Source: Crocinitomicaceae bacterium (GTDB lineage: Bacteria > Bacteroidota > Bacteroidia > Flavobacteriales_D > Crocinitomicaceae). From it: a DNA stretch of 64,000 bases. The notes below the pieces were generated by a model. The model saw nothing but the letters and a program-made list of their open reading frames with translations. It had not been told where the DNA came from and did not search any database. The stretch is taken from the NCBI GenBank assembly GCA_002709305.1, contig PAQM01000025.1, positions 1-64,000 of the forward strand, given 5' to 3'. Made by a program: the position numbers and the translations under genes. Positions 1-64,000 of the stretch are shown here, in pieces; position 1 is the stretch's first letter; the number at the start of each line of letters is the position of its first letter.

Positions 1-23
1 AACAAGGATAGAAAAAATTTCAT
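1..23 (-). CDS. 5' end of a divergent paralogue of the C10 protease (partial)
   Basis: Read on the minus strand from 23, the sequence begins MKFFLSL and runs off the window. The plus-strand protease begins MKYFLSL, and the two stretches agree at the nucleotide level as part of the inverted repeat. Only seven codons and part of an eighth are visible, so it could be a full divergent paralogue or a truncated remnant. The similar signal-peptide start suggests an exported protein. The product cannot be named from this window. Confidence 0.45.
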
Positions 24-79
24 AACAATTTGGTTTTTAGTTAGTACAACTAAACTAATAATTATTTTTGAGTAATAAA

Positions 80-104
80 AAAGCCCTCCGATGTGGAAGG
101 CTTT
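80..104 (-). terminator. GC-rich hairpin between divergent gene starts
   Basis: AAAGCCCTCC, a 5-nt loop and GGAAGGCTTT form a 10-bp stem with one mismatch. Read on the minus strand it is followed by a run of T, as in a Rho-independent terminator. It lies between two diverging starts, where a terminator has no obvious upstream gene, so it may be a relic of the rearrangement that made the inverted repeat. Confidence 0.6.
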
Positions 105-106
105 AG

Positions 107-138
107 TTGTTATTATTCAAAAATAATTATTAGTTTAG
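107..138 (+). promoter_or_regulatory. Candidate promoter of the C10 protease gene
   Basis: TTG at 107-109, a 21-bp spacer and TAGTTTAG at 131-138 match the Bacteroidota TTG/TAnnTTTG promoter with one mismatch in the -7 box. This would place transcription start about 20 nt ahead of the ATG at 166. The mirror position in the left arm keeps the -7-like box but lacks the TTG, which falls in the unrepeated centre. The two divergent genes may therefore not be equally expressed. Confidence 0.35.
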
Positions 139-165
139 TTGTTACTAACTAAAAACCAAATTGTT

Positions 166-2718
166 ATGAAATATTTTCTATCCTTGTTAATATTAATTAT
201 AGGAATTTCTAATGTTTTTGCTAAAAGCATAGATACAGAAACAGCTAAAATAGTTGCTCGAAATTTTTTGAATATCCCTGAAAATTCTAATCTTGAATCA
301 GTATTCAACTCATCTAATATATCATATGATCAAACATCAGGAACTACGAACCAACAAGTTCTATTTCATGTTTTCAATTTACCATCTGATCAAGGTTTTA
401 TAATTATTTCAGGTGATGATAATATTTTTCCTGTTCTAGGATATTCTTTATCAGGAAAGTTTGATGAAAACAGTTTACCTTCAAACTTTAGAAAATGGAT
501 AGAGGGATATAAAAAAGAAATTCAATATATAATTGAAAATAGTATAAAAGCAACAAGTGAAATAGCAGAAAAATGGGAGGATTTAATAAAGGAGCCTGCA
601 TCACAAAATTCTAAAATGTCTGTTGGACCTCTTATTACATCAACCTGGGATCAAGGTGGTTATTATAATTCATCATGCCCTGGAGGATCTGTCACAGGTT
701 GTGTAGCTACAGCAATGGCCCAAATCATGAATTATTGGGAATACCCCTCACAAGGAACGGGATTTCATTCATATAATGAAAATGATTACGGAACTCTTTC
801 TGCAAATTTTGGAAGTACAACCTATCAGTGGGCATCAATGCCAAATAATGTCACTAGTCCAAATAACGCTGTAGCAACACTAATGTATCATTGTGGTGTT
901 AGCGTTGAAATGGATTACAGTCCACAAGTAAGTGGCGCATATGTTATTGAAAATAGCCCTACCCCAACAGCTTGTTCTGAATATGCTTTCACAACATATT
1001 TTAATTATGCTAACAGTGTACAAGGAGTAGAAAGAGTAAATTATAATACCACTTCTTGGATTCAACTTTTAAAAAGTGAACTTGATGCAGGTCGACCAAT
1101 TGAATATGCAGGCTATGGATCAGGTGGAGGTCACGCTTTCATTTGTGATGGATATGACAATAACAATTATTTTCATTTTAATTGGGGTTGGGGAGGTGCC
1201 TATGATGGGTACTTTTTGATAGATGCTTTAAACCCGAGTGGAACTGGAACTGGTGGTGGATCTGGTGGATATAATTCAGGTCATCAAGCAGTAATAGGAA
1301 TAGAACCTTCCTCAGGAAATCAAACATTTAATTTACAATTATACGATAATGTAACTCCTTCTAATAATTATATTTATTATGGACAATCTTTTAATGTATC
1401 GACAAATATTGCGAACTTTGGAGGAAATACTTTTAATGGTGATTATACTATTGCCATTTTTGATAACTCTTATAATTTTATTGAATATGTTGAAATACTA
1501 TCAGGGTATACACTTCAAGCGGGTAATTTTTACTCAAACAATTTAATCTTTTCTACAAATGGTATTCTTGGAATGCTACCTGGAACATATTATGCCAGCC
1601 TTTTTTATAGGCCTACAGGTGGAAATTGGATGCAAGTTTCTGATGGAAACTACTCTAACATAGCTCAGATTGATGTTGTTAATCCTAATGATATAGAGCT
1701 AAATTCTTCAATTATAATCACACCATCTAGCACCTTAACCCAAGGACAGCCAGCTTCCGTAAATCTGAATATTATAAATGATGGTTTGTCACCCTTTACA
1801 GGAGAGTATAAAGTTGGATTATATAATCTAGATGGTACATTTGTAGAAACAATTGAAACGATTGCTGAGCCCAACGGACTACCATCAGGATACACTTATC
1901 TTTCACCATTTTTAACATTTAATACAGCATCGGTAACAGCTAGTCCTGGCACATACCTTCTTGCTGTTGAACATAACCCAAATAATACGGGGTGGCAACT
2001 AACAGGATCAACTTATTTTCAAAACCCTGTATATGTTAACGTGGTGGCGCCACCTAACTCACCTGATATATACGAACCAAACAACACTGCTTCAACAGCT
2101 TATAACCTAGTAGCAAACTTTTCTAATAATAGTTCAACAATCTTAACAACAGGCTCAAATAATCATACTGGAAGTGACTATGACTATTATTCTCTTAATT
2201 TACCAAGTGGTTACGACTATATTATTACATCAAGAGTTCATGACTCATATAATAGTGGAAATGGCCAGATATATACTAATGATGTTTTATGGTCTTATTC
2301 TTTAGATGGTAATTGGTCAAATGCAATTGATGATATTATGTCATCTAACATCAATGTATATAATGGTGGTATATTAAACTTTCAGGTGGCTCCATACTTT
2401 CCAGGCCAAGAAGGAACTTATTTATTAGATATTCAAATATTTAGAATTTCTACTTCGGGAATTCATGATTTTAGTAATAACCAGAATATTAGAATTTATC
2501 CTAACCCAGCAAAAGAATATGTTCATATTGATAATATTGAGAAAGAACAAGTGGAAAAAATATTGTTAACAAATCTGTTTGGGGCAGTTATAGAAGAATT
2601 TAGACCAAATCAAGATAACTTTAAGATTCCCATTAATGAATTGTCTAGCGGTATTTACTACTTAACATTCATAACGAAAAGTGGAAAACTTCTCAAAAAA
2701 TTCGTTAAGTATGAATAA
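166..2718 (+). CDS. Secreted C10-family (streptopain-like) cysteine protease with T9SS type A tail
   Basis: The track starts at a TTG (139), but the ATG at 166 begins a clean signal peptide, MKYFLSLLILIIGISNVFA, giving 850 residues. A SpeB-type propeptide follows. The catalytic domain shows a candidate oxyanion-hole Gln near residue 163 (STWDQGG), the nucleophile Cys near 179 (TGCVATAMAQ), the catalytic His near 323 (GGGHAF) and the NWGWGG motif. The remaining half consists of beta-rich repeats. The last 80 residues are a T9SS type A sorting domain (RIYPNPAKEY, then GIYYLTF). The protein should cross the outer membrane through the type IX system and be released or anchored as a zymogen-derived endopeptidase. 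A small lipoprotein gene overlaps its 3' end. The family call is firm; the substrate is unknown. Confidence 0.93.
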   Translation: MKYFLSLLILIIGISNVFAKSIDTETAKIVARNFLNIPENSNLESVFNSSNISYDQTSGTTNQQVLFHVFNLPSDQGFIIISGDDNIFPVLGYSLSGKFDENSLPSNFRKWIEGYKKEIQYIIENSIKATSEIAEKWEDLIKEPASQNSKMSVGPLITSTWDQGGYYNSSCPGGSVTGCVATAMAQIMNYWEYPSQGTGFHSYNENDYGTLSANFGSTTYQWASMPNNVTSPNNAVATLMYHCGVSVEMDYSPQVSGAYVIENSPTPTACSEYAFTTYFNYANSVQGVERVNYNTTSWIQLLKSELDAGRPIEYAGYGSGGGHAFICDGYDNNNYFHFNWGWGGAYDGYFLIDALNPSGTGTGGGSGGYNSGHQAVIGIEPSSGNQTFNLQLYDNVTPSNNYIYYGQSFNVSTNIANFGGNTFNGDYTIAIFDNSYNFIEYVEILSGYTLQAGNFYSNNLIFSTNGILGMLPGTYYASLFYRPTGGNWMQVSDGNYSNIAQIDVVNPNDIELNSSIIITPSSTLTQGQPASVNLNIINDGLSPFTGEYKVGLYNLDGTFVETIETIAEPNGLPSGYTYLSPFLTFNTASVTASPGTYLLAVEHNPNNTGWQLTGSTYFQNPVYVNVVAPPNSPDIYEPNNTASTAYNLVANFSNNSSTILTTGSNNHTGSDYDYYSLNLPSGYDYIITSRVHDSYNSGNGQIYTNDVLWSYSLDGNWSNAIDDIMSSNINVYNGGILNFQVAPYFPGQEGTYLLDIQIFRISTSGIHDFSNNQNIRIYPNPAKEYVHIDNIEKEQVEKILLTNLFGAVIEEFRPNQDNFKIPINELSSGIYYLTFITKSGKLLKKFVKYE

Positions 2719-3239
2719 AATGTGTCTTCTGTATTATCTAATTTATTTGTGTTTTTTTTTTTTCTTGCTCTACAATAAAACTTAATAAAAACAACAATAA
2801 ATTAATAGATGAAATTAATAACGAATTTTCTGATATACAGCCAATAATAATATATAAAACAACATTGGATTATAGTAAAAATGTCCCTGTAATTCTTTCT
2901 AGTGACAAGTCAAAGATTATTTCATATCCAAGCCCAAAAGATGTTTTTTACAAGGAAAACTTTGCATATCCTACAAAACTAACAGATGGTTTTCTTATGG
3001 ATAATATTGGTATAAGCTGTAATTCAGCATATTTAAATTTAACACTTGAGGAATATAGTAAGTATGATGAAATCCCCTCTTTGGAAAATCTTTATAAAAT
3101 GATTATTGATAAAGACCCAATTAGTGATTATTATATTTGTAATGAACTTAGAAATATAATCAATGAAAATAATAATGTTAATCAAATCATAAAAAATAGT
3201 GGTTTAAAGAAATGCAAATGCTTAAAAAAACAATTATGA
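2711..3239 (+). CDS. Small lipoprotein, reading frame interrupted at a 12-T tract
   Basis: The track reports only the 3' part from a TTG at 2865, which is not a credible start. ATG 2711 (overlapping the protease stop by 8 nt) reads MNKMCLLYYLIYLC and then enters a run of 12 T (2752-2763), after which it stops at TAA 2783. Removing one T joins it in frame to FFFSCSTIKLNK and on to the 124-residue ORF, recreating a lipoprotein signal peptide with lipobox FFSC. The body has the motifs DYSKNVPVILSSDK and GFLMDNIGIS and ends with KKCKCLKKQL. I recognise this as a conserved Bacteroidota lipoprotein type without a known function. The break could be a real phase-variable slip site, a recent pseudogene or a homopolymer sequencing error. 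The adjacent protease makes an inhibitor or immunity role possible but unproven. Confidence 0.6.
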
Positions 3240-4546
3240 AAACACTACTAGTACTTTTACTATTAGTCCCAATGATGAGTTTTGGGCAACCAACAATTGA
3301 ATGGGAGACTACTTTTGGGGGCTCAGATAGCACATATAGTGATGCTGGATATTCAGTTAAACAAACTTGGGATGGAGGGTATATTGTTGCTGGAAGCACT
3401 GATAGACAATTACTAGGTTATTATAATTCTGATGGATTTTTAATTAAAACTGATGGATCTGGACAAGAAGAATGGTCACAAACCTATGGAGGAGATAATG
3501 ATGATGTAATAAGAGATGTTCAACAAACAAGTGATGGTGGATATATTTTAGTTGGAAGTACTGGCTCTCAAGGACTTTATTATCAAGTTTATTTAATAAA
3601 AACTGATGGTTATGGGCAAGAAGAATGGAGTCAAACTTTTGGAGGTGGTGGAGAAGATTTAGCTTACTCTGTTCAACAGACTTCAGATGGAGGATATATT
3701 ATTGTTGGACAATATGAACATTGGGGTATTAATGATTATGATGTTTGGCTTATAAAAACTAATGGAGCAGGACAAGAAGAATGGAATCAAAAAATTGGAG
3801 GCCCTAACAAAGATGTAGGTTTTTTTGTTCAACAAACAACAGATGGAAGTTATATTGTTTTAGGGGAAACAAGATCATTTGGAAATGGTAATACAGACAT
3901 ATATTTAATAAAGGTAAATAGTAATGGGAACATTATGTGGACACAGTTTTTCGGGACAGGTGGTGAAGAGTCTGGTTACTCTCTAGAAGAGACTTTGGAT
4001 GGCGGGTATATTATATGCGGTGAATCATCAGGAACCCAGCAGGTGCAGTCTGCATACATGATAAAAACAGATGAGAGTGGTATAGAAGAATGGAGTATTC
4101 TATTTGAGCAAACTTATATGTCGAGTTTGTCAAGTGTAAAACAAACTGCTAATGGTGGATTTATAGCAGCAGGATTTCTGAACACAAATAACAACTGGTC
4201 AGATATATATTTAGTTGAAACAGATGAAAATGGTATTGAACAATGGAGTCAAACTTTTGGTGGCTTGGAACCAGAACGTGCATATTCCGTTCAACAGACA
4301 ATTGATGGTGGCTATATTGTAACAGGTAAAACAAAGTCATTTGGAAGTAATGAATATGATATATATCTCCTTAAAACTATGTCTCTTGTAACATCAACAA
4401 ATAGTATCATCACTTCATCGTCAAATAAAAAACTAATAAAGATTGTTGATCTACTAGGAAGAGAGACACCATTTAAACCAAACATACCACTTCTATATAT
4501 CTATAATGATGGAACAGTGGAGAGGAAAATGATAATTAAAGAATGA
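3236..4546 (+). CDS. Secreted seven-repeat beta-propeller protein with T9SS-like C-terminal tail
   Basis: ATG 3236 overlaps the TGA of the lipoprotein gene (ATGA) and starts the signal peptide MKTLLVLLLLVPMMSFG; the track's start at 3212 is upstream of it. The core has seven copies of a roughly 52-residue unit built around xDGGYIxxGxT and YLIKTDxxGxExW, which fits a seven-bladed beta-propeller. The C-terminal stretch (KLIKIVDLLGRETPFKP, then DGTVERKMIIK) is shared with the LRR protein downstream and resembles a short T9SS sorting tail. It is probably a surface or secreted binding protein. The ligand cannot be read from sequence. The next gene also overlaps by ATGA, so the three genes look translationally coupled. 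Confidence 0.75.
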   Translation: MKTLLVLLLLVPMMSFGQPTIEWETTFGGSDSTYSDAGYSVKQTWDGGYIVAGSTDRQLLGYYNSDGFLIKTDGSGQEEWSQTYGGDNDDVIRDVQQTSDGGYILVGSTGSQGLYYQVYLIKTDGYGQEEWSQTFGGGGEDLAYSVQQTSDGGYIIVGQYEHWGINDYDVWLIKTNGAGQEEWNQKIGGPNKDVGFFVQQTTDGSYIVLGETRSFGNGNTDIYLIKVNSNGNIMWTQFFGTGGEESGYSLEETLDGGYIICGESSGTQQVQSAYMIKTDESGIEEWSILFEQTYMSSLSSVKQTANGGFIAAGFLNTNNNWSDIYLVETDENGIEQWSQTFGGLEPERAYSVQQTIDGGYIVTGKTKSFGSNEYDIYLLKTMSLVTSTNSIITSSSNKKLIKIVDLLGRETPFKPNIPLLYIYNDGTVERKMIIKE

Positions 4547-5685
4547 AAACACTTTTAATTTTCTTCTCTTCAATTTTTTTTACTAGTTTATTTGCTCAAA
4601 AAATTACAACAGTTACTCTTAAAGGAGAAAAAAATATAGGTAAAAGAGAAATATTTATTTATACTCCTAGAGAATATAGTGATCAATCGAGAAATTTTGA
4701 GGTTGTGTACGTCCTTGATGCTCAGAACAGAGAGTATTTTGATGCAGTTCATACTACAATAGCATATCAAAACCAGGGTGTTAGGCCTATGATAGTTGTT
4801 GGCATTCCTTCATCTAACAGAAACTTTGATTTTCTTCCGAAAAATAAACATCCTGAAACAGTTCAAGAACAATATGGAGAGTTAGGTGGGGCTGATATTT
4901 TTAGTGATTTTATAGAAAATAAAATAATGCCTTTTATAGATCAAAATTATAGAACAATTCCGACAAAAATAGGAGTTGGATATTCAAATGGAGGTACATT
5001 TATAAACTATACTTTACTAAAAAAACCTTATTTATTTGATGTTATATTTTCTATAGATGCTAATTTTAATTATGACAACGGTTTGTTAGTTGATCTCATT
5101 AAAGAAAAAGGTGAGATTCATGATTCAATCCAATTTTATTATACTTGTCAAACTCCCAACAGTGATTCATGGCTTCATAGAAGTCGGCAGTTTAATAACG
5201 AATTAAAAAAGAATTTTAAAATAAATATTGTAGAAGAGCTTTTTGAAAAAGAAACTCATTTTTCAGTTTATCAGCAATCAATATTAAATGGTTTTAAATC
5301 TTATTTTGAATATCAATTTTTCAATTCACAAAATTTAATTAAATATCTTAAAACCATAGAGGAAAAAGGTTATGTTACAAATAAAAATGAGATTTTAAGA
5401 ATAGCGATTCTTTTTAAAAATTTTGGTCAAATATTTGAGGCGAAAAATTTATTACTAAGTTTTTCTAATGAAGCGGCTAAGATTACAGGGTCTAATCCTT
5501 ATGATTTGTTTGATAAAGGTGACTTGTATCTAAGTATTGGATTAATTGATTTGGCAAAAAAATATTTTCTTCATTGTGACAGAGTCTTGGAAGAAATGAA
5601 AAATAATCTTACTATTGAAAAATATAATTTTGGAAAAAAAATGATTTCTGAAAAATTAAAGTTTATAGAAACAAAAGAACAATAA
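4543..5685 (+). CDS. Exported esterase, alpha/beta-hydrolase of the EstD/enterochelin-esterase type
   Basis: The 380-residue protein starts by ATGA overlap with the propeller gene and has a signal peptide (MKTLLIFFSSIFFTSLFAQ). The esterase domain includes YTPREYSDQSRNFEVVYVLD near the start, the nucleophile elbow GVGYSNGGTF and a plausible catalytic His in FEKETHFSVYQQS, as in the PF00756 family. The last 120 residues contain a TPR-like helical region (KYLKTIEEKGYV, AKNLLLSF, GLIDLAKKYFLHC). It should hydrolyse an ester in the periplasm or outside the cell. No metal or siderophore genes are nearby, so a siderophore-esterase role is not supported. Confidence 0.8.
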   Translation: MKTLLIFFSSIFFTSLFAQKITTVTLKGEKNIGKREIFIYTPREYSDQSRNFEVVYVLDAQNREYFDAVHTTIAYQNQGVRPMIVVGIPSSNRNFDFLPKNKHPETVQEQYGELGGADIFSDFIENKIMPFIDQNYRTIPTKIGVGYSNGGTFINYTLLKKPYLFDVIFSIDANFNYDNGLLVDLIKEKGEIHDSIQFYYTCQTPNSDSWLHRSRQFNNELKKNFKINIVEELFEKETHFSVYQQSILNGFKSYFEYQFFNSQNLIKYLKTIEEKGYVTNKNEILRIAILFKNFGQIFEAKNLLLSFSNEAAKITGSNPYDLFDKGDLYLSIGLIDLAKKYFLHCDRVLEEMKNNLTIEKYNFGKKMISEKLKFIETKEQ

Positions 5686-5705
5686 GAGTAAATTAAACAA
5701 TAACT

Positions 5706-6542
5706 ATCAAAACACTTCTACTTACTTTACTATTAGTCCCAATGATGAGCTTTGGGCAGAATGTATATATACCTGATGCTAACTTTAAAGATTATCTTGT
5801 TGGTAACTCTGAAATAAACACAAATAATGATAATGAAATTCAAATAAGTGAAGCCAATTCTTTTGATGGTCAAATTCTAATATTTGAACAATACATATCT
5901 GATTTAACTGGCCTTGAGGCGTTTACTTCTTTAACCAAATTAATATTGCAGGATAATTCAATCTTCAATATTGATGTTAGTCAGAATATTGCTTTAGAAA
6001 TTCTAGTTTGCGCCGATAACTATCTCACGAGTCTTGACGTTAGTCAAAATATTGCTTTAACTAAATTATATTGCAATCAAAATCAAATAACAAGCCTTGA
6101 TGTCAGTAATAATATTTCTTTAACACTTCTGAGCTGCTTTTCAAATCAAATCACAAAAATAGATGTAAGTCAAAATACAAATTTGGAGGGTCTATCTGTA
6201 TCTAATAATCAACTCATTTGTTTGAAAATGGCAAATGGGAATAATATAAACATAGCTAATTTTGAAGCATTTTTGAACCCCAATCTTTCATGTATTGAGG
6301 TAGATGATGTGAACTATTCTACAATAAATTGGACATACATTGACACTCAACATTATTTTAGTAGCAACTGCAATAATTCTTGTCCAAATATTTCTAGCAA
6401 CAGCGAGCTAAACAATGCACCAAAACAACTAATAAAGATTGTTGATGTACTGGGTAAAGAAACACCATTTAAGCCAAATACACCCCTTTTGTACTTTTAT
6501 GATGATGGGACAGTGAAGAGGAAAGTGATAATTAAAAAATAA
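5706..6542 (+). CDS. Leucine-rich-repeat secreted protein with damaged or non-canonical start
   Basis: The track starts at an internal ATG (5742) inside a signal peptide. In frame upstream, from 5706, the sequence reads (I)KTLLLTLLLVPMMSFGQ, nearly identical to the propeller protein two genes back, but the expected ATG is ATC. No ATG, GTG or TTG lies between the stop at 5694 and that point. The mature part begins NVYIPDANFKDYLVGN, as in many Bacteroidota LRR proteins. About four 21-residue repeats of the type LDVSQNIALTKLYCNQNQITS follow, and then the shared tail KQLIKIVDVLGKETPFKPN. It may start at ATC, be mis-sequenced, or be expressed only as an unexported MMSFG form. Confidence 0.7.
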   Translation: MKTLLLTLLLVPMMSFGQNVYIPDANFKDYLVGNSEINTNNDNEIQISEANSFDGQILIFEQYISDLTGLEAFTSLTKLILQDNSIFNIDVSQNIALEILVCADNYLTSLDVSQNIALTKLYCNQNQITSLDVSNNISLTLLSCFSNQITKIDVSQNTNLEGLSVSNNQLICLKMANGNNINIANFEAFLNPNLSCIEVDDVNYSTINWTYIDTQHYFSSNCNNSCPNISSNSELNNAPKQLIKIVDVLGKETPFKPNTPLLYFYDDGTVKRKVIIKK

Positions 6543-6544
6543 CT

Positions 6545-6569
6545 TATTTAATTAAGATATAATTAAATA
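6545..6569. terminator. AT-rich hairpin between convergent genes
   Basis: TATTTAATT, a 7-nt loop and AATTAAATA form a perfect 9-bp stem spanning the gap between the LRR gene and the end of purB. It could work in both directions, but it has no GC pairs. Confidence 0.35.
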
Positions 6570-7906
6570 CCTGTATAATTTTGTGGTGTTATACTTCTTA
6601 ATTCTTTTTTTAATTGATCTGAAACATCTAACTGATTTACAAAATCATGAACAGTCAATTTAGTGATAGCCTCGTTCTTTCGTGTTAATCCTTTTAGAGC
6701 TTCATATGGTTTAGGGTATCCCTCTCTTCGTAAAATTGTTTGAATAGCTTCAGCGACAACAGCCCAATTATTCTCAAGATCTTTTTCAAAAGCGTATTTA
6801 TTTATTAATAACTTATCTAATCCTTTTAGAGTTGATTTGAAAGCAATAAAAGTATGTGCAAAAGGCATCCCAATTGTTCTTAGAACTGTTGAATCAGTTA
6901 AATCTCTTTGGAGTCTAGAAACTGGGAGTTTTATAGATAAATGTTCAAAAATAGCATTTGCAATTCCTATATTACCCTCTGAGTTTTCAAAATCTATTGG
7001 ATTTACTTTATGTGGCATTGCAGAAGAGCCAACCTCCCCTTCTTTAAGCTTTTGTTTAAAATAATCCATAGAAATATAAGTCCACATATCTCTATCTAAA
7101 TCTAAAACTATTGTGTTAATTCGCTTTAATACATCAAAAATTGCAGCCATATTATCATAATGTTCAATTTGTGTGGTTGTTTGACTTCTGTTTAACCCTA
7201 ATATATTATTTACAAAATTATTTGAAAATAATACCCAATCGTTAGATGGGAAGGCAACATGATGAGCATTTAAATTTCCAGTAGCACCACCAAACTTAGC
7301 AGAATATGGTAATTGTTCTAGTTGTTTTTTTTGAATAGATAAACGCTCTAAAAAAACTTGTATTTCTTTTCCTAAACGAGTTGGAGACGCAGGCTGACCA
7401 TGAGTTCTAGCTAACATTGGTATAGTTTTCCAATCCTCACTAAGCCCTTTAAGTTTTAGGATTAACTTATCTAATAATGGTAGATATTCATTTATAATTG
7501 ATTCTTTTAATGATAATGGAATAGCAGTATTATTAATATCTTGAGATGTTAACCCAAAATGGATAAATTCTATATACTTATCCAATTTTAATTTAGTCAT
7601 TCGATCTTTAAGAAAATACTCTACTGCTTTTACATCATGATTAGTTATTCTCTCTTGATCCTTAATCCACAAGGCATCGTTTTCAGAAAAATTAGAACAT
7701 ATTAAACGTAAATCACTATACTTTTCTTTTGGAAAATCATTTAATGGTTTAACGCCACTCTCAACCAAAGCAATGAAATATTCTACCTCAACAATAACTC
7801 GATATTTTATTAAAGCAAACTCAGAAAAATATGATTGTAATTCTATTGTTTTACTTTGATACCTTCCATCTATTGGTGAAATTGCTGTTAAACTACTGAA
7901 ATTCAT
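6563..7906 (-). CDS. purB: Adenylosuccinate lyase
   Basis: The 447-residue protein begins MNFSSLTAISPIDGRYQSK, the typical PurB N-terminus. It has the fumarase-superfamily signature GEVGSSAMPHKVNPIDFENS, and TSQDINNTA and RTHGQPASPTRLGKE form the other two active-site regions. It cleaves SAICAR and adenylosuccinate in purine synthesis and is cytosolic. The length matches the E. coli-type subgroup. It appears monocistronic, with its own promoter 40 bp upstream of the ATG. Confidence 0.97.
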   Translation of the reverse strand: MNFSSLTAISPIDGRYQSKTIELQSYFSEFALIKYRVIVEVEYFIALVESGVKPLNDFPKEKYSDLRLICSNFSENDALWIKDQERITNHDVKAVEYFLKDRMTKLKLDKYIEFIHFGLTSQDINNTAIPLSLKESIINEYLPLLDKLILKLKGLSEDWKTIPMLARTHGQPASPTRLGKEIQVFLERLSIQKKQLEQLPYSAKFGGATGNLNAHHVAFPSNDWVLFSNNFVNNILGLNRSQTTTQIEHYDNMAAIFDVLKRINTIVLDLDRDMWTYISMDYFKQKLKEGEVGSSAMPHKVNPIDFENSEGNIGIANAIFEHLSIKLPVSRLQRDLTDSTVLRTIGMPFAHTFIAFKSTLKGLDKLLINKYAFEKDLENNWAVVAEAIQTILRREGYPKPYEALKGLTRKNEAITKLTVHDFVNQLDVSDQLKKELRSITPQNYTGI

Positions 7907-7945
7907 ATGACCTTCCTATTACAATGATTAAATATTAACAAAGAA

Positions 7946-7953
7946 CAAAGATA
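7946..7953 (-). promoter_or_regulatory. -7 element (TATCTTTG) for purB
   Basis: On the minus strand TATCTTTG lies 39 nt before the purB ATG, a full match to TAnnTTTG. A CTG occurs 19 bp further upstream where TTG is expected, so the -33 half is imperfect. Confidence 0.6.
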
Positions 7954-8004
7954 CAAAAGCATAGTGAAATAACAGATTTGTATTTCCTTTCATTATTTTT
8001 GAGT

Positions 8005-8841
8005 ATGCGATTTTTGAAAAATTTCATTTTTGGAATTAAAGCATACATAAAAGCTATCAAATTAATTTTTGAATATAAGCTTTATTGGTACTTAATAATT
8101 CCTGCGGCACTTATGCTTGTCATATATAAATTAGGTGCAATGATTAAAGGTCATCATATAGATGTAGATGCTGAAAATATGAATCAGATAATTTGGCAAC
8201 TGATATACATAATGATTGAAATATCTATAAGTATGTTACTAATGAAATTTTCAAAATATTTAGTTGTAATAATACTCTCCCCCTTAATTTCTCGCTTAAG
8301 TATAAAAACTGAAAAAATTTTAACAGGCAATAAATATCCATTTAATCTAACTCAACTTATACACGATATTAAACGATCAATTAGAATAGTAGTTAGAAAT
8401 TTTATGTGGGAGTATTGCTTCTTTCTAATTATATTCATTGTATCAATTCTTGGATGGGAAGATCCTAAATCATCTCCTATTTTTTATCTAACTTTTCTTA
8501 TAGGTTTTTTCTATTATGGATTTGCTTTTCTTGACTATATTAATGAAAGAAGAAGATTAGATATCGTTGAAAGTATTTTGTTTGTCAGAAAAAATAGAGG
8601 GTTAGCAATTGCCATTGGTTCTATTTATTCATTATTAATATTAGTTCCCGTTGATTTAGGAGCACTGTTTGATTGGTCTAGTTTCTCTGTAGAACCCTTA
8701 AAAATGATTTCTCGCTTCTCATGGCATTTGTTCTTATGGCTATGCGCAGCAGCAGCACCAATACTAGCGATTATAGCTGCTACAATTGCAATGGATGATT
8801 TAGTTGACTTAAAATCAAATAAATATTCTGAAAAAATTTAA
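8005..8841 (+). CDS. EI24/CysZ-like inner-membrane protein
   Basis: The track begins at a TTG (7978). ATG 8005 (MRFLKNFIFGIKAYIKAIKL) matches the usual start of EI24-domain proteins and gives 278 residues. There are several hydrophobic helices, among them LYWYLIIPAALMLVIYKLG, a segment near ILGWEDP, and a C-terminal LFLWLCAAAAPILAIIAATI. Family members include the sulfate permease CysZ, but no sulfur genes are near, so the transported substrate is unknown. It stands alone between purB (divergent) and the TPR/PD40 gene. Confidence 0.75.
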   Translation: MRFLKNFIFGIKAYIKAIKLIFEYKLYWYLIIPAALMLVIYKLGAMIKGHHIDVDAENMNQIIWQLIYIMIEISISMLLMKFSKYLVVIILSPLISRLSIKTEKILTGNKYPFNLTQLIHDIKRSIRIVVRNFMWEYCFFLIIFIVSILGWEDPKSSPIFYLTFLIGFFYYGFAFLDYINERRRLDIVESILFVRKNRGLAIAIGSIYSLLILVPVDLGALFDWSSFSVEPLKMISRFSWHLFLWLCAAAAPILAIIAATIAMDDLVDLKSNKYSEKI

Positions 8842-8901
8842 AAACATATCTCTTTTAAAGAAATTTTAATTAACTATACAATAACAAATAAAATTCAAAC
8901 G

Positions 8902-10275
8902 ATGCGTCAACTATTACACTTCTCCTTAATTATATTATTCTTGGCTTTTTTTAAGAATTCTTACGGTTTTGAATACCATATAAATCCTCCAGATTCTTCA
9001 ACTAATATTATAAATAAAACAGCAGCAAATTATTTTATTAAAGAAGGTCAATCCTTCTTTAGTTTGGGTAAGATTAAAGATGCGTTAATTAAATTTAGGC
9101 AAGCAAATGTAAAAGATCCTAATAATTGGAAAGCTGATTATTGGATAGGAAAATGTCACTATAGATTAAATAATTATGGCTATGCATTAAAGTACACTAA
9201 TTCAGCAATTGAAAAAGGAAAAAACAAAATAGATGATGAAATATATTACTTACTTGCTACCTCAAATCATCGATTAGGTAACCTTGAAAAGGCAATAATT
9301 AACTATAAGAAAGCAAATAAATTGCTTTCAAAAGCTAGAGCAAATACACTAAGAATAGAACACCATATTAATGAATGTAATTTTGCAATAGATGAAATAA
9401 AAAAAGGTTCTAAATATAAAAAATCACGCATTCAAGGAGGTATAAACTCGGCTTATGATGATTATCAAATCATATTATCAAAGGACGGAAATACAATTTA
9501 TTTTGTTTCCAGAAGAAGCAATACAACCGGAGGTGGTTTAAATCCAGATGATCAGCACTACTTTGAGGATACATACAAATCTGTATATAATAAAGAATTG
9601 AAAGAATGGAGCATGGCAGATAATGAATTAGGCAAACTTAATTCTAATGGTTTTGATGCTTTAAATTTTATTAATTCAGATGGAAATGTAGCCTATTTAA
9701 CCGTTAATTCTACATATCAAAAATCAAAAACCCCTACAAAGAGCTCAGATATTTGTATAGCAAAATTAAATAGTAAAGGGTCCTGGAATTATCCAAAACC
9801 AATTAAAAATATTAACACCTCATATTTTGAAGGATCTGCAAGCTTAACTGCAGATGGTAATACAATGTATTTTGTTTCTGATCGAAAAGGCGATACAAGA
9901 TCCACTGATATATATGTATCACACAAAAATGGAAAATCATGGGGTGAAGCAATACCTTTATCAGACAGTATAAATACTCCTGGTCGTGAAACAACACCTT
10001 TTATATCGCCAGATGGTAAGTATTTGTTTTTCAGTTCTGATGGACATCTAGGATTTGGTAATTTAGATGTATATGTTTCAGAAAATATAGGAGGAAAATG
10101 GAGTAGTCCAATAAACATGGGTTATGGTATTAACTCTGTGAATAACGATACCCATTTTTATTATAATAAAGAACTACAAAAAGCTTTCATTTCTGGATTT
10201 GAGATTGTTGGAAATAAAGCAAATATTGATTGTTATGAAATAGACATGCAAAACTTTAAACTTCCTAAAAAATAA
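8902..10275 (+). CDS. Secreted TPR and PD40 (WD40-like) repeat protein
   Basis: The 457-residue protein starts with a signal peptide (MRQLLHFSLIILFLAFFKNSYG). Residues 40-155 carry TPR units such as YFIKEGQSFFSLGKIKDALI and YYLLATSNHRLGNLEKAI. The rest has PD40 propeller motifs, for example YFVSDRKGD.STDIYVS and SPDGKYLFFSSDGHLGFGNLDVYV. The layout is that of Bacteroidota OmpA/PorE-type proteins without the C-terminal OmpA domain, so a periplasmic or outer-membrane scaffold role is likely. It ends one base before truA and may be cotranscribed with it. Confidence 0.8.
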   Translation: MRQLLHFSLIILFLAFFKNSYGFEYHINPPDSSTNIINKTAANYFIKEGQSFFSLGKIKDALIKFRQANVKDPNNWKADYWIGKCHYRLNNYGYALKYTNSAIEKGKNKIDDEIYYLLATSNHRLGNLEKAIINYKKANKLLSKARANTLRIEHHINECNFAIDEIKKGSKYKKSRIQGGINSAYDDYQIILSKDGNTIYFVSRRSNTTGGGLNPDDQHYFEDTYKSVYNKELKEWSMADNELGKLNSNGFDALNFINSDGNVAYLTVNSTYQKSKTPTKSSDICIAKLNSKGSWNYPKPIKNINTSYFEGSASLTADGNTMYFVSDRKGDTRSTDIYVSHKNGKSWGEAIPLSDSINTPGRETTPFISPDGKYLFFSSDGHLGFGNLDVYVSENIGGKWSSPINMGYGINSVNNDTHFYYNKELQKAFISGFEIVGNKANIDCYEIDMQNFKLPKK

Positions 10276-10276
10276 A

Positions 10277-11029
10277 ATGCCAAAATATTTTATTGAACTA
10301 TCATATGATGGATTAAATTATCATGGGTGGCAACGTCAACCAAAAGAAATTTCTATTCAAGAGGTAATTGAAGAATGTTTAACAAAATTACACTCTAATA
10401 AAAAAATTGAGGTTGTTGGTTGCGGAAGAACTGATTCAGGAGTTCATGCAAATCATTTTATTTTACACACCTATATACCTGAGGTTAAAAATACTAGCGA
10501 ATTTATTTTTAAATTAAATTGTATGCTTCCCGATACAATTGCTATATCAAATATGTATCCTGTAAAAGATGAAGTTCATGCAAGATTTAATGCAACTTAC
10601 AGAACTTATCGTTATTTCATTAATCAACAAAAAGATCCTTTTAAAAGAGGAAATAGTTGGTATCTTCAAAATAAGTTAGATATAGATAAAATGAATCACG
10701 CAGCAAAACTTCTTATAGGTGAACAAGATTTCACATCATTTTCTAAAATTAATACGGATGTAAAAACCAATATCTGTAAAGTTAAAACAGCAAAATGGAA
10801 TCAACTAGAAAATCATTCTTTCTATTTTGAAATTATAGCTAATCGATTTTTAAGAAATATGGTTAGAGCAATTGTTGGCACACTTGTAGAAGTTGGGATA
10901 AATAAAAAAAACCCTGAAGAAGTAAAAAACATATTAAATGCTAAAGACAGGAAATATGCTTCTGCATCTGCTCCAGCCAAAGGACTTTTTCTATGGAAAA
11001 TTGAATATCCAGAAGATATTAAAGTATAG
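10277..11029 (+). CDS. truA: tRNA pseudouridine(38-40) synthase TruA
   Basis: The 250-residue protein begins MPKYFIELSYDGLNYHGWQRQP and contains the catalytic-Asp motif GCGRTDSGVHA. FLRNMVRAIVGTLVEVG is the conserved C-terminal TruA motif. It isomerises uridines 38-40 in the tRNA anticodon stem-loop. Only one base separates it from the preceding gene, and its stop codon lies inside a palindrome shared with convergent tyrS. Confidence 0.97.
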   Translation: MPKYFIELSYDGLNYHGWQRQPKEISIQEVIEECLTKLHSNKKIEVVGCGRTDSGVHANHFILHTYIPEVKNTSEFIFKLNCMLPDTIAISNMYPVKDEVHARFNATYRTYRYFINQQKDPFKRGNSWYLQNKLDIDKMNHAAKLLIGEQDFTSFSKINTDVKTNICKVKTAKWNQLENHSFYFEIIANRFLRNMVRAIVGTLVEVGINKKNPEEVKNILNAKDRKYASASAPAKGLFLWKIEYPEDIKV

Positions 11030-11040
11030 ATTAATCTATA
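11025..11040. terminator. 16-bp palindrome across the truA and tyrS stop codons
   Basis: TATAGATTAATCTATA is a perfect palindrome covering both convergent stop codons, which are one base apart. It may help end or stabilise both transcripts. It is short and AT-rich, so termination is uncertain. Confidence 0.35.
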
Positions 11041-12311
11041 ATTAAAATATAATTGTTTTTCTTTCCTTTACCTAGTAGGACATAACGATTATTAATCAAT
11101 GTGTCGGTAGTAATCAAAAATTGATCATTTACCTTTTCTTTATTAACTGATATTGAATTGCCTTTCAGCTCTCTCCTAGCCTCTCCATTTGAACTTAAAA
11201 ACCCTGTTTTTGCAGATAAGGCATCTATTATTCCCAAACCTTTGGTAATATCACTACGAGAAATATTAGCCTTAGGAACACCATCGAATATTGCTAAGAA
11301 ATCTTTTTCCGAAAGTTCCTTTAAATCCTCAGATGTAGATTTACCAAATAATATTTTTGTTGCATTAATAGCGGTATTCAAAGCTACTTTGCCATGTGTT
11401 CTTATTGTAATATCTTCCGCTAAATTACTTTGGAGTATTCTCTTGTGAGGAGCTTCCTTATGTTCAGCAATGATTGATTCAATCTCTTCACGAGATTTTA
11501 GTGTAAATATTTTAATAAAATTTTCTGCATCTACATCACTAGTATTAATCCAATATTGATAGTACTTATATGGGGATGTCTTTTCTGGATCTAACCATAT
11601 ACTTCCATCAGCAGTTTTGCCAAATTTAGAACCATCTGCTTTCTTAATTAAAGGAGTTGTTACAGCATATGCCTCATTTCCACTTTTACGACGAATAAGC
11701 TCGGTACCTGTAACAATATTACCCCATTGATCAGATCCCCCCAATTGAATAATACAATCTTTATGCTTGTTTAAGTAATAAAAATCATACCCTTGAACCA
11801 ATTGATAAGAAAATTCTGTAAATGACATACCTGTCTCCAAACGTGACTTCACAGAATCCTTAGCTAACATATAATTAATCGAAAGATGTTTACCAACATC
11901 GCGAATAAAATCGAGAAAACTAAAATCTTTCAACCAATCATAATTATTAACTAACTCCGCTGAATTATCTCCACAATCAAAATCAAGAAAAGATTCTAAT
12001 TGTTTTTTTATACAAGATAGATTATGATTTAATGTTTCAGAATCTAATAAATTTCTTTCTTCAGACTTTCCTGAAGGATCTCCAACCATACCTGTTGCAC
12101 CACCAATTAAAGCATATGGTTTATGACCTGATCGTTGAAAATGAACGAGTGTCATAATTTGAACTAAATTCCCGATATGTAAAGAATCTGCTGTCGGATC
12201 AAATCCAATATAGCCAGAAGAAATTTTCTTTAAAAGAGCTTCTTCTGTTCCGGGCATAATATCATGTATCATACCTCTCCATTTCAATTCTGATATAAAA
12301 TTTTCAGGCAT
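11031..12311 (-). CDS. tyrS: Tyrosyl-tRNA synthetase
   Basis: The 426-residue class I synthetase has the HIGH-type motif GFDPTADSLHIGNLVQI, the tyrosine-pocket region QLGGSDQWGNIVTGTEL and the KMSKS-type loop KFGKT. A C-terminal S4-like RNA-binding domain follows (RRELKGNSISVNKEKV). It charges tRNA-Tyr in the cytosol. It lies 4 bp downstream of gldA on the same strand, which suggests cotranscription. Confidence 0.97.
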   Translation of the reverse strand: MPENFISELKWRGMIHDIMPGTEEALLKKISSGYIGFDPTADSLHIGNLVQIMTLVHFQRSGHKPYALIGGATGMVGDPSGKSEERNLLDSETLNHNLSCIKKQLESFLDFDCGDNSAELVNNYDWLKDFSFLDFIRDVGKHLSINYMLAKDSVKSRLETGMSFTEFSYQLVQGYDFYYLNKHKDCIIQLGGSDQWGNIVTGTELIRRKSGNEAYAVTTPLIKKADGSKFGKTADGSIWLDPEKTSPYKYYQYWINTSDVDAENFIKIFTLKSREEIESIIAEHKEAPHKRILQSNLAEDITIRTHGKVALNTAINATKILFGKSTSEDLKELSEKDFLAIFDGVPKANISRSDITKGLGIIDALSAKTGFLSSNGEARRELKGNSISVNKEKVNDQFLITTDTLINNRYVLLGKGKKNNYILIID

Positions 12312-12315
12312 TAGA

Positions 12316-13215
12316 TTAGTTTGTCAATTTTTTAAACACTTCTTCCAAAGTATTATCTTCATTACGCAGAGTTAGTGTCAGTATATTCTTTTGTTGTGCA
12401 AATTTAGCAATCACTTTTCTTAAATCAATATTTTCTTTTGACTCCATAAGCCAGCCTTTTTCTAACTGTTCTATTTTAGCTACTCCTTTAATCTCTTTTA
12501 ATTCTTTTTTAGAAACTAAGCCATCAAATTCAACATAAACAGTTTGGACCATTTGATTCTTTTGCAAATCTTTAGCTTTATCATTTGCAACTATTTCACC
12601 TTTATTAATAATTACAATTCGATCACAAATAGCTTCAACTTCTTGCATGATATGTGTTGAAAGCATCACTGTTTTTTCTTTTCCAATTGATTTTATCAAC
12701 TGACGAATCTCCACTAATTGATTTGGATCTAGACCAGAAGTTGGTTCATCTAAAATTAAGACTTTAGGGTCATGAATAATAGCCTGAGCTAACCCTACAC
12801 GTTGACGATAACCTTTAGAGAGTGCACCTATTTTCTTATTTTGTTCGAGCTCTAATCCAACTTTTTTAATTATATCAGTAATACGAGCTTTAACATTATC
12901 AATCTTATAAATATTAGCAACAAATCTTAGATACTCCTTTACATACATATCTAAATAAAGTGGATTATTCTCTGGAAGATATCCTATTATTTTTCTAGTT
13001 TCTAAAGAATCCATAGAAACCGACTTGCCACAGACTTTGACTTCTCCTGAAGAAGCTGAAATATATCCAGTAATCACTTTCATTGTAGTTGACTTACCTG
13101 CACCATTTGGTCCTAAGAATCCAACTATTTCACCTCTATTAACATTAAAAGAAATGTTTTTTACAGCTGCCTGATTTCCATAATACTTAAATAGATTTTT
13201 TACTTCAACTGACAT
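12316..13215 (-). CDS. gldA: ABC transporter ATPase, GldA-like (gliding motility)
   Basis: The 299-residue ATPase has Walker A GPNGAGKST, the signature motif LSKGYRQRVGLAQA, Walker B KVLILDEPTSGLD and a switch His in MLSTHIMQE. The N-terminal MSVEVKNLFKYYGNQAAVKNI and the length match GldA, the ATPase of the GldAFG exporter of gliding Bacteroidota. The permease genes gldF and gldG are not in the window, as is common. A generic ABC-2 exporter ATPase is the alternative. Confidence 0.8.
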   Translation of the reverse strand: MSVEVKNLFKYYGNQAAVKNISFNVNRGEIVGFLGPNGAGKSTTMKVITGYISASSGEVKVCGKSVSMDSLETRKIIGYLPENNPLYLDMYVKEYLRFVANIYKIDNVKARITDIIKKVGLELEQNKKIGALSKGYRQRVGLAQAIIHDPKVLILDEPTSGLDPNQLVEIRQLIKSIGKEKTVMLSTHIMQEVEAICDRIVIINKGEIVANDKAKDLQKNQMVQTVYVEFDGLVSKKELKEIKGVAKIEQLEKGWLMESKENIDLRKVIAKFAQQKNILTLTLRNEDNTLEEVFKKLTN

Positions 13216-13368
13216 TATCTCTTGTTTAAGTAACGAATTTAATGAATATTAGTTGGAATAATAAGTGTATTGATTGAATAGAATAAATATTTCTACATCT
13301 AGAAATTATTTTTAGGTGAAAACTTCTCACATATTAATTGCTTAATAGCTAGAATTATAAACAATAAT

Positions 13369-13376
13369 TACCTTTG
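13369..13376 (+). promoter_or_regulatory. -7 element (TACCTTTG) for rsgA
   Basis: TACCTTTG, a full TAnnTTTG match, ends 6 nt before the rsgA ATG at 13383. Start of transcription about 7 nt downstream would fall on or next to the start codon, giving a leaderless or nearly leaderless mRNA. No TTG is seen at the expected -33 spacing. Confidence 0.5.
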
Positions 13377-13382
13377 CATATA

Positions 13383-14333
13383 ATGATTAACCGAGGTAAA
13401 GTTATAAAATCAACCGGTAAGTGGTATAAAGTTGAACTAGATGATGGATCAATAGTTGACTGTCGAATTCGTGGTAAAATTAGACTACAAGGGTTAAAAA
13501 CAACTAATCCTATTTCTGTTGGAGATGTAGTAAAATTAAATAATGATAAAGATGATGAAGGGAACCGTATTATTAATACAGTTGAAAATAGAAAAAATTA
13601 TATAATTCGTAAATCAACAAATTTGAGTAAACAGTCTCAAATTTTAGCAGCAAACATTGACGCTGCATATCTAATCGTTACAATCCATTCTCCTATAACA
13701 CACCTAGTATTTATTGATCGTTTTTTAGTCTCAGCAGAATCATTTCGTATACCAACTAAAATTATTTTCAATAAAATTGATTTATACGCAAAAGAAGAAA
13801 TCAAATACATAAATAATTTAATCAAAATATACGAGCGTATTGGTTACCCTTGTCATAAAATATCTGCCTTAAATAAAAAAGATGTTAATTTTCTAAAAGA
13901 AGAAATTAAAGGAAAACAAGTAATGATTTCCGGGCATAGCGGAGTTGGGAAAAGTACCCTAATTAATGCTATTGATGAGAATTTAAATATAACGACGAAT
14001 GAAATTTCAATAACACATAAACAAGGAAAACATACTACAACATTTGCAGAAATGCACAAAGTTAAAAGTGGAGGGTATATAATAGATACGCCTGGAATTC
14101 GGGCTTTTGGTGTTTTTAATCTAGATAAAGAAGTTATGTCTCATTATTTTCCCGAAATGAGAGCTATAATGAATAATTGTCAATTTAATAACTGCCAACA
14201 TTTAAAAGAACCAAATTGTGCTGTTAAAGATGCACTTAAAAATAATATTATTGAAGAAAGTAGATATTCAACCTATGTTCAACTTATGGAAGAAGATATT
14301 AATAATGTTCATCGTAAAAATATTTTTGAATGA
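13383..14333 (+). CDS. rsgA: Ribosome small-subunit-dependent GTPase A (RsgA)
   Basis: ATG 13383 is preferred over the track's TTG 13374, giving 316 residues starting MINRGKVIKSTGKWYKVEL. An OB fold is followed by a circularly permuted GTPase: FNKID (G4), GHSGVGKSTLINAI (G1) and DTPGIRAFG (G3). The C-terminal zinc-knuckle region has Cys and His in NCQFNNCQHLKEPNCAV. It checks late 30S subunit assembly. It overlaps dtd by ATGA and heads a three-gene overlapping set. Confidence 0.96.
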   Translation: MINRGKVIKSTGKWYKVELDDGSIVDCRIRGKIRLQGLKTTNPISVGDVVKLNNDKDDEGNRIINTVENRKNYIIRKSTNLSKQSQILAANIDAAYLIVTIHSPITHLVFIDRFLVSAESFRIPTKIIFNKIDLYAKEEIKYINNLIKIYERIGYPCHKISALNKKDVNFLKEEIKGKQVMISGHSGVGKSTLINAIDENLNITTNEISITHKQGKHTTTFAEMHKVKSGGYIIDTPGIRAFGVFNLDKEVMSHYFPEMRAIMNNCQFNNCQHLKEPNCAVKDALKNNIIEESRYSTYVQLMEEDINNVHRKNIFE

Positions 14334-14782
14334 GAGTTTTAATTCAACGTGTTAGTGAAGCTTCTGTCAAAATTAAAGGGAAAATAAATGGAGAAATTAA
14401 ACAAGGTCTTGTTTTATTTATAGGAATTGGAGAAGGTGATTCTGAAGAAGATATAGACTGGTTAATTAATAAAATAGTCAACCTACGTATATTTAATGAC
14501 GATAAAGGAATAATGAATTTATCAAGTAAAGATATAGACTCGGAATTTCTTGTGATTAGTCAGTTTACCCTTCACGCATTAACAAAAAAAGGTAACCGTC
14601 CAAGTTATATTAAGGCTGCAAAACCAAATATTGCTATTAATCTATATGAATCATTTATTCAAAAATTAACTAATGCACAAAGAAAAAAAGTTGCTTCAGG
14701 AATTTTTGGCGCTGATATGAAAGTATCATTAGTTAATGATGGTCCTGTTACCATTTGGATTGACTCAAAAAACAAAGAATAA
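14330..14782 (+). CDS. dtd: D-aminoacyl-tRNA deacylase
   Basis: The 150-residue protein starts MRVLIQRVSEASVKI. It contains the conserved SQFTLHA motif and the NDGPVTIWID motif, whose GP dipeptide is the chirality filter. It hydrolyses D-amino acids and glycine from mischarged tRNA. The start codon overlaps the rsgA stop (ATGA), and its stop overlaps the next start (TAATG). Confidence 0.96.
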   Translation: MRVLIQRVSEASVKIKGKINGEIKQGLVLFIGIGEGDSEEDIDWLINKIVNLRIFNDDKGIMNLSSKDIDSEFLVISQFTLHALTKKGNRPSYIKAAKPNIAINLYESFIQKLTNAQRKKVASGIFGADMKVSLVNDGPVTIWIDSKNKE

Positions 14783-15108
14783 TGAAAATAAAAGAATTGC
14801 AAAAAGAAGTAGATCAGTGGATTCAAAAATATGGAGTCCGTTATTTTGATGAAATGACAAATACAGCAATACTTATGGAAGAAGTAGGTGAAGTGGCACG
14901 TATTATGTCTCGTAGATATGGAGAGCAAAACGAAAAAGAAAGTGATAAAAACAAAGAACTTGGAGAAGAACTTGCTGATGTACTATTTGTGATTACATGT
15001 ATAGCAAATCAAACCGGTGTTGATCTTGAATATGAGATTAAAAAAAATTTTGAAAAAAAAACACAAAGAGATGCTAAGCGTCATATAAATAATGAGAAAT
15101 TAAAATAA
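14782..15108 (+). CDS. MazG-like nucleotide pyrophosphohydrolase
   Basis: The 108-residue all-alpha NTP pyrophosphatase has the metal-binding motif EEVGEVAR, followed by ELGEELADVLF (the ExxE...ExxD pattern). It starts on the dtd stop codon (TAATG). Members remove non-canonical or damaged nucleotides. Its coupling to rsgA and dtd puts it with translation-quality genes. The substrate is not readable from sequence. Confidence 0.88.
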   Translation: MKIKELQKEVDQWIQKYGVRYFDEMTNTAILMEEVGEVARIMSRRYGEQNEKESDKNKELGEELADVLFVITCIANQTGVDLEYEIKKNFEKKTQRDAKRHINNEKLK

Positions 15109-15124
15109 CTCAAATATTTATAAA

Positions 15125-15517
15125 TTACTCATCAAGAACCTTTTGGATATTAGGTTTAAAATATAACTCTGACTTTAATATCTTCCCATCTGATCTATAA
15201 ATAGGTTTTCCATCTTTATCTAACTTGGACATATTTGAACGTTGAATCTCAGCGAATACTTGCTCAATTTTATGTTGCATACCATGTTTTAGAATCGTGC
15301 CACAAAGAATGTACAATTGATCCCCTAAAGCATCTGCAATCTCTAATAAATCACCATCTTTAGCAGCTTGTAAATACTCTTCATTCTCCTCTGCCATAAG
15401 TCTATGCCTTAACGTATAATCTGCTTCACTTATATTAGCTTTTGGTTCATAATTATTTTCAATTCCAAAAGCATCGTGAAATTTCTCTACCTCTCCAATT
15501 GTTTCTTTTAGTGTCAT
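15125..15517 (-). CDS. MazG/HisE-like nucleoside triphosphate pyrophosphohydrolase
   Basis: The track begins at an upstream in-frame codon (15562). The ATG at 15517 (MTLKETIGEVEKFHDAFG) is the normal family start and gives 130 residues. EENEEYLQAAKDGDLLEIADALGDQLYILCGT supplies the ExxxE...D metal motif of the phosphoribosyl-ATP pyrophosphohydrolase-like superfamily. No his genes are nearby, so a house-cleaning NTPase is more likely than HisE. It is convergent with the first MazG-like gene. Confidence 0.85.
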   Translation of the reverse strand: MTLKETIGEVEKFHDAFGIENNYEPKANISEADYTLRHRLMAEENEEYLQAAKDGDLLEIADALGDQLYILCGTILKHGMQHKIEQVFAEIQRSNMSKLDKDGKPIYRSDGKILKSELYFKPNIQKVLDE

Positions 15518-15619
15518 ATTAATTTTTTTCACAAATATTGAAATTTGAAACTGTATAAACAAATAAAATAAGAGTTGAAAAAAGAATGAGAATAAGGTTC
15601 TGATAAAGTGTATAATATC

Positions 15620-15627
15620 TAATTTTG
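15620..15627 (+). promoter_or_regulatory. -7 element (TAATTTTG) for the FkbM-like gene
   Basis: TAATTTTG matches TAnnTTTG and lies 8 nt before the ATG at 15636, again predicting a very short leader. TTC sits 19 bp upstream in place of TTG. Confidence 0.45.
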
Positions 15628-15635
15628 TATCTCAA

Positions 15636-16496
15636 ATGATAGAGAACATAAAACATATTCTTAAAAAGTACCTAAAATACTATAAGGTAAGAAATCGATT
15701 CAAGTCAAGTGTTCGTATTGAACAAGAAAAACTAGTAGAAAATTATCGTAAATGTCAATTAGATAATACACTTCCAAGTATAAAAAAATCTGGATTTAAA
15801 TTATTTTCTCAATTTGAAGAGGACGGTATATTACTATATATTTTTTCAATTATTGGAATGAAGCATAAGACATTTATAGAGTTTGGATCAGATGATGGTA
15901 TAAATAGTAACTCAGCAAATCTATATTACAATCATGATTTTACTGGATTATTTATAGATGGTAATAAAAAAGCAATTAATCGTGGACGTTATTTCTTTAA
16001 TAAATATGGTAATCCGAAGGTTGAAAAACCTATTTTTAAACACGAATTTATTACTGTAGATAACATTAATCAAATAATTAAAGATGCAGGAATTAAAGGC
16101 GAAATAGGTTTATTATCCATCGATATTGATGGAAATGACTATTGGATTTGGAAAGCAATAAATATTGTCTCTCCTCAAGTAGTAATAATAGAAACACATA
16201 ATGAATTTGGTCTCAATGATATCATTGTGCCCTATGACCCTACTTACATTTACCCAGGAAAACATCCGGTTTATCATGGTGCCTCACCTATTGCAATGAC
16301 AAAATTAGCTAAGAAAAAAGGATACAGATTAGTGGCAGCAAATGAACTAGGGTTTAACTTTATTTATGTTAGAGAAGATTTAGGTTGTGATTTTCTGCCT
16401 GCAGTATCGGAAGAATCCTTACTTGAGCATCCATCAAATATAAGTGCAAGAAATAGCTTTGAAGAAATAAAAGATTGGACTTTTGTCTCTGAATAA
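15636..16496 (+). CDS. FkbM-like SAM-dependent methyltransferase family protein
   Basis: The 286-residue protein is cytosolic by appearance. KTFIEFGSDDGINSNSANL resembles a Rossmann motif I (E/D-x-G-x-x-D-G) and FIDGNKKAI a motif II acidic end. GLLSIDIDGNDYWIWKAI is the DIDG-type motif seen in FkbM-like methyltransferases. HPVYHGASPIAMTKLAKKKGY is a conserved later block. These proteins often sit with glycan or surface-polysaccharide genes, but none is next to it. The substrate is unknown. Confidence 0.6.
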   Translation: MIENIKHILKKYLKYYKVRNRFKSSVRIEQEKLVENYRKCQLDNTLPSIKKSGFKLFSQFEEDGILLYIFSIIGMKHKTFIEFGSDDGINSNSANLYYNHDFTGLFIDGNKKAINRGRYFFNKYGNPKVEKPIFKHEFITVDNINQIIKDAGIKGEIGLLSIDIDGNDYWIWKAINIVSPQVVIIETHNEFGLNDIIVPYDPTYIYPGKHPVYHGASPIAMTKLAKKKGYRLVAANELGFNFIYVREDLGCDFLPAVSEESLLEHPSNISARNSFEEIKDWTFVSE

Positions 16497-16510
16497 ATCT
16501 ACAATTATAA

Positions 16511-17755
16511 TTAAGAAACTTGTTCTAAATCATTCCAAAATCCAGGATAACTTTTAGTAACAGCTTCTGCATTTTGAATTTCAATACCACCTTCAATAGT
16601 AGTTCCAATGATAGCAAGACTCATAGCAATTCTATGGTCATTTTTAGAATCAACTACAGCACTACTCAAAATAGAATTACCAATAACAATCATATTATCT
16701 CCATCTAATTCTATATCAACTCCAATTTTACCAAATTCATCCTTTATTACATTAGCTCGGTTACTCTCTTTGTTTAATAAACGAGAAACTCCTTTTATTT
16801 GACTTTTACCATTACATTTTGATGCCAAAACTACTAAAGCAGGAAATAGATCTGGACAGTGTGTTGCATCAAAATTAAAACTCTTTAAATCTAGAGCATC
16901 AATAGAGTATGAATCTATATTATAATTGATATTACAACCAGCTAACTTTAATGCTTCTAAAAGATAAATGTCAGCTTGCTTCGACTTATGATCTAAACCA
17001 CAAATTCTAATATCGTGACCAATAGCAGCTGCAACAAGCCAAAAGCTAGCAGAGCTCCAATCGGATTCTACATGATATTCACATGATTTAAAATTTTGTG
17101 AACTATTTATTTTAAAAATCTTGTGACTTTTATTCTCAATGTTTATTCCAAATTCCCTCATTGTATTTATTGTCATATTAATATATGGGATACTATTAAT
17201 ATTATTTACTGTTATCTCTTTGATACTATTAGACAATGATAAACCTATTAATAATCCAGAAATATATTGGGAAGATAAGGACCCTTCAACTTCTATTTGA
17301 TCTTTATTTATATAACCTTTAAATACAAGTGGAACTTTACCACTATTTGATGAAATTTCTATACCATATTTAGTTAAATATTTTTCAAAAAAAGATTGAT
17401 CTCTATTTATTAAAGATCCTTTACCATAAATATGATGAATACCTTTTTGAGTAGCACATAAACCACCTAAGAGTCTTAATCCAAGGCCACTTTCGCCAAC
17501 ATTAAATTCTAAAAATTCCGGAATTTTTTCAATTCCCTTAATCTTTAATGTATTTTCTGAAATATACTCTATTTCAGCTCCAAGGATCCTAATATTTTTC
17601 AGCATTGATTTTTCATCATCACTCTTACCAATATTATAAATAACAGATATGCCTGTACTTAGAGCAGCACATATTAACGCACGTTGTGTATCACTTTTAG
17701 AAGGAGGAATAGAAACATCACCCTTTAATATTGTTTTTTTTAAAATTTTATTCAT
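16511..17755 (-). CDS. aroA: 3-phosphoshikimate 1-carboxyvinyltransferase (EPSP synthase)
   Basis: The 414-residue protein has the substrate-binding SKSDTQRALICAA near the start, GESGLGLRLLGGL (shikimate/PEP site), SQYISGLLIGL and a C-terminal DHRIAMSLAI. It performs the sixth step of the shikimate pathway in the cytosol. It lies 3 bp downstream of tsaB on the same strand, with convergent gene ends on its other side. Confidence 0.95.
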   Translation of the reverse strand: MNKILKKTILKGDVSIPPSKSDTQRALICAALSTGISVIYNIGKSDDEKSMLKNIRILGAEIEYISENTLKIKGIEKIPEFLEFNVGESGLGLRLLGGLCATQKGIHHIYGKGSLINRDQSFFEKYLTKYGIEISSNSGKVPLVFKGYINKDQIEVEGSLSSQYISGLLIGLSLSNSIKEITVNNINSIPYINMTINTMREFGINIENKSHKIFKINSSQNFKSCEYHVESDWSSASFWLVAAAIGHDIRICGLDHKSKQADIYLLEALKLAGCNINYNIDSYSIDALDLKSFNFDATHCPDLFPALVVLASKCNGKSQIKGVSRLLNKESNRANVIKDEFGKIGVDIELDGDNMIVIGNSILSSAVVDSKNDHRIAMSLAIIGTTIEGGIEIQNAEAVTKSYPGFWNDLEQVS

Positions 17756-17758
17756 TAA

Positions 17759-18433
17759 TTAAGAAAGTGGTTTTTTTCCTATTATAAAATCTTTTAAATA
17801 AAATGGTTCCCAATAAGCTATATCTTCAAAATCTTCATTATTAAATTTCATGTAAGCTAGATTAACATGACCTTTTGCAGAACATTTTATTTCACAATCT
17901 AAAAGACAATCCCTATTTTTCCAAAGCTCAGAAGTTTTCAAAGCACCATCACCAAAATAAACAAAAGGAAGATATTCTTCATATGAATTTTCATCAAGTA
18001 TATCGGCAGAAATATCTTTTTTTAAACATAAATCTTTATCCATAATTAAATTATAAACCTCCATTCTCCGAGCATCTATTAAAGGACAAAAATTAATATT
18101 CTTATGTTTTAATTTAGCCATTTCAACTAAACTTCTTAAAGAATCAATCGCTATAAGAGGAATATCTAAAGTATAACATAGACTCTTAGCAGTTGCCGCA
18201 CCAATTCTGAGGCCAGTATATGATCCTGGACCAGAAGTCACAGATATTGCACTTAAATTATTTATTTTAATTCCATCCTTTAAAAGAACTTCTTCTATAA
18301 ATAAATTTAAATTTTCTCCATGAGAATAACGATCTTCTAGAGATTCTTTAAAAGATAGTAATTGTCCATTTTTTGATAATGCCACTGAACATACTTTTGT
18401 TGATGTCTCAATGTGTAGTATATAGTTATTCAC
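17759..18433 (-). CDS. tsaB: tRNA N6-threonylcarbamoyladenosine synthesis protein TsaB
   Basis: The 224-residue ASKHA-fold protein starts YILHIETSTKVCSVALS and has SVTSGPGSYTGLRIGAATAKSL, the TsaB signature. It scaffolds TsaD and TsaE for t6A formation at tRNA position 37. The start codon is GTG (18433). aroA follows after 3 bp. Confidence 0.95.
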   Translation of the reverse strand: MNNYILHIETSTKVCSVALSKNGQLLSFKESLEDRYSHGENLNLFIEEVLLKDGIKINNLSAISVTSGPGSYTGLRIGAATAKSLCYTLDIPLIAIDSLRSLVEMAKLKHKNINFCPLIDARRMEVYNLIMDKDLCLKKDISADILDENSYEEYLPFVYFGDGALKTSELWKNRDCLLDCEIKCSAKGHVNLAYMKFNNEDFEDIAYWEPFYLKDFIIGKKPLS

Positions 18434-18594
18434 AAGCTTCTTATAATGATTGCTAATATATTAATAAAATTATATTGTATTAGTTTAAAATTCAAACTAC
18501 AACATTAAAAATATATAGTAAATTTAAGAATCAATAAGTTCTATATTTATAGAAGTATAAAATACTATTTTGATAAAAAAAACAAGATGACTAT

Positions 18595-19257
18595 ATGGAA
18601 TCAATTTTAATTATCGATGATGAAATTGACATTCGAGAAATACTTAAATACAATCTAGAAAAAGAAGGATTTAATGTATTTGAATCTCATAATGGAGTAG
18701 AAGGGATTAAAATCGCTGAAAATATTCTGCCAGATTTAATTATTCTAGATGTTATGATGCCTGATATGGATGGAATCGAAGTATGTCATTCACTTAGAGA
18801 AAATGAGAAGACATCTAATATTAAAATTTGTTTTTTAACTGCAAGAAATGAAGATTACAGTCAAATTGCAGGTTTTGATGCTGGTGCAGATGACTATGTT
18901 GCAAAACCTATTAAACCAAAAGTTTTAATAAGCCGAATAAAAGCAATACTTAAAAGATCTAAAATAGATCTTAAAAAGAAAACCATAACTATTGATAATA
19001 ATAGACATTCTGTAATAATAAAAGGTAAATCCACTATCCTTCCAAAAAAAGAATTTGATCTTTTGAAACTTTTATTATCAAACCCCAATAAAGTCTTTAA
19101 AAGAGAGTATATTTTAAAAAAAGTTTGGGGAAAAGGGGTTATTGTTGTAGATAGAACAATAGATGTTCACATAAGAAAATTAAGAAAGAAAATTGGTTCT
19201 AATTATATAAAAACAATAAAAGGTGTAGGTTATCAATTTATTGATTCAACTGAATAA
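18595..19257 (+). CDS. phoB: OmpR/PhoB-family response regulator
   Basis: The 220-residue protein has a receiver domain with the acidic pair DDEID, phospho-acceptor Asp in LIILDVMMPDMDG, Thr in CFLTARNED and Lys in DYVAKPIKP. It ends in a winged-helix DNA-binding domain (EFDLLKLLLSNPNKVF, DRTIDVHIRKLRKKIG). Genes for a Pi symporter, a phosphate porin and a PhoR-like kinase lie in the next 6 kb, so PhoB of the phosphate-starvation response is the best reading. The kinase is not adjacent, so the pairing is inferred. Confidence 0.8.
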   Translation: MESILIIDDEIDIREILKYNLEKEGFNVFESHNGVEGIKIAENILPDLIILDVMMPDMDGIEVCHSLRENEKTSNIKICFLTARNEDYSQIAGFDAGADDYVAKPIKPKVLISRIKAILKRSKIDLKKKTITIDNNRHSVIIKGKSTILPKKEFDLLKLLLSNPNKVFKREYILKKVWGKGVIVVDRTIDVHIRKLRKKIGSNYIKTIKGVGYQFIDSTE

Positions 19258-19274
19258 AAATTATATTGTTTTTT

Positions 19275-20417
19275 CTAAAAAAATATCTCAAGGTTTACAT
19301 AGGTTAATAAATAACCCAATACTCCACCACCTAGTACAATCAAAGCACTATTAATTTTCTTAAAAAGAAAAACAAATACTATACTAATTATTGCAATTAG
19401 CATCATCCTCCAATCAATTATAGTCTCTTTAATCATTTCAAATGATACACCTAAAATTACTGCCACTGCTGCAATATTTATCGAATCTAAAAAAACTGTA
19501 ATAATTTTTACTTTTCTCATTTTTGGAATTAATGGATTAAGAATAGCAACAAATATAAACGATGGCAAAAAGATACCCACAGTAGCAGCAATAGCACCGT
19601 AGAAGCCATTAATTTGCCATCCAATAAATGTTGCAGTTGACAAGACGGGGCCTGGAGTAAATTGACCAATAGCAATTGAATCAATTAATTCCTGTCTTGA
19701 TAGCCATCCATTCATAACTAATTCTGAATCTAAAAAAGCAAATAAAACATAGCCACTTCCATATAAAATAGAACCAACTTTTAAAAATGTCAAGAAAATT
19801 TTAAGCGTTCCTATTTTTGCAAATTCGGAATTCTGAAGAAGGAGCAAAGGCAAAAATGAATTCAACCTATTAAAAGTATTTTTTTTTATTATGTAAATAA
19901 ACAAACCAAGTAATCCACATAAAAAAAGAGCAATAATTTCATTAACACCAAGAATACATGCTGCCAAAGTTAGTATACCTAATACACCCAATTCTATACT
20001 TTTTAAAGCTTTTTTACCTAGCTTATATGCTGCCATAATTATGATAGCAATAACTGCTGGCTTTATTCCATAAATAAAAGGTTTTACGTTTGGTAAATGT
20101 CCATAAGAAGAATAGAACCAAGCAAATAATCCCGTTAATAAAACTGCTGGAAAAATAAAACAAAAACCAGCTGTTATCAATCCCTTCCAACCTGCTCTTT
20201 CATATCCGCAATGCATCGTCATTTCAGTAGAATTTGGACCTGGAATTAAATTAGTAGCTCCAATTAAATCAAGAAAATGTTGTTGAGATATCCACTTTCT
20301 TTTTCTAACAATTTCATCCTCCATCATTGCTATATGCGCTGCAGGACCCCCGAAAGATATGACACCCAATTTAAGGAAAAGTAATGCAATCTCTTTTAAC
20401 TTACTATTTTCAGACAT
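19275..20417 (-). CDS. chrA: Chromate transporter, CHR (ChrA) family
   Basis: The 380-residue membrane protein has two related CHR halves. The N-terminal half shows FLKLGVISFGGPAAHIAMM and NLIPGPNSTEMTMHCGY; the C-terminal half shows FLKVGSILYGSGYVLFAFL and QFTPGPVLSTATFIGW. About ten hydrophobic helices are present. It exports chromate or a related oxyanion by proton antiport. It lies between the PhoB-like gene and a Cys-rich protein, in a cluster otherwise devoted to phosphate. Confidence 0.9.
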   Translation of the reverse strand: MSENSKLKEIALLFLKLGVISFGGPAAHIAMMEDEIVRKRKWISQQHFLDLIGATNLIPGPNSTEMTMHCGYERAGWKGLITAGFCFIFPAVLLTGLFAWFYSSYGHLPNVKPFIYGIKPAVIAIIIMAAYKLGKKALKSIELGVLGILTLAACILGVNEIIALFLCGLLGLFIYIIKKNTFNRLNSFLPLLLLQNSEFAKIGTLKIFLTFLKVGSILYGSGYVLFAFLDSELVMNGWLSRQELIDSIAIGQFTPGPVLSTATFIGWQINGFYGAIAATVGIFLPSFIFVAILNPLIPKMRKVKIITVFLDSINIAAVAVILGVSFEMIKETIIDWRMMLIAIISIVFVFLFKKINSALIVLGGGVLGYLLTYVNLEIFF

Positions 20418-20426
20418 TTATATAAA

Positions 20427-20894
20427 TTAACAACAATTACTATCTGATGAACAACAAGAAGATTGATCTTCATCATCATATATAGTAATATCATTATTAT
20501 CTTTTACTAGACATTTATCCTCTGCTAGACAAGCAGTCTTTTTAGACTTCAGAATAAATGATTCACCATCAAAATCTAAACTATAACGACCAATTGTTGA
20601 TTCTTGATATTCAACCTCTATTTCTAAATCATCTATTAATAATTTCTTCTCTGAGAGTGAAATAATATCATTAACTTTTTGGGTTGAAAGCCTATGCTGA
20701 AAATCATCAGAATACCAAAGTTGGAAATTGATGTTTTTTTCTTCTCTTATTTCTCCTCCACAATCTATTATTTTTCTTGAAACAATTCCTATTTCAGTTA
20801 TATGAAAATGCTGAGGTACTTTTCCTTTATTCTCAACCATAAAGTTGATTTTTGGAATTAATGATATTATTCTCTTAAACTCTGATAACTTCAT
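20427..20894 (-). CDS. DUF6428-like protein with C-terminal cysteine cluster
   Basis: The 155-residue cytosolic protein resembles a small Bacteroidota family (DUF6428) that I recall near arsenic-resistance genes; the name is from memory. Conserved-looking blocks are PQHFHITEIGIVSRKIIDCGG, FQLWYSDDFQHRL and IGRYSLDFDGESF. It ends SCCSSDSNCC, a likely thiol metal or metalloid site, and has two further Cys in CLAEDKCLV. It sits 5 bp downstream of the Pi symporter gene and 9 bp upstream of chrA, so the three look like one operon. A link to arsenate/phosphate discrimination is inference. Confidence 0.55.
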   Translation of the reverse strand: MKLSEFKRIISLIPKINFMVENKGKVPQHFHITEIGIVSRKIIDCGGEIREEKNINFQLWYSDDFQHRLSTQKVNDIISLSEKKLLIDDLEIEVEYQESTIGRYSLDFDGESFILKSKKTACLAEDKCLVKDNNDITIYDDEDQSSCCSSDSNCC

Positions 20895-20899
20895 AAATC

Positions 20900-23047
20900 T
20901 TATATTTCTCCAGCAACAGCTTCAGATACATTAATAATGTGATCTCCTATTTTTTCACAAGAAGAAAATAAATCATTATACATTATACCTGGTTTGAATT
21001 TATATGTACCTTTTTCTGCTTGCTCTAAATAAGACTTTCTTAATTCATTTCTCATACGATTAATTTCAAGTTCTATCTTCTTAGCATCATCTAAAGTAAT
21101 ATGACCATATTCAGCATTTAAATTTTTATTCATTACAGAAAATGCTTTCTCTACGACATCTAAAATTTCATTTAAATTATCGCGCTGTTCAGGAAGAAAA
21201 TAAATTTTACTATCATCCTTTCTCTCAATTGTTTTAGACATCTGATAATATATATCACCTATTCTTTCAAGATCGTTAGTAATACTAAGCATACTTCTTA
21301 TTTTTGAAGAAGTTTCTTGACTTATTTCTTGAGTAGACAAATTATCAAGATATTCCGCTACTTCGCTTTCAACTCTATCAGTAATCTCCTCATATTTTTT
21401 AATCTTGTTAAAAATTTTATTTCTAACTTTTTTGTCTTGATCATTTATTAATGTTTTTATAAAACCATTCATTCGAGTAGTAACTTCACCAAATTTTGCG
21501 ACTTCTTTTTTTGCCTCTAAAATAGCTACCTCAGGAGCTCCGATTCCTCCTACTGAGATATAATCTAACTTAAATTCTTCATCAGCTTCACCCTTTGACT
21601 TAACAGTTCTTTCAGCAAATCTTACAATATATGGGACAAATCCTATCAATAAAAGAACATTTGCGGAATTAAACAAAGTATGAAATAAGGCTATTCCTTC
21701 ATTTGCCATACCTGTATTTTCAGGGTTAAATGCAATGCCATGAGACTGACCGATTATAAGACCAATACCATCGAGAAAGAAAGGTATAACAAGAAGCATC
21801 CAAGTAACTCCAATTATATTAAAAAGAGAATGTATTCTTGCTGATCTTTTTGCGTGAACATTACCGATTAAAGAAGCAAGTTCAGCTGTAATGGTAGTTC
21901 CTATATTTTCACCAAGAACCATTGCACAAGCAACTTCAAAAGGAATTATACCTTTAGATACCATAGTTAATGTTAAAGCCATTGCTGCACTTGAAGATTG
22001 AATGACTATAGTAACTAAAGCTCCTAATGCAACAAACATAAGATTACTAAAAAATGGAATATCTTTATAATTAACAAAAAATTGAACAAAGGCAGAATCT
22101 TTATCTAAATCAGGTACTGCATCCTTCAAAAATTGAAGACCAATAAATAAGATAGCAAAACCAATAATAGAATTAGCTAAGTCCTTAGACTTTCTGAAAG
22201 TCATAAATAATAAAGGTGCACCTAATGCAATTAAAACTAATGCATACGAAGATATACTAACCTTAAAGCCTAATAATAAAACTAACCATGCTGTAATTGT
22301 GGTTCCAATATTGGCACCCATCATTACACCTGCAGACTGTCTAAGGTTTATAAGTCCTGCATTAACCAAACTAACTGTCATAACGGTTGTGACAGAAGAT
22401 GACTGAACAATAGATGTAGACATAAATCCAGTAAAAACACCCTTAAACCTATTAGAAGTTATTGATCCAAGCATCTTTCTTAACTTTTCTCCTGCTGTTC
22501 TTTGAAGTCCATCACTCATAATTTTCATTCCAAAAATGAATAAACCTAAAGAGCCAATTAAAATTAAAAATTTCATTATTCCCCAGGCTCTTTTTGTTTT
22601 TACTTTCATTTTTTTAGACCAAAGAACATCATCCTTACTTCTATCAAAACCATCATCAACAATACCTAGATAAGCTTCATAGCTTTCAGCCCCAACAAGA
22701 TCTTTAACTTCGAAGCTAGTTTCATTAAGACTGAAAGGCTTAGTATATTTCCAATCACTTCCTTCATATCCTTTTTTGTTCCTTTTAGAACCAATTTTAG
22801 TATTATATCGAATAATTAATTTTTGATTGTCTTCTAAAGATGTAAACAAATCATAATCTAAACTCCATGTAATTTTAAATCCTTCACTTTTAGAACTTGC
22901 TGATACATTCTTGAAGATAGATTCATCTATAATTACTTGAGTAATTTCTTCTTCTGGTGTTAAAATTTGTGTTTCTAATTTATCTTGAGATATTAAAAGA
23001 TTTGGACTTATAAACAATATTGATATTAAGAATATTAGAGTACGCAT
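20900..23047 (-). CDS. Na+/phosphate symporter (NptA type) with PhoU-like C-terminus and exported N-terminal domain
   Basis: The 715-residue protein has a signal peptide (MRTLIFLISILFISPNLLIS), a roughly 130-residue beta-rich extracytoplasmic domain, and then the transporter core. That core carries the paired QSSS motifs of the family (STSIVQSSSVTT and IVIQSSSAAMALT) and two GxNIGTTIT repeats. The last 200 residues form a PhoU-like helical domain with TNDLERIGDIYYQMSK and SCEKIGDHIINVSEA. It imports phosphate with sodium across the inner membrane. The N-terminal domain is an addition compared with simple NptA proteins. It diverges from the phosphate porin. Confidence 0.9.
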   Translation of the reverse strand: MRTLIFLISILFISPNLLISQDKLETQILTPEEEITQVIIDESIFKNVSASSKSEGFKITWSLDYDLFTSLEDNQKLIIRYNTKIGSKRNKKGYEGSDWKYTKPFSLNETSFEVKDLVGAESYEAYLGIVDDGFDRSKDDVLWSKKMKVKTKRAWGIMKFLILIGSLGLFIFGMKIMSDGLQRTAGEKLRKMLGSITSNRFKGVFTGFMSTSIVQSSSVTTVMTVSLVNAGLINLRQSAGVMMGANIGTTITAWLVLLLGFKVSISSYALVLIALGAPLLFMTFRKSKDLANSIIGFAILFIGLQFLKDAVPDLDKDSAFVQFFVNYKDIPFFSNLMFVALGALVTIVIQSSSAAMALTLTMVSKGIIPFEVACAMVLGENIGTTITAELASLIGNVHAKRSARIHSLFNIIGVTWMLLVIPFFLDGIGLIIGQSHGIAFNPENTGMANEGIALFHTLFNSANVLLLIGFVPYIVRFAERTVKSKGEADEEFKLDYISVGGIGAPEVAILEAKKEVAKFGEVTTRMNGFIKTLINDQDKKVRNKIFNKIKKYEEITDRVESEVAEYLDNLSTQEISQETSSKIRSMLSITNDLERIGDIYYQMSKTIERKDDSKIYFLPEQRDNLNEILDVVEKAFSVMNKNLNAEYGHITLDDAKKIELEINRMRNELRKSYLEQAEKGTYKFKPGIMYNDLFSSCEKIGDHIINVSEAVAGEI

Positions 23048-23075
23048 TACAAATAGTTTTAGTTAAATAAAAAAA

Positions 23076-23083
23076 CAAATCTA
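23076..23083 (-). promoter_or_regulatory. -7 element (TAGATTTG) for the Pi symporter gene
   Basis: On the minus strand TAGATTTG matches TAnnTTTG and lies 28 nt before the symporter ATG. A GTTAA direct repeat lies 37 bp further upstream. Confidence 0.5.
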
Positions 23084-23120
23084 ATTATGAATTATATAAT
23101 TTTCATCAAAAAATAAAAAA

Positions 23121-23136
23121 GTTAATATATAGTTAA
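23121..23136. promoter_or_regulatory. Pho-box-like direct repeat (symporter side)
   Basis: GTTAATATATAGTTAAC holds GTTAA at 23121 and again at 23132, an 11-bp period. OmpR/PhoB-family regulators typically bind 11-bp direct repeats, and the core TTAAyA resembles the Bacillus PhoP site TTAACA. AT-rich sequence makes chance matches likely, so this is a candidate only. Confidence 0.4.
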
Positions 23137-23213
23137 CATTGATTTGTTATAAAAGAAGAATATATATGAGATTCATCAATTTTAATTAAAAAAAAATAAA
23201 AAAATATACATAT

Positions 23214-23229
23214 GTTAATAATTTGTTAA
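23214..23229. promoter_or_regulatory. Pho-box-like direct repeat (porin side)
   Basis: GTTAATAATTTGTTAA has GTTAA at 23214 and 23225, the same 11-bp period as the repeat 93 bp away. It lies 39 bp upstream of the -7-like box of the porin, about the same distance as the other repeat is from the symporter -7 box. Confidence 0.4.
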
Positions 23230-23268
23230 ACTTATTTTTTCATACACTATTTCTAAAAAATTATCCCC

Positions 23269-23275
23269 TACTTTG
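23269..23275 (+). promoter_or_regulatory. -7-like element (TACTTTG) for the phosphate porin gene
   Basis: TACTTTG is one base shorter than TAnnTTTG and lies 29 nt before the ATG at 23305. It is weak alone but well placed relative to the GTTAA repeat. Confidence 0.35.
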
Positions 23276-23304
23276 AACTGATTTTTAACCAAATATTTAA
23301 ACTA

Positions 23305-24420
23305 ATGAAAAAGCTAATAACCCTATTTTTTATATTTAATCTATGTAACACATTTGCTCAGGATATGACAAAAAACCCTTTCGGCAAAGGAATAATTAAC
23401 TTAGTATCTAAAGATTCTTCTTGGTCAACAAAAGTGGCTTTTCGTTTTCAAACACGTTATGATGGTGGATATGATTTTGGGGATAGCACCTTCTCTGACC
23501 GCGCATATGTTAGACGTGCAAGAATTAAAGGTCATGGATATGCTTTTAGCCCTAAAGTTCAATACAAATTTGAATACGACGTTCATAATGGATTTGTATT
23601 AGATGCTGTTTTAAAATGGAATTTTGCTGGGAACTGGAGTCTTTGGTTTGGTCAAACAAAATTACCTGGAAATATAGAGCGTGTATTCTCATCTCAAAAG
23701 CTACAATTAGTAGATCGTTCACTTTTAAATTCAAGGTTCACTCTCGATCGTGATGCTGGATTTCAATTGAGACATCATTTCAATGTAGGAAAAACATTTT
23801 TAATAAGAACTAAACTTGCTGTATCTCAGGGAGAGGGATTAAATAGAAAATCACAATCTGCAGGAAATGGGTATACGGGAAGAATTGAATTACTTCCTTT
23901 TGGAAAGTTCTCAAAAAAAGGTGATTATTTTGCCTCAGACCTTAAACGAGAAGAAAAACCTAAGCTAATGCTGAGTTTTACATATGATTATAATGACAAC
24001 GCTCTACGTTCAGGAGGACAAATGGGTCAAGATATTACAGGATCTACAAGAGACCTCCAAAATATTCAAGCAGATGCTCATTTTAAATACAAAGGTCTCT
24101 CCTTTTTCGGTGAATATGCAAATAGAAAAACAATGGATGGCATAGCTGTTAATGAGCTAAACGAAGTATATTATACGGGTAGTGCTCTTAACCTTCAAGC
24201 AGGTTATCTCTTCAAAAACAATTGGGAAATAGCAGGAAGATACACTCAAGTTAACCCAGAAGACATTACTGGATACAATAATATTGAACAATATACTCTT
24301 GGTTTTTCTAAATATGTTGTAGGACATAATCTTAAAATACAAGGTGATATAGGTCTAACTCAAGAAGATAATAAAGAAAATACTGTTTTATTTAGACTTC
24401 AAACAGAATTTAATTTTTAA
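23305..24420 (+). CDS. Phosphate-selective porin, OprP/OprO family
   Basis: The 371-residue protein has a signal peptide ending NTFAQ. The mature sequence has alternating beta strands and an aromatic C-terminal residue (LQTEFNF). Family-like segments include RRARIKGHGYAFSPKVQYKFEYD, GNWSLWFGQTKLPGN and DRDAGFQLRHHF. It should form an outer-membrane beta-barrel for phosphate or polyphosphate uptake. It diverges from the Pi symporter across 257 bp with paired Pho-box-like repeats, which suggests shared control. Confidence 0.85.
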   Translation: MKKLITLFFIFNLCNTFAQDMTKNPFGKGIINLVSKDSSWSTKVAFRFQTRYDGGYDFGDSTFSDRAYVRRARIKGHGYAFSPKVQYKFEYDVHNGFVLDAVLKWNFAGNWSLWFGQTKLPGNIERVFSSQKLQLVDRSLLNSRFTLDRDAGFQLRHHFNVGKTFLIRTKLAVSQGEGLNRKSQSAGNGYTGRIELLPFGKFSKKGDYFASDLKREEKPKLMLSFTYDYNDNALRSGGQMGQDITGSTRDLQNIQADAHFKYKGLSFFGEYANRKTMDGIAVNELNEVYYTGSALNLQAGYLFKNNWEIAGRYTQVNPEDITGYNNIEQYTLGFSKYVVGHNLKIQGDIGLTQEDNKENTVLFRLQTEFNF

Positions 24421-24431
24421 TTTTCTAAACC

Positions 24432-24478
24432 TTAATATAGATTTTAAAGAAATATAATTTCTTTAAAATCTATATTAA
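24432..24478 (+). terminator. 22-bp perfect hairpin after the porin gene
   Basis: TTAATATAGATTTTAAAGAA and its exact complement pair over 22 bp around a 3-nt loop, 11 nt after the porin stop and 68 nt before the kinase start. It is AT-rich without a strong T tail. It may partly terminate the porin mRNA or protect its 3' end and so lower kinase expression relative to porin. Confidence 0.55.
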
Positions 24479-24546
24479 ACAACCATACTAAAAAATAACT
24501 AATCACTATATTAGTATAAATATTATGACATATTAAATAATATAAT

Positions 24547-25587
24547 TTGAGAAATCTGAAACCTATATACATTATATTAGGAGGAAGTTTAATAACATTA
24601 TTTATTACACTAATAATATTTTCACAACTTAATTCTTTATCGAGAATACCATTTCAATATATTTTAGGAGCATCAATAATCATATCTCTTTCGGTGCTTA
24701 TAATATTTTATTTCCTAATTAAATATTTTATCACTAATAAATTAGATATACTCTATAGATCAATTAGAACAGGTAAATTTAACGATGACTCAAAAAAAAA
24801 ATACAGCCTAAAAGAAGATTTAATATCTAACGCTGAATTAGACACTAAAAGTTGGAGAGAGGAAGAATTAAAAACTATTTCAAAACTAAAAGAAGTAGAA
24901 GCTTTCCGGAAAGAATTCCTGGGAAATATAAGCCATGAATTAAAAACACCTGTTTTTTCAATTCAAGGTTATATACTTACACTTTTAGAAGGAGGTCTAG
25001 AAGATAAATCTGTAAATAAAGTATTCTTACAACGAGCATCTAAAGCTGTTGAAAGGATGACTGATATTTTAGAAGACTTAGATCAAATTATTGAAATGGA
25101 AGTAAAAGAAATCAAACTTGACATAATAAAATTTAATATCGTAGAATTAGTTTCAGATTTATTTGAAGATTTAAAAGTACAGTCAAAAAACAGAAATATA
25201 AAATTAGAATTTTCAAAAAAATACAACCCAATATGGGTAAAAGCTGATAAAAATAAAATTGCACAGGTAATTACAAATCTTCTAAATAATTCAATTTCTT
25301 ATGGAAATGAGAATGGAATAACTACTGTTCGTTTCTTTTCAATGGATAATATTGTAACGATTGAAGTTTCTGATAACGGTCCTGGTATCTCTGAAGAAGA
25401 AATACCTAGATTATTTGAAAGATTTTATAGAGTTGAGAAAAGTCGTGATAGGCACAAAGGTGGAACTGGCTTAGGTTTATCTATAGCTAAGCACATAATT
25501 GAATCTCATGGGCAAACAATTAATGTTAGAAGTACTGTTGGTGTAGGATCAACTTTCACATTCAGTTTAAACAGAGAAAAAAACTGA
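24547..25587 (+). CDS. phoR: PhoR-like sensor histidine kinase
   Basis: The 346-residue protein has two N-terminal membrane helices with little between them (GGSLITLFITLIIFSQL, YILGASIIISLSVLIIFYFL) and therefore no real sensor domain outside. It then has HisKA (FLGNISHELKTPVFSIQGYI, phospho-His in SHELKTP) and an HATPase domain with NLLNNSISYG, SDNGPGI and GGTGLGLSIAKH. The start must be TTG 24547, because an in-frame stop lies 6 nt upstream and no ATG follows nearby. Its place beside the phosphate genes makes PhoR the likely identity, probably partnered with the regulator at 18595. Confidence 0.8.
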   Translation: MRNLKPIYIILGGSLITLFITLIIFSQLNSLSRIPFQYILGASIIISLSVLIIFYFLIKYFITNKLDILYRSIRTGKFNDDSKKKYSLKEDLISNAELDTKSWREEELKTISKLKEVEAFRKEFLGNISHELKTPVFSIQGYILTLLEGGLEDKSVNKVFLQRASKAVERMTDILEDLDQIIEMEVKEIKLDIIKFNIVELVSDLFEDLKVQSKNRNIKLEFSKKYNPIWVKADKNKIAQVITNLLNNSISYGNENGITTVRFFSMDNIVTIEVSDNGPGISEEEIPRLFERFYRVEKSRDRHKGGTGLGLSIAKHIIESHGQTINVRSTVGVGSTFTFSLNREKN

Positions 25588-25589
25588 TA

Positions 25590-26747
25590 CTATCTAAAAA
25601 ATTTAGTTCCAGATTTAACCATCCTTTTTAATAAAGGACTCGGTCTATATCGATCCTCACCATATTCATTAAACATTGATTCTAGCTTAGATAATACATT
25701 ATCTAATCCTAATTCATCTGCCCACATCAGAAGACCCTTTGGATAATTAACTCCTTTCGTCATAGCTAAATCAATTGCTTCTTTAGATGCTATATTTAAA
25801 AATAATGCATCAATAGCTTCATTGATTAACATAACAAGAATACGTTCAAAAATTTGTTCCCCTAATTCACGATTTTTATTTGGAGGAACATTTAATGTTT
25901 CATCATTATAATCAAAAAATCCTTTTCCAGATTTTCTACCAAAAAATCCTGCCTCTTTATATCGTTTTTGAGTAAAAGAAGGCTTATATCTTGGATCAAA
26001 ATAAAAAGCGCTAAATACTGTTTCAGTAACGGTATAATTAACATCATTACCAATATAATCCATCAAAGTAAATGGTCCCATTCTGAATCCACCTAACTCT
26101 GTCATTGCCCAATCTATTGTAGCAAAGTCAGCTATTCCTTCTTCATAAATACGAATAGCCTCACCATAAAATGGTCTTGCAACTCTATTAACTATAAAAC
26201 CTGGTGTATCCTTGCAGACAACAGCTACTTTACCCCAACCATCAATCAATGATTTTACATTTTTCAAAATTAAATCGGATGTTTGAATAGAAGGGATAAT
26301 CTCAACTAAAGCCATTAAAGGAACAGGGTTGAAAAAATGAATACCAATAATACGATTTGAAATCTTTAAAGAGGAACCAATCGAAGCAATAGATAAAGAG
26401 CTTGTGTTTGATGCTAAAATACAGTCTTTTGATACAATCGATTCTAACTTTGAAAATACTTCAGATTTAATATTAAAATCTTCTACAATTGCTTCAATAA
26501 CAATACCACAATCTTTAAAATCTTGCATGTTTGTAGAATATACAATGTTAGATTGAATGGCTATTGACTCATCTTGTAGTATCTTTCCTTTTTCAACAAG
26601 CCGAGCCATAATTTTTTCCAATTTGGTTTTCGACTTATCTAAAACTTCTTTATTTATATCAACTAAAATAGTTTTATGACCATTCTGAGCTGATACCTGA
26701 GCAATCCCTAACCCCATTGTTCCTCCTCCTAAAACACCAACATTCAT
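25590..26747 (-). CDS. 3-hydroxyacyl-CoA dehydrogenase, PaaH/Hbd-like
   Basis: The 385-residue enzyme starts with the NAD-binding MNVGVLGGGTMGLGIAQVSAQ. It has the catalytic-region IGIHFFNPVPLMALVEI and GFIVNRVARPFYGEAIR, and it carries the repeated C-terminal helical domain of the longer PaaH-type enzymes. It oxidises 3-hydroxyacyl-CoA. The next gene upstream is a PaaG-like isomerase/hydratase, so phenylacetate breakdown is possible. The rest of the paa set is absent here, and general beta-oxidation is equally possible. Confidence 0.85.
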   Translation of the reverse strand: MNVGVLGGGTMGLGIAQVSAQNGHKTILVDINKEVLDKSKTKLEKIMARLVEKGKILQDESIAIQSNIVYSTNMQDFKDCGIVIEAIVEDFNIKSEVFSKLESIVSKDCILASNTSSLSIASIGSSLKISNRIIGIHFFNPVPLMALVEIIPSIQTSDLILKNVKSLIDGWGKVAVVCKDTPGFIVNRVARPFYGEAIRIYEEGIADFATIDWAMTELGGFRMGPFTLMDYIGNDVNYTVTETVFSAFYFDPRYKPSFTQKRYKEAGFFGRKSGKGFFDYNDETLNVPPNKNRELGEQIFERILVMLINEAIDALFLNIASKEAIDLAMTKGVNYPKGLLMWADELGLDNVLSKLESMFNEYGEDRYRPSPLLKRMVKSGTKFFR

Positions 26748-26779
26748 AAAATGAAAATTTAATTATCAATATTTACTAT

Positions 26780-27553
26780 TTATTTACCCTTAAACTTAGG
26801 TTTTCTTTTCTCTATAAAAGCGTTGACACCTTCATTAAAATCATATGTTTCTCCTGCTAATGTCTGTAATTCTTCTTCTAAATTTAATTGATTTTCTAAA
26901 TTATTATTGAAGCTTGAATTAACAGCTTTTTTTGTTAGTGCAATTCCCTTAGTCGGCATAATAGCCAATTTATATGCAAAATTAGATATAAAAGTATCGA
27001 AGTCATCGTCATCTATAGCTTTATATATCATATTCATTTCTTCGGCTTCTTTGGCTGAAATTTTATCTCCTGTAATCATCAAAGCTAAGGCCTTTTGTAC
27101 ACCAATAATTCGAGGCAAGAAAAATGTACCTCCTGAATCAGGTATTAAACCTATTTTAGAAAATGCTTGAATAAAACTAGCACTATTTTTAGCTATAGTA
27201 ATATCACAAGCCAATGCTAAATTTGCTCCTGCTCCTGCAGCAACACCATTTACAGCTGCAATGACAGGCTTATTTAAATTTCTGATTTTTAAAATAATTG
27301 GATTATAATGATCTCTTACAATAGTTTTTAATTCAGGTCCATTTGGATCTATCGCTTCTGACAAGTCTTGTCCAGCACAAAAAGCTTTACCTTCTCCAAC
27401 TATAACAACGACTCGAATGTCATCATTCGATGAACAAGTGTCTAAAATATTTTGAAGCTGAAATGCCATTTCCTTATTAAAGGAATTAAAAACTTCTGGT
27501 CGATTCAATCTTATTTCACAAATACCATTTAAAGTAGAAACATTAATCAACAT
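26780..27553 (-). CDS. Enoyl-CoA hydratase/isomerase, PaaG-like
   Basis: The 257-residue crotonase-fold protein has the oxyanion-hole stretch GEGKAFCAGQDLSEA. It also has AAVNGVAAGAGANLALACDI and ASFIQAFSKIGLIPDSGG, which are closest to PaaG, the isomerase of ring-epoxidised phenylacetyl-CoA. The candidate catalytic Asp is in PDSGG. It lies 32 bp upstream of the PaaH-like gene and is probably cotranscribed with it. Confidence 0.82.
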   Translation of the reverse strand: MLINVSTLNGICEIRLNRPEVFNSFNKEMAFQLQNILDTCSSNDDIRVVVIVGEGKAFCAGQDLSEAIDPNGPELKTIVRDHYNPIILKIRNLNKPVIAAVNGVAAGAGANLALACDITIAKNSASFIQAFSKIGLIPDSGGTFFLPRIIGVQKALALMITGDKISAKEAEEMNMIYKAIDDDDFDTFISNFAYKLAIMPTKGIALTKKAVNSSFNNNLENQLNLEEELQTLAGETYDFNEGVNAFIEKRKPKFKGK

Positions 27554-27633
27554 GTTATATATTTTTGATATTACACGAATATAATTAGAATAAAATTGTT
27601 CTAATTAAAGAATTTAAAATAGTTATTAGGTTT

Positions 27634-28626
27634 TTATGAATTTAAAATTTCAGATGCTCTTTTCTCTATTTCATCCTTCAATGACCTAGGTTTTAAGACT
27701 GATATTTCACCTCCATATGACAACATAGAACGAATTAATTCTTCAGAAATATTTACTTTTAGTTCAAAAGTATAACCTTCCTCATGCATATCTAATATTC
27801 TTTGAGAAGAATGAAATGGTAATGAATCGATATATCGAGAAGCAATATTATTAGCTTTAAATCTAACAATCTCCGGAGATTGATTACCACTTGTAATACC
27901 TATAGAATACTTAAAATAATTATCTGGATTAAAATCAGACGGCCTTTTCATTTTATCAGTTGTAATAACTAAATCTTCAATCCGATCTAAGCTATAGGTT
28001 ATATAATCATCTTTATTAAGATCAAATGAAATTAAATACCAACGATTACTATACTCTTTTAATAATAATGGTAATACTTTTCTAGGTTTCATTTCACCTG
28101 AGATAAAACTAGTGTAATCAAAAGTAACAAGTAACTCCTCTTTAATTGCATCAAGTATAGGAGTCAAAAATTCATTACCCTCTCCCGATATTGATTTTTC
28201 AAATTGAATGATTTCTCCATTATCATCATTTGAAACAGAAATACGATCTACAATTTTATCGATTGCACTTCCAAAATGCCTAAACATATTGACATTTTTA
28301 AACTGCATTAAAGTCTTAGCAGCAAAGCTAATAGAGCTTAATTCATCTTCTGTTAAAGGAATATCATTAATAGAAAAATTAGGGTTTTCGTAATAATAGC
28401 CGAGATTTAACTTACTGTATTTAATCGGAGCATCGTGTTCCATTCTCATATTGAATATATCTTTTTCAATAGTAGAATCGCAAATATGTTCCCCATCAAT
28501 AGATCCATACAAGGCCTCTTCACATGCTTCTCTTAAATCTCTTTTACTTGGAAAAGGACTATACTTATTTCCGATACACTTATCAATTATTCTATACCGA
28601 ATTAAGGCATTCTTTATATGAGGCAT
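27634..28626 (-). CDS. WYL-domain transcriptional regulator
   Basis: The 330-residue protein begins with a winged-helix-like region (IRYRIIDKCIGNKYSPFPSK) and has a central WYL domain with YSNRWYLISFDLNKDDYITYSLDRIEDL. A C-terminal WCX-like extension ends RSMLSYGGEISVLKPRSLKDEI. WYL regulators sense ligands, often nucleic-acid pieces. The gene is 9 bp downstream of an uncharacterised 472-residue protein, suggesting an operon. The controlled genes are not evident. Confidence 0.85.
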   Translation of the reverse strand: MPHIKNALIRYRIIDKCIGNKYSPFPSKRDLREACEEALYGSIDGEHICDSTIEKDIFNMRMEHDAPIKYSKLNLGYYYENPNFSINDIPLTEDELSSISFAAKTLMQFKNVNMFRHFGSAIDKIVDRISVSNDDNGEIIQFEKSISGEGNEFLTPILDAIKEELLVTFDYTSFISGEMKPRKVLPLLLKEYSNRWYLISFDLNKDDYITYSLDRIEDLVITTDKMKRPSDFNPDNYFKYSIGITSGNQSPEIVRFKANNIASRYIDSLPFHSSQRILDMHEEGYTFELKVNISEELIRSMLSYGGEISVLKPRSLKDEIEKRASEILNS

Positions 28627-28635
28627 TTTAAAAAA

Positions 28636-30054
28636 TTAAAGTATTTTTTCTTCTTTTCTATAACCAAATAACTCATAGTACTTAATCGCTTTTACAACCT
28701 GTTCAGGAACATCTTCTTCCCAACTAGAAGCGCTGGCTTTAATTTTTGAGAGAACGTCATCAGACATAATACCAAGCAACTTGGAGTCAAAATTATCAAA
28801 CTTAGCTAACTTTCGATTATCCTTCATATATTCAAGTAAACCATTTAAATTTTTAGGTACAATAAAATTATCTAAAGAATAAAGCTCACCATTCTCAACA
28901 TTATTTGCAGGATATACATACATAATAACGTTATTTCCAAAACCTCGTCCAAAAGCTTCTAATAAACCACCAGATAAATTATCATAATAACTCTCATCAA
29001 ATATTGTTTGAAGATTATAGATACCAGCAATAACACCCATCCTAGCACCTTTAGCTATAGTAGATAAATAATCAACCATTTTATAATGTTTTAAGTAATT
29101 ACTTATCATAACAGTATATCCCAATGTCCCAAGCAATTCTGCTCGATCTACAAAGTCCTTGTCTAAAATTTTACCATCTGCTGTAAGGTCTTTTAATGTT
29201 AATTCAAAAACAACCGCAACATTTTCTTTTTCTATTCCTTCTTCATTTAAAAATTGTTCGGTCCCCCTCTCAATCATATCAATATGAACCTTTGTTACAG
29301 GTCGGAATCTTCCACGCATTAATAAAATGTTTTTCTTATACAAGGCAGAAGATGGTTGAATAACATTTCCAGTCAAATCAAACATTGTTGCATCAGTAAT
29401 TCCTCGCTTAACCAGATTTAGAGCAATAATCCTATTATCTACATCCTCAAAATCAGGTCCAGAGAAACTAAGCATATCAATTTCAATTTTTTCTCTAGGA
29501 AGTCGTTGAACTAAATTTGATAAAAACTCATCTAAATCATTATGATGGAAATAAGCGGAATAGATTAAATTAACACCTAATATTCCTAATGACTCTTGTT
29601 GAGCTTTATGACTGTTATCATGCATTTTAACATGAAGTATTATATCATTTATAGGTCCACCTAATGTTAATTGAAAGCGCATTCCTATCCATCCATGTCC
29701 TTGATTCGTTTTATGATAATTTAGTGATTCAACAGTATTACAAAATGCAAAAAATCTTTTTTCCTTATTCTGATCAGAAAGACGTTCATTTAAAAGTTTG
29801 TACTCTTTTTCAAGCATAGTTTTTAAACGCTCTTCAGAAACATATCTAGAAGCCTCACCATACATAGAATCAGAAATTTTCATATCATATGCCGACTGAG
29901 TATGTGCAATAGTTCCAGAGCTACCTCCTGCCTTAAAAAAATTTGCAGCTACCTCCTGCCCAGCACCAATTTCTGCAAAACAACCATAAATATCTGGGTT
30001 TAAATTAATTTTAAGTGCCTTATCTTCTGTTGTCAATCTTCTTTCTTCTATCAT
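28636..30054 (-). CDS. Conserved uncharacterised protein (widespread 470-480-residue family)
   Basis: ATG 30054 is chosen over the track's TTG, giving 472 residues. It has no signal peptide or obvious membrane helix. Blocks typical of the family as I recall it are YGCFAEIGAGQEVAANFFKAGG near the start, RFFAFCNTVESLNYHKTNQGHGWIG, LHVKMHDNSHKAQQESLG and MYVYPANNVENGELYSLDNF. Database names for relatives (such as TonB-dependent receptor or nicotinate-nucleotide adenylyltransferase) do not fit: it has no signal peptide and no visible HxGH-type nucleotidyltransferase motif. I see no catalytic motif I can name. It is the upstream partner of the WYL regulator. Confidence 0.7.
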   Translation of the reverse strand: MIEERRLTTEDKALKINLNPDIYGCFAEIGAGQEVAANFFKAGGSSGTIAHTQSAYDMKISDSMYGEASRYVSEERLKTMLEKEYKLLNERLSDQNKEKRFFAFCNTVESLNYHKTNQGHGWIGMRFQLTLGGPINDIILHVKMHDNSHKAQQESLGILGVNLIYSAYFHHNDLDEFLSNLVQRLPREKIEIDMLSFSGPDFEDVDNRIIALNLVKRGITDATMFDLTGNVIQPSSALYKKNILLMRGRFRPVTKVHIDMIERGTEQFLNEEGIEKENVAVVFELTLKDLTADGKILDKDFVDRAELLGTLGYTVMISNYLKHYKMVDYLSTIAKGARMGVIAGIYNLQTIFDESYYDNLSGGLLEAFGRGFGNNVIMYVYPANNVENGELYSLDNFIVPKNLNGLLEYMKDNRKLAKFDNFDSKLLGIMSDDVLSKIKASASSWEEDVPEQVVKAIKYYELFGYRKEEKIL

Positions 30055-30094
30055 AATCAATATATATAATTACAAAAAAAAACAAAAATATGTA

Positions 30095-31165
30095 TTATGG
30101 TTCCTGAAAATCAGGATTATTAATAAATGTATAATCTGTTAATGTTAGTAAAAATTTTTTAATTAAATCTTTCTCAAATGCATCTAACTGAACTCCTCCT
30201 TGACTAGCAAATTCAATTAAAGGGTCAATTGTTGGGCTAATTTGAATACCAGAAGAATAATGCTCTATTACTTCGTCTAATGATGAAAATCTTCCATCAT
30301 GCATATAAGGGGCAGTGAATTCAATATTTCTTAATGTTGGAACCTTAAACTTTCCATTGTCATTTGGATCTCCTGTTATTAACCCACGACCATTATCTGC
30401 AAAATTAAGATCTAAACCATTATTACTAAATTTCTGAACCTGCATTAACGGCCCATTATGACAGTGAAAACAATCTGCGCCATTTAAACTCTTAAATAAA
30501 TCATAACCTGCTATTTCATCTGGAGTAACTGTTAAGTATATATTTTGCTCTAATGAATTTAGAGGTAAATTATTCTCAACCTTATATATGACATCATATT
30601 TAGAAGATCCCGAAATCATTGTTCTTATGAATTGAGCAATTGCTTTCGCTGCATGTGTAGAATCAATATCAGTAGTTTGAAATGCTTCAAAGAACATATT
30701 TTTATAGGACAAATCAGATTTTAGAGTCAAAATAACATCAGTCCAATTATCATGCATTTCTATTGGATCTTCAACAGGTATTAATATTTGTTCTTCTAGA
30801 GTTTTAACTCTTCCATCCCAAAAGAAAAAATTATTCCAACCAACATTAATTAATGCCATTGAATTTCGATTGCCTATAGTTCCATTAACGCCAAAAGAGT
30901 ATTGATTTGAGTCTGAAAAAGAGGCGGATGGAGCATGGCATGTTGCACAAGAGATAGAATTATCTCCGCTTAACTGTTTCTCATAAAATAATTTCCTCCC
31001 TAATTTTACGCCCTCAACAGTCATAGGATTATCTTCTGGAATTTCCATTTCTGGAAAATGACTAGGTATTTGAAGAATATAGGGAGTAGGAGTATGATTT
31101 ACTTTATCCTTTTTACAGGATAAAAAAAACATAATGAAAAGAAATAAAAGCAACAAATACTTCAT
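30095..31165 (-). CDS. Di-haem cytochrome c peroxidase-family lipoprotein, MbnH-like
   Basis: ATG 31165 (MKYLLLLFLF) replaces the track's TTG; the signal peptide has lipobox FFLSC. Two haem-binding CxxCH motifs are present, SCATCHAPSA and DCFHCHNGPL. The peroxidase/MauG-family motif APYMHDGRFSSLDEV lies between the second haem and the C-terminus. The start overlaps the stop of the MbnP-like gene by one base (TGATG). In methanobactin-type loci MbnH is a di-haem enzyme that converts a Trp of partner MbnP into kynurenine for copper binding. The pairing here points to that role rather than plain H2O2 removal. Confidence 0.82.
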   Translation of the reverse strand: MKYLLLLFLFIMFFLSCKKDKVNHTPTPYILQIPSHFPEMEIPEDNPMTVEGVKLGRKLFYEKQLSGDNSISCATCHAPSASFSDSNQYSFGVNGTIGNRNSMALINVGWNNFFFWDGRVKTLEEQILIPVEDPIEMHDNWTDVILTLKSDLSYKNMFFEAFQTTDIDSTHAAKAIAQFIRTMISGSSKYDVIYKVENNLPLNSLEQNIYLTVTPDEIAGYDLFKSLNGADCFHCHNGPLMQVQKFSNNGLDLNFADNGRGLITGDPNDNGKFKVPTLRNIEFTAPYMHDGRFSSLDEVIEHYSSGIQISPTIDPLIEFASQGGVQLDAFEKDLIKKFLLTLTDYTFINNPDFQEP

Positions 31166-31917
31166 CAAAAAAGTGTTAATGATTCTTTAAAATTTGTCAT
31201 AATTTTATCGCTTAAAACCTCTTGACCTGTTGATGTATGAGAAGTATGCTCTATTTTTAGGTCGATTGAGGAAGATCCAGTATCTAAAAAATGAAGTAAA
31301 TCAAGTTTTAATGAAAATACATGTTCATCACCAATATTCACCCAATTAATATTATCAAATGATAAACTCTTTAAATTTTCATCTTTACCTACATGAAAAA
31401 TAACGTTATGATCAAATAAAGAGATTCCATCTTGGATCGTATCTACCTTTGCTTCTATTTTCACAAAAATATAACCCGGATTCCAATCCCAATGCATATC
31501 ATTTGAATTAGAAATATAAAGCCAACTCATTGGATTAAATCCCACAGGATCATTATGATTCAGTGTAGGACCAACTCCTAGATTAGCTTGAATATCCTCA
31601 TAATAATCTTTATCTCCAGGACTTTGCATTAAAGTGTCTCCACGTAAACGATAATCAAATAAAGCAACATCCTTTAATAAATTCAACCCATTTCTTATAT
31701 CTTCCATATAAAACTTAATTTCTTTAAACTTCACATCATAACCTTCAGGTGTTTGATAAATAGAATCTAAAAAAAGAGTCTCACTTCCAAATGTTGGTTG
31801 AACAGTAATTCTTAATAAATCAGAAGAAGGAGTATGCACTTCTGGTTCTTCAGGTTTACAAGCAATTAATAACAAAGAACTAAAAGATAAAAGAAATAAT
31901 TTTAAGAAAACATTCAT
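31165..31917 (-). CDS. MbnP-family lipoprotein, probable copper-binding partner
   Basis: ATG 31917 gives a clean lipoprotein signal (MNVFLKLFLLSFSSLLLIAC), so the track's start nine codons upstream is dropped. The mature 230 residues resemble the MbnP family: FKEIKFYMEDIR, NLGVGPTLNHNDPVG, MHWDWNPGYIFVKIEA and a beta-rich C-terminus. The HWDW segment supplies Trp residues that could be the site changed to kynurenine, and nearby His residues could bind copper. It is followed, with a one-base overlap, by the di-haem MbnH-like gene. No methanobactin precursor is seen. Confidence 0.72.
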   Translation of the reverse strand: MNVFLKLFLLSFSSLLLIACKPEEPEVHTPSSDLLRITVQPTFGSETLFLDSIYQTPEGYDVKFKEIKFYMEDIRNGLNLLKDVALFDYRLRGDTLMQSPGDKDYYEDIQANLGVGPTLNHNDPVGFNPMSWLYISNSNDMHWDWNPGYIFVKIEAKVDTIQDGISLFDHNVIFHVGKDENLKSLSFDNINWVNIGDEHVFSLKLDLLHFLDTGSSSIDLKIEHTSHTSTGQEVLSDKIMTNFKESLTLF

Positions 31918-32026
31918 ACCCAAATTTACAAAATTATATACCAATAATTATTATAACTTTAGAACAAATAAGTAACTCCAAAATTTCACAAAAAAGATAG
32001 ATTTATCTTGATAATAACTTTTTACT

Positions 32027-35000
32027 TTGATTGAAGCAATAGATAAACCGTTAAAAATTGTTAATGCATCTGCAGGAAGCGGAAAAACATATCAATTGGT
32101 AACAGAATATCTTCTATTATTATTAAAAGAAAAAAATAATCTTAAAGGGTTTGCTAACATTATAGCTATGACTTTCACTAATAAAGCAGCGCTAGAAATG
32201 AAAGAAAGAATAGTCAAAACTCTGGATCAACTTTCATATCCTGAAAACTTAAATACGGAAGAAAAAGAAGAAATATTACAACGGACCAAAAAAATCGGTG
32301 AAATATTGAAAATTGATGAAAAGGAAGTTCAATTTAGAAGCAAAAGTATACTTACAAATATACTTCATCAATATGAAGATTTCCATGTAATGACTATTGA
32401 TAAATTCAACTTAAAGCTTATTAAATCATTCAGCAAAGACTTAAACTTACCAAATGATTTTGAAGTTATAATTGATGAAAATGAAATAATAGAAAAAGTT
32501 GTAGACAATATTATTGGAAAATTAGGCGAAGAAGAATCGAAAAAATTGAATGATATCATATTCTATTACGCAAAATCAAATATTAATGATGGAAATAAAT
32601 GGAATTTCAGACAAGAGCTCATTAAATTTTGTAATGTTCTAAAAGATGAAAAAAATATTCCAATAGTCAATGGATTAATGAACACAAAATTCTCAACTGA
32701 AGAATATGACAAATTAATAAAAGAAAAAGAAAAATTTGATAATGAGTTCTTAATCCATACTAACAAAATAAAAAAAGAACTTTATCAAGTAGATAAAAAT
32801 CTTCTTCCTAATAAAAGTAGGACCTATAAAGAAATCTTAAAAATTACAGAATACAATTCATTTTATTGTGATAACAAACCATTATTCACTGAATCTTTCA
32901 TTAAAAATTTAACTGTTGAATTAAAGCCAAAGCAAGTATACCCACAAGCAATAAAAAATAAAATATATCAATTAATAAACTTTTGGGAGAGAAATTTAGA
33001 ATACTATTCACTATTAAAGTTATTCTTGGACAACTTTTTTAACTTAGCTTTACTCCAATTTATTTCAAAGTCACTTCAAAAAATCCATCAAGATGAAAAA
33101 TTAATTAGAATATCAGAGTTCAACTCATTGATTTCAGATTTGATAAAAAATGAAAGCACCCCTTTTATATACGAACGTTTAGGAAATAAATTCAATCATT
33201 TTCTATTAGACGAATTTCAAGATACATCTAGACTTCAATGGTTAAACTTAATCCCTTTAATAAAAGAATCTATATCTAAAAACAATAAAAATTTAATTGT
33301 AGGTGATCCAAAACAATCTATATATAGATTCAAGAATGGCATTGCTGAACAATTTATCACTTTACCAGAAATATATAATCCAGAAGGAGACCCTAAAATT
33401 AATGTTGAATCAAAATATTTCAGTAAGAATGGTATAAAATCTGATTTAAAAAATAATTGGAGGTCTAGTTCAAAGATTGTTCATTTTAACAATGAGTTTT
33501 TTAACATTTTAAAAATACGTATACCTTGTTCTAATGAAGAACATTATAATTCAATTAACCAAAAACCTATGTCAAAAGTTAATGGTAAAGTTGAAATTAT
33601 TTCTAAAAATGAAAAAAAATCAACTATTGAATTACTCCCACAAATTCTTAATTGGATAGAGGAATGTAAAAATAATGGCTTTAAACTTAAAGAAATATGT
33701 ATTCTAGGTGATAAACATAAAGACCTTAATATATGGGCATTGGGACTAAATGAAGCTGGGTATAAAGTTTTATCAAAAGATTCTTTACTAATTACTAGTT
33801 CTTTAAGAGTTAAATTAACAATTGCATTTTTATATCTAAGGTTAAATCCTTTAGGACAAAATGAAATTAAAAGATTTGCTGAACTATTTTTTAGAACAAA
33901 TTCTATGTCATATAATGATTACAAAAATTATATGATTGAAGATTTAAAAAATGGTAAACATCATCGAAGATTTGATAATGTTAATTTTTTAAAAACTCAT
34001 TTTGGAGGAGTTAAGAAAATCTTTTTTAAATATGAAAATCTATATGATCTCATACAACAGTTTTACGCTATTATAGGATATAACGAATTAAAAGATCCAT
34101 ATTTACATCACCTATCAGATTTAATATTTGAGTATGACATCTCTAGAGATCCTAATTTAAATTTATTTCTAAAAGATTATGAAAGAAGAAAAAATAAAAT
34201 ATCAGTCCAAATCCCTGAAAGCGATGATGCTATTGAATTAATGACTATCCATAAATCAAAAGGCTTAGAATTCCCGGTAGTAATAATCCCAAAAATGTCA
34301 TTTAGCAGTCAACTGAAAAAAAATTTTTTAGTCAATATTGATAACTTCATTGTTTACAAAACCCCATCTAAAGAAAGTAATATTAAAAAGTTAAAAGAAT
34401 TACACAAACAAGAATCCAATCAAATAATTTCCGATAATTTCAATAAATGCTATGTCGCTATGACAAGACCAATTGAAAGATTATATATTTCAAATTTTTT
34501 CGATAATAATTCGTTTGGAAGATTATTTCATGAATCGCTCAAACAAATTAAAGACATAAAAACTAAAGATGATATTCTTTCAATATCAGACTCAGATGGA
34601 CCAAGATCTAAAAGAAAAAAAGAACAAGAAAAAGAACAATTATTTAATCCAAAAAAAGTATCTGATTTATTATGGTTCCCTAATATTGCTCTACAAGACA
34701 ATAAACAATCATTAGAAACGGATTACCTAAATGATGAAAAACAATTTGGAGAGCAATTCCACTACCTAGCTAGTATAATTAAAAATAAAAATGATATTGA
34801 TGACAAAATCAAATCTTGTATTAAAGAAGGGAAGGTTTCTCAACATAATTTAACTCAATTAAAAAAACAAATAATGTTGTTGTTTAATAATCAAGATTAT
34901 ATAAGCTTATTAGAAGGGAATATTAAAATACTAAATGAACAGGATATTATAATAAATGAAACAACAATTTTAAGACCTGATAAAATAATTTTCAAAAAAA

Positions 35001-35155
35001 ATGAGACTATTATTATTGACTTCAAAACAGGACAACCAAAAGATACTGATAAAAAACAGATAAAAGAATATCAAATAATTTTAGAAAAAATGAAGTACCC
35101 TAATGTTAAAGTTTATTTATTCTATACAGCCATAAATGAAATAAAGATTGTATAA
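32027..35155 (+). CDS. UvrD-type helicase with C-terminal nuclease motif, AddA/RecB-like
   Basis: The 1042-residue protein starts at TTG 32027, since no ATG precedes the Walker A motif (VNASAGSGKTYQL). Other helicase motifs follow in order: AMTFTNKAALEMKERI (Ia), FLLDEFQDTSRLQW (II), VGDPKQSIYRFKNG (III), TIHKSKGLEFPVVIIP (V) and CYVAMTRPIERLY (VI). A RecB-family nuclease motif, IIIDFKTGQPKD, is near the C-terminus. It should process DNA ends for recombination repair. The usual AddB-like partner is not adjacent: both neighbouring genes are on the other strand. Confidence 0.85.
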   Translation: MIEAIDKPLKIVNASAGSGKTYQLVTEYLLLLLKEKNNLKGFANIIAMTFTNKAALEMKERIVKTLDQLSYPENLNTEEKEEILQRTKKIGEILKIDEKEVQFRSKSILTNILHQYEDFHVMTIDKFNLKLIKSFSKDLNLPNDFEVIIDENEIIEKVVDNIIGKLGEEESKKLNDIIFYYAKSNINDGNKWNFRQELIKFCNVLKDEKNIPIVNGLMNTKFSTEEYDKLIKEKEKFDNEFLIHTNKIKKELYQVDKNLLPNKSRTYKEILKITEYNSFYCDNKPLFTESFIKNLTVELKPKQVYPQAIKNKIYQLINFWERNLEYYSLLKLFLDNFFNLALLQFISKSLQKIHQDEKLIRISEFNSLISDLIKNESTPFIYERLGNKFNHFLLDEFQDTSRLQWLNLIPLIKESISKNNKNLIVGDPKQSIYRFKNGIAEQFITLPEIYNPEGDPKINVESKYFSKNGIKSDLKNNWRSSSKIVHFNNEFFNILKIRIPCSNEEHYNSINQKPMSKVNGKVEIISKNEKKSTIELLPQILNWIEECKNNGFKLKEICILGDKHKDLNIWALGLNEAGYKVLSKDSLLITSSLRVKLTIAFLYLRLNPLGQNEIKRFAELFFRTNSMSYNDYKNYMIEDLKNGKHHRRFDNVNFLKTHFGGVKKIFFKYENLYDLIQQFYAIIGYNELKDPYLHHLSDLIFEYDISRDPNLNLFLKDYERRKNKISVQIPESDDAIELMTIHKSKGLEFPVVIIPKMSFSSQLKKNFLVNIDNFIVYKTPSKESNIKKLKELHKQESNQIISDNFNKCYVAMTRPIERLYISNFFDNNSFGRLFHESLKQIKDIKTKDDILSISDSDGPRSKRKKEQEKEQLFNPKKVSDLLWFPNIALQDNKQSLETDYLNDEKQFGEQFHYLASIIKNKNDIDDKIKSCIKEGKVSQHNLTQLKKQIMLLFNNQDYISLLEGNIKILNEQDIIINETTILRPDKIIFKKNETIIIDFKTGQPKDTDKKQIKEYQIILEKMKYPNVKVYLFYTAINEIKIV

Positions 35156-35161
35156 AAAAAT

Positions 35162-37153
35162 TTAAAATAGTTCATTAATTATTGTATCATCAACAATTTG
35201 AGGAACTGTAACTTTTAATTTTTTTTCAACTTTCATGGCACGTTGAATAGCAAAAATAGCACCTTTATTCCGGGCCCAACTTCTCCTCGCTATACCATTA
35301 TTCACATCCCAATGTAACATGGATTTCAATCTTCTCTCAGCGTCCGAAGATCCGTCTATTAACATACCAAAACCACCATTAATTACTTCTCCCCATCCAA
35401 CACCACCTCCATTATGAATAGAAACCCAGGTTGCTCCTCTAAATGAATCTCCTATTACATTTTGAATTGCCATATCAGCAGTAAATTTAGAACCATCATA
35501 AATATTCGATGTTTCTCTATATGGAGAATCAGTACCAGAAACATCGTGATGATCTCTACCTAAAATTACAGGTCCAATTTTCCCTAAAGCAATCGCATCA
35601 TTAAATGCTTTTGCTATCTTCATTCTACCTTCAGCATCTGCATATAATATTCTTGCCTGAGAACCAACAACTAATTTATTCTCTTTAGCACCTTTAATCC
35701 ATTGAATATTATCCGCCATTTGTTGCTGTATTTCAATGGGACTATTTTTCTTTATTTCCTCTAAAACTTCACAAGCAATATTATCTGTAATCTCTAAGTC
35801 TTCTGGTTTACCAGAAGAGCATACCCACCTAAATGGTCCAAAACCATAGTCAAAACACATTGGGCCCATTATATCTTGAACATAAGAAGGATATTTAAAA
35901 TCAATTCCATTCACATCCATTACATCCGCTCCTGCTCTTGAAGCTTCTAACAAAAAAGCATTACCATAATCAAAAAAATAAGTACCATTATCCGTATGCT
36001 TATTTATTGCTTTAGCATGTCTTTTTAATGATTCTTTTACTCTTTTTTTAAAATTATTAGGGTTCTTAGCCATCATAATATTAGACTCTTTAAAAGTCAT
36101 ACCAATAGGATAGTATCCACCAGACCATGGATTATGCAAAGAAGTTTGATCAGAACCAATGTCAATAGTAATATCTAAATCATAAAATTTTTCCCATATT
36201 TCAACAATATTACCCAAATATGCTATTGATACTATTTCCTTACTCTTTTTTGCCTTTTTTACTCTTACTACTAATTCATCTATATCATCTATAATCTCAT
36301 TTACCCAACCTTGTTCATGTCTAATTTTAGTGATTTTAGGATTAACCTCTGCACAAACTGTTATACAACCAGCTATTGAACCAGCTTTTGGTTGTGCACC
36401 ACTCATTCCTCCTAAACCAGAAGTAACAAATAAACTTCCAATAGGTGATTTATTTATTTTTCTGAATGCATTTAATACTGTAATTGTTGTGCCATGAACA
36501 ATTCCTTGTGGTCCAATATACATATAAGAACCTGCTGTCATTTGACCAAATTGAGTTACACCTAAAGCATTATACTTTTCCAAATGATCAGATTTTGAAT
36601 AATTTGGAATCATCATTCCATTTGTAACAACTACTCTAGGAGCATCTTTATGGGATGGAAATAGACCCATAGGATGACCTGAATAAATAACTAGCGTCTG
36701 ATCTTGTGTCATTTCAGCTAAATATTTCATAGTTATTCGATATTGAATCCAATTTTGGAAAATAGCGCCATTTCCTCCATAAGTAATCAATTCATATGGA
36801 TGCTGCGCTACAGCATGATCCAAATTATTTTGAATCATTAACATAATAGCTCTAGCTTGCTTACAATTACCTGGATATTCATTTATTGAACGTGCATACA
36901 TTTTATAATTAGGCCGATATCTATGCATATAAATTCTACCATATTGATTTAACTCATCAAGAAACTCTTTAGCTAAGAATTTATGCTGAGATTTCGGGAA
37001 ATAACGCAATGCATTTCTTAAGGCTAATTTACGCTCAGATTCTGATAAAATTTCTTTTCTATTAGGAGCGCGATTAATCTTTACATCATCGATTAATCTA
37101 TTTGGAATTTCAGAGGGAATTCCTTCTAATATACAATCCTGAAATGAATCCAT
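35162..37153 (-). CDS. hutU: Urocanate hydratase
   Basis: The 663-residue protein has the NAD-binding urocanase blocks LVIYSGHPMGLFPSH, GGMSGAQPKAGSIAGC and GADVMDVNGIDFKYPSY, and an active-site region with GPFRWVCSSGKPEDL. It is about 100 residues longer than the E. coli-type enzyme, as in the long Bacteroidota form. It converts urocanate to imidazolone propionate in histidine breakdown. No other hut gene lies next to it. Its stop is six bases from that of the convergent helicase. Confidence 0.95.
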   Translation of the reverse strand: MDSFQDCILEGIPSEIPNRLIDDVKINRAPNRKEILSESERKLALRNALRYFPKSQHKFLAKEFLDELNQYGRIYMHRYRPNYKMYARSINEYPGNCKQARAIMLMIQNNLDHAVAQHPYELITYGGNGAIFQNWIQYRITMKYLAEMTQDQTLVIYSGHPMGLFPSHKDAPRVVVTNGMMIPNYSKSDHLEKYNALGVTQFGQMTAGSYMYIGPQGIVHGTTITVLNAFRKINKSPIGSLFVTSGLGGMSGAQPKAGSIAGCITVCAEVNPKITKIRHEQGWVNEIIDDIDELVVRVKKAKKSKEIVSIAYLGNIVEIWEKFYDLDITIDIGSDQTSLHNPWSGGYYPIGMTFKESNIMMAKNPNNFKKRVKESLKRHAKAINKHTDNGTYFFDYGNAFLLEASRAGADVMDVNGIDFKYPSYVQDIMGPMCFDYGFGPFRWVCSSGKPEDLEITDNIACEVLEEIKKNSPIEIQQQMADNIQWIKGAKENKLVVGSQARILYADAEGRMKIAKAFNDAIALGKIGPVILGRDHHDVSGTDSPYRETSNIYDGSKFTADMAIQNVIGDSFRGATWVSIHNGGGVGWGEVINGGFGMLIDGSSDAERRLKSMLHWDVNNGIARRSWARNKGAIFAIQRAMKVEKKLKVTVPQIVDDTIINELF

Positions 37154-37190
37154 AATATACAGATAATATTTTTCAGTAAAGTTAAAAAAT

Positions 37191-37220
37191 AAAGCGCGTC
37201 AATATCAATTGGCGCGCTTT
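37191..37220 (-). terminator. Rho-independent terminator after the T9SS type B gene
   Basis: AAAGCGCG...CGCGCTTT pairs perfectly and the stem extends through one T-G pair and CAAT/ATTG around a 4-nt loop. On the minus strand it is followed by ATTTTTT. It ends the transcript of the gene at 37240 before hutU; the stem is symmetric enough to act on the other strand too. Confidence 0.85.
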
Positions 37221-37239
37221 ATAATCTTAAAAGTTTTTG

Positions 37240-39843
37240 CTATTTTATGATTGTAACATTACCTGTATAAGTATACTTACCATCATTTAATATGTCTTTT
37301 GTTCTTACAATCCAATTATACATACCTTCTTGTAATGGTTTACCTTTATACATACCATCCCAAGGAACTGTTATATCATGAGACTCCCAAACAATCTGAC
37401 CCCATCTATCAAAAATTAAAAGTTCAAAATCATAAGGGTCAATTCCTTCCATATGAATTAACCATGATTGATTAAATTCATCACCATCCGGAGTAAATGT
37501 ATTTGGAGCATAAATGATAACCTCAGGGAAAACTATTAACTGATATTCCATCGTATCAATACATCCTAATTCTGAAGTTACAATCAAGCTTATATCATAT
37601 GTACCTGTAACACCGTCAGGGAAATTTACATCAACATCTTCATTAGTAGATTGATCAGGGAAACCTCCATCAAAATACCACTGATAAGTATCACCATAAA
37701 AGGAATGATTTTGAAAATTAACTGTTGTATTAAACATCATAACAGGATTTGGGGAATGCTTAAAATCAGCTATTGGTTTTGGTCTTACATTAAGTGCATC
37801 AATAAATGTAAGAGAATCTACACATCCTTCAAACGAAGTAATAATCATCTGGATATCATAAAGACCGGCCATTAATACATCTGTTACAATAGTATCTTCA
37901 TTAAGAAATTCTTGATTGCCATTTATAAGCCAATAATTATACTGACTCATATTAGGGTCAGTTGAATTGACTATAGTAAAAATTGCAGGTTCACACTGAT
38001 TAGGGTCTAAAACAGTATATTGAGGAACAGGTAGTGGTGATACAGCAACATTAGTAGTTAAAACTAATGGAGAAGATTCACAACCATCTGTAATTGTCAA
38101 AGTATAATCTGTTGTTATAGAAGGATCAACATTAATCGTATGATTACCTATTCCATTATGGATATCTCCTGAACTCCAAACAAAATTATACGGAGCACCT
38201 AGACCTCCAACTACTGAAGCTGAAATATCTGTTGAATATGTAGGGCATATAGTATCCCAAGCTGAAATTGAGCCAGTTAATGGAGGAAGTAAAGTAACAT
38301 CAATTGAAAGTGGTGCTGATAAACAACCATTTTCATTCTCAGCGTATACAGTATATGTAGTTGGGATCAAAGGATTTACTACTTGATTCGCAGAAGTATC
38401 TGTTGTATGATCCCAATGATATATAAATGATGTTCCTCCAATAGCAGAAGCAGAAAGATAAGCTGTACCGTTTTCACAAATCAATGTGTCATTACTGACC
38501 GAAATAACAACATCTGGCGGATTAATTACATCAACATCAACACATTTTTCACATCCTAATGGAGATTTTGCACATACAGTATAAGTACCAGCAGTAAAAA
38601 CAACTGCAAATGAATCCACTTGCCAAGTTATACCCCCATCAAAACTATATTGATCAGCCTCTAAACTAGTAATATGAATTTCACCATCTGCAACACCTTG
38701 ACAAGAAGGATTTATAGAAGATGCTACAATATTTAAGTCCTCTACGGAAACCATCATTGTATCATAAACATCTCCACAGGTAGAATTCCCTTCTCTAAAA
38801 TAGAATTCATATATCCCCAACTGATTTACAGAAACAACAGCGTTAGGATCAGACCAATTTGGAACAACGTTTACTGTTGGTGCAGGAAGTATTCCAGCTG
38901 CTGAATAAGTCCAAAGTAAAGTATTACTTATATCACTTGCAATACCAGCTAAATTTATGGGATCACCTATACACAATGATTGATCAAGACCAGCGTTAGG
39001 TGATGGCTGATCAACTACATTAATAGTAAATTCAATAGTGTCAACAACTGAACCTTGATCTACTATTTCAACTAAATAGTCTGTTGTGTCAGTTGGATTA
39101 ACCATAACACCTGTAATACCTGTTACATCTGAAACATTATTAGTTACTAACCAAGTTGCAGTAGCATTTATCCAACCTGAACTTAACATTAAGTCAACAA
39201 TAGCAGTATCTCCTGAACAAATTGTTTGATCAGGTGTGCCTCCTGAACATCCAATTGAAGCACCTGTATTAGGAAAAGTTAAATTTACTACGCCAGATTG
39301 TGCACTATAATTTGAAAACATTAAAATATAAGCTTGTCCTGCAAGAACAGGTATAGATGGTTGAAAATTACCAGCAACACCACCTGGAGGAGGGCCTGAA
39401 GAAGACATTCCAGTAAATCCTGCAGAAGATGCATTCCAATTACATGCTGCTGGAGCTACTAAATTATTTTGGATATCTGAACAACCGGTTACAGGATCAT
39501 AGGGCCATAATTCCCAATCAAAAAAACCAGCGCCTCCAGGAGCACCTATTTGAAATTCTAGTTGACCATTGGATGTTACATTCAGAACAAACCAATTTGG
39601 ATTCAATTCACCCGCAAAAAGACAACCAGCATTAACACCAGCTGGATTTGTATTAGGATTAGAAAAACTTCCAGAAGGTGGAACCACAGGGTTTGGACTA
39701 GCTCCAGTAGTAAGAGGAAAAGGAACAGGTATTGAGTTACAAATATTCTGTGCTTGATTACATGCATTTGATGCTGTTGGTGCTCCTTGTGAAAAAGAAA
39801 CTAAACCAATAATAATGAATATAGAAGTTAAAATTAATCTCAT
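37240..39843 (-). CDS. Large secreted adhesin-like protein with PKD-type domains and T9SS type B tail
   Basis: The 867-residue protein has a signal peptide (ending VSFSQG). The N-terminal part is a Gly/Pro-rich domain common in such proteins (NPNWFVLNVTSNGQLEFQI). Several Ig/PKD-like repeats follow, for example DLMLSSGWINATATW and VNFQNHSFYGDTYQWYFDGG. The last 90 residues are the gliding-motility-associated (type B) sorting domain: YAPNTFTPDGDEFNQSW and FDRWGQIVWESHD, ending NVTIIK. It should be exported by T9SS to the cell surface. A small secreted protein gene lies 8 bp upstream. Confidence 0.9.
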   Translation of the reverse strand: MRLILTSIFIIIGLVSFSQGAPTASNACNQAQNICNSIPVPFPLTTGASPNPVVPPSGSFSNPNTNPAGVNAGCLFAGELNPNWFVLNVTSNGQLEFQIGAPGGAGFFDWELWPYDPVTGCSDIQNNLVAPAACNWNASSAGFTGMSSSGPPPGGVAGNFQPSIPVLAGQAYILMFSNYSAQSGVVNLTFPNTGASIGCSGGTPDQTICSGDTAIVDLMLSSGWINATATWLVTNNVSDVTGITGVMVNPTDTTDYLVEIVDQGSVVDTIEFTINVVDQPSPNAGLDQSLCIGDPINLAGIASDISNTLLWTYSAAGILPAPTVNVVPNWSDPNAVVSVNQLGIYEFYFREGNSTCGDVYDTMMVSVEDLNIVASSINPSCQGVADGEIHITSLEADQYSFDGGITWQVDSFAVVFTAGTYTVCAKSPLGCEKCVDVDVINPPDVVISVSNDTLICENGTAYLSASAIGGTSFIYHWDHTTDTSANQVVNPLIPTTYTVYAENENGCLSAPLSIDVTLLPPLTGSISAWDTICPTYSTDISASVVGGLGAPYNFVWSSGDIHNGIGNHTINVDPSITTDYTLTITDGCESSPLVLTTNVAVSPLPVPQYTVLDPNQCEPAIFTIVNSTDPNMSQYNYWLINGNQEFLNEDTIVTDVLMAGLYDIQMIITSFEGCVDSLTFIDALNVRPKPIADFKHSPNPVMMFNTTVNFQNHSFYGDTYQWYFDGGFPDQSTNEDVDVNFPDGVTGTYDISLIVTSELGCIDTMEYQLIVFPEVIIYAPNTFTPDGDEFNQSWLIHMEGIDPYDFELLIFDRWGQIVWESHDITVPWDGMYKGKPLQEGMYNWIVRTKDILNDGKYTYTGNVTIIK

Positions 39844-39851
39844 ATTGAATA

Positions 39852-40247
39852 TTATTTACAATTAATGAATGGATATGGTTGCATTATATCAACACCATAT
39901 ACACCTATTTGAATACAATACAAAGTACTTGCATATTCACCAAACCATGAAATAAAATCTTTTTTCGTCAGTTCTTCAATATTTGCGGTAATTATCAAAG
40001 CTCTCTGAGTATGATAATCTAAACGAACCATTTCAATATTAGGATTATCATACATCTCCGTTTGCAACTCCTGCATAACAGATTGATTTGGAATATCAAA
40101 CATACACTGAGCAAATAATCGTGTATCTGTATATTTTATTTTATTTTCTGTTGTTTTAAAATCCTTATTAATGGATTGTTTTGACTCATTTTGAGCATAA
40201 GATGAACTTAAAACAAAAACAAAAAATAGAAAAATAATATGCTTCAT
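39852..40247 (-). CDS. Small secreted protein paired with the type B adhesin
   Basis: The 131-residue protein has a signal peptide (MKHIIFLFFVFVLSSSYAQ) and one mature domain: a short linker, then TRLFAQCMFDIPNQSVMQEL, NPNIEMVRLDYHTQRALIITA and a C-terminus ending YPFINCK. There are three Cys in the mature part. I do not recognise the family. The 8-bp gap to the large T9SS protein suggests coexpression and perhaps a helper or partner role. Confidence 0.7.
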   Translation of the reverse strand: MKHIIFLFFVFVLSSSYAQNESKQSINKDFKTTENKIKYTDTRLFAQCMFDIPNQSVMQELQTEMYDNPNIEMVRLDYHTQRALIITANIEELTKKDFISWFGEYASTLYCIQIGVYGVDIMQPYPFINCK

Positions 40248-40288
40248 TTTATTTCTTTTTTAATTTAACGTATCATTAAAAATTTGGT

Positions 40289-40303
40289 TGCGTATTAAAC
40301 GCA
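40289..40303 (-). terminator. Weak hairpin after eno
   Basis: TGCGTATTAAACGCA forms a 5-bp stem with a 5-nt loop, 52 nt past the eno stop. On the minus strand it is followed by AACCAAATTTTT. It may be a weak terminator or an operator ahead of the small secreted protein gene. Confidence 0.25.
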
Positions 40304-40354
40304 TATTTTGTGAAACTAATTATGGGTAATTACGCAAATTTATAACCAAAACAC

Positions 40355-42738
<2,384 letters not shown>

Positions 42739-42800
42739 GTTAGAAATATTTAGTTAAAAATAACAAATACATATTGAACTATTGACTAAAAATTAGATAT

Positions 42801-42830
42801 AAAAAAAGGGGATTTAATAATCGCCCCTTC
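42801..42830 (-). terminator. Rho-independent terminator after rplQ
   Basis: On the minus strand GGGGCGATTATTAAATCCCC is followed by a run of seven T. It lies 21 nt after the rplQ stop and separates the ribosomal block from carA-eno, though some read-through into carA is possible. Confidence 0.8.
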
Positions 42831-42850
42831 TTTTAATTTTTTTTAATTCA

Positions 42851-43558
42851 TTATTTTTCTCCTTCTTTTTTTTCTTTACTATCCAAAGCATCTTCCTCTT
42901 TCGCAGAAGGAGTATCCGAAACATCTTCCTCTTTCGCAGAAGGAGCATCCGAAACATTTTCCTCTTTCGCAGAAGGAGTATCCGAAACATCTTCCTCTTT
43001 CGCAGAAGGAGCATCCGAAACATTTTCCTCTTTCGCAGAAGGAATATCCGAAACATCTTCCTCTTTCGTAGAAGGAGCATCCGAAACATTTTCCTCTGTT
43101 TGAGAAATATCTTCAGAAATATCAATTTTATTACTTTCTGAAGATGTTTTTCTACGAGATCTACGTGTATTTTTCTTTGTTTTAGTATTTGAATATAATT
43201 CATTAAAATCAACTAATTCAATAATACACATTTCAGCATTATCACCTAATCTATAACCTGTACGAATAATTCTTGTATATCCTCCTGGACGATCAGAAAT
43301 TTTAGGGGCAATTACTCTAAATAGTTCAGAAACTGCTTTTTTATTTTGTAAATAACTAAATACTGTTCTTCTCGAATGAGTAGAATCTACTTTAGACTTT
43401 GTAAACAAAGGCTCTGCATATACACGTAATGCTTTTGCTTTTGCAACTGTTGTATTAATACGTTTATGCTCGATTAGTGAGCAAGCCATATTAGCTAACA
43501 TAGCTTTTCTATGTGAAGAAGTTCTACTTAAGTGATTAAATTTTTTTCCGTGTCTCAT
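42851..43558 (-). CDS. rplQ: Ribosomal protein L17 with acidic 11-residue repeat tail
   Basis: ATG 43558 ([20 protein letters not shown]) is the normal L17 start; the track begins six codons too early. The first 120 residues are ordinary L17 ([35 protein letters not shown]). The remaining 110 are a low-complexity extension. A basic [11 protein letters not shown] linker is followed by about six tandem copies of KEE(D/N)VSD(A/T/I)PSA, encoded by 33-bp DNA repeats, ending KEKKEGEK. Bacteroidota L17 often has an extra tail, but these perfect tandem repeats look like a recent expansion. It is the last gene of the alpha cluster. Confidence 0.95.
42890..43095 (-). repeat. 33-bp tandem repeats in the rplQ 3' end
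   Basis: About six copies of a 33-bp unit lie in frame within rplQ. The copies alternate between two versions, making a 66-bp higher-order pair that occurs at least twice. Differences are few. The unit has no spacers and keeps the reading frame, so length can change without breaking the gene. Confidence 0.88.
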
Positions 43559-43646
43559 AACATTTAAATTTCGCAAGTAACGGTTAATTAAACTTTGTAT
43601 CGATGAAGCTTAACCACCTATCACGCCATTTTTTTTTTTTACGATA

Positions 43647-44639
43647 CTATTCCTTATCCAATTTATATTTAGAAACATTCATACCAAAAGAAAGACCTTT
43701 GTTTTCAACTAGATCTTCTAATTCAGTAAGTGATTTCTTACCAAAATTTCTAAACTTTAATAAATCATTCTTATTATAAGAGACTAAGTCTCCAAGTGTC
43801 TCAACATCAGCGGCTTTCAAACAGTTTAAAGCTCGGACAGATAAATCCATATCTACCAATTTTGTTTTTAATAATTGACGCATATGTAATGATGTTTCAT
43901 CAAACTCTTCTGTTTCAGATTTAATATCCGAATCTAAAGTTATTCTTTCATCAGAAAACAACATGAAATGATGAATTAATATTTTTGCTGCTTCCTTTAG
44001 TGCTTCTTTAGGGTGAATTGAACCATCAGTTATAATATCAAAAACTAATTTTTCATAATCAGTTTTTTGCTCAACTCTAAAGTTCTCTACGGAATACTTT
44101 ACATTTTTAATTGGTGTAAATATTGAATCGACAAATATAGTACCAAATGCACTATTACTCTTCGTGTTTTCCTCAGCAGGCAAATAACCTCTTCCTTTAA
44201 CTATAGAAAGTTCCATTTCTATTTTCACAGAAGGTTCCATATTACAGATTACTAAATCCGGATTTAATACTTGAAAGGCAGAAGTGAATTTACCTATATC
44301 ACCCGCTGTTAACTTATCTTGTCCTGCAACAGAAATCACAACAGATTCTTCATCTGTTCCTTCAATTTGCTGTTTAAAACGAATTTGTTTTAAATTCAAA
44401 ATAATTTCTGTCATATCTTCAACAACACCTTTCATTGTTGAAAATTCATGATCTATACCTTCTAATCTTACAGATGAGATTGCAAATCCCTCTAATGAAG
44501 ATAGAAGAATACGACGCAAGGCATTACCAACAGTAATACCATACCCAGGTTCTAAAGGGCGGAATTCGAATTTACCCTCATATTCATCTGAGTTAATCAT
44601 TATAACCTTATCTGGTTTTTGAAAATCTAAAATTGCCAT
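43647..44639 (-). CDS. rpoA: RNA polymerase alpha subunit
   Basis: The 330-residue protein has an N-terminal assembly domain ([27 protein letters not shown]) and a C-terminal domain with two helix-hairpin-helix motifs ([33 protein letters not shown]) that contact promoters and activators. It lies between rpsD and rplQ, as is standard in the alpha operon. Confidence 0.98.
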
Positions 44640-44726
44640 AATTCTTCTTTTTAATTGTATCTCAATTGCGCGGTTTTTAAGTTTGAAGAAATTCTGTAAA
44701 AACCCTTTGGTCGAAATCCAATGTTG

Positions 44727-44754
44727 TTATTTATTATTTATTATTTATTATTTA
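44727..44754. repeat. Four tandem TTATTTA units at the rpsD 3' end
   Basis: TTATTTA occurs four times head to tail, and the last copy covers the rpsD stop codon and its last sense codon. Slippage would alter only the rpsD-rpoA spacer. Confidence 0.8.
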
Positions 44755-45353
44755 GAATATAATTCTACTATTAATTGCTCTTTTATGTTCTCAGGTATCA
44801 TTTCTCTTGAAGGTAGTGCTAAAATTTTTCCCTCCATACCACTTGAATTCCAATCTAACCAATCAAAATTATTTTTTTTCTTAGTTAAAGAGTCGGAAAT
44901 AGCTTCTAATGACTTTGACTTTTCTCTAACACCAATAACATCTCCAATCTTACAAGTATAAGAAGGGATATTAACTACTGAACCATTAACAGTAATATGC
45001 TTATGAGAAACCAATTGACGGGCACCTCTTCGAGTAGTCGATATACCTAATCGAAAAACAGTATTATCAAGACGAGATTCACATAAAATCAATAAATTTT
45101 CACCTGTAATCCCCTTCATTCTAGAAGCTCTATCAAACATATTAGAAAACTGTCTCTCAAGAATACCATAGGTATATTTTGCCTTTTGTTTTTCTGCTAA
45201 CTGAATAGCATATTCTGATTGTTTTCCTCTTCGTTTATTTGGACCATGTTGACCTGGACCATAATTTTTTTTGTCTAATGTTTTGTCTGGACCAAAAATT
45301 GGATCTTTGAAACGACGCGCAATTTTTGATTTTGGACCTGTATATCTTGCCAT
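44748..45353 (-). CDS. rpsD: Ribosomal protein S4
   Basis: The 201-residue protein starts [14 protein letters not shown] and includes [19 protein letters not shown] and the S4 RNA-binding domain ([26 protein letters not shown]). It is a primary 16S rRNA binder and, in many bacteria, the alpha-operon repressor. A weak GGTTTTTA/TAAAAACC pairing in the 108-bp spacer to rpoA could be an attenuator. Confidence 0.98.
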
Positions 45354-45432
45354 TTGTTTTTTTTTTTACAGAGATACCTTGAATTAAGGCTTATCCTTCG
45401 AAGGTAATTAGCTCTCTTAAATTATTAATATA

Positions 45433-45819
45433 TTATACTCTTCTTCTTTTAGGTGGTCGACATCCATTATGAGGTAGCGGAGTAACATCAATGATTTCAG
45501 TCACTTCAATACCTGCATTATGTAATGACCTTATAGCAGACTCACGACCAGAACCAGGTCCTTTAACAAAAACCTTAACTTTACGTAGTCCAAAGTCGTA
45601 TGCTTCTTGTGCAGCATCTTCTGCAGCTACTTGTGCAGCATAAGGTGTATTCTTTTTGGAACCTCTAAATCCCATTTTACCTGCTGATGACCAAGAAATA
45701 ACTTGACCAGTATTATTTGTCAAAGAAATAATAACATTATTAAACGTAGCTTGAATGTGAGCTTCGCCAAATGCATCAACCTTAACATTTTTCTTTTTCT
45801 TTTGATTTGATTTTGCCAT
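45433..45819 (-). CDS. rpsK: Ribosomal protein S11
   Basis: The 128-residue protein has the typical basic N-terminus ([11 protein letters not shown]), then [16 protein letters not shown] and [16 protein letters not shown] at the C-terminus. It lines the mRNA exit region of the 30S platform. It lies 30 bp after rpsM. Confidence 0.98.
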
Positions 45820-45849
45820 TTTAAATTTTCATTACTAGTTAACTAACTA

Positions 45850-46215
45850 CTATTTTTTCTTATTAGCAACTGTTTTTCTTCTACCTTTTCTTGTTCTAGA
45901 ATTATTCTTAGTCCTTTGTCCCCTTAAAGGTAAACCAGTTCTATGACGTATACCACGCTGACAGCCAATATCCATAAGACGTTTAATGTTAGTTTGAACC
46001 TCTGAACGTAATGATCCTTCAACTTTAATATCGTTAATAGAATTACGAATAGCCGATAATTGATTGTCATTCCAATCTTGAACCTTTATACTCTCATCTA
46101 TTCCAGAATCTCTGAGTATTTTCTGTGCTCTACTTCTTCCTATACCATAAATGTATGTTAAACCTACTACACCTCTTTTATTTTTTGGTAAATCAATACC
46201 TGCAATACGCGCCAT
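45850..46215 (-). CDS. rpsM: Ribosomal protein S13
   Basis: The 121-residue protein starts [21 protein letters not shown] and has [20 protein letters not shown] and a basic C-terminal tail. It bridges the 30S head to the 50S subunit and contacts the P-site tRNA. Confidence 0.98.
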
Positions 46216-46227
46216 AACTTTAATTTT

Positions 46228-46344
46228 TTATCCTTGTCTTTGTTTAAATTTAGGATTCTTCTTGTTTATAACATAAACACGTCCTTTTCTCTTAACAATC
46301 TTACAATCTGAAGATCTTTTTTTTACTGATGCTCTTACTTTCAT
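46228..46344 (-). CDS. rpmJ: Ribosomal protein L36 (too short for the ORF track)
   Basis: ATG 46344 to TAA 46228 encodes 38 residues, starting [15 protein letters not shown] and ending NPKFKQRQG, a clear L36. It has a single Cys, so it is the zinc-free (C-minus) type. It lies between infA (7 bp) and rpsM (12 bp). Confidence 0.97.
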
Positions 46345-46351
46345 CGTCTTA

Positions 46352-46570
46352 TTATTTATATCTAAATGTTATTCTTCCTTTTGTTAAATCATATGGTGAC
46401 ATTTCAACCTTAACCTTATCTCCTGGTAGAATCTTAATGTAATACATTCTCATCTTACCAGATATATGAGCCGTAATAACATGACCATTTTCTAACTCAA
46501 CTCTAAACATTGCATTAGATAATGCTTCAATTATTAATCCGTCTTGTTCTATAGATGCTTGTTTTGCCAT
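46352..46570 (-). CDS. infA: Translation initiation factor IF-1
   Basis: The 72-residue single S1/OB-fold protein contains [20 protein letters not shown] and ends GRITFRYK. It blocks the A site during initiation. Its position between secY and rpmJ is conserved in Bacteroidota. Confidence 0.98.
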
Positions 46571-46580
46571 AATAGTTATA

Positions 46581-47924
46581 TTACATTCCAGACATTACGT
46601 TTGCGGTTCTTTTTCCTTTTACCCTTGTCCCTTCCATTAAACCATCCATATGACGATTTAATAAATAAGATTCAACTTGTTGTAGAGTATCTAAAACAAC
46701 ACCTACCATAATCAATAATGACGTTCCACCAAAAAACATTGCAAATGCATCATTAACACCAGCTAACTTTGCAAGTGCTGGAATGATTGCTATAAATGCT
46801 AAAAAAAGTGAACCAGGGAAAGTAATTCTAGAAACTAATGAATCTATATAATTTGCTGTTTCTTCTCCCGGTCTTATTCCTGGAATGAATCCACCACTCC
46901 TTTTTAATTCATCAGCAATTTTACGAGGATTAATCATAATGGCAGTATAGAAATAAGTGAAAATAATAATCAAAACTGCTAATAACATATTATATCCAAA
47001 ACCATAGATATCACTGAAATTATTAGCAATAAAGCTACCTTCAGAGCCATCTCCAGTAAATAACATCATAGGAACTGTCATAATTGCTTGAGCAAATATT
47101 ATTGGCATTACACCGGAAGCATTAACTTTTATAGGTAAATAACTCCTAACACCTTGATTTGTTGCAGATCTATTACCAACAACACGCTTTGCTGTATTTA
47201 ATGGTATTTTGCGTACACCCTGAACAATTAATACTGTTGCAAGTACAACAACCATAAAAACAAAAATCTCTAAAACAATCATTATTAAATTTCCTGATTC
47301 AACAGCAAAACCAAACTCAGCCATAAATGCTTCAGGAAGCCTTGCTAAAATACCAACTGTAATCAATAAAGAAATGCCATTCCCAACACCTTTATCAGTT
47401 ATTCTCTCTCCGAGCCATACAGCAAACATAGCCCCTGATACTAATACAATAATAGACTGAGTCCACCAAAAAGTACCAGCATCATCCGGTAAAGCACCTT
47501 TATTATCTACATAAAGTGTTAAATAAGATGGAGCCTGTAAAGCACAAATAATAATAGTTAAAATGCGTGTATAATTATTAATCTGTTTTCTTCCTGATTC
47601 ACCTTCCATTTGCATTTTTTGGACAGCAGGAACAGCCATTCCTAATAATTGCATAATAATAGAGGCACTTATATAAGGCATGATTCCTAACGCCATTATT
47701 GAAGCATTAGTGAAACCTCCTCCAGAAAATAATGATAAAAGTGTTTCTAACATATTTTGACCACCGCTTTCTTGAGCTTCTACAAGTTTTGTGTAATCAA
47801 CTCCAGGCAAAATAATAAAAGAACCTATACGGTATACAAGAATCAAACTAAGTGTAAGCAAGATTCTTTTTCTTAATTCTTCTACTTTCCAGATATTCTT
47901 TAAACTATTAATAAATCTTTTCAT
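46581..47924 (-). CDS. secY: Preprotein translocase subunit SecY
   Basis: The 447-residue protein has ten membrane helices. It has the plug/TM2 region [18 protein letters not shown], the cytoplasmic loop [16 protein letters not shown] and the C-terminal [20 protein letters not shown]. It forms the Sec channel used by all the signal-peptide proteins in this window. The preceding gene is rplO, 25 bp upstream. Confidence 0.98.
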
Positions 47925-47949
47925 TCGTAAAAAATATTGGCAAATTTAA

Positions 47950-48396
47950 TTACAATTCTGTACAATTGCCACCTTTACTCTCAATAGCTGCTTTTGCAGT
48001 GTTAGAAAACTTATGGGCAGTAACATTTATTGTAGACTTTATTTCACCTCTTCCAAGCACCTTAACAAAATCATTTTTAGAAACTAAACCATTTTCTTGA
48101 AGTATTTCTGGTGTTATTTCTTTAACTCCTCTTCTTTCAATCAACGATTCTATAATATCTAAGTTAATTGCTTTATACTCTATTCTATTTATATTATTAA
48201 AACCAAATTTTGGAACACGTCTTTGAAGAGGCATTTGTCCGCCTTCAAAACCTACTTTCTTAGAATAACCCGATCGTGACTTTGCTCCTTTATGTCCACG
48301 AGTAGAGGTTCCACCACGGCCAGAACCTTGACCACGAGCAACTCTTTTCCTATTTTTCGTTGATCCCTTTGCAGGTGTTAAATTATGTAAATTCAT
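47950..48396 (-). CDS. rplO: Ribosomal protein L15
   Basis: The 148-residue protein starts MNLHNLTPAKGSTKNRKRV and has the Gly/Arg-rich extension GQGSGRGGTSTRGHKGAKSR that reaches into the 50S core, followed by QMPLQRRVPKFGF. Confidence 0.98.
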   Translation of the reverse strand: MNLHNLTPAKGSTKNRKRVARGQGSGRGGTSTRGHKGAKSRSGYSKKVGFEGGQMPLQRRVPKFGFNNINRIEYKAINLDIIESLIERRGVKEITPEILQENGLVSKNDFVKVLGRGEIKSTINVTAHKFSNTAKAAIESKGGNCTEL

Positions 48397-48415
48397 CTTT
48401 ATAATATTTTAAAAT

Positions 48416-48592
48416 TTAATCAAGAACTTTAACTAAATGTTGAACTTTTTTAACCATTCCCAAAATTTGTGGTGTTGATTCTTTCTCTATTACCTGGTTC
48501 AACTTAGTAAATCCTAATGCTTTAATCGTTGCTTTTTGTCTAGCTGTACGATTAATTGCGCTTCTTACTTGTTTAATTTTAATCTTCGACAT
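48416..48592 (-). CDS. rpmD: Ribosomal protein L30 (too short for the ORF track)
   Basis: ATG 48592 to TAA 48416 encodes 58 residues: it starts MSKIKIKQVRSAINR and continues with LGFTKLNQV and MVKKVQHLVKVLD. The length and motifs fit bacterial L30. It lies between rpsE (11 bp) and rplO (19 bp). Confidence 0.96.
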   Translation of the reverse strand: MSKIKIKQVRSAINRTARQKATIKALGFTKLNQVIEKESTPQILGMVKKVQHLVKVLD

Positions 48593-48603
48593 TATTCAAC
48601 TAT

Positions 48604-49119
48604 TTAACCATTAAAAACTTTTTCAAGATCGATACCTCTTTGATTCGCAACTGCGACTGCATCTCTCATTTGAGATAAAGCATTAATAGTTGCCTTAACT
48701 AAATTATGTGGATTTGAAGAACCCTGTGATTTAGCTAATACATTACTAATACCAACACTCTCTAATACTGCACGCATTGCACCACCAGCTATTACACCGG
48801 TACCTTCAGAAGCGGGTCTTAATAGAACTCTCGCTCCACTATATTTTCCTTTTTGTAAATGAGGAACTGTTCCATGTAAAACCGGAACACGGATTAAATT
48901 CTTTTTAGCGTCATCAATACCTTTTGAAATTGCTTCTGTGACTTCTTTTGCTTTTCCCAAACCATGACCAACAATACCATTCTCGTCACCAACAACTACA
49001 ATTGCAGAAAAACTAAAAGTACGACCACCTTTAGTAACTTTAGTAACACGATTTACAGCAACTAACTTGTCTTTAAGTTCAAGATCTGCAGACTTTACTC
49101 TTTTTATTTCTTTTGTCAT
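48604..49119 (-). CDS. rpsE: Ribosomal protein S5
   Basis: The 171-residue protein has the double-stranded-RNA-binding domain ([20 protein letters not shown]) and VRVL-type second domain elements, including [20 protein letters not shown]. It lies at the mRNA entry site and affects decoding fidelity. Confidence 0.98.
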
Positions 49120-49121
49120 TA

Positions 49122-49472
49122 TTATAATTTTAATCCACTTTCTCTTGCTGATTCAGCCAATGATTTAACCCTTCCATGATATAGGTAACCATTTCGATCA
49201 AACACAACCTTATCAATTCCTGCTTTAATAGCTTTTTCAGCTACCTCTTTACCAACAAAAGCTGCTCTTTCAGATTTTGTTCCTGTTGCTCCTTTATTAT
49301 TAAAAGATGTTGCTGAAACTAATGTTTTACCAACTGAATCATCTATGATTTGAGCATAAATCTGTTTATTACTTCTAAAAACAGATAAACGAGGCATAGA
49401 AGAATTACCTGTTATTTTCTTCCTGATTCTTCTTTTAATTTTAGCTCTTTTTAATACTTTTTTTAATGCCAT
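49122..49472 (-). CDS. rplR: Ribosomal protein L18
   Basis: ATG 49472 ([20 protein letters not shown]) gives 116 residues. The track's start at 49538 would add 22 residues and overlap rpl[19 protein letters not shown] and the C-terminal [20 protein letters not shown] are typical. It binds 5S rRNA. Confidence 0.96.
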
Positions 49473-49491
49473 AATTAATATAATTTCTAAT

Positions 49492-50046
49492 TTATGCTTT
49501 AGCTGCTGTTTTACCAGCCTTTCTCCTAATTTCTTCACCTAAGAATCTTACTCCCTTACCCTTATATGGTTCTGGCTTACGAAGAGATCTAATTTTAGCA
49601 GCAACTTGACCTACCAATTGTTTGTCATGAGATTCTAACGTTACTATTGGAGCTTTTCCTTTTTCTGAAGTTGCTGAAACTTTTATTTCCTTAGGAAGTT
49701 CAAAAATAAAAGGATGTGAATGACCTAGTGATAATTCTAATGTTTGACCATTAGCATTTGCACGATATCCTACACCAACTATTTCTAATTCTTTCTTAAA
49801 TCCTTCATTAACACCTATAACCATATTGTTAATTAATGAACGATAAAGTCCATGTTTTGATTTATGTTCTGGGGAATCTGTTTCACGACTCAAAGTAATA
49901 GTATCTTCCTGGATATTAATTGAAATACAACTGTCAATATCTTGAAACAACTCACCCTTAGGTCCTTTAACAAAAACCATTTTGTTTTCCACTTTAACTT
50001 CTACTCCATTCGGTATTTTTATTGGAGATTTACCTATCCTAGACAT
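49492..50046 (-). CDS. rplF: Ribosomal protein L6
   Basis: The 184-residue protein starts [16 protein letters not shown] and has [18 protein letters not shown] and the C-terminal [16 protein letters not shown]. It sits near the factor-binding site of the 50S subunit. Confidence 0.98.
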
Positions 50047-50064
50047 CTATTCTTTCAATTAAAA

Positions 50065-50463
50065 TTAATATACATACGCAAGTACTTCACCCCCTACATT
50101 CTCTCTCTTTGCTTTATTACCTGTAATAACACCTTTTGAAGTAGAAACAATTGAAATACCTAATCCGTTTAATACACGTGGTATATTTTTTGAACTACTA
50201 TACTTTCTTAAACCAGGACGTGAAGCTCTTTGTAATTTAGTAATCGCAGGAACTTTAGTCGATGGGTTATACTTAAGGGCTATTTTTATAACACCTTGCT
50301 TCTTATCTTCTTCAAATTTAAAATCTCTAATATATCCCTGATCAAACAAAATTTGTGTCATTGCACGTTTAACATTTGAACCCGGAATTTCAACTATTTT
50401 TAAACCCGCACTGCTTGCATTACGAATGCGAGTTAAATAATCTGCTATTGGATCTGTATTCAT
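50065..50463 (-). CDS. rpsH: Ribosomal protein S8
   Basis: The 132-residue protein starts TDPIADYLTRIRNA and ends GLGISIVSTSKGVITGNKAK plus GGEVLAYVY. It is a core 16S binder and the likely spc-operon autoregulator by analogy with E. coli. Confidence 0.98.
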   Translation of the reverse strand: MNTDPIADYLTRIRNASSAGLKIVEIPGSNVKRAMTQILFDQGYIRDFKFEEDKKQGVIKIALKYNPSTKVPAITKLQRASRPGLRKYSSSKNIPRVLNGLGISIVSTSKGVITGNKAKRENVGGEVLAYVY

Positions 50464-50523
50464 ATTTATAAATTTTGGTATCGGTTTTCAACTTTTCTAT
50501 TGAACCTGAAACCAGTTAATAAT

Positions 50524-50838
50524 TTACCAACTTGCCTTTTTAACACCTGGTATCATCCCTTTCAAAGCCATCTCACGAAATGTCACCCTTGAAATACCAA
50601 ATTGACGCATATAACCTCTAGGTCTACCTGTTAATCCACATCTATTATGTACTCGTATCTTAGAGGAATTAGCAGGCATCTTCTGTAATGCCATCATTGC
50701 ATCCCACTTAGCTTCTGCCATCTCATCAGATTGTTCAGTAGACTTAAGTATCTTTGTTAATTCAGCGCGTTTTTTAGCATAACGAGCTGTCATCTTTATT
50801 CTTTTGCGCTCACGCGCCTTCATTGATTCTTTAGCCAT
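50524..50838 (-). CDS. rpsN: Ribosomal protein S14
   Basis: ATG 50838 ([13 protein letters not shown]) is the real start; the track's first ten residues overlap rplE. The 104-residue product is the long, zinc-free form. It has an inserted middle segment ([20 protein letters not shown]) before the conserved [17 protein letters not shown] and IPGVKKASW. Confidence 0.96.
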
Positions 50839-50842
50839 ATAA

Positions 50843-51397
50843 TTATTTTTTTGTGAATGGAAACCCAAATTCTGTTAATAACGCATTACCTTCTTCATCA
50901 GAATTTGCAGTTGTAACAAAAGTAACATCCATCCCCATTATTTTATTTACTTTATCAATATCAATTTCTGGAAAGATTATATGTTCTTTTACTCCCATAT
51001 TAAAATTTCCTCTACCATCAAATCCTTTTGGATTAACACCTCTAAAATCTCTTGTCCTTGGAAGAGCTACTGAAAGAAAACGATCTAAAAAGTCATACAT
51101 GCGTTGACCTCTTAAAGTAACTTTTGTGCCAATAGGCATACCTTTTCTTAATTTAAAATTAGAAATATCTTTTTTTGATACTGTAGAAACTGCTCTTTGA
51201 CCAGCAATAAGTGATAAATCTTCAACTGCATTCTCAATCAGTTTCTTATCACCCACAGCGTCCCCTATACCTTGACTAATAACAATTTTTTCCAATTTAG
51301 GAACTTGCATTACAGTTTTATAACCGAATTTTTCAGTAAGGCTTGGTATAATTTCATCACTATACCTCTTTAGTAATCTTGGTGTATAACTCATCAT
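50843..51397 (-). CDS. rplE: Ribosomal protein L5
   Basis: Up to 184 residues. Two adjacent ATG codons (51397 and 51394) overlap the rplX stop (ATGATGA), and either may be used. Family regions include [38 protein letters not shown] and [16 protein letters not shown]. It binds 5S rRNA and P-site tRNA. Confidence 0.97.
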
Positions 51398-51711
51398 TTT
51401 ATTTCCTTTCCTGTTTTTTTTGAATAACGAACCATTTTCCCTTCCTCGTTAGCTTTCCTACCGATTCTTGAAGCATCACCATCAGAAACAATCATAATAT
51501 TAGAAATATGAATACTTGATTCTTTTTCGACAATTCCACCTTCAGGGTTTGCTGCACTAGGCTTTTCATGCTTCTTAATTATATTAACACCTTCAACTAT
51601 CGCACGGTTTTTCTTTCTATCAATGGTAAGGATTTTTCCTTCTTGACCATTCGACTCACCACTAATAATTTTAACAGTGTCACCAACCTTAATATGTAGT
51701 TTTTGTTGCAT
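51394..51711 (-). CDS. rplX: Ribosomal protein L24
   Basis: The 105-residue protein has the N-terminal KOW motif [19 protein letters not shown] and [18 protein letters not shown]. It starts 50S assembly near the exit tunnel. Its TGA lies inside the double ATG of rplE. Confidence 0.97.
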
Positions 51712-51729
51712 AACTTCAATTAAATTTAT

Positions 51730-52098
51730 TTAAAGTACCTCAGGAGCAAGAGACACTACTTTCATAAAATTTGCATCACGTAGCTCACGAGCAACTGGAC
51801 CAAAAATACGAGTACCTCTCATCTCCCCTGTTGTATTTAGAAGGACACAAGCATTATCGTCAAAACGAATATAAGATCCATCAGCACGACGTACTTCTTT
51901 CTTTGTCCTAACTATTACCGCAGTAGCTACTGTACCTTTTTTGATAGCACCAGAAGGCATTGCGCTCTTTACGGTAACAACTATTTTATCACCTACAGAA
52001 GCATAACGACGCTTTGTCCCTCCTAAAACACGGATACATAATACATCTTTTGCTCCAGAATTATCTGCCACTTTAAGTCTTGATTCAGTTTGTATCAT
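51730..52098 (-). CDS. rplN: Ribosomal protein L14
   Basis: The 122-residue protein starts [20 protein letters not shown] and has [14 protein letters not shown] near the C-terminus. It forms part of an inter-subunit bridge. Confidence 0.98.
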
Positions 52099-52107
52099 TA
52101 CTAAAAA

Positions 52108-52365
52108 TTATTTTACTCTTTCAACAACCTCAACTAATCTCCAATTTTTTGATTTTGAAAGAGGTCTTGTTTCCATTATTTTTACTGTATCCCCTTCATT
52201 GCAATCATTTTTTTCATCATGAGCAACAAATTTAGTAGTGTTCTTAACGAACTTACCATACTTAGGATGTTTTACTTTACGTTCAACGGCAACAACAATA
52301 GATTTGTCCATCTTATTGCTTGTTACAATACCAATACGCTCTTTTCTTAAATTACGTTTTTCCAT
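52108..52365 (-). CDS. rpsQ: Ribosomal protein S17
   Basis: The 85-residue OB-fold protein contains [20 protein letters not shown] and [20 protein letters not shown]. It is a primary binder of the 16S 5' domain. Confidence 0.98.
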
Positions 52366-52392
52366 TTTAAACTAATTTATTATAACACAACA

Positions 52393-52584
52393 TTATTGTG
52401 TATCACGTTTTCTTAATTCAGTTTTTAACCTCGCAATATCTCTTCTCATATGACGAATCTTTAATGGATTCTCTATTGGAGAAATATTATGTGATAACTT
52501 CATCTTCATCAACTTATCAGATAAATTTGAAAGCGTGTCTTTAACATCTATATCCGACATATTTATAATTTCTTCTTGCTTCAT
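52393..52584 (-). CDS. rpmC: Ribosomal protein L29
   Basis: The 63-residue helical-hairpin protein has LSDKLMKMKLSHNISPIENP and IRHMRRDIARLKTELRKR. It lies at the exit tunnel beside L23. The spacing is 8 bp to rplP and 27 bp to rpsQ. Confidence 0.96.
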   Translation of the reverse strand: MKQEEIINMSDIDVKDTLSNLSDKLMKMKLSHNISPIENPLKIRHMRRDIARLKTELRKRDTQ

Positions 52585-52592
52585 ATTAAATC

Positions 52593-53021
52593 CTATTTCA
52601 TTGGTATAACATAATCATTGCGAGTAACAAATTTACATTTTACAGGTAATTTCTGAGCTGCTAAACGCATTGCTTCCTTAGCTGTTTCATAGGGTACACC
52701 ATCTGCCTCAAATAATATTCGACCTGGACGAACGACTGCTACCCAATGACTTGGAGCTCCTTTTCCCTTTCCCATACGAACCTCAGCAGGCTTAGCAGTT
52801 ACAGGTTTATCAGGAAATATTCTAATCCAAACCTTACCCTCACGCTTCATATATCTTGTAACAGCAATACGAGAAGCCTCTATTTGACGTGCAGTTAACC
52901 ATCCTGGCTCAAGTGTTTTTATTCCAAAAGAACCAAAAGCAATGGTACTTCCTCTATGAGCTAAACCTCTATTTCTTCCCTTCTGTGCTTTCCTAAATTT
53001 TGTTTTTTTTGGCTGTAACAT
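52593..53021 (-). CDS. rplP: Ribosomal protein L16
   Basis: The 142-residue protein starts [20 protein letters not shown] and has [20 protein letters not shown] and [20 protein letters not shown]. It helps form the A-site tRNA binding pocket of the 50S subunit. Confidence 0.98.
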
Positions 53022-53044
53022 TTCAAATAAATTTTACTATCCTT

Positions 53045-53755
53045 TTATTTTTTTCTTCTTTTTGATCCTGAGTTCTTTCTACCTCCTTTATGTCCAGAAG
53101 ACATACCAATGTTAGGAGATAGATCACGCTTACCATAAACTTCACCCTTACAAATCCAAACCTTAATTCCAAGACGACCATAAGTAGTGTGAGCCTCTGA
53201 AACAGCATAATCAATATCTGCTCTAAAAGTATGTAATGGAGTACGCCCATCCTTATACATTTCTGAACGAGCCATCTCTGCTCCATTTAGACGACCAGAA
53301 ATTTTTACTTTAATTCCCTCTGCACCCATTCGCATTGTACTAGCTATAGCCATTTTTATTGCTCTTCTAAAAGAGATTCTAGCCTCCAACTGACGAGCAA
53401 TTCCATCAGAAACTAAACGTGCATCTAACTCTGGACGTTTAACTTCAAAAATATTAATTTGTATTTCCTTTTTCGTTAACTTCTTTAGTTCTTCTTTAAG
53501 TTTATCTACTTCTTGACCACCTTTACCGATGATTACACCTGGTCTAGCTGTATTAATAGTAACTGTAACTAATTTTAGAGTCCTCTCAATGATAATTTTT
53601 GAGATGCTAGCCTTAGATAAACGAGCGCGAAGATAATTTCTAATCTTATCGTCTTCAACTATCTTATCAGCGTAGTTATCTCCACCATACCAGTTAGATT
53701 GCCATCCCTGAATAAAACCTATTCTATTTCCAATTGGATTTGTTTTCTGTCCCAT
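53045..53755 (-). CDS. rpsC: Ribosomal protein S3
   Basis: The 236-residue protein starts [17 protein letters not shown]. It has a KH domain with [17 protein letters not shown] and a C-terminal domain with [17 protein letters not shown]-type residues. It lies at the mRNA entry site and has helicase activity with S4 and S5. The C-terminus is a Lys/Arg-rich tail. Confidence 0.97.
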
Positions 53756-53763
53756 TTATATTA

Positions 53764-54165
53764 TTATTCTACGTTTTTACCGTCTATAACGATAGTAACA
53801 TGGTTAGACCTTTTTCTAATTCTATGTGCACGACCTTGAGGAGCGGGTTGAATTCTCTTCAACATAGTACCTCCAGAAACTTGAATTGACTTTACAAATA
53901 AAGTCTGTTCTTCAATACTTTTACCTTCATTCTTTTGCTCCCAATTAGCAATAGCCGAACGTAATAACGTTGAAAGACTTCTAGAAGCATCCTTAGCATT
54001 ATGTTGTAAGATATTTAATGCTTTATTCACCTCTATACCCCTAATTAAATCAGCAACTAATCTCATTTTACGAGGAGCAATTGGAGACTTATTAAGTCTA
54101 GCAAAAGCAATTGATTTATTTGCTTCTTTTCGTTTTTCTGCAACTATTCTTTTTCTAGCACCCAT
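53764..54165 (-). CDS. rplV: Ribosomal protein L22
   Basis: The 133-residue protein has [20 protein letters not shown] and the tunnel hairpin ending [19 protein letters not shown]. Its loop lines the peptide exit tunnel. Confidence 0.97.
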
Positions 54166-54176
54166 AATTTGCTATT

Positions 54177-54455
54177 TTATCTTTTTTTATCTTTTCTATT
54201 CCCAGCATGACCACGAAAATTACGTGTGGGAGAAAACTCACCTAATTTATGACCAACCATATTTTCACTAACAAATACAGGTATGAACTTATTACCGTTA
54301 TGAACAGCAAAAGTTAAGCCAACGAAATCTGGAGTAATAGTACTCGCTCTAGACCATGTCTTTATGACTGACTTGCTGCCAGAATCTTGAGCTTGGTCTA
54401 CTCTCTTCATTAATTTATAATGAACAAATGGTGGTTTTTTTAATGAACGACTCAT
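54177..54455 (-). CDS. rpsS: Ribosomal protein S19
   Basis: The 92-residue protein starts [18 protein letters not shown] and has [19 protein letters not shown] near the C-terminus. It forms a complex with S13 in the 30S head. Confidence 0.98.
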
Positions 54456-54462
54456 ATACTAA

Positions 54463-55287
54463 TTATTTTTTTCTTCTTTCAATAATAAACTTATCTGAAT
54501 ATTTCTTCTTAGATCTCGTTTTAAATCCTTTAGCTGGAATACCATTACGAGATCTTGGATGACCACCAGAATTCTTACCTTCACCTCCTCCCATTGGATG
54601 ATCAACAGGATTCATAACAACTCCTCGAACACGAGGACGACGGCCTAACCACCTTGTTCTTCCTGCTTTTCCTGACACTGTCAGGTTATGTTCAGAATTA
54701 GATACTGAACCTATAGTTGCCAAACAAGTTGTTAAAATCATTCTAGATTCACCAGATGGAAGTTTAATAATTGCATAACGTCCATCGCGAGCATTGAGTT
54801 GTGCATAAGTGCCCGCGCCACGAGCAATAGCACCTCCCTTACCTGGTTTTATTTCTATGTTATGAATAACTGTACCTAAAGGAATATCAGATAAAAACAT
54901 TGCATTACCAACATTTGGTTCTATATCAGATCCAGAAATCACTTTGTCTCCAACTTTTAATCCATCTGGAGAAATAATATATCTTTTCTCTCCATCTGCA
55001 TAAAATAATAATGCTATTCTTGATGAACGATTAGGATCATATTCAATTGATTTAACTGTTGCTGGAATACCATGTTTTTCTCTTTTAAAATCAATAACAC
55101 GATATCTTTTCTTATGACCGCCTCCAATATAACGCATTGTCATTCTTCCATCATTATTTCTACCTCCAGAATTCTTTTTACCCGAAACCAAACTCTTTTC
55201 TGGTGTACCAGTGGTTAATTCAGAATAATCACTATTAATTTTATGTCTTTGGCCTGGAGTAATAGGCTTAAATTTCTTAAGAGCCAT
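54463..55287 (-). CDS. rplB: Ribosomal protein L2
   Basis: The 274-residue protein starts [15 protein letters not shown] and has the peptidyl-transferase-centre loop [20 protein letters not shown] with its conserved His. [16 protein letters not shown] precedes it. It is needed for subunit joining and catalysis. Confidence 0.98.
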
Positions 55288-55289
55288 AA

Positions 55290-55592
55290 TTATACATTAT
55301 TAAATAAATCAATCGTTTCTCCCTCTGCAACGGTAACAATAGCCTTCTTCCACTTTTTATTTTGTTGTTCAACAATACCTTTGTTAGTGTATTTCATAGA
55401 AGGCTTGCCTCCGCCATAATTTATTGTACGTACCTTAGTTACTTGTACACCGTACAATTTTTCAACTGCATTCTTAACTTGAATTTTATTTGCCATTACA
55501 TCTACAGAAAAAGTAAACCGATTAAAACTTTCAGTTAAGCTTGTTGCTTTCTCTGATATGATTGGTTTTTTTATAATATTCTTCATAAGCAT
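55290..55592 (-). CDS. rplW: Ribosomal protein L23
   Basis: Up to 100 residues. ATG 55592 overlaps the rplD stop (TAATG); a second ATG two codons later ([14 protein letters not shown]) is an equal candidate. [20 protein letters not shown] is the family core. It is the docking site for trigger factor and SRP at the exit tunnel. Confidence 0.96.
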
Positions 55593-56218
55593 TAGTTTAA
55601 AATATTTTCAATTATTTTAACTGAACTTTCTAACATTACAACTTTTGTAGCATTTAATAAATCAAATGTATTAACCGTATCAGCTGTGACAACTTTAACT
55701 CTCTTTAAATTACGAGAAGATAAATATATATTATCATTTTTATCCCCTAGGATCATCAATACTTTCTCATTTTGAATACCAAGATCAAATAATAATGTTT
55801 CAAAATCCTTAGTTTTTATTTTATCAAAATTAAAATCCTTAATTACCATTATATCTTTTGATGATGCTTTGTAAGAAAATGCTGATTTACGAGCTAATCT
55901 TTTTAATTTTAGATTCAACTTAAATTGATAGTTTCTTGGACGAGGGCCAAAAATACGACCACCACCTACTCTTGTTCCAGACTTAATACTACCCACACGT
56001 GCACTACCAGTTCCTTTTTGTTTCCTTATTTTCTTGGTAGAACCGTTTATCTCAGCTCTCTCTTTTGTCTTATGAGTACCTTGCCTACGATTAGCTAAAT
56101 GTTGTTTAACATCAAGATATATAGCATGGTCATTTGGTTCGACACTAAAAATATTTTTAGATAAGCTAACTTCGTTAGCAGTAGCTTTACCTTTTATGCT
56201 AATTACTTTAACTTTCAT
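55592..56218 (-). CDS. rplD: Ribosomal protein L4
   Basis: The 208-residue protein has the tunnel loop KIRKQKGTGSARVGSIKSGT with GGGRIFGPRPRNY. L4 represses its own operon in some bacteria. It shares a base with both neighbours (rplC above, rplW below). Confidence 0.97.
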   Translation of the reverse strand: MKVKVISIKGKATANEVSLSKNIFSVEPNDHAIYLDVKQHLANRRQGTHKTKERAEINGSTKKIRKQKGTGSARVGSIKSGTRVGGGRIFGPRPRNYQFKLNLKLKRLARKSAFSYKASSKDIMVIKDFNFDKIKTKDFETLLFDLGIQNEKVLMILGDKNDNIYLSSRNLKRVKVVTADTVNTFDLLNATKVVMLESSVKIIENILN

Positions 56219-56832
56219 TACTTTTCAATTATTATAGTTGATCCTTTAGATCCTGGCACAGAACCCTTAACAACAATTAAATTCTTTTCTGAAAGAACCT
56301 TTAAAACTTCAAGGTTTTCCATTTTTACTCTTTCATTTCCCATCTGTCCTGCCATACGCATACCTTTAAATACACGAGCAGGGTAAGACGCAGCGCCAAT
56401 AGAACCAGGAGCACGTAATCTATTATGCTGACCATGTGTAGATTGACCTACACCAGCAAAACCATGACGTTTAACAACTCCCTGAAATCCCTTACCTTTA
56501 GATTTTCCAATTACGGAAACATACTCCCCCTCTTGAAAAATATCAACATTAACAATATCACCAAGGTTCAAATTCTGAAAATTTCTAAATTCAAATAATT
56601 TAGCCTTTGGAGTAGTCTTAGCTTTATTAAAGTGGCCCTTCATAGCATTTGAAGTATTTTTTTCCTTACGATTTCCAAATCCCATTTGAATAGCCTCGTA
56701 ACCATCTCTGTCATGTGTTTTAACCTGAGTTACAACACAAGGACCAGCTTCTATCACTGTGCATGGTATTATTTTACCCTCGGCACTGTAGGTACTAGTC
56801 ATTCCGATTTTTCTACCAATAATTCCTGGCAT
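56218..56832 (-). CDS. rplC: Ribosomal protein L3
   Basis: The 204-residue protein starts [20 protein letters not shown] and has the central loop [20 protein letters not shown] and [20 protein letters not shown]. It is an early 50S assembly protein reaching the peptidyl-transferase centre. Confidence 0.98.
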
Positions 56833-56855
56833 AATTTAAACTATTATTATATTAA

Positions 56856-57161
56856 TTATACTTTAATTTCAACATCAACACCACTTGGTAATTCCAAACG
56901 CATTAACGCATCAACAGTTTTTGAAGATGTACTATATATATCCATCAAACGTTTATAAGCGCAAAGCTCAAACTGCTCACGCGCCTTTTTATTTACGTGG
57001 GGAGATTTCAATACAGTATATATTCTTTTATGAGTAGGTAATGGAATTGGACCACTAACTACAGCACCTGTTGACTTTACTGTCTTTACAATCTTCTCAG
57101 CTGATTTATCAACTAAATTGTGATCGTATGATTTTAATTTTATTCTAATTTTTTGATTCAT
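56856..57161 (-). CDS. rpsJ: Ribosomal protein S10
   Basis: The 101-residue protein has [39 protein letters not shown] and a C-terminal [11 protein letters not shown]. It also acts as NusE in transcription antitermination. It directly follows fusA with no tuf gene between. Confidence 0.98.
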
Positions 57162-57174
57162 CTCTATCCTAAAA

Positions 57175-59283
57175 TTATGCTTTAACGCCTTTTACTTTTG
57201 CAACTACTTCTTCAGAAATATTTTTTGGTGCCTCCGCATAATGTGAAAATTCCATACTAGAAGTAGCACGACCTGAAGACATAGTTCGAAGTTGTGTTAC
57301 ATATCCAAACATTTCTGATAATGGAACATCAGCTTTAACAACTTTTGCTCCATTCTTATCATCCATACCTCTTACTACAGCACGACGACGATTAAGATCA
57401 CCAACAATATCCCCCATATTCTCTTCTGGAGTAACGACCTCTATCTTCATCATAGGTTCAAGAAGCACAGGGTTTGCTTGAGGCAGTGCTTCTTTAAATG
57501 CAATTTTAGCACACAATTCAAACGATAATGCATCGGAGTCAACAGCGTGAAAAGAACCATCTGACAATGTAACTTTCATTTTGTCTATTTCAAATCCTGC
57601 CATCACACCATTCTTCATTGAATCTTTAAATCCTTTTTCAACAGAAGGGATAAATTCTTTAGGAATATTACCTCCTTTAATTTCATTTATAAACTCTAAT
57701 CCTGTTTTGCTATCGTCAGTCTGAGGTTCAATTTTAACAACAATATCTGCAAACTTACCTCGTCCTCCAGACTGTTTCTTGTATACCTCTCTATGATCAA
57801 CTGAAGACTGAATATTCTCACGATAATTTACTTGAGGCGCACCTTGGTTCACTTCTACTTTAAATTCACGCTTTAAACGATCAATAATAATATCTAAATG
57901 TAATTCTCCCATTCCAGAGATAATAGTTTGACCTGATTCTTCATCAGTTCTAACTTGAAATGTTGGATCTTCTTCAGATAATTTAGACAATCCAACACCT
58001 AATTTATCAGTGTCTGCCTGCGTCTTCGGCTCAATTGCAACTCCAATTACAGGGTCAGGAAAGTCCATAGATTCCAATACAATAGGTGCATTCTCAGCAC
58101 ACAATGTATCTCCTGTTTTAATATCTTTAAATCCTACAAATGCACCAATGTCTCCAGCTCCCAATTGTGGAACTTGATTTTGTTTATCAGCATGCATCTG
58201 AAAAATACGTGATATTCTTTCTTTCTTTCCGGACCGAGCATTTAATACATAAGAACCTGCTTCAAGTTTACCAGAATAGGCACGAGTGAAACATAAACGA
58301 CCAACAAAAGGGTCTGTAGCTATTTTAAAAGCTAAAGCAGAAAATGGCTCATCATAAGATGGCTTACGAGATTCTGTATTATCAGTCTGAGGATTTATTC
58401 CTTCAATAGCATCAATATCAACTGGTGATGGAAGTATTTCCATTACCATATCCAGCATTGCCTGAACACCTTTATTTTTAAATGCTGATCCACACATCAT
58501 TGGAACAACTTTACCAGCAATGGTTGCCTCACGAAGACAATCTAAAATTTCTCTTTCTGTTAATGATTCTGGATCTTCAAAGAACTTTTCTAGTAAAGTT
58601 TCAGACTCATCAAATTCAGCAACAGCTTCAAGTAATTCTTCTCTTAAAGCCTTAGCTTCTTCAAGAATGTCAGAAGGAATTTCTACTTCTTCAAAAGTCA
58701 TACCCTGATCCTCCTCATTCCATACAATCCCTTTAAAATTTATTAAATCAACAACACCCTTAAAATTATCCTCAGAGCCTATATTTATTTGTAAAGGCAA
58801 TGCATGTGAACCTAACATTTCTTTAACTTGCTTACAAACATTTAAAAAGTCAGCACCTTGACGATCCATTTTATTTACAAATCCTATACGTGGAACATTG
58901 TAATTGTTTGCTAACCTCCAATTTGTTTCAGATTGTGGTTCAACACCATCTACAGCTGAAAAAAGAAAAACTAGGCCATCTAAAACACGAAGTGATCGGT
59001 TAACTTCAACAGTAAAATCAACGTGACCAGGAGTATCAATAATATTTACATGATACTTATTCCCACGGTAATTCCAATCAAGAGTTGTTGCGGCAGAGGT
59101 AATAGTAATACCTCTTTCTTGCTCTTGCTCCATCCAATCCATAGTAGCTCCACCATCGTGTACTTCACCAATTTTATGATTTACACCTCCATAATAAAGT
59201 ATTCTTTCAGTAGTAGTTGTCTTTCCAGCATCAATATGTGCAGCAATACCTATGTTACGTGTATATTTAAGATCTCTAGCCAT
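57175..59283 (-). CDS. fusA: Elongation factor G
   Basis: The 702-residue GTPase has [19 protein letters not shown] (G1), [15 protein letters not shown] (G3) and NKMDRQGAD (G4), and domains II to V through [13 protein letters not shown] near the C-terminus. It drives translocation. It is the third gene of the str cluster. Confidence 0.98.
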
Positions 59284-59288
59284 ATCTA

Positions 59289-59759
59289 TTAAAATCTAAA
59301 GTGTGAAAATGCTTTATTTGCTTCAGCCATTCTTAATGTATCCTCTTTCTTTTTATAAGCCGCACCTTCTTCTTTAGATGCAGCAATAATCTCTGCGGCT
59401 AATTTCTGTGACATAGTTTTCTCATTACGCTTACGCGAAAAACCAATTAACCACTTCATAGCCAACGATTCTTTTCTAGACTCACGAACTGGAGTTGGTA
59501 TTTGAAAAGTAGCACCTCCAACCCTTCGACTTCTAACCTCAACAGATGGGGTAACATTCTCTAATGCTTTCTTCCATGTATCTAAACCAGTTGAATCCTC
59601 TATTTTTGAATCAACCATTTCTACAGCATTGTAAAATATTTTAAAAGCCAAACTCTTCTTACCATCTAACATTAAATTATTAACAAATTTTGTTACTTGA
59701 ACATCTTTAAATATAGGATCTGGTAAAATGGCTATTTTTTTCGCTTTTCTTCTTCTCAT
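59289..59759 (-). CDS. rpsG: Ribosomal protein S7
   Basis: The 156-residue protein starts [18 protein letters not shown] and has [18 protein letters not shown] and [20 protein letters not shown]. It organises the 30S head near the E site. It lies 5 bp before fusA. Confidence 0.98.
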
Positions 59760-59779
59760 ATTCTAATGTTTAAAAAAGA

Positions 59780-60154
59780 TTATTTTTTAGGTCTTTTTGC
59801 TCCATACTTCGAACGGCGCTGTGTTCTTCCTTCAACCCCAGCAGTATCTTCTGCGCCACGAACAATATGATATCTAACACCAGGAAGATCTTTCACTCTA
59901 CCTCCTCGAACTAAAACTAAAGAATGCTCTTGAAGATTATGTCCCTCTCCACCTATATATGCATTAACTTCTTTACCATTAGTTAATCTAACCCTAGCGA
60001 CCTTTCGCATGGCCGAATTTGGTTTTTTAGGTGTAGTGGTGTAAACTCTTACACATACACCTTTACGTTGTGGACAAGAGTCAAGCGCAGCAGACTTGCT
60101 TTTCTTAACCACCTGATTTCTCCCTTTGCGAACTAATTGTTGTATAGTTGGCAT
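59780..60154 (-). CDS. rpsL: Ribosomal protein S12
   Basis: The 124-residue protein has the decoding-centre loops [18 protein letters not shown] and [17 protein letters not shown]. The Lys in PKKPNS is the wild-type residue at the classic streptomycin-resistance site. It is the first gene of the roughly 17-kb ribosomal run. Confidence 0.98.
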
Positions 60155-60455
60155 AAAAATATTATTTCTTTTAATTAATAATTATCCTCAAAAATTATAT
60201 TTCGAGCCTGCAAAGATAGCAGTTTTATTTTAGAAACCAACAGTATATAAAGAAAAAATGAAACTTTTTTAATTATTATTAAATCTAAAAGTGAAATGGA
60301 TTTTTATTTTTCATATAAAATACGTTTATCAATAATCCTTATTTGATTATTTATCAACTATTTAAGAAAAGAAAATAATAAATAGAAATAAGATTAAATC
60401 TATCTTAATTAAGTGTTTTTAGATGAAAAATTATACAATAATTTCAAATAAATCA
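60155..60455. other. 301-bp intergenic region holding the rpsL promoter
   Basis: This gap between rpsL and the end of pdhB contains the strong promoter at 60211-60240 and a 57-nt leader to the rpsL start. The rest (60241-60455) is AT-rich with no ORF, RNA gene or clear terminator hairpin that I can see. Confidence 0.7.
60211..60240 (-). promoter_or_regulatory. Promoter of the ribosomal superoperon
   Basis: On the minus strand TTG (60240-60238), a 19-bp spacer and TATCTTTG (60218-60211) give a complete Bacteroidota -33/-7 promoter, 57 nt before the rpsL ATG. It is the best-formed promoter in the window and fits a highly expressed operon. Confidence 0.85.
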
Positions 60456-61436
60456 CTAAGTTCTGTAAAGTGTACTTTTGATTCCATCAATAACCCTATC
60501 AACGTTTGGTAGGGCCTCATCAATTAAACTTGGAGAAAAAGCAAATGGAGTATCTGATTGTGTTACTCGAACTACAGGAGAATCTAAATAGTCAAAAGCA
60601 TATCTTTGCAAATGATAGGATATTTCAGAAGAAATTGAAGCTAATGGCCAAGACTCCTCAACAACAACACACCTATTAGTCTTTTTAATTGACTCTACAA
60701 CAGTAGAGTAATCAATTGGTCTAACTGAACGTAAATCAATAATCTCAACTGATATTCCTTCTTTAGATAATTGATCGGAAGCTTCAAAAGCTGTTTTGAT
60801 AACCTTACCAAATGAAACAATAGTTACATCTGATCCTCTTTTTTTAACTTCAGCAACACCAATAGGTATTAGATATTCTCCCTCTGGAATATCACCTTTA
60901 TCCCCATACATTTTCTCAGACTCAAGAAAAACTACAGGATCATCATCACGAATTGCAGATTTCAATAATCCTTTTGCATCATATGGATTTGAAGGAGTTA
61001 CAACCTTTAAACCAGGTACGTGTGCATAAAACGATTCAAAACTTTGGGAATGAGTTGCGCCTAACTGACCAGCAGTACCATTACCTCCTCTAAAAACTAT
61101 TGGACAATTGTATTGTCCTCCTGACATTTGTAACATTTTAGCCGCACTGTTTATTATTTGATCAGCAGCCAATATAGCAAAATTCCATGTCATAAACTCT
61201 ACAATAGGTCTTAGACCATTCATTGAAGCACCTACAGCAATACCAGCAAAACCTAACTCAGCTATAGGTGTATCTATAATTCTTTTTGGGCCAAACTCAT
61301 CAAGCATTCCTTGAGAAACCTTATAAGCACCATTGTATTCAGCGACCTCTTCTCCAAGAAGAAAAACACTTTCATCTAAACGCATTTCTTCAGTCATTGC
61401 TTCTCTGAGAGCTTCTCTAAACTGTACCGTCTTCAT
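60456..61436 (-). CDS. pdhB: Pyruvate dehydrogenase E1 component, beta subunit
   Basis: The 326-residue protein starts MKTVQFREALREAMTEEMRL and has the TPP-binding core LGEEVAEYNGAYKVSQGM, MSGGQYNCPIVFRGGNGTAG and ATHSQSFESFYAHVPGLKVV, plus the transketolase C-terminal domain. It works with an alpha subunit (not in the window) to feed acetyl-CoA. A branched-chain E1 beta is less likely given the overall match to PdhB. Confidence 0.93.
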   Translation of the reverse strand: MKTVQFREALREAMTEEMRLDESVFLLGEEVAEYNGAYKVSQGMLDEFGPKRIIDTPIAELGFAGIAVGASMNGLRPIVEFMTWNFAILAADQIINSAAKMLQMSGGQYNCPIVFRGGNGTAGQLGATHSQSFESFYAHVPGLKVVTPSNPYDAKGLLKSAIRDDDPVVFLESEKMYGDKGDIPEGEYLIPIGVAEVKKRGSDVTIVSFGKVIKTAFEASDQLSKEGISVEIIDLRSVRPIDYSTVVESIKKTNRCVVVEESWPLASISSEISYHLQRYAFDYLDSPVVRVTQSDTPFAFSPSLIDEALPNVDRVIDGIKSTLYRT

Positions 61437-61468
61437 AATGTAAAATTAATTTAAATTAAAAGAATCGT

Positions 61469-61476
61469 CAAATTTA
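61469..61476 (-). promoter_or_regulatory. -7-like element (TAAATTTG) for pdhB
   Basis: On the minus strand TAAATTTG matches TAnnTTTG and lies 32 nt before the pdhB ATG. No TTG is seen at the -33 position. Confidence 0.4.
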
Positions 61477-61533
61477 TAAAATTTGAATAATAGATTAAAA
61501 AGAAAAATCAAAACTATTATTTTAATTATTTTT

Positions 61534-61541
61534 TATCTTTG
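61534..61541 (+). promoter_or_regulatory. -7 element (TATCTTTG) for etfB-etfA
   Basis: TATCTTTG lies 32 nt before the etfB ATG and is identical to the -7 boxes of rpsL and purB. No TTG lies at the usual -33 spacing. Confidence 0.5.
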
Positions 61542-61573
61542 TTAGCTGTTAATTTTTAAACCAAATTAAAATA

Positions 61574-62314
61574 ATGAAAATACTTGTTTGTATAAGCAAA
61601 TCTCCTGACACAACTTCGAAAATATCTTTCATAGACAATAATTCTAAGTTCAATGAAGAAGGAGTCCAATACATTGTTAATCCATATGATGAATGGTACG
61701 CATTAGTTCGTGCTCTTGAATTAAAAGAAGAAAATGGAGGTTCAGTATCAATTATTACAGTTGGAAATTCTCAAGATGAAGCGATTATGAGAAAAGCTCT
61801 TGCAATTGGAGCAGATAATGCTATTCGCATAGATACAGACCCCAAAGATGCTTACTCTGTTGCAATGCAAATATCAGAATATGCAAAGAAAAATAATTTT
61901 GACATGATACTAACAGGGAAAGAAACGATTAATTATAACGGTTCTCAAGTTGGTGGAATGATTGCTGAAGATATGGATTTACCTTTTATTTCATTGGCTT
62001 CAAAATTAGAAGCTAATGGTAACACTCTGAAAATAGAATCAGAAGATATAGGGGGAATTCAAGTTCTAGAAGTTAATACACCAGTAGTTATCTCTTGCGC
62101 TAAAGGAATGGCTGAACAAAGAATACCAAATATGAGAGGAATTATGGCAGCTAGAACAAAACCTCTAAATATTGTTCCTCCTATAGATGTAGAATCATTA
62201 ACAAAATTTGAAAGTTATAATCTACCAGAAGCTAAATCAGCTTGTAAAATGATTAATCCTGAAAACATAGATGAATTGGTAGAATTATTACATAACGAAG
62301 CTAAAGTAATATAA
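61574..62314 (+). CDS. etfB: Electron transfer flavoprotein beta subunit
   Basis: The 246-residue protein starts MKILVCISKSPDTTSKISF and has NPYDEWYALVRALELKEE, an AMP/FAD-handling loop with GKETINYNGSQVGGMIAEDM, and MAARTKPLNIVPP. With EtfA it carries electrons from acyl-CoA dehydrogenases to the quinone pool. etfA starts one base after its stop. Confidence 0.97.
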   Translation: MKILVCISKSPDTTSKISFIDNNSKFNEEGVQYIVNPYDEWYALVRALELKEENGGSVSIITVGNSQDEAIMRKALAIGADNAIRIDTDPKDAYSVAMQISEYAKKNNFDMILTGKETINYNGSQVGGMIAEDMDLPFISLASKLEANGNTLKIESEDIGGIQVLEVNTPVVISCAKGMAEQRIPNMRGIMAARTKPLNIVPPIDVESLTKFESYNLPEAKSACKMINPENIDELVELLHNEAKVI

Positions 62315-62315
62315 G

Positions 62316-63254
62316 ATGGCAGTACTAGTATATATAAATAGTGAGAATGGCATTACAAAAAATGCCTATGAGGTAGTTACATACGCAAAAAAATTAGAAG
62401 AACAAGTTATAGTAATTACAACAGGACCTAAAGATGAATCAAGCCTATCAAAATTAGGTGAATATGGAGCAAAAAAAATATTAATTGATAGTTCCTTTTC
62501 AGGAAAAGACTCTCAACAATTAACTCGTATTATAGGCTCCGCTGTTGAATCAACGAATGCAAATACAATTGTTTTTTCTCATGATACAGTTGCCAAAACA
62601 ATTGCTCCAAGGTTATCCGTAAAATTAAAAGCAGGATTAATTTCTGGTGCTATAGAAATCCCTAACGGGGATAAAATAAAAGTAAATGTGTTTTCTGGAA
62701 AAGCATTTGGTAATGTAAAAATTTATTCTGAAAAAAGAATCATATCAGTATTACCAAATAGTATTCAACCGGAAAAAAATCAATCTAATTGTATTATTGA
62801 AGATTTTAATGGAAGTGCAGGAGATACTAGAATTAAATTAATTGATACTAAAAAAATAGAAGGTGACATCCCACTGCCAGAAGCAGAATTGGTTGTTTCT
62901 GGAGGGAGGGGACTTAAAGGGCCTGAAAACTGGAATATAATTGAAGATTTAGCTAAAGAGTTGGGTGCTGCGACAGCCTGTTCGAGACCTGTGTCAGATA
63001 TTGGATGGAGGCCTCATAATGAACATGTTGGTCAAACAGGCATTGCTATTCGACCTAATTTATATATTGCTGCTGGTATATCTGGTGCAATTCAACATTT
63101 AGCTGGTGTTAATGGTTCTAAAACAATCGTCGTAATTAATACTGATTCTGAAGCACCTTTCTTTAAAGCTGCAGACTATGGAATTATTGGTGATGCTTTT
63201 GAAGTATTACCAAGGCTAACTGAATCAATAAAAAAATTCAAGGCTTCAAACTAA
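62316..63254 (+). CDS. etfA: Electron transfer flavoprotein alpha subunit
   Basis: The 312-residue protein has the FAD-binding C-terminal domain with SGGRGLKGPENWNIIEDLA, ACSRPVSDIGWRPHNEHVGQ and YIAAGISGAIQHLAGV. It pairs with EtfB and could serve the PaaH/PaaG-like CoA pathway and other beta-oxidation in the cell. Confidence 0.97.
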   Translation: MAVLVYINSENGITKNAYEVVTYAKKLEEQVIVITTGPKDESSLSKLGEYGAKKILIDSSFSGKDSQQLTRIIGSAVESTNANTIVFSHDTVAKTIAPRLSVKLKAGLISGAIEIPNGDKIKVNVFSGKAFGNVKIYSEKRIISVLPNSIQPEKNQSNCIIEDFNGSAGDTRIKLIDTKKIEGDIPLPEAELVVSGGRGLKGPENWNIIEDLAKELGAATACSRPVSDIGWRPHNEHVGQTGIAIRPNLYIAAGISGAIQHLAGVNGSKTIVVINTDSEAPFFKAADYGIIGDAFEVLPRLTESIKKFKASN

Positions 63255-63354
63255 ACATATATAGAAATAATTTTTTTACCAATATAATGGTTAAATTATT
63301 TGTAAATTAATTAGTTATATTAGAAATAATATGGATAGAATAATCTATTAAATT

Positions 63355-63939
63355 ATGGATAAAATAAAGCTTGAGATCATCGGATTATCATATAGCCAAA
63401 CACAATCAGGAGCTTATGCTTTAGTCTTATCTGAAAAAAATGGTAATAGAAGGCTTCCTATAATTATTGGAGGATTTGAAGCTCAGGCTATTGCAATAGA
63501 ACTAGAAAAAATGGTCCCTTCAAGACCTCTAACACATGATTTATTTAAAGACTTTGCTTCAAAATTTAAAATAGAAGTTAATGAAATTATAATTCACAAA
63601 CTTGTTGAAGGTATATTTCACTCCAAGTTAGTATGTATTCAAAATCAAAAAACTATTGAAATCGATGCAAGAACATCTGATGCTATTGCAATTGGTGTAA
63701 GGTTTGACTGTCCTATTTATACGTATGAACATATATTATCAAGTGCGGGGATTCTATTGGACAAAGAATCTATAAAAGATAATGAACTCTTAACCGATAC
63801 AATAGAAGAGGAGGCAAAACAAACCATTGAAAAAATTTCAATTACAGAACTAGAAAATCAACTTAACCAAGCTATAGATGGAGAAGACTATGAACTTGCT
63901 TCAAAAATTAGAGATGAAATTAAAAGAAGGAAAGCTTAA
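63355..63939 (+). CDS. Bifunctional nuclease family protein with UvrB/UvrC motif
   Basis: The 194-residue protein has a DUF151/BFN domain at residues 1-130 (GLSYSQTQSGAYALVLSEKN, RRLPIIIGGFEAQAIAIEL, DARTSDAIAIGVRFDCPI). A C-terminal UvrB/UvrC-like motif follows (LENQLNQAIDGEDYELASKI RDEIKRR). The family has been linked to nuclease activity, but its role in Bacteroidota is unclear. A short exported-protein gene starts inside its 3' end. Confidence 0.9.
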   Translation: MDKIKLEIIGLSYSQTQSGAYALVLSEKNGNRRLPIIIGGFEAQAIAIELEKMVPSRPLTHDLFKDFASKFKIEVNEIIIHKLVEGIFHSKLVCIQNQKTIEIDARTSDAIAIGVRFDCPIYTYEHILSSAGILLDKESIKDNELLTDTIEEEAKQTIEKISITELENQLNQAIDGEDYELASKIRDEIKRRKA

Positions 63940-64000
63940 ATTTATCTTTTTTTTATTACTATTTATTACCCTTCCGACTCAAGCCAAAGATAAATTTGAG
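63914..64000 (+). CDS. Exported protein, 5' end only
   Basis: ATG 63914, inside the last codons of the bifunctional-nuclease gene, begins MKLKEGKLKFIFFLLLFITL, a typical signal peptide followed by PTQAKDKFE, and the frame is open to the window edge. It overlaps the upstream gene by 26 nt, so coupled translation is likely. The mature product is not visible; a nucleoside-transporter gene often follows this nuclease in related bacteria, but nothing here confirms that. Confidence 0.55.
   Translation, partial: MKLKEGKLKFIFFLLLFITLPTQAKDKFE

Follow-up and report, generated by a model that had tools for sequence, protein, structure and literature searches.

A 12-T tract breaks the reading frame of a conserved, peptidase-linked lipoprotein gene in a Crocinitomicaceae genome

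Analysis of a 64,000-nucleotide stretch of a Crocinitomicaceae genome (hereafter the window; contig 25, positions 1-64000) revealed a frame break at a run of 12 T in a lipoprotein gene that directly follows a C10 peptidase gene. The break is real, and it lies in a real, conserved and unannotated gene; this is not a chance arrangement, the T12 run disrupting a conserved frame. We put roughly even weight on one explanation: base composition gave rise to a slippery tract in the gene of a periplasmic, peptidase-linked lipoprotein, which stands one base out of frame, would be leaky through transcriptional slippage and would be revertible, without being a demonstrated evolved switch. The sequence-only reading, which had proposed a phase-variable surface lipoprotein, is partly supported: both the tract with its 24-residue stop and the conserved frame beyond it are present in the sequence. 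Tracts of this sort are familiar, and the useful part of the result is the gene: it belongs to a lipoprotein family that is widespread, lacks annotation and is tied to C10 peptidases.

Table 1. Coordinates of the tract, the broken gene and its neighbours in the window.
Feature	Position	Strand	Basis
C10 (streptopain-type) cysteine peptidase: I69/Spi-type prodomain, C10 catalytic domain, T9SS C-terminal sorting tail	139..2718	+	Pfam
Assembled 24-codon frame: ATG, signal-peptide start, T tract, premature TAA (2783-2785)	2711..2785	+	sequence
T12 homopolymer within the signal peptide's hydrophobic core	2752..2763	+	sequence, genome-wide run survey
Lipobox Ser-Cys (FFSC), with +1 of the mature lipoprotein at Cys codon 2766-2768	2763..2768	+	homologue alignment
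Mature lipoprotein, 157 codons, intact frame	2766..3239	+	36/43 family-conserved positions kept
Next gene, weak beta-propeller DUF5122 match	3236..4546	+	sequence, Pfam

In the assembled sequence the homopolymer counts exactly 12 T; it falls within the first 20 codons of the lipoprotein gene and sits at the frame break, so that its length sets the frame (Table 1). The ATG at 2711 and the stop of the peptidase gene before it overlap by 8 nt (ATGAATAA); translation from this ATG reads MNKMCLLYYLIYLCFFFFLLYNKT and ends after 24 residues. The neighbouring frame opens with TCT-TGC as ...SCSTIKLNK and meets no stop until the TGA at 3237-3239; at the base composition of the window, 157 stop-free codons would be expected in random sequence with p ~3e-6. 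Between an upstream stop (2739-2741) and a TTG at 2865, this frame contains no start codon except the rare-type ATT, and conserved residues 1-33 can therefore be translated only if both frames are joined. No stem that would mark an intrinsic terminator was found at the T run, and Rfam gave no match to a structured RNA.

The mature part belongs to a widespread, uncharacterised and unannotated family of Bacteroidota, as judged from sequence. A first search found matches to intact genes in 2 of about 100 relatives, and a wider one recovered 38 homologous loci in named genomes, with matches also in 8 genomes of the same family as the source; the hosts are labelled Bacteroidota, save a few labelled Chlorobiota or Ignavibacteria. 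No member gave a convincing Pfam or NCBIfam match, a profile search with the lipoprotein returned no convincing sequence match, and an AlphaFold2 model (mean pLDDT 86, pTM 0.77) matched no fold in the PDB (best E 0.76). In a leave-one-out test, intact homologues kept from 20/43 to 42/42 of the conserved positions; at 36 of 43 the window protein falls within that range, which indicates that the gene is undecayed. All the invariant residues (V40, D47, I51, Y54, P55, D59, D79, G82, P118) are among those retained. The genome has no second copy, 33 further genomes of the genus were searched and lack the gene, and the closest homologues come from other Bacteroidota groups. Its occurrence is sporadic, perhaps through horizontal acquisition.

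A hydrophobic signal followed by a lipobox Cys, as in an SPII lipoprotein, appears only in the product obtained by joining the frames on either side of the tract. Nearly all homologues carry a signal peptide with a lipobox, and in four (L105, L114, L125, L126) the signal peptide is apparently of a non-lipid type. The Ser-Cys of the window protein aligns with the lipobox Cys found in 92% of homologues, where variants include VFSC, FISC and VCC. The lipobox had been called perfect, and the Cys is indeed at the aligned position, but F-F-S-C deviates from the [LVI]-x-[GAS]-C consensus. Surface display had also been proposed and is unsupported. In Bacteroidetes, surface lipoproteins are exported by acidic residues at +2 to +6, e.g., K-(D/E)2, SDDDD or SDDFE (PMC5080379), and the window protein has none after its Cys (STIKL); acidic residues are likewise missing from +2 to +6 in 39 of the 45 homologue rows examined. 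Because this export signal is missing, the lipoprotein is predicted, more likely, to face the periplasm rather than to be exposed on the surface.

The lipoprotein gene is the second gene of a tightly overlapped operon headed by the C10 peptidase, whose domains were assigned by Pfam (PF13734, E 4.7e-23; PF01640, E 8.9e-60; PF18962, E 2.4e-13) and whose gene is the only C10 match in its own genome. The ATG of the next gene overlaps the lipoprotein stop as ATGA, and the end of that gene overlaps the following ATG at 4543; given these overlaps, the early stop in the lipoprotein gene could reduce translation of the downstream genes too. The pairing recurs: besides the window, a C10 gene lies within ~3 kb of the lipoprotein gene, upstream or downstream, in 20 of 38 independent loci. 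Where the C10 gene is upstream (n = 16), the two overlap by 4 nt (ATGA) in 9 loci and by 1 nt in 3. An isolate, Taibaiella chishuiensis (L126), is among the carriers of the pair. The remaining homologue loci adjoin unrelated genes, e.g., amino-acid permeases, and the link is frequent, not universal. Within the genus any C10 gene is rare, being present in only 3 of 34 congeneric genomes. Two window genes also share a similar tail (4430-4546 and 6440-6542; KIVD-LG-ETPFKPN-PLLY-Y-DGTV-RK-IIK), which has no Pfam T9SS match and is likely a variant T9SS sorting signal.

The tract itself is explained by composition: the codons for Cys-Phe-Phe-Phe-Ser are T-rich in a genome of 31% GC, where TTT makes up ~80% of Phe codons. 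At the window's composition, 0.85 A/T runs of at least 12 are expected per 64 kb, and 2 were seen. An intergenic T12 lies at 43629-43640. That relatives might share the tract is contradicted by some 45 homologue loci, in all of which the A/T run at this place is at most 8. The tract thus neither exceeds chance length nor is kept in homologues, as a selection-maintained tract would. The viral contigs contained neither tract-length variants nor the exact flank of the tract.

Across the draft genome (2.3 Mb, 29 contigs) we counted 73 distinct A/T runs of at least 10, about 40 of them coding. Some 38 of these are in frame at lengths of 10-11, which we take to mean that selection holds coding tracts to short, in-frame lengths and that the assembly reads runs of 10-11 well. 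The T12 tract is the sole run of at least 12 inside coding sequence, the others being non-coding or in leaders. A script had placed one more 12-run within an open reading frame (L042, HutH-like by inspection); it precedes the likely start. Six further tracts (L044, L047, L055, L067, L069, L072) first seemed out of frame, as candidates for tract-controlled signal peptides elsewhere in the genome, and were reassigned to leaders because the downstream genes have their own ATG after the tract. Among the leader runs, A12 (L067:1498) lies directly against the ATG of a ribosomal protein S16-like gene and A14 (L072:3013) against that of a gene for an exported protein; such long A runs could alter translation initiation. 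In two other genes the hydrophobic core of the signal peptide contains a T10 run that is in frame (L057:1501, L079:1508), as expected of Phe-rich cores in an AT-rich genome. On two contigs, one of them short (C29), an A10 run recurs with the same flanks and the same ORF lengths (L084:1506, L092:1509) and is probably part of a repeated element.

Frames are broken at coding runs of at least 10 in two genes only: the lipoprotein gene and a gene for a GH20 hexosaminidase (L058, G000:C12:52130-55140), which is split at an A10 run (L058:1509-1518) between the catalytic domain and the F5/8-type C-terminal part.

Homopolymer sequencing error had been named as the main rival. Gross miscalling is unlikely given the ~38 in-frame runs of 10-11, and no other gene of the window was seen to be broken at its 81 runs of at least 7 inside ORFs, a pattern unlike that of an error-prone homopolymer caller. 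An error confined to the T12, with the real tract in frame, keeps a minor share of the probability, and we consider it unlikely. In its favour, this is the longest coding homopolymer of a draft assembly, and the genome offers no in-frame coding 12-run against which accuracy at that length could be calibrated.

The composition-born, slippery tract that we favour would work as follows. The T-rich Cys, Phe and Ser codons of the signal-peptide core, in a genome so low in GC, form a long T run, which would mutate at a high rate during replication and cause slippage during transcription. The assembled genome shows the gene out of frame by one base; in this state most ribosomes would stop after 24 codons, while a fraction of transcripts would slip at the tract and encode the full lipoprotein; replication slippage would also revert the frame at high frequency. 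Many bacteria show selection against runs of ~9 A or T within coding regions, on account of slippage (Baranov et al. 2005, PMC1088944). With out-of-frame reporters, slippage by E. coli RNA polymerase was found to need at least 7 T, with poly-T preferred (Koscielniak et al. 2018, PMC6260861); deletion on T8 restored ~10% of control (in-frame) expression in E. coli, rising with length (PMC6260861). Since bacterial RNA polymerase makes such deletions on poly-T, the off state of the T12 gene should be leaky, and a poly-T frame break in an AT-rich genome should not be read as off unless transcripts have been checked. Against this explanation, the C10-lipoprotein pair is absent from the other congeners searched, and the gene could be dispensable and newly lost.

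A slip-strand switch, in which selection would favour tract-length changes that display the lipoprotein in some cells and not in others, was the central proposal of the earlier reading. What stands of it is the homopolymer frame break in the signal peptide of an undecayed gene, where replication slippage could shift the frame, at a position near the 5' end and at the only coding run of its length. As an evolved device, however, we judge it quite improbable: the tract is absent from all homologues, those of the same family included, its length is at chance level for the composition, RNA polymerase slippage on poly-T would blur the off state, the product is predicted to be periplasmic and not an exposed antigen, and no second tract-controlled lipoprotein was found in the genome. 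A recent fixed loss, with the frameshift as a genuine null allele in a gene that is beginning to turn into a pseudogene, could draw on the dispensability of the gene within the genus and on the second broken frame in the GH20 gene, but it is very unlikely, as the 157 codons carry no further lesion and keep their conserved positions, the peptidase partner is intact, and a T12 frameshift ranks with those that revert most readily and that slippage rescues best.

What the lipoprotein might do is suggested by its neighbour. Staphostatin-like inhibitors that protect the cell are the proposed products of small lipoprotein or periplasmic genes beside C10 peptidases in Bacteroides fragilis (PMC2873492). 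The locus resembles the SpeB-Spi and B. fragilis bfp-bfi pairs (PMC2873492) in having a small exported or lipoprotein gene directly beside a C10 peptidase gene, overlapping or nearly so, with an envelope location for the product. It differs from Spi/I69 in lacking a sequence match, and from the solved staphostatins in lacking a match of sequence or fold. The candidates we considered failed accordingly: the Spi (I69) profile PF13734 matches no member of the lipoprotein family, the I69 domain sitting in the peptidase itself; the model showed no PDB match for a staphostatin/Bfi-type lipocalin-like fold; and no staphostatin identity emerged from the profile search. We therefore describe the locus, by analogy, as arranged like a protease-guard pair and do not call the lipoprotein a staphostatin. 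Like Spi, staphostatins and Bfi, the lipoprotein may shield the envelope from the cell's own protease, and a testable role would be protection of the envelope while the protease crosses the periplasm before T9SS export. A broader version is doubtful, namely that this periplasmic family, with a fold new relative to the PDB, acts across Bacteroidota as the dedicated guard partner of C10 peptidases exported by the T9SS, often with coupled translation, and that in this species the T tract tunes its dosage cell by cell by slippage in replication and transcription.

Among known systems, contingency loci vary by slipped-strand change in a homopolymer; in Mycoplasma, for example, genes for surface proteins carry mononucleotide tracts close to their 5' end. 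The present gene shares with such loci a long 5'-proximal run in the gene of an exported protein, one base out of frame with the rest intact; it differs in that the tract is unconserved in homologues and of chance-level length, that the product is predicted to be periplasmic, and that the comparison covers one genome of the species. The second known system is slippage rescue of disrupted ORFs (PMC1088944, PMC6260861). There, poly-T favours deletion by bacterial RNA polymerase, as measured in E. coli and not in Bacteroidota (PMC6260861), and the present locus is alike in placing an A/T run of at least 9 exactly at the frame break.

Follow-up and report, generated by a model that had tools for sequence, protein, structure and literature searches.

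The best-described counterpart of the locus reported here is the MbnP/MbnH pair of Methylosinus trichosporium OB3b, represented by PDB entries 7l6g and 6e1c, the latter of which we take to be Methylosinus MbnH. Work by Manesis et al., in PNAS in 2021, reportedly showed that the first Trp of the WxW motif of MbnP becomes kynurenine, and is said to have found Cu(I) coordinated by one His, one Met and a solvent molecule near the kynurenine. A second point of reference is MauG, a di-haem enzyme of the same superfamily as MbnH that oxidizes Trp in a partner protein, pre-methylamine dehydrogenase, and whose axial ligand is given as Tyr294 in descriptions of the enzyme. CorA/CorB of Methylomicrobium album and MopE/SACCP of Methylococcus capsulatus are similar in that a surface copper(I) protein contains kynurenine and has a relative of the di-haem peroxidases alongside (PMC3912023). 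In CorA, the copper site consists of Kyn62, H64 and H114 (PMC3912023). MbnP/MbnH pairs outside methanobactin operons have been in print since 2013: conservation of the pair extends well past the methanobactin producers (PMC3621798), and MbnPH-like genes sit in copper operons (PMC9426467).

Here we describe such a pair in a Crocinitomicaceae genome. It lies in a stretch of 64,000 nucleotides that was analysed as a whole and is referred to as the window. The pair is genuine but not unusual; it is an ordinary member of a known family, such pairs being both known and common in this bacterial group.

Identification of the gene pair

The first-pass annotation had described an MbnP-like lipoprotein with an HWDWNPGY region that overlaps a di-haem lipoprotein of the peroxidase family. 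The reading frames, lipoboxes, CxxCH motifs and matches to PF20243 and PF03150 all bear this out (Table 1). In MbnP, the lipobox reads LLIAC and HWDWNPGY comprises residues 142-149; in MbnH, the lipobox reads FFLSC. The two genes share a TGATG sequence, in which the stop codon of mbnP (TGA) and the ATG of mbnH overlap by one base.

The Pfam PF20243 score of MbnP (62.5 bits) exceeded the gathering cut-off of 27. By contrast, its score against NCBIfam TIGR04052 (MbnP_like_WxW) was 26.2 bits versus a curated cut-off of 140. TIGR04052 was originally named after its four Cys; that motif is absent from the window protein, whose sole Cys is the lipid-bearing Cys20. Similarly, the best NCBIfam match of the di-haem protein, TIGR04039, scored 246 bits, below the curated cut-off of 362.85. 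The remaining Bacteroidota members scanned likewise fell under the cut-offs of both models, which were presumably chosen to suit proteins closer to their proteobacterial and myxobacterial seeds. We classify the window proteins as an MbnP-family lipoprotein and an MbnH-like CCP_MauG protein rather than as TIGR04052 and TIGR04039 equivalogs.

Table 1. Features of the mbnP–mbnH locus (window coordinates)
Feature	Position	Strand	Basis
MbnP-family lipoprotein	31165..31917	(-)	250 aa; PF20243 62.5 bits, AlphaFold fold match 7l6g, 54-sequence alignment
C20 codon, lipid-anchor Cys	31858..31860	(-)	sequence; invariant in 54 orthologues; acidic KPEEPE next
H121 codon (NH-DP), second candidate His	31555..31557	(-)	opposite NHSN region of 7l6g
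M141 codon, candidate copper-ligand Met	31495..31497	(-)	aligned with Met of GMAWNW in 7l6g
W143 codon, first Trp of WxW, predicted kynurenine precursor	31489..31491	(-)	aligned with first Trp of WNW in 7l6g
H175 codon (HxG), candidate copper-ligand His	31393..31395	(-)	aligned with HVG of 7l6g
TAAATTTG box, resembles Bacteroidota -7 element	31921..31928	(-)	directly upstream of mbnP start
MbnH-like di-haem lipoprotein, CCP_MauG family	30095..31165	(-)	356 aa; PF03150 185.7 bits; best PDB 6e1c
Haem-binding CATCH (C73-H77) of MbnH	30935..30949	(-)	motif in sequence
W116 codon, place of superfamily inter-haem Trp	30818..30820	(-)	aligned with Trp in 6e1c, 1iqc
Haem-binding CFHCH (C232-H236) of MbnH	30458..30472	(-)	motif in sequence
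Y303 codon, Tyr at classical peroxidases' axial Met	30257..30259	(-)	Y in 6e1c; M in 1iqc, 3o5c

We also inspected the region upstream of mbnP. The pattern TAnnTTTG occurred within 110 bases upstream of the gene in 63 of 77 sequences, versus 9.4 in shuffles, and 49 of the matches fell in the -15 to -11 bin. In most orthologues, only a few bases separate the end of the TAAATTTG box from the ATG; if it is a -7 element, the transcript would have a very short 5' leader or none. No metal-regulator site was found upstream of mbnP by eye or among common 8-mers, the -7-like box being the only notable element.

Fold of MbnP and its candidate copper ligands

PDB searches with a single MbnP sequence or with the orthologue profile found no MbnP, and a family-wide profile was needed. 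A 25-sequence profile of diverse Bacteroidota members matched 7l6g (3.1e-11), with the M-x-W-x-W motif and the HxG His of the two coinciding. The title of this entry is 'metallo-mystery pair system four-Cys motif protein'; the fold search gives it the name Methylosinus MbnP. An AlphaFold model of the window protein, built from 54 orthologues, had a mean pLDDT of 92.7. The only PDB matches to this model at E ≤ 0.001 were all six chains of 7l6g (E 1e-5 to 1e-6, probability 1.00; TM ∼0.5; ∼16% identity over the structural alignment), the next PDB match having an E-value of 0.34. CorA and MopE chains were absent among the PDB fold matches listed for the model. According to these data, the window protein is predicted to adopt the MbnP fold.

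The first-pass annotation had proposed aligning the Trp and ligand positions with characterized MbnP. This comparison upheld its assignment: the WxW motif's first Trp, the Met before it and the His of HxG each align with a counterpart in 7l6g and are invariant in orthologues. More specifically, M141, W143, W145 and H175 are invariant in the alignment of 54 orthologues, and H121 is nearly so. Across 100 family copies, W143 is kept in 97, H175 in 98, M141 in 84 and H121 in just 20. The candidate copper-ligand His is H175 or H121, which sequence comparison does not separate.

The pair thus resembles that of Methylosinus in gene arrangement, fold and the positions of the M-x-W-x-W and HxG motifs. 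It differs from the OB3b pair in that MbnP lacks the four Cys and both proteins are lipoproteins. CorA and MopE use Kyn-x-His and a second His; in the window protein, the motif reads M-H-W-D-W, and the second residue after W143 is not His.

Conservation and joint inheritance of the pair

To evaluate the pairing, we considered 80 named relatives, each with a close match to the window MbnH; many are labelled Crocinitomicaceae, Fluviicola or Flavobacteriales. The mbnP–mbnH order was kept in 79 of the 80, the remaining locus (L141) being cut by a contig end, and every motif read among them was M-[HY]-W-x-W. The same gene order at 79 of 80 orthologue loci indicates that the pairing is beyond chance. 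In a wider sample of 297 Bacteroidota genomes holding 100 MbnP copies, an MbnH-like gene lay directly downstream of 99 copies. This count includes the upstream MbnP of two loci (L107 and L118) at which tandem MbnP genes share one MbnH. In both loci, that upstream MbnP lacks the equivalent of W143 and the HxG His.

These data bear on the reading that an unrelated lipoprotein happens to lie beside an ordinary cytochrome peroxidase. The failure of single-sequence PDB searches to find MbnP would fit such a reading; against it, the Pfam, profile and fold searches all return MbnP, and mbnH follows mbnP in 79 of 80 relatives and for 99 of the 100 copies in the phylum sample. With the order conserved and the fold matched, we regard incidental adjacency as already refuted and assign it a negligible likelihood.

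The flanks of the pair are conserved as well: a helicase gene lies on one side in at least 70 of the 80 loci; on the other side, 77 loci have a 474-aa gene and 72 have a WYL regulator. This synteny indicates a vertically inherited core locus rather than a mobile cassette and rules out a binning error. PF20243 was found in 65 of 66 sampled Crocinitomicaceae genomes, in 185 of 199 of the order and in 78 of the 297 of the phylum. Moreover, in 18 multi-pair genomes, the distance matrices of MbnP and MbnH correlated at 0.786 with true partners. With partners swapped within genomes, the correlation averaged 0.595 and peaked at 0.751; none of 2000 swaps reached 0.786. MbnP and MbnH have been inherited jointly.

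MbnB had no match in the genome even at E ≤ 1. The first-pass annotation's description of the pair as stand-alone, outside a methanobactin cluster and in this respect unlike that of OB3b, is therefore right, but such a location is normal for the MbnP/MbnH family (PMC3621798, PMC9426467) and nearly universal among the Crocinitomicaceae.

The di-haem partner

The best solved relative of the window MbnH is 6e1c ('Di-heme enzyme'; 5.8e-46), ahead of the classical peroxidases. As in 6e1c, there are two haem sites, with a Trp and a Tyr at equivalent places. The PF03150 fold, the two CxxCH motifs and the inter-haem Trp are shared with the di-haem cytochrome c peroxidases 1iqc and 3o5c, from which the window protein differs in having Tyr303 for the axial Met and an obligate MbnP partner gene. 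The equivalent of Y303 is Tyr in 88 and Phe in 8 of 97 aligned MbnH sequences; the inter-haem Trp position varies among other MbnH-like proteins. The match to MauG was weaker (∼1e-19), and the substrate protein and product (TTQ) of MauG differ. Y303, as in 6e1c, together with W116 at the inter-haem Trp position, favours an oxidase of the MauG/MbnH type over a plain peroxidase.

It might nevertheless be argued that the di-haem protein chiefly removes peroxide or acts as a redox partner, with MbnP as a docking protein or electron donor that has no functional copper site. PF03150 is indeed common to bacterial cytochrome c peroxidases, which score at E 1e-24 to 1e-36, and no copper genes were recognized among the examined neighbours of the pair. 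However, the Tyr at the axial Met of the peroxidases, the fixed set of Met, Trp and His in the partner MbnP and the joint inheritance of the two proteins run counter to this role, and we consider it unlikely.

Proposed function

The conserved residues suggest a function for the pair. We consider it probable that MbnH oxidizes W143 to kynurenine and that the modified MbnP provides a Cu(I) site with M141 and H175, serving to hold or scavenge copper. Points against this reading are the ∼16% identity to Methylosinus MbnP and the TM-score of only ∼0.5, the scores of both proteins below the NCBIfam cut-offs, the missing four Cys and the lack of recognized copper genes among the examined neighbours. 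We infer the following course of events. MbnH, as a MauG-like di-haem lipoprotein, would form high-valent haems from peroxide or oxygen, and these would oxidize W143 of MbnP, the first of the two Trp in its M-x-W-x-W motif, to kynurenine. The modified protein would bind one Cu(I) near the kynurenine, most likely via M141 and H175. MbnP, a predicted outer-membrane lipoprotein that possibly faces outward, may hold copper, or scavenge it, for copper enzymes of the periplasm, for example a haem-copper oxidase. The genome encodes subunit I of a haem-copper oxidase, indicating a need for copper. This subunit was also considered as a phylum-wide correlate of MbnP and was uninformative, being found in 286 of 297 genomes.

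In a variant of this scheme, MbnP is still modified by MbnH, but the modified protein carries some other metal or acts as a redox cofactor and does not hold copper. We know of no copper measurement for any Bacteroidota member, which counts in this variant's favour. Consistent with it, some subfamilies have Asn-His or Trp in place of the ligand Met, and CorA structures hold a calcium ion as well (PMC3912023). As M141 and H175 match the motif of the copper-binding Methylosinus MbnP, we judge another metal or a redox role improbable.

Cell location

Immediately after its lipid Cys, MbnP reads KPEEPE, which resembles a lipoprotein export signal; the Bacteroidetes consensus for such signals is K-(D/E)2 or a similar sequence (PMC5080379). 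Across orthologues, the region after the Cys is acidic in MbnP and basic in MbnH (C-[KR]-K-D-K-V). In 52 pairs, the net charge of this region was -0.6 in MbnP versus +1.4 in MbnH (Wilcoxon p 7e-9, with relatedness ignored). An export-signal-like pattern was present in 27 of 57 MbnP and in 0 of 73 MbnH sequences, the automatic lipobox call having placed the Cys wrongly in a few MbnP. These compositions suggest that MbnP is outside and MbnH inside.

A broader and more tentative proposal, which we hold to be possible but doubtful, is that non-methanotrophic marine and freshwater Crocinitomicaceae possess kynurenine-Cu(I) proteins, produced by a dedicated MbnH, as a core trait passed on vertically, and use them to scavenge copper at the cell surface. 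The substrate would be displayed outside, through an acidic export signal here and, in the paralogue class, through a type IX tail, and the enzyme would remain inside; with that arrangement, modification would precede export. If this proposal is true, kynurenine-based copper sites are not an accessory peculiar to methanotrophs but routine in a large aquatic group within the Bacteroidota.

Second pair and family variants

The genome holds two CCP_MauG genes, both adjoining an MbnP. The second MbnP/MbnH pair, which the first-pass annotation missed, lies at L001:161-2115 (G000:C6, ∼87.9-89.4 kb). Its MbnP is extended at the C terminus by ∼80 residues. In its MbnH, a Tyr occupies the inter-haem Trp position, where many relatives have Arg. 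Relatives of this MbnP class score as type IX sorting domains (Por_Secre_tail); in the genome's own L001 MbnP, the score for such a tail fell short of significance.

In a wide subfamily (L239-L267, L097, L105, L109 and L124), the motif is M-x-W-P-(n)-GGGYH[FY]-M: the second Trp is lost and the first kept. MbnH is retained in nearly all of these members. That the first Trp persists where the second is lost agrees with the first being the functional one. In some members, Trp replaces the ligand Met.

At one related locus, in a genome of the same class (L114:3289-5119, equal to the L238 locus), Phe and Val replace both motif Trp, and MbnH keeps all of its haem motifs. Not every such pair can therefore work via Trp modification, and this locus constitutes a natural exception and a natural test of MbnH without its target Trp. 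More generally, the natural variants of the family, which lack the second Trp or both Trp, have another residue for Met or carry a type IX tail, would offer a means of testing which residues MbnH needs.

Genomic neighbourhood

The 474-aa protein flanking the pair (window 28636-30060) is encoded in the same direction, starting ∼34 bases after mbnH, and is conserved in many members of the class. It had no match in Pfam, NCBIfam or the PDB. We considered this gene as a third partner. Because it lacks a database match and is also present in relatives without an MbnP match (G021, G029, G049 and G053), it was treated as a syntenic neighbour.

At three other loci (L064, L068 and L075), a YHYH-domain protein (PF14240) with a type IX tail is encoded beside MbnP/MbnH and is a possible third partner; a similarly placed gene occurs at L120 and L125. 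The window itself also encodes type-IX-tailed proteins, among them, at positions 139-2718, a C10-family peptidase with a Spi inhibitor propeptide and a type IX sorting tail.
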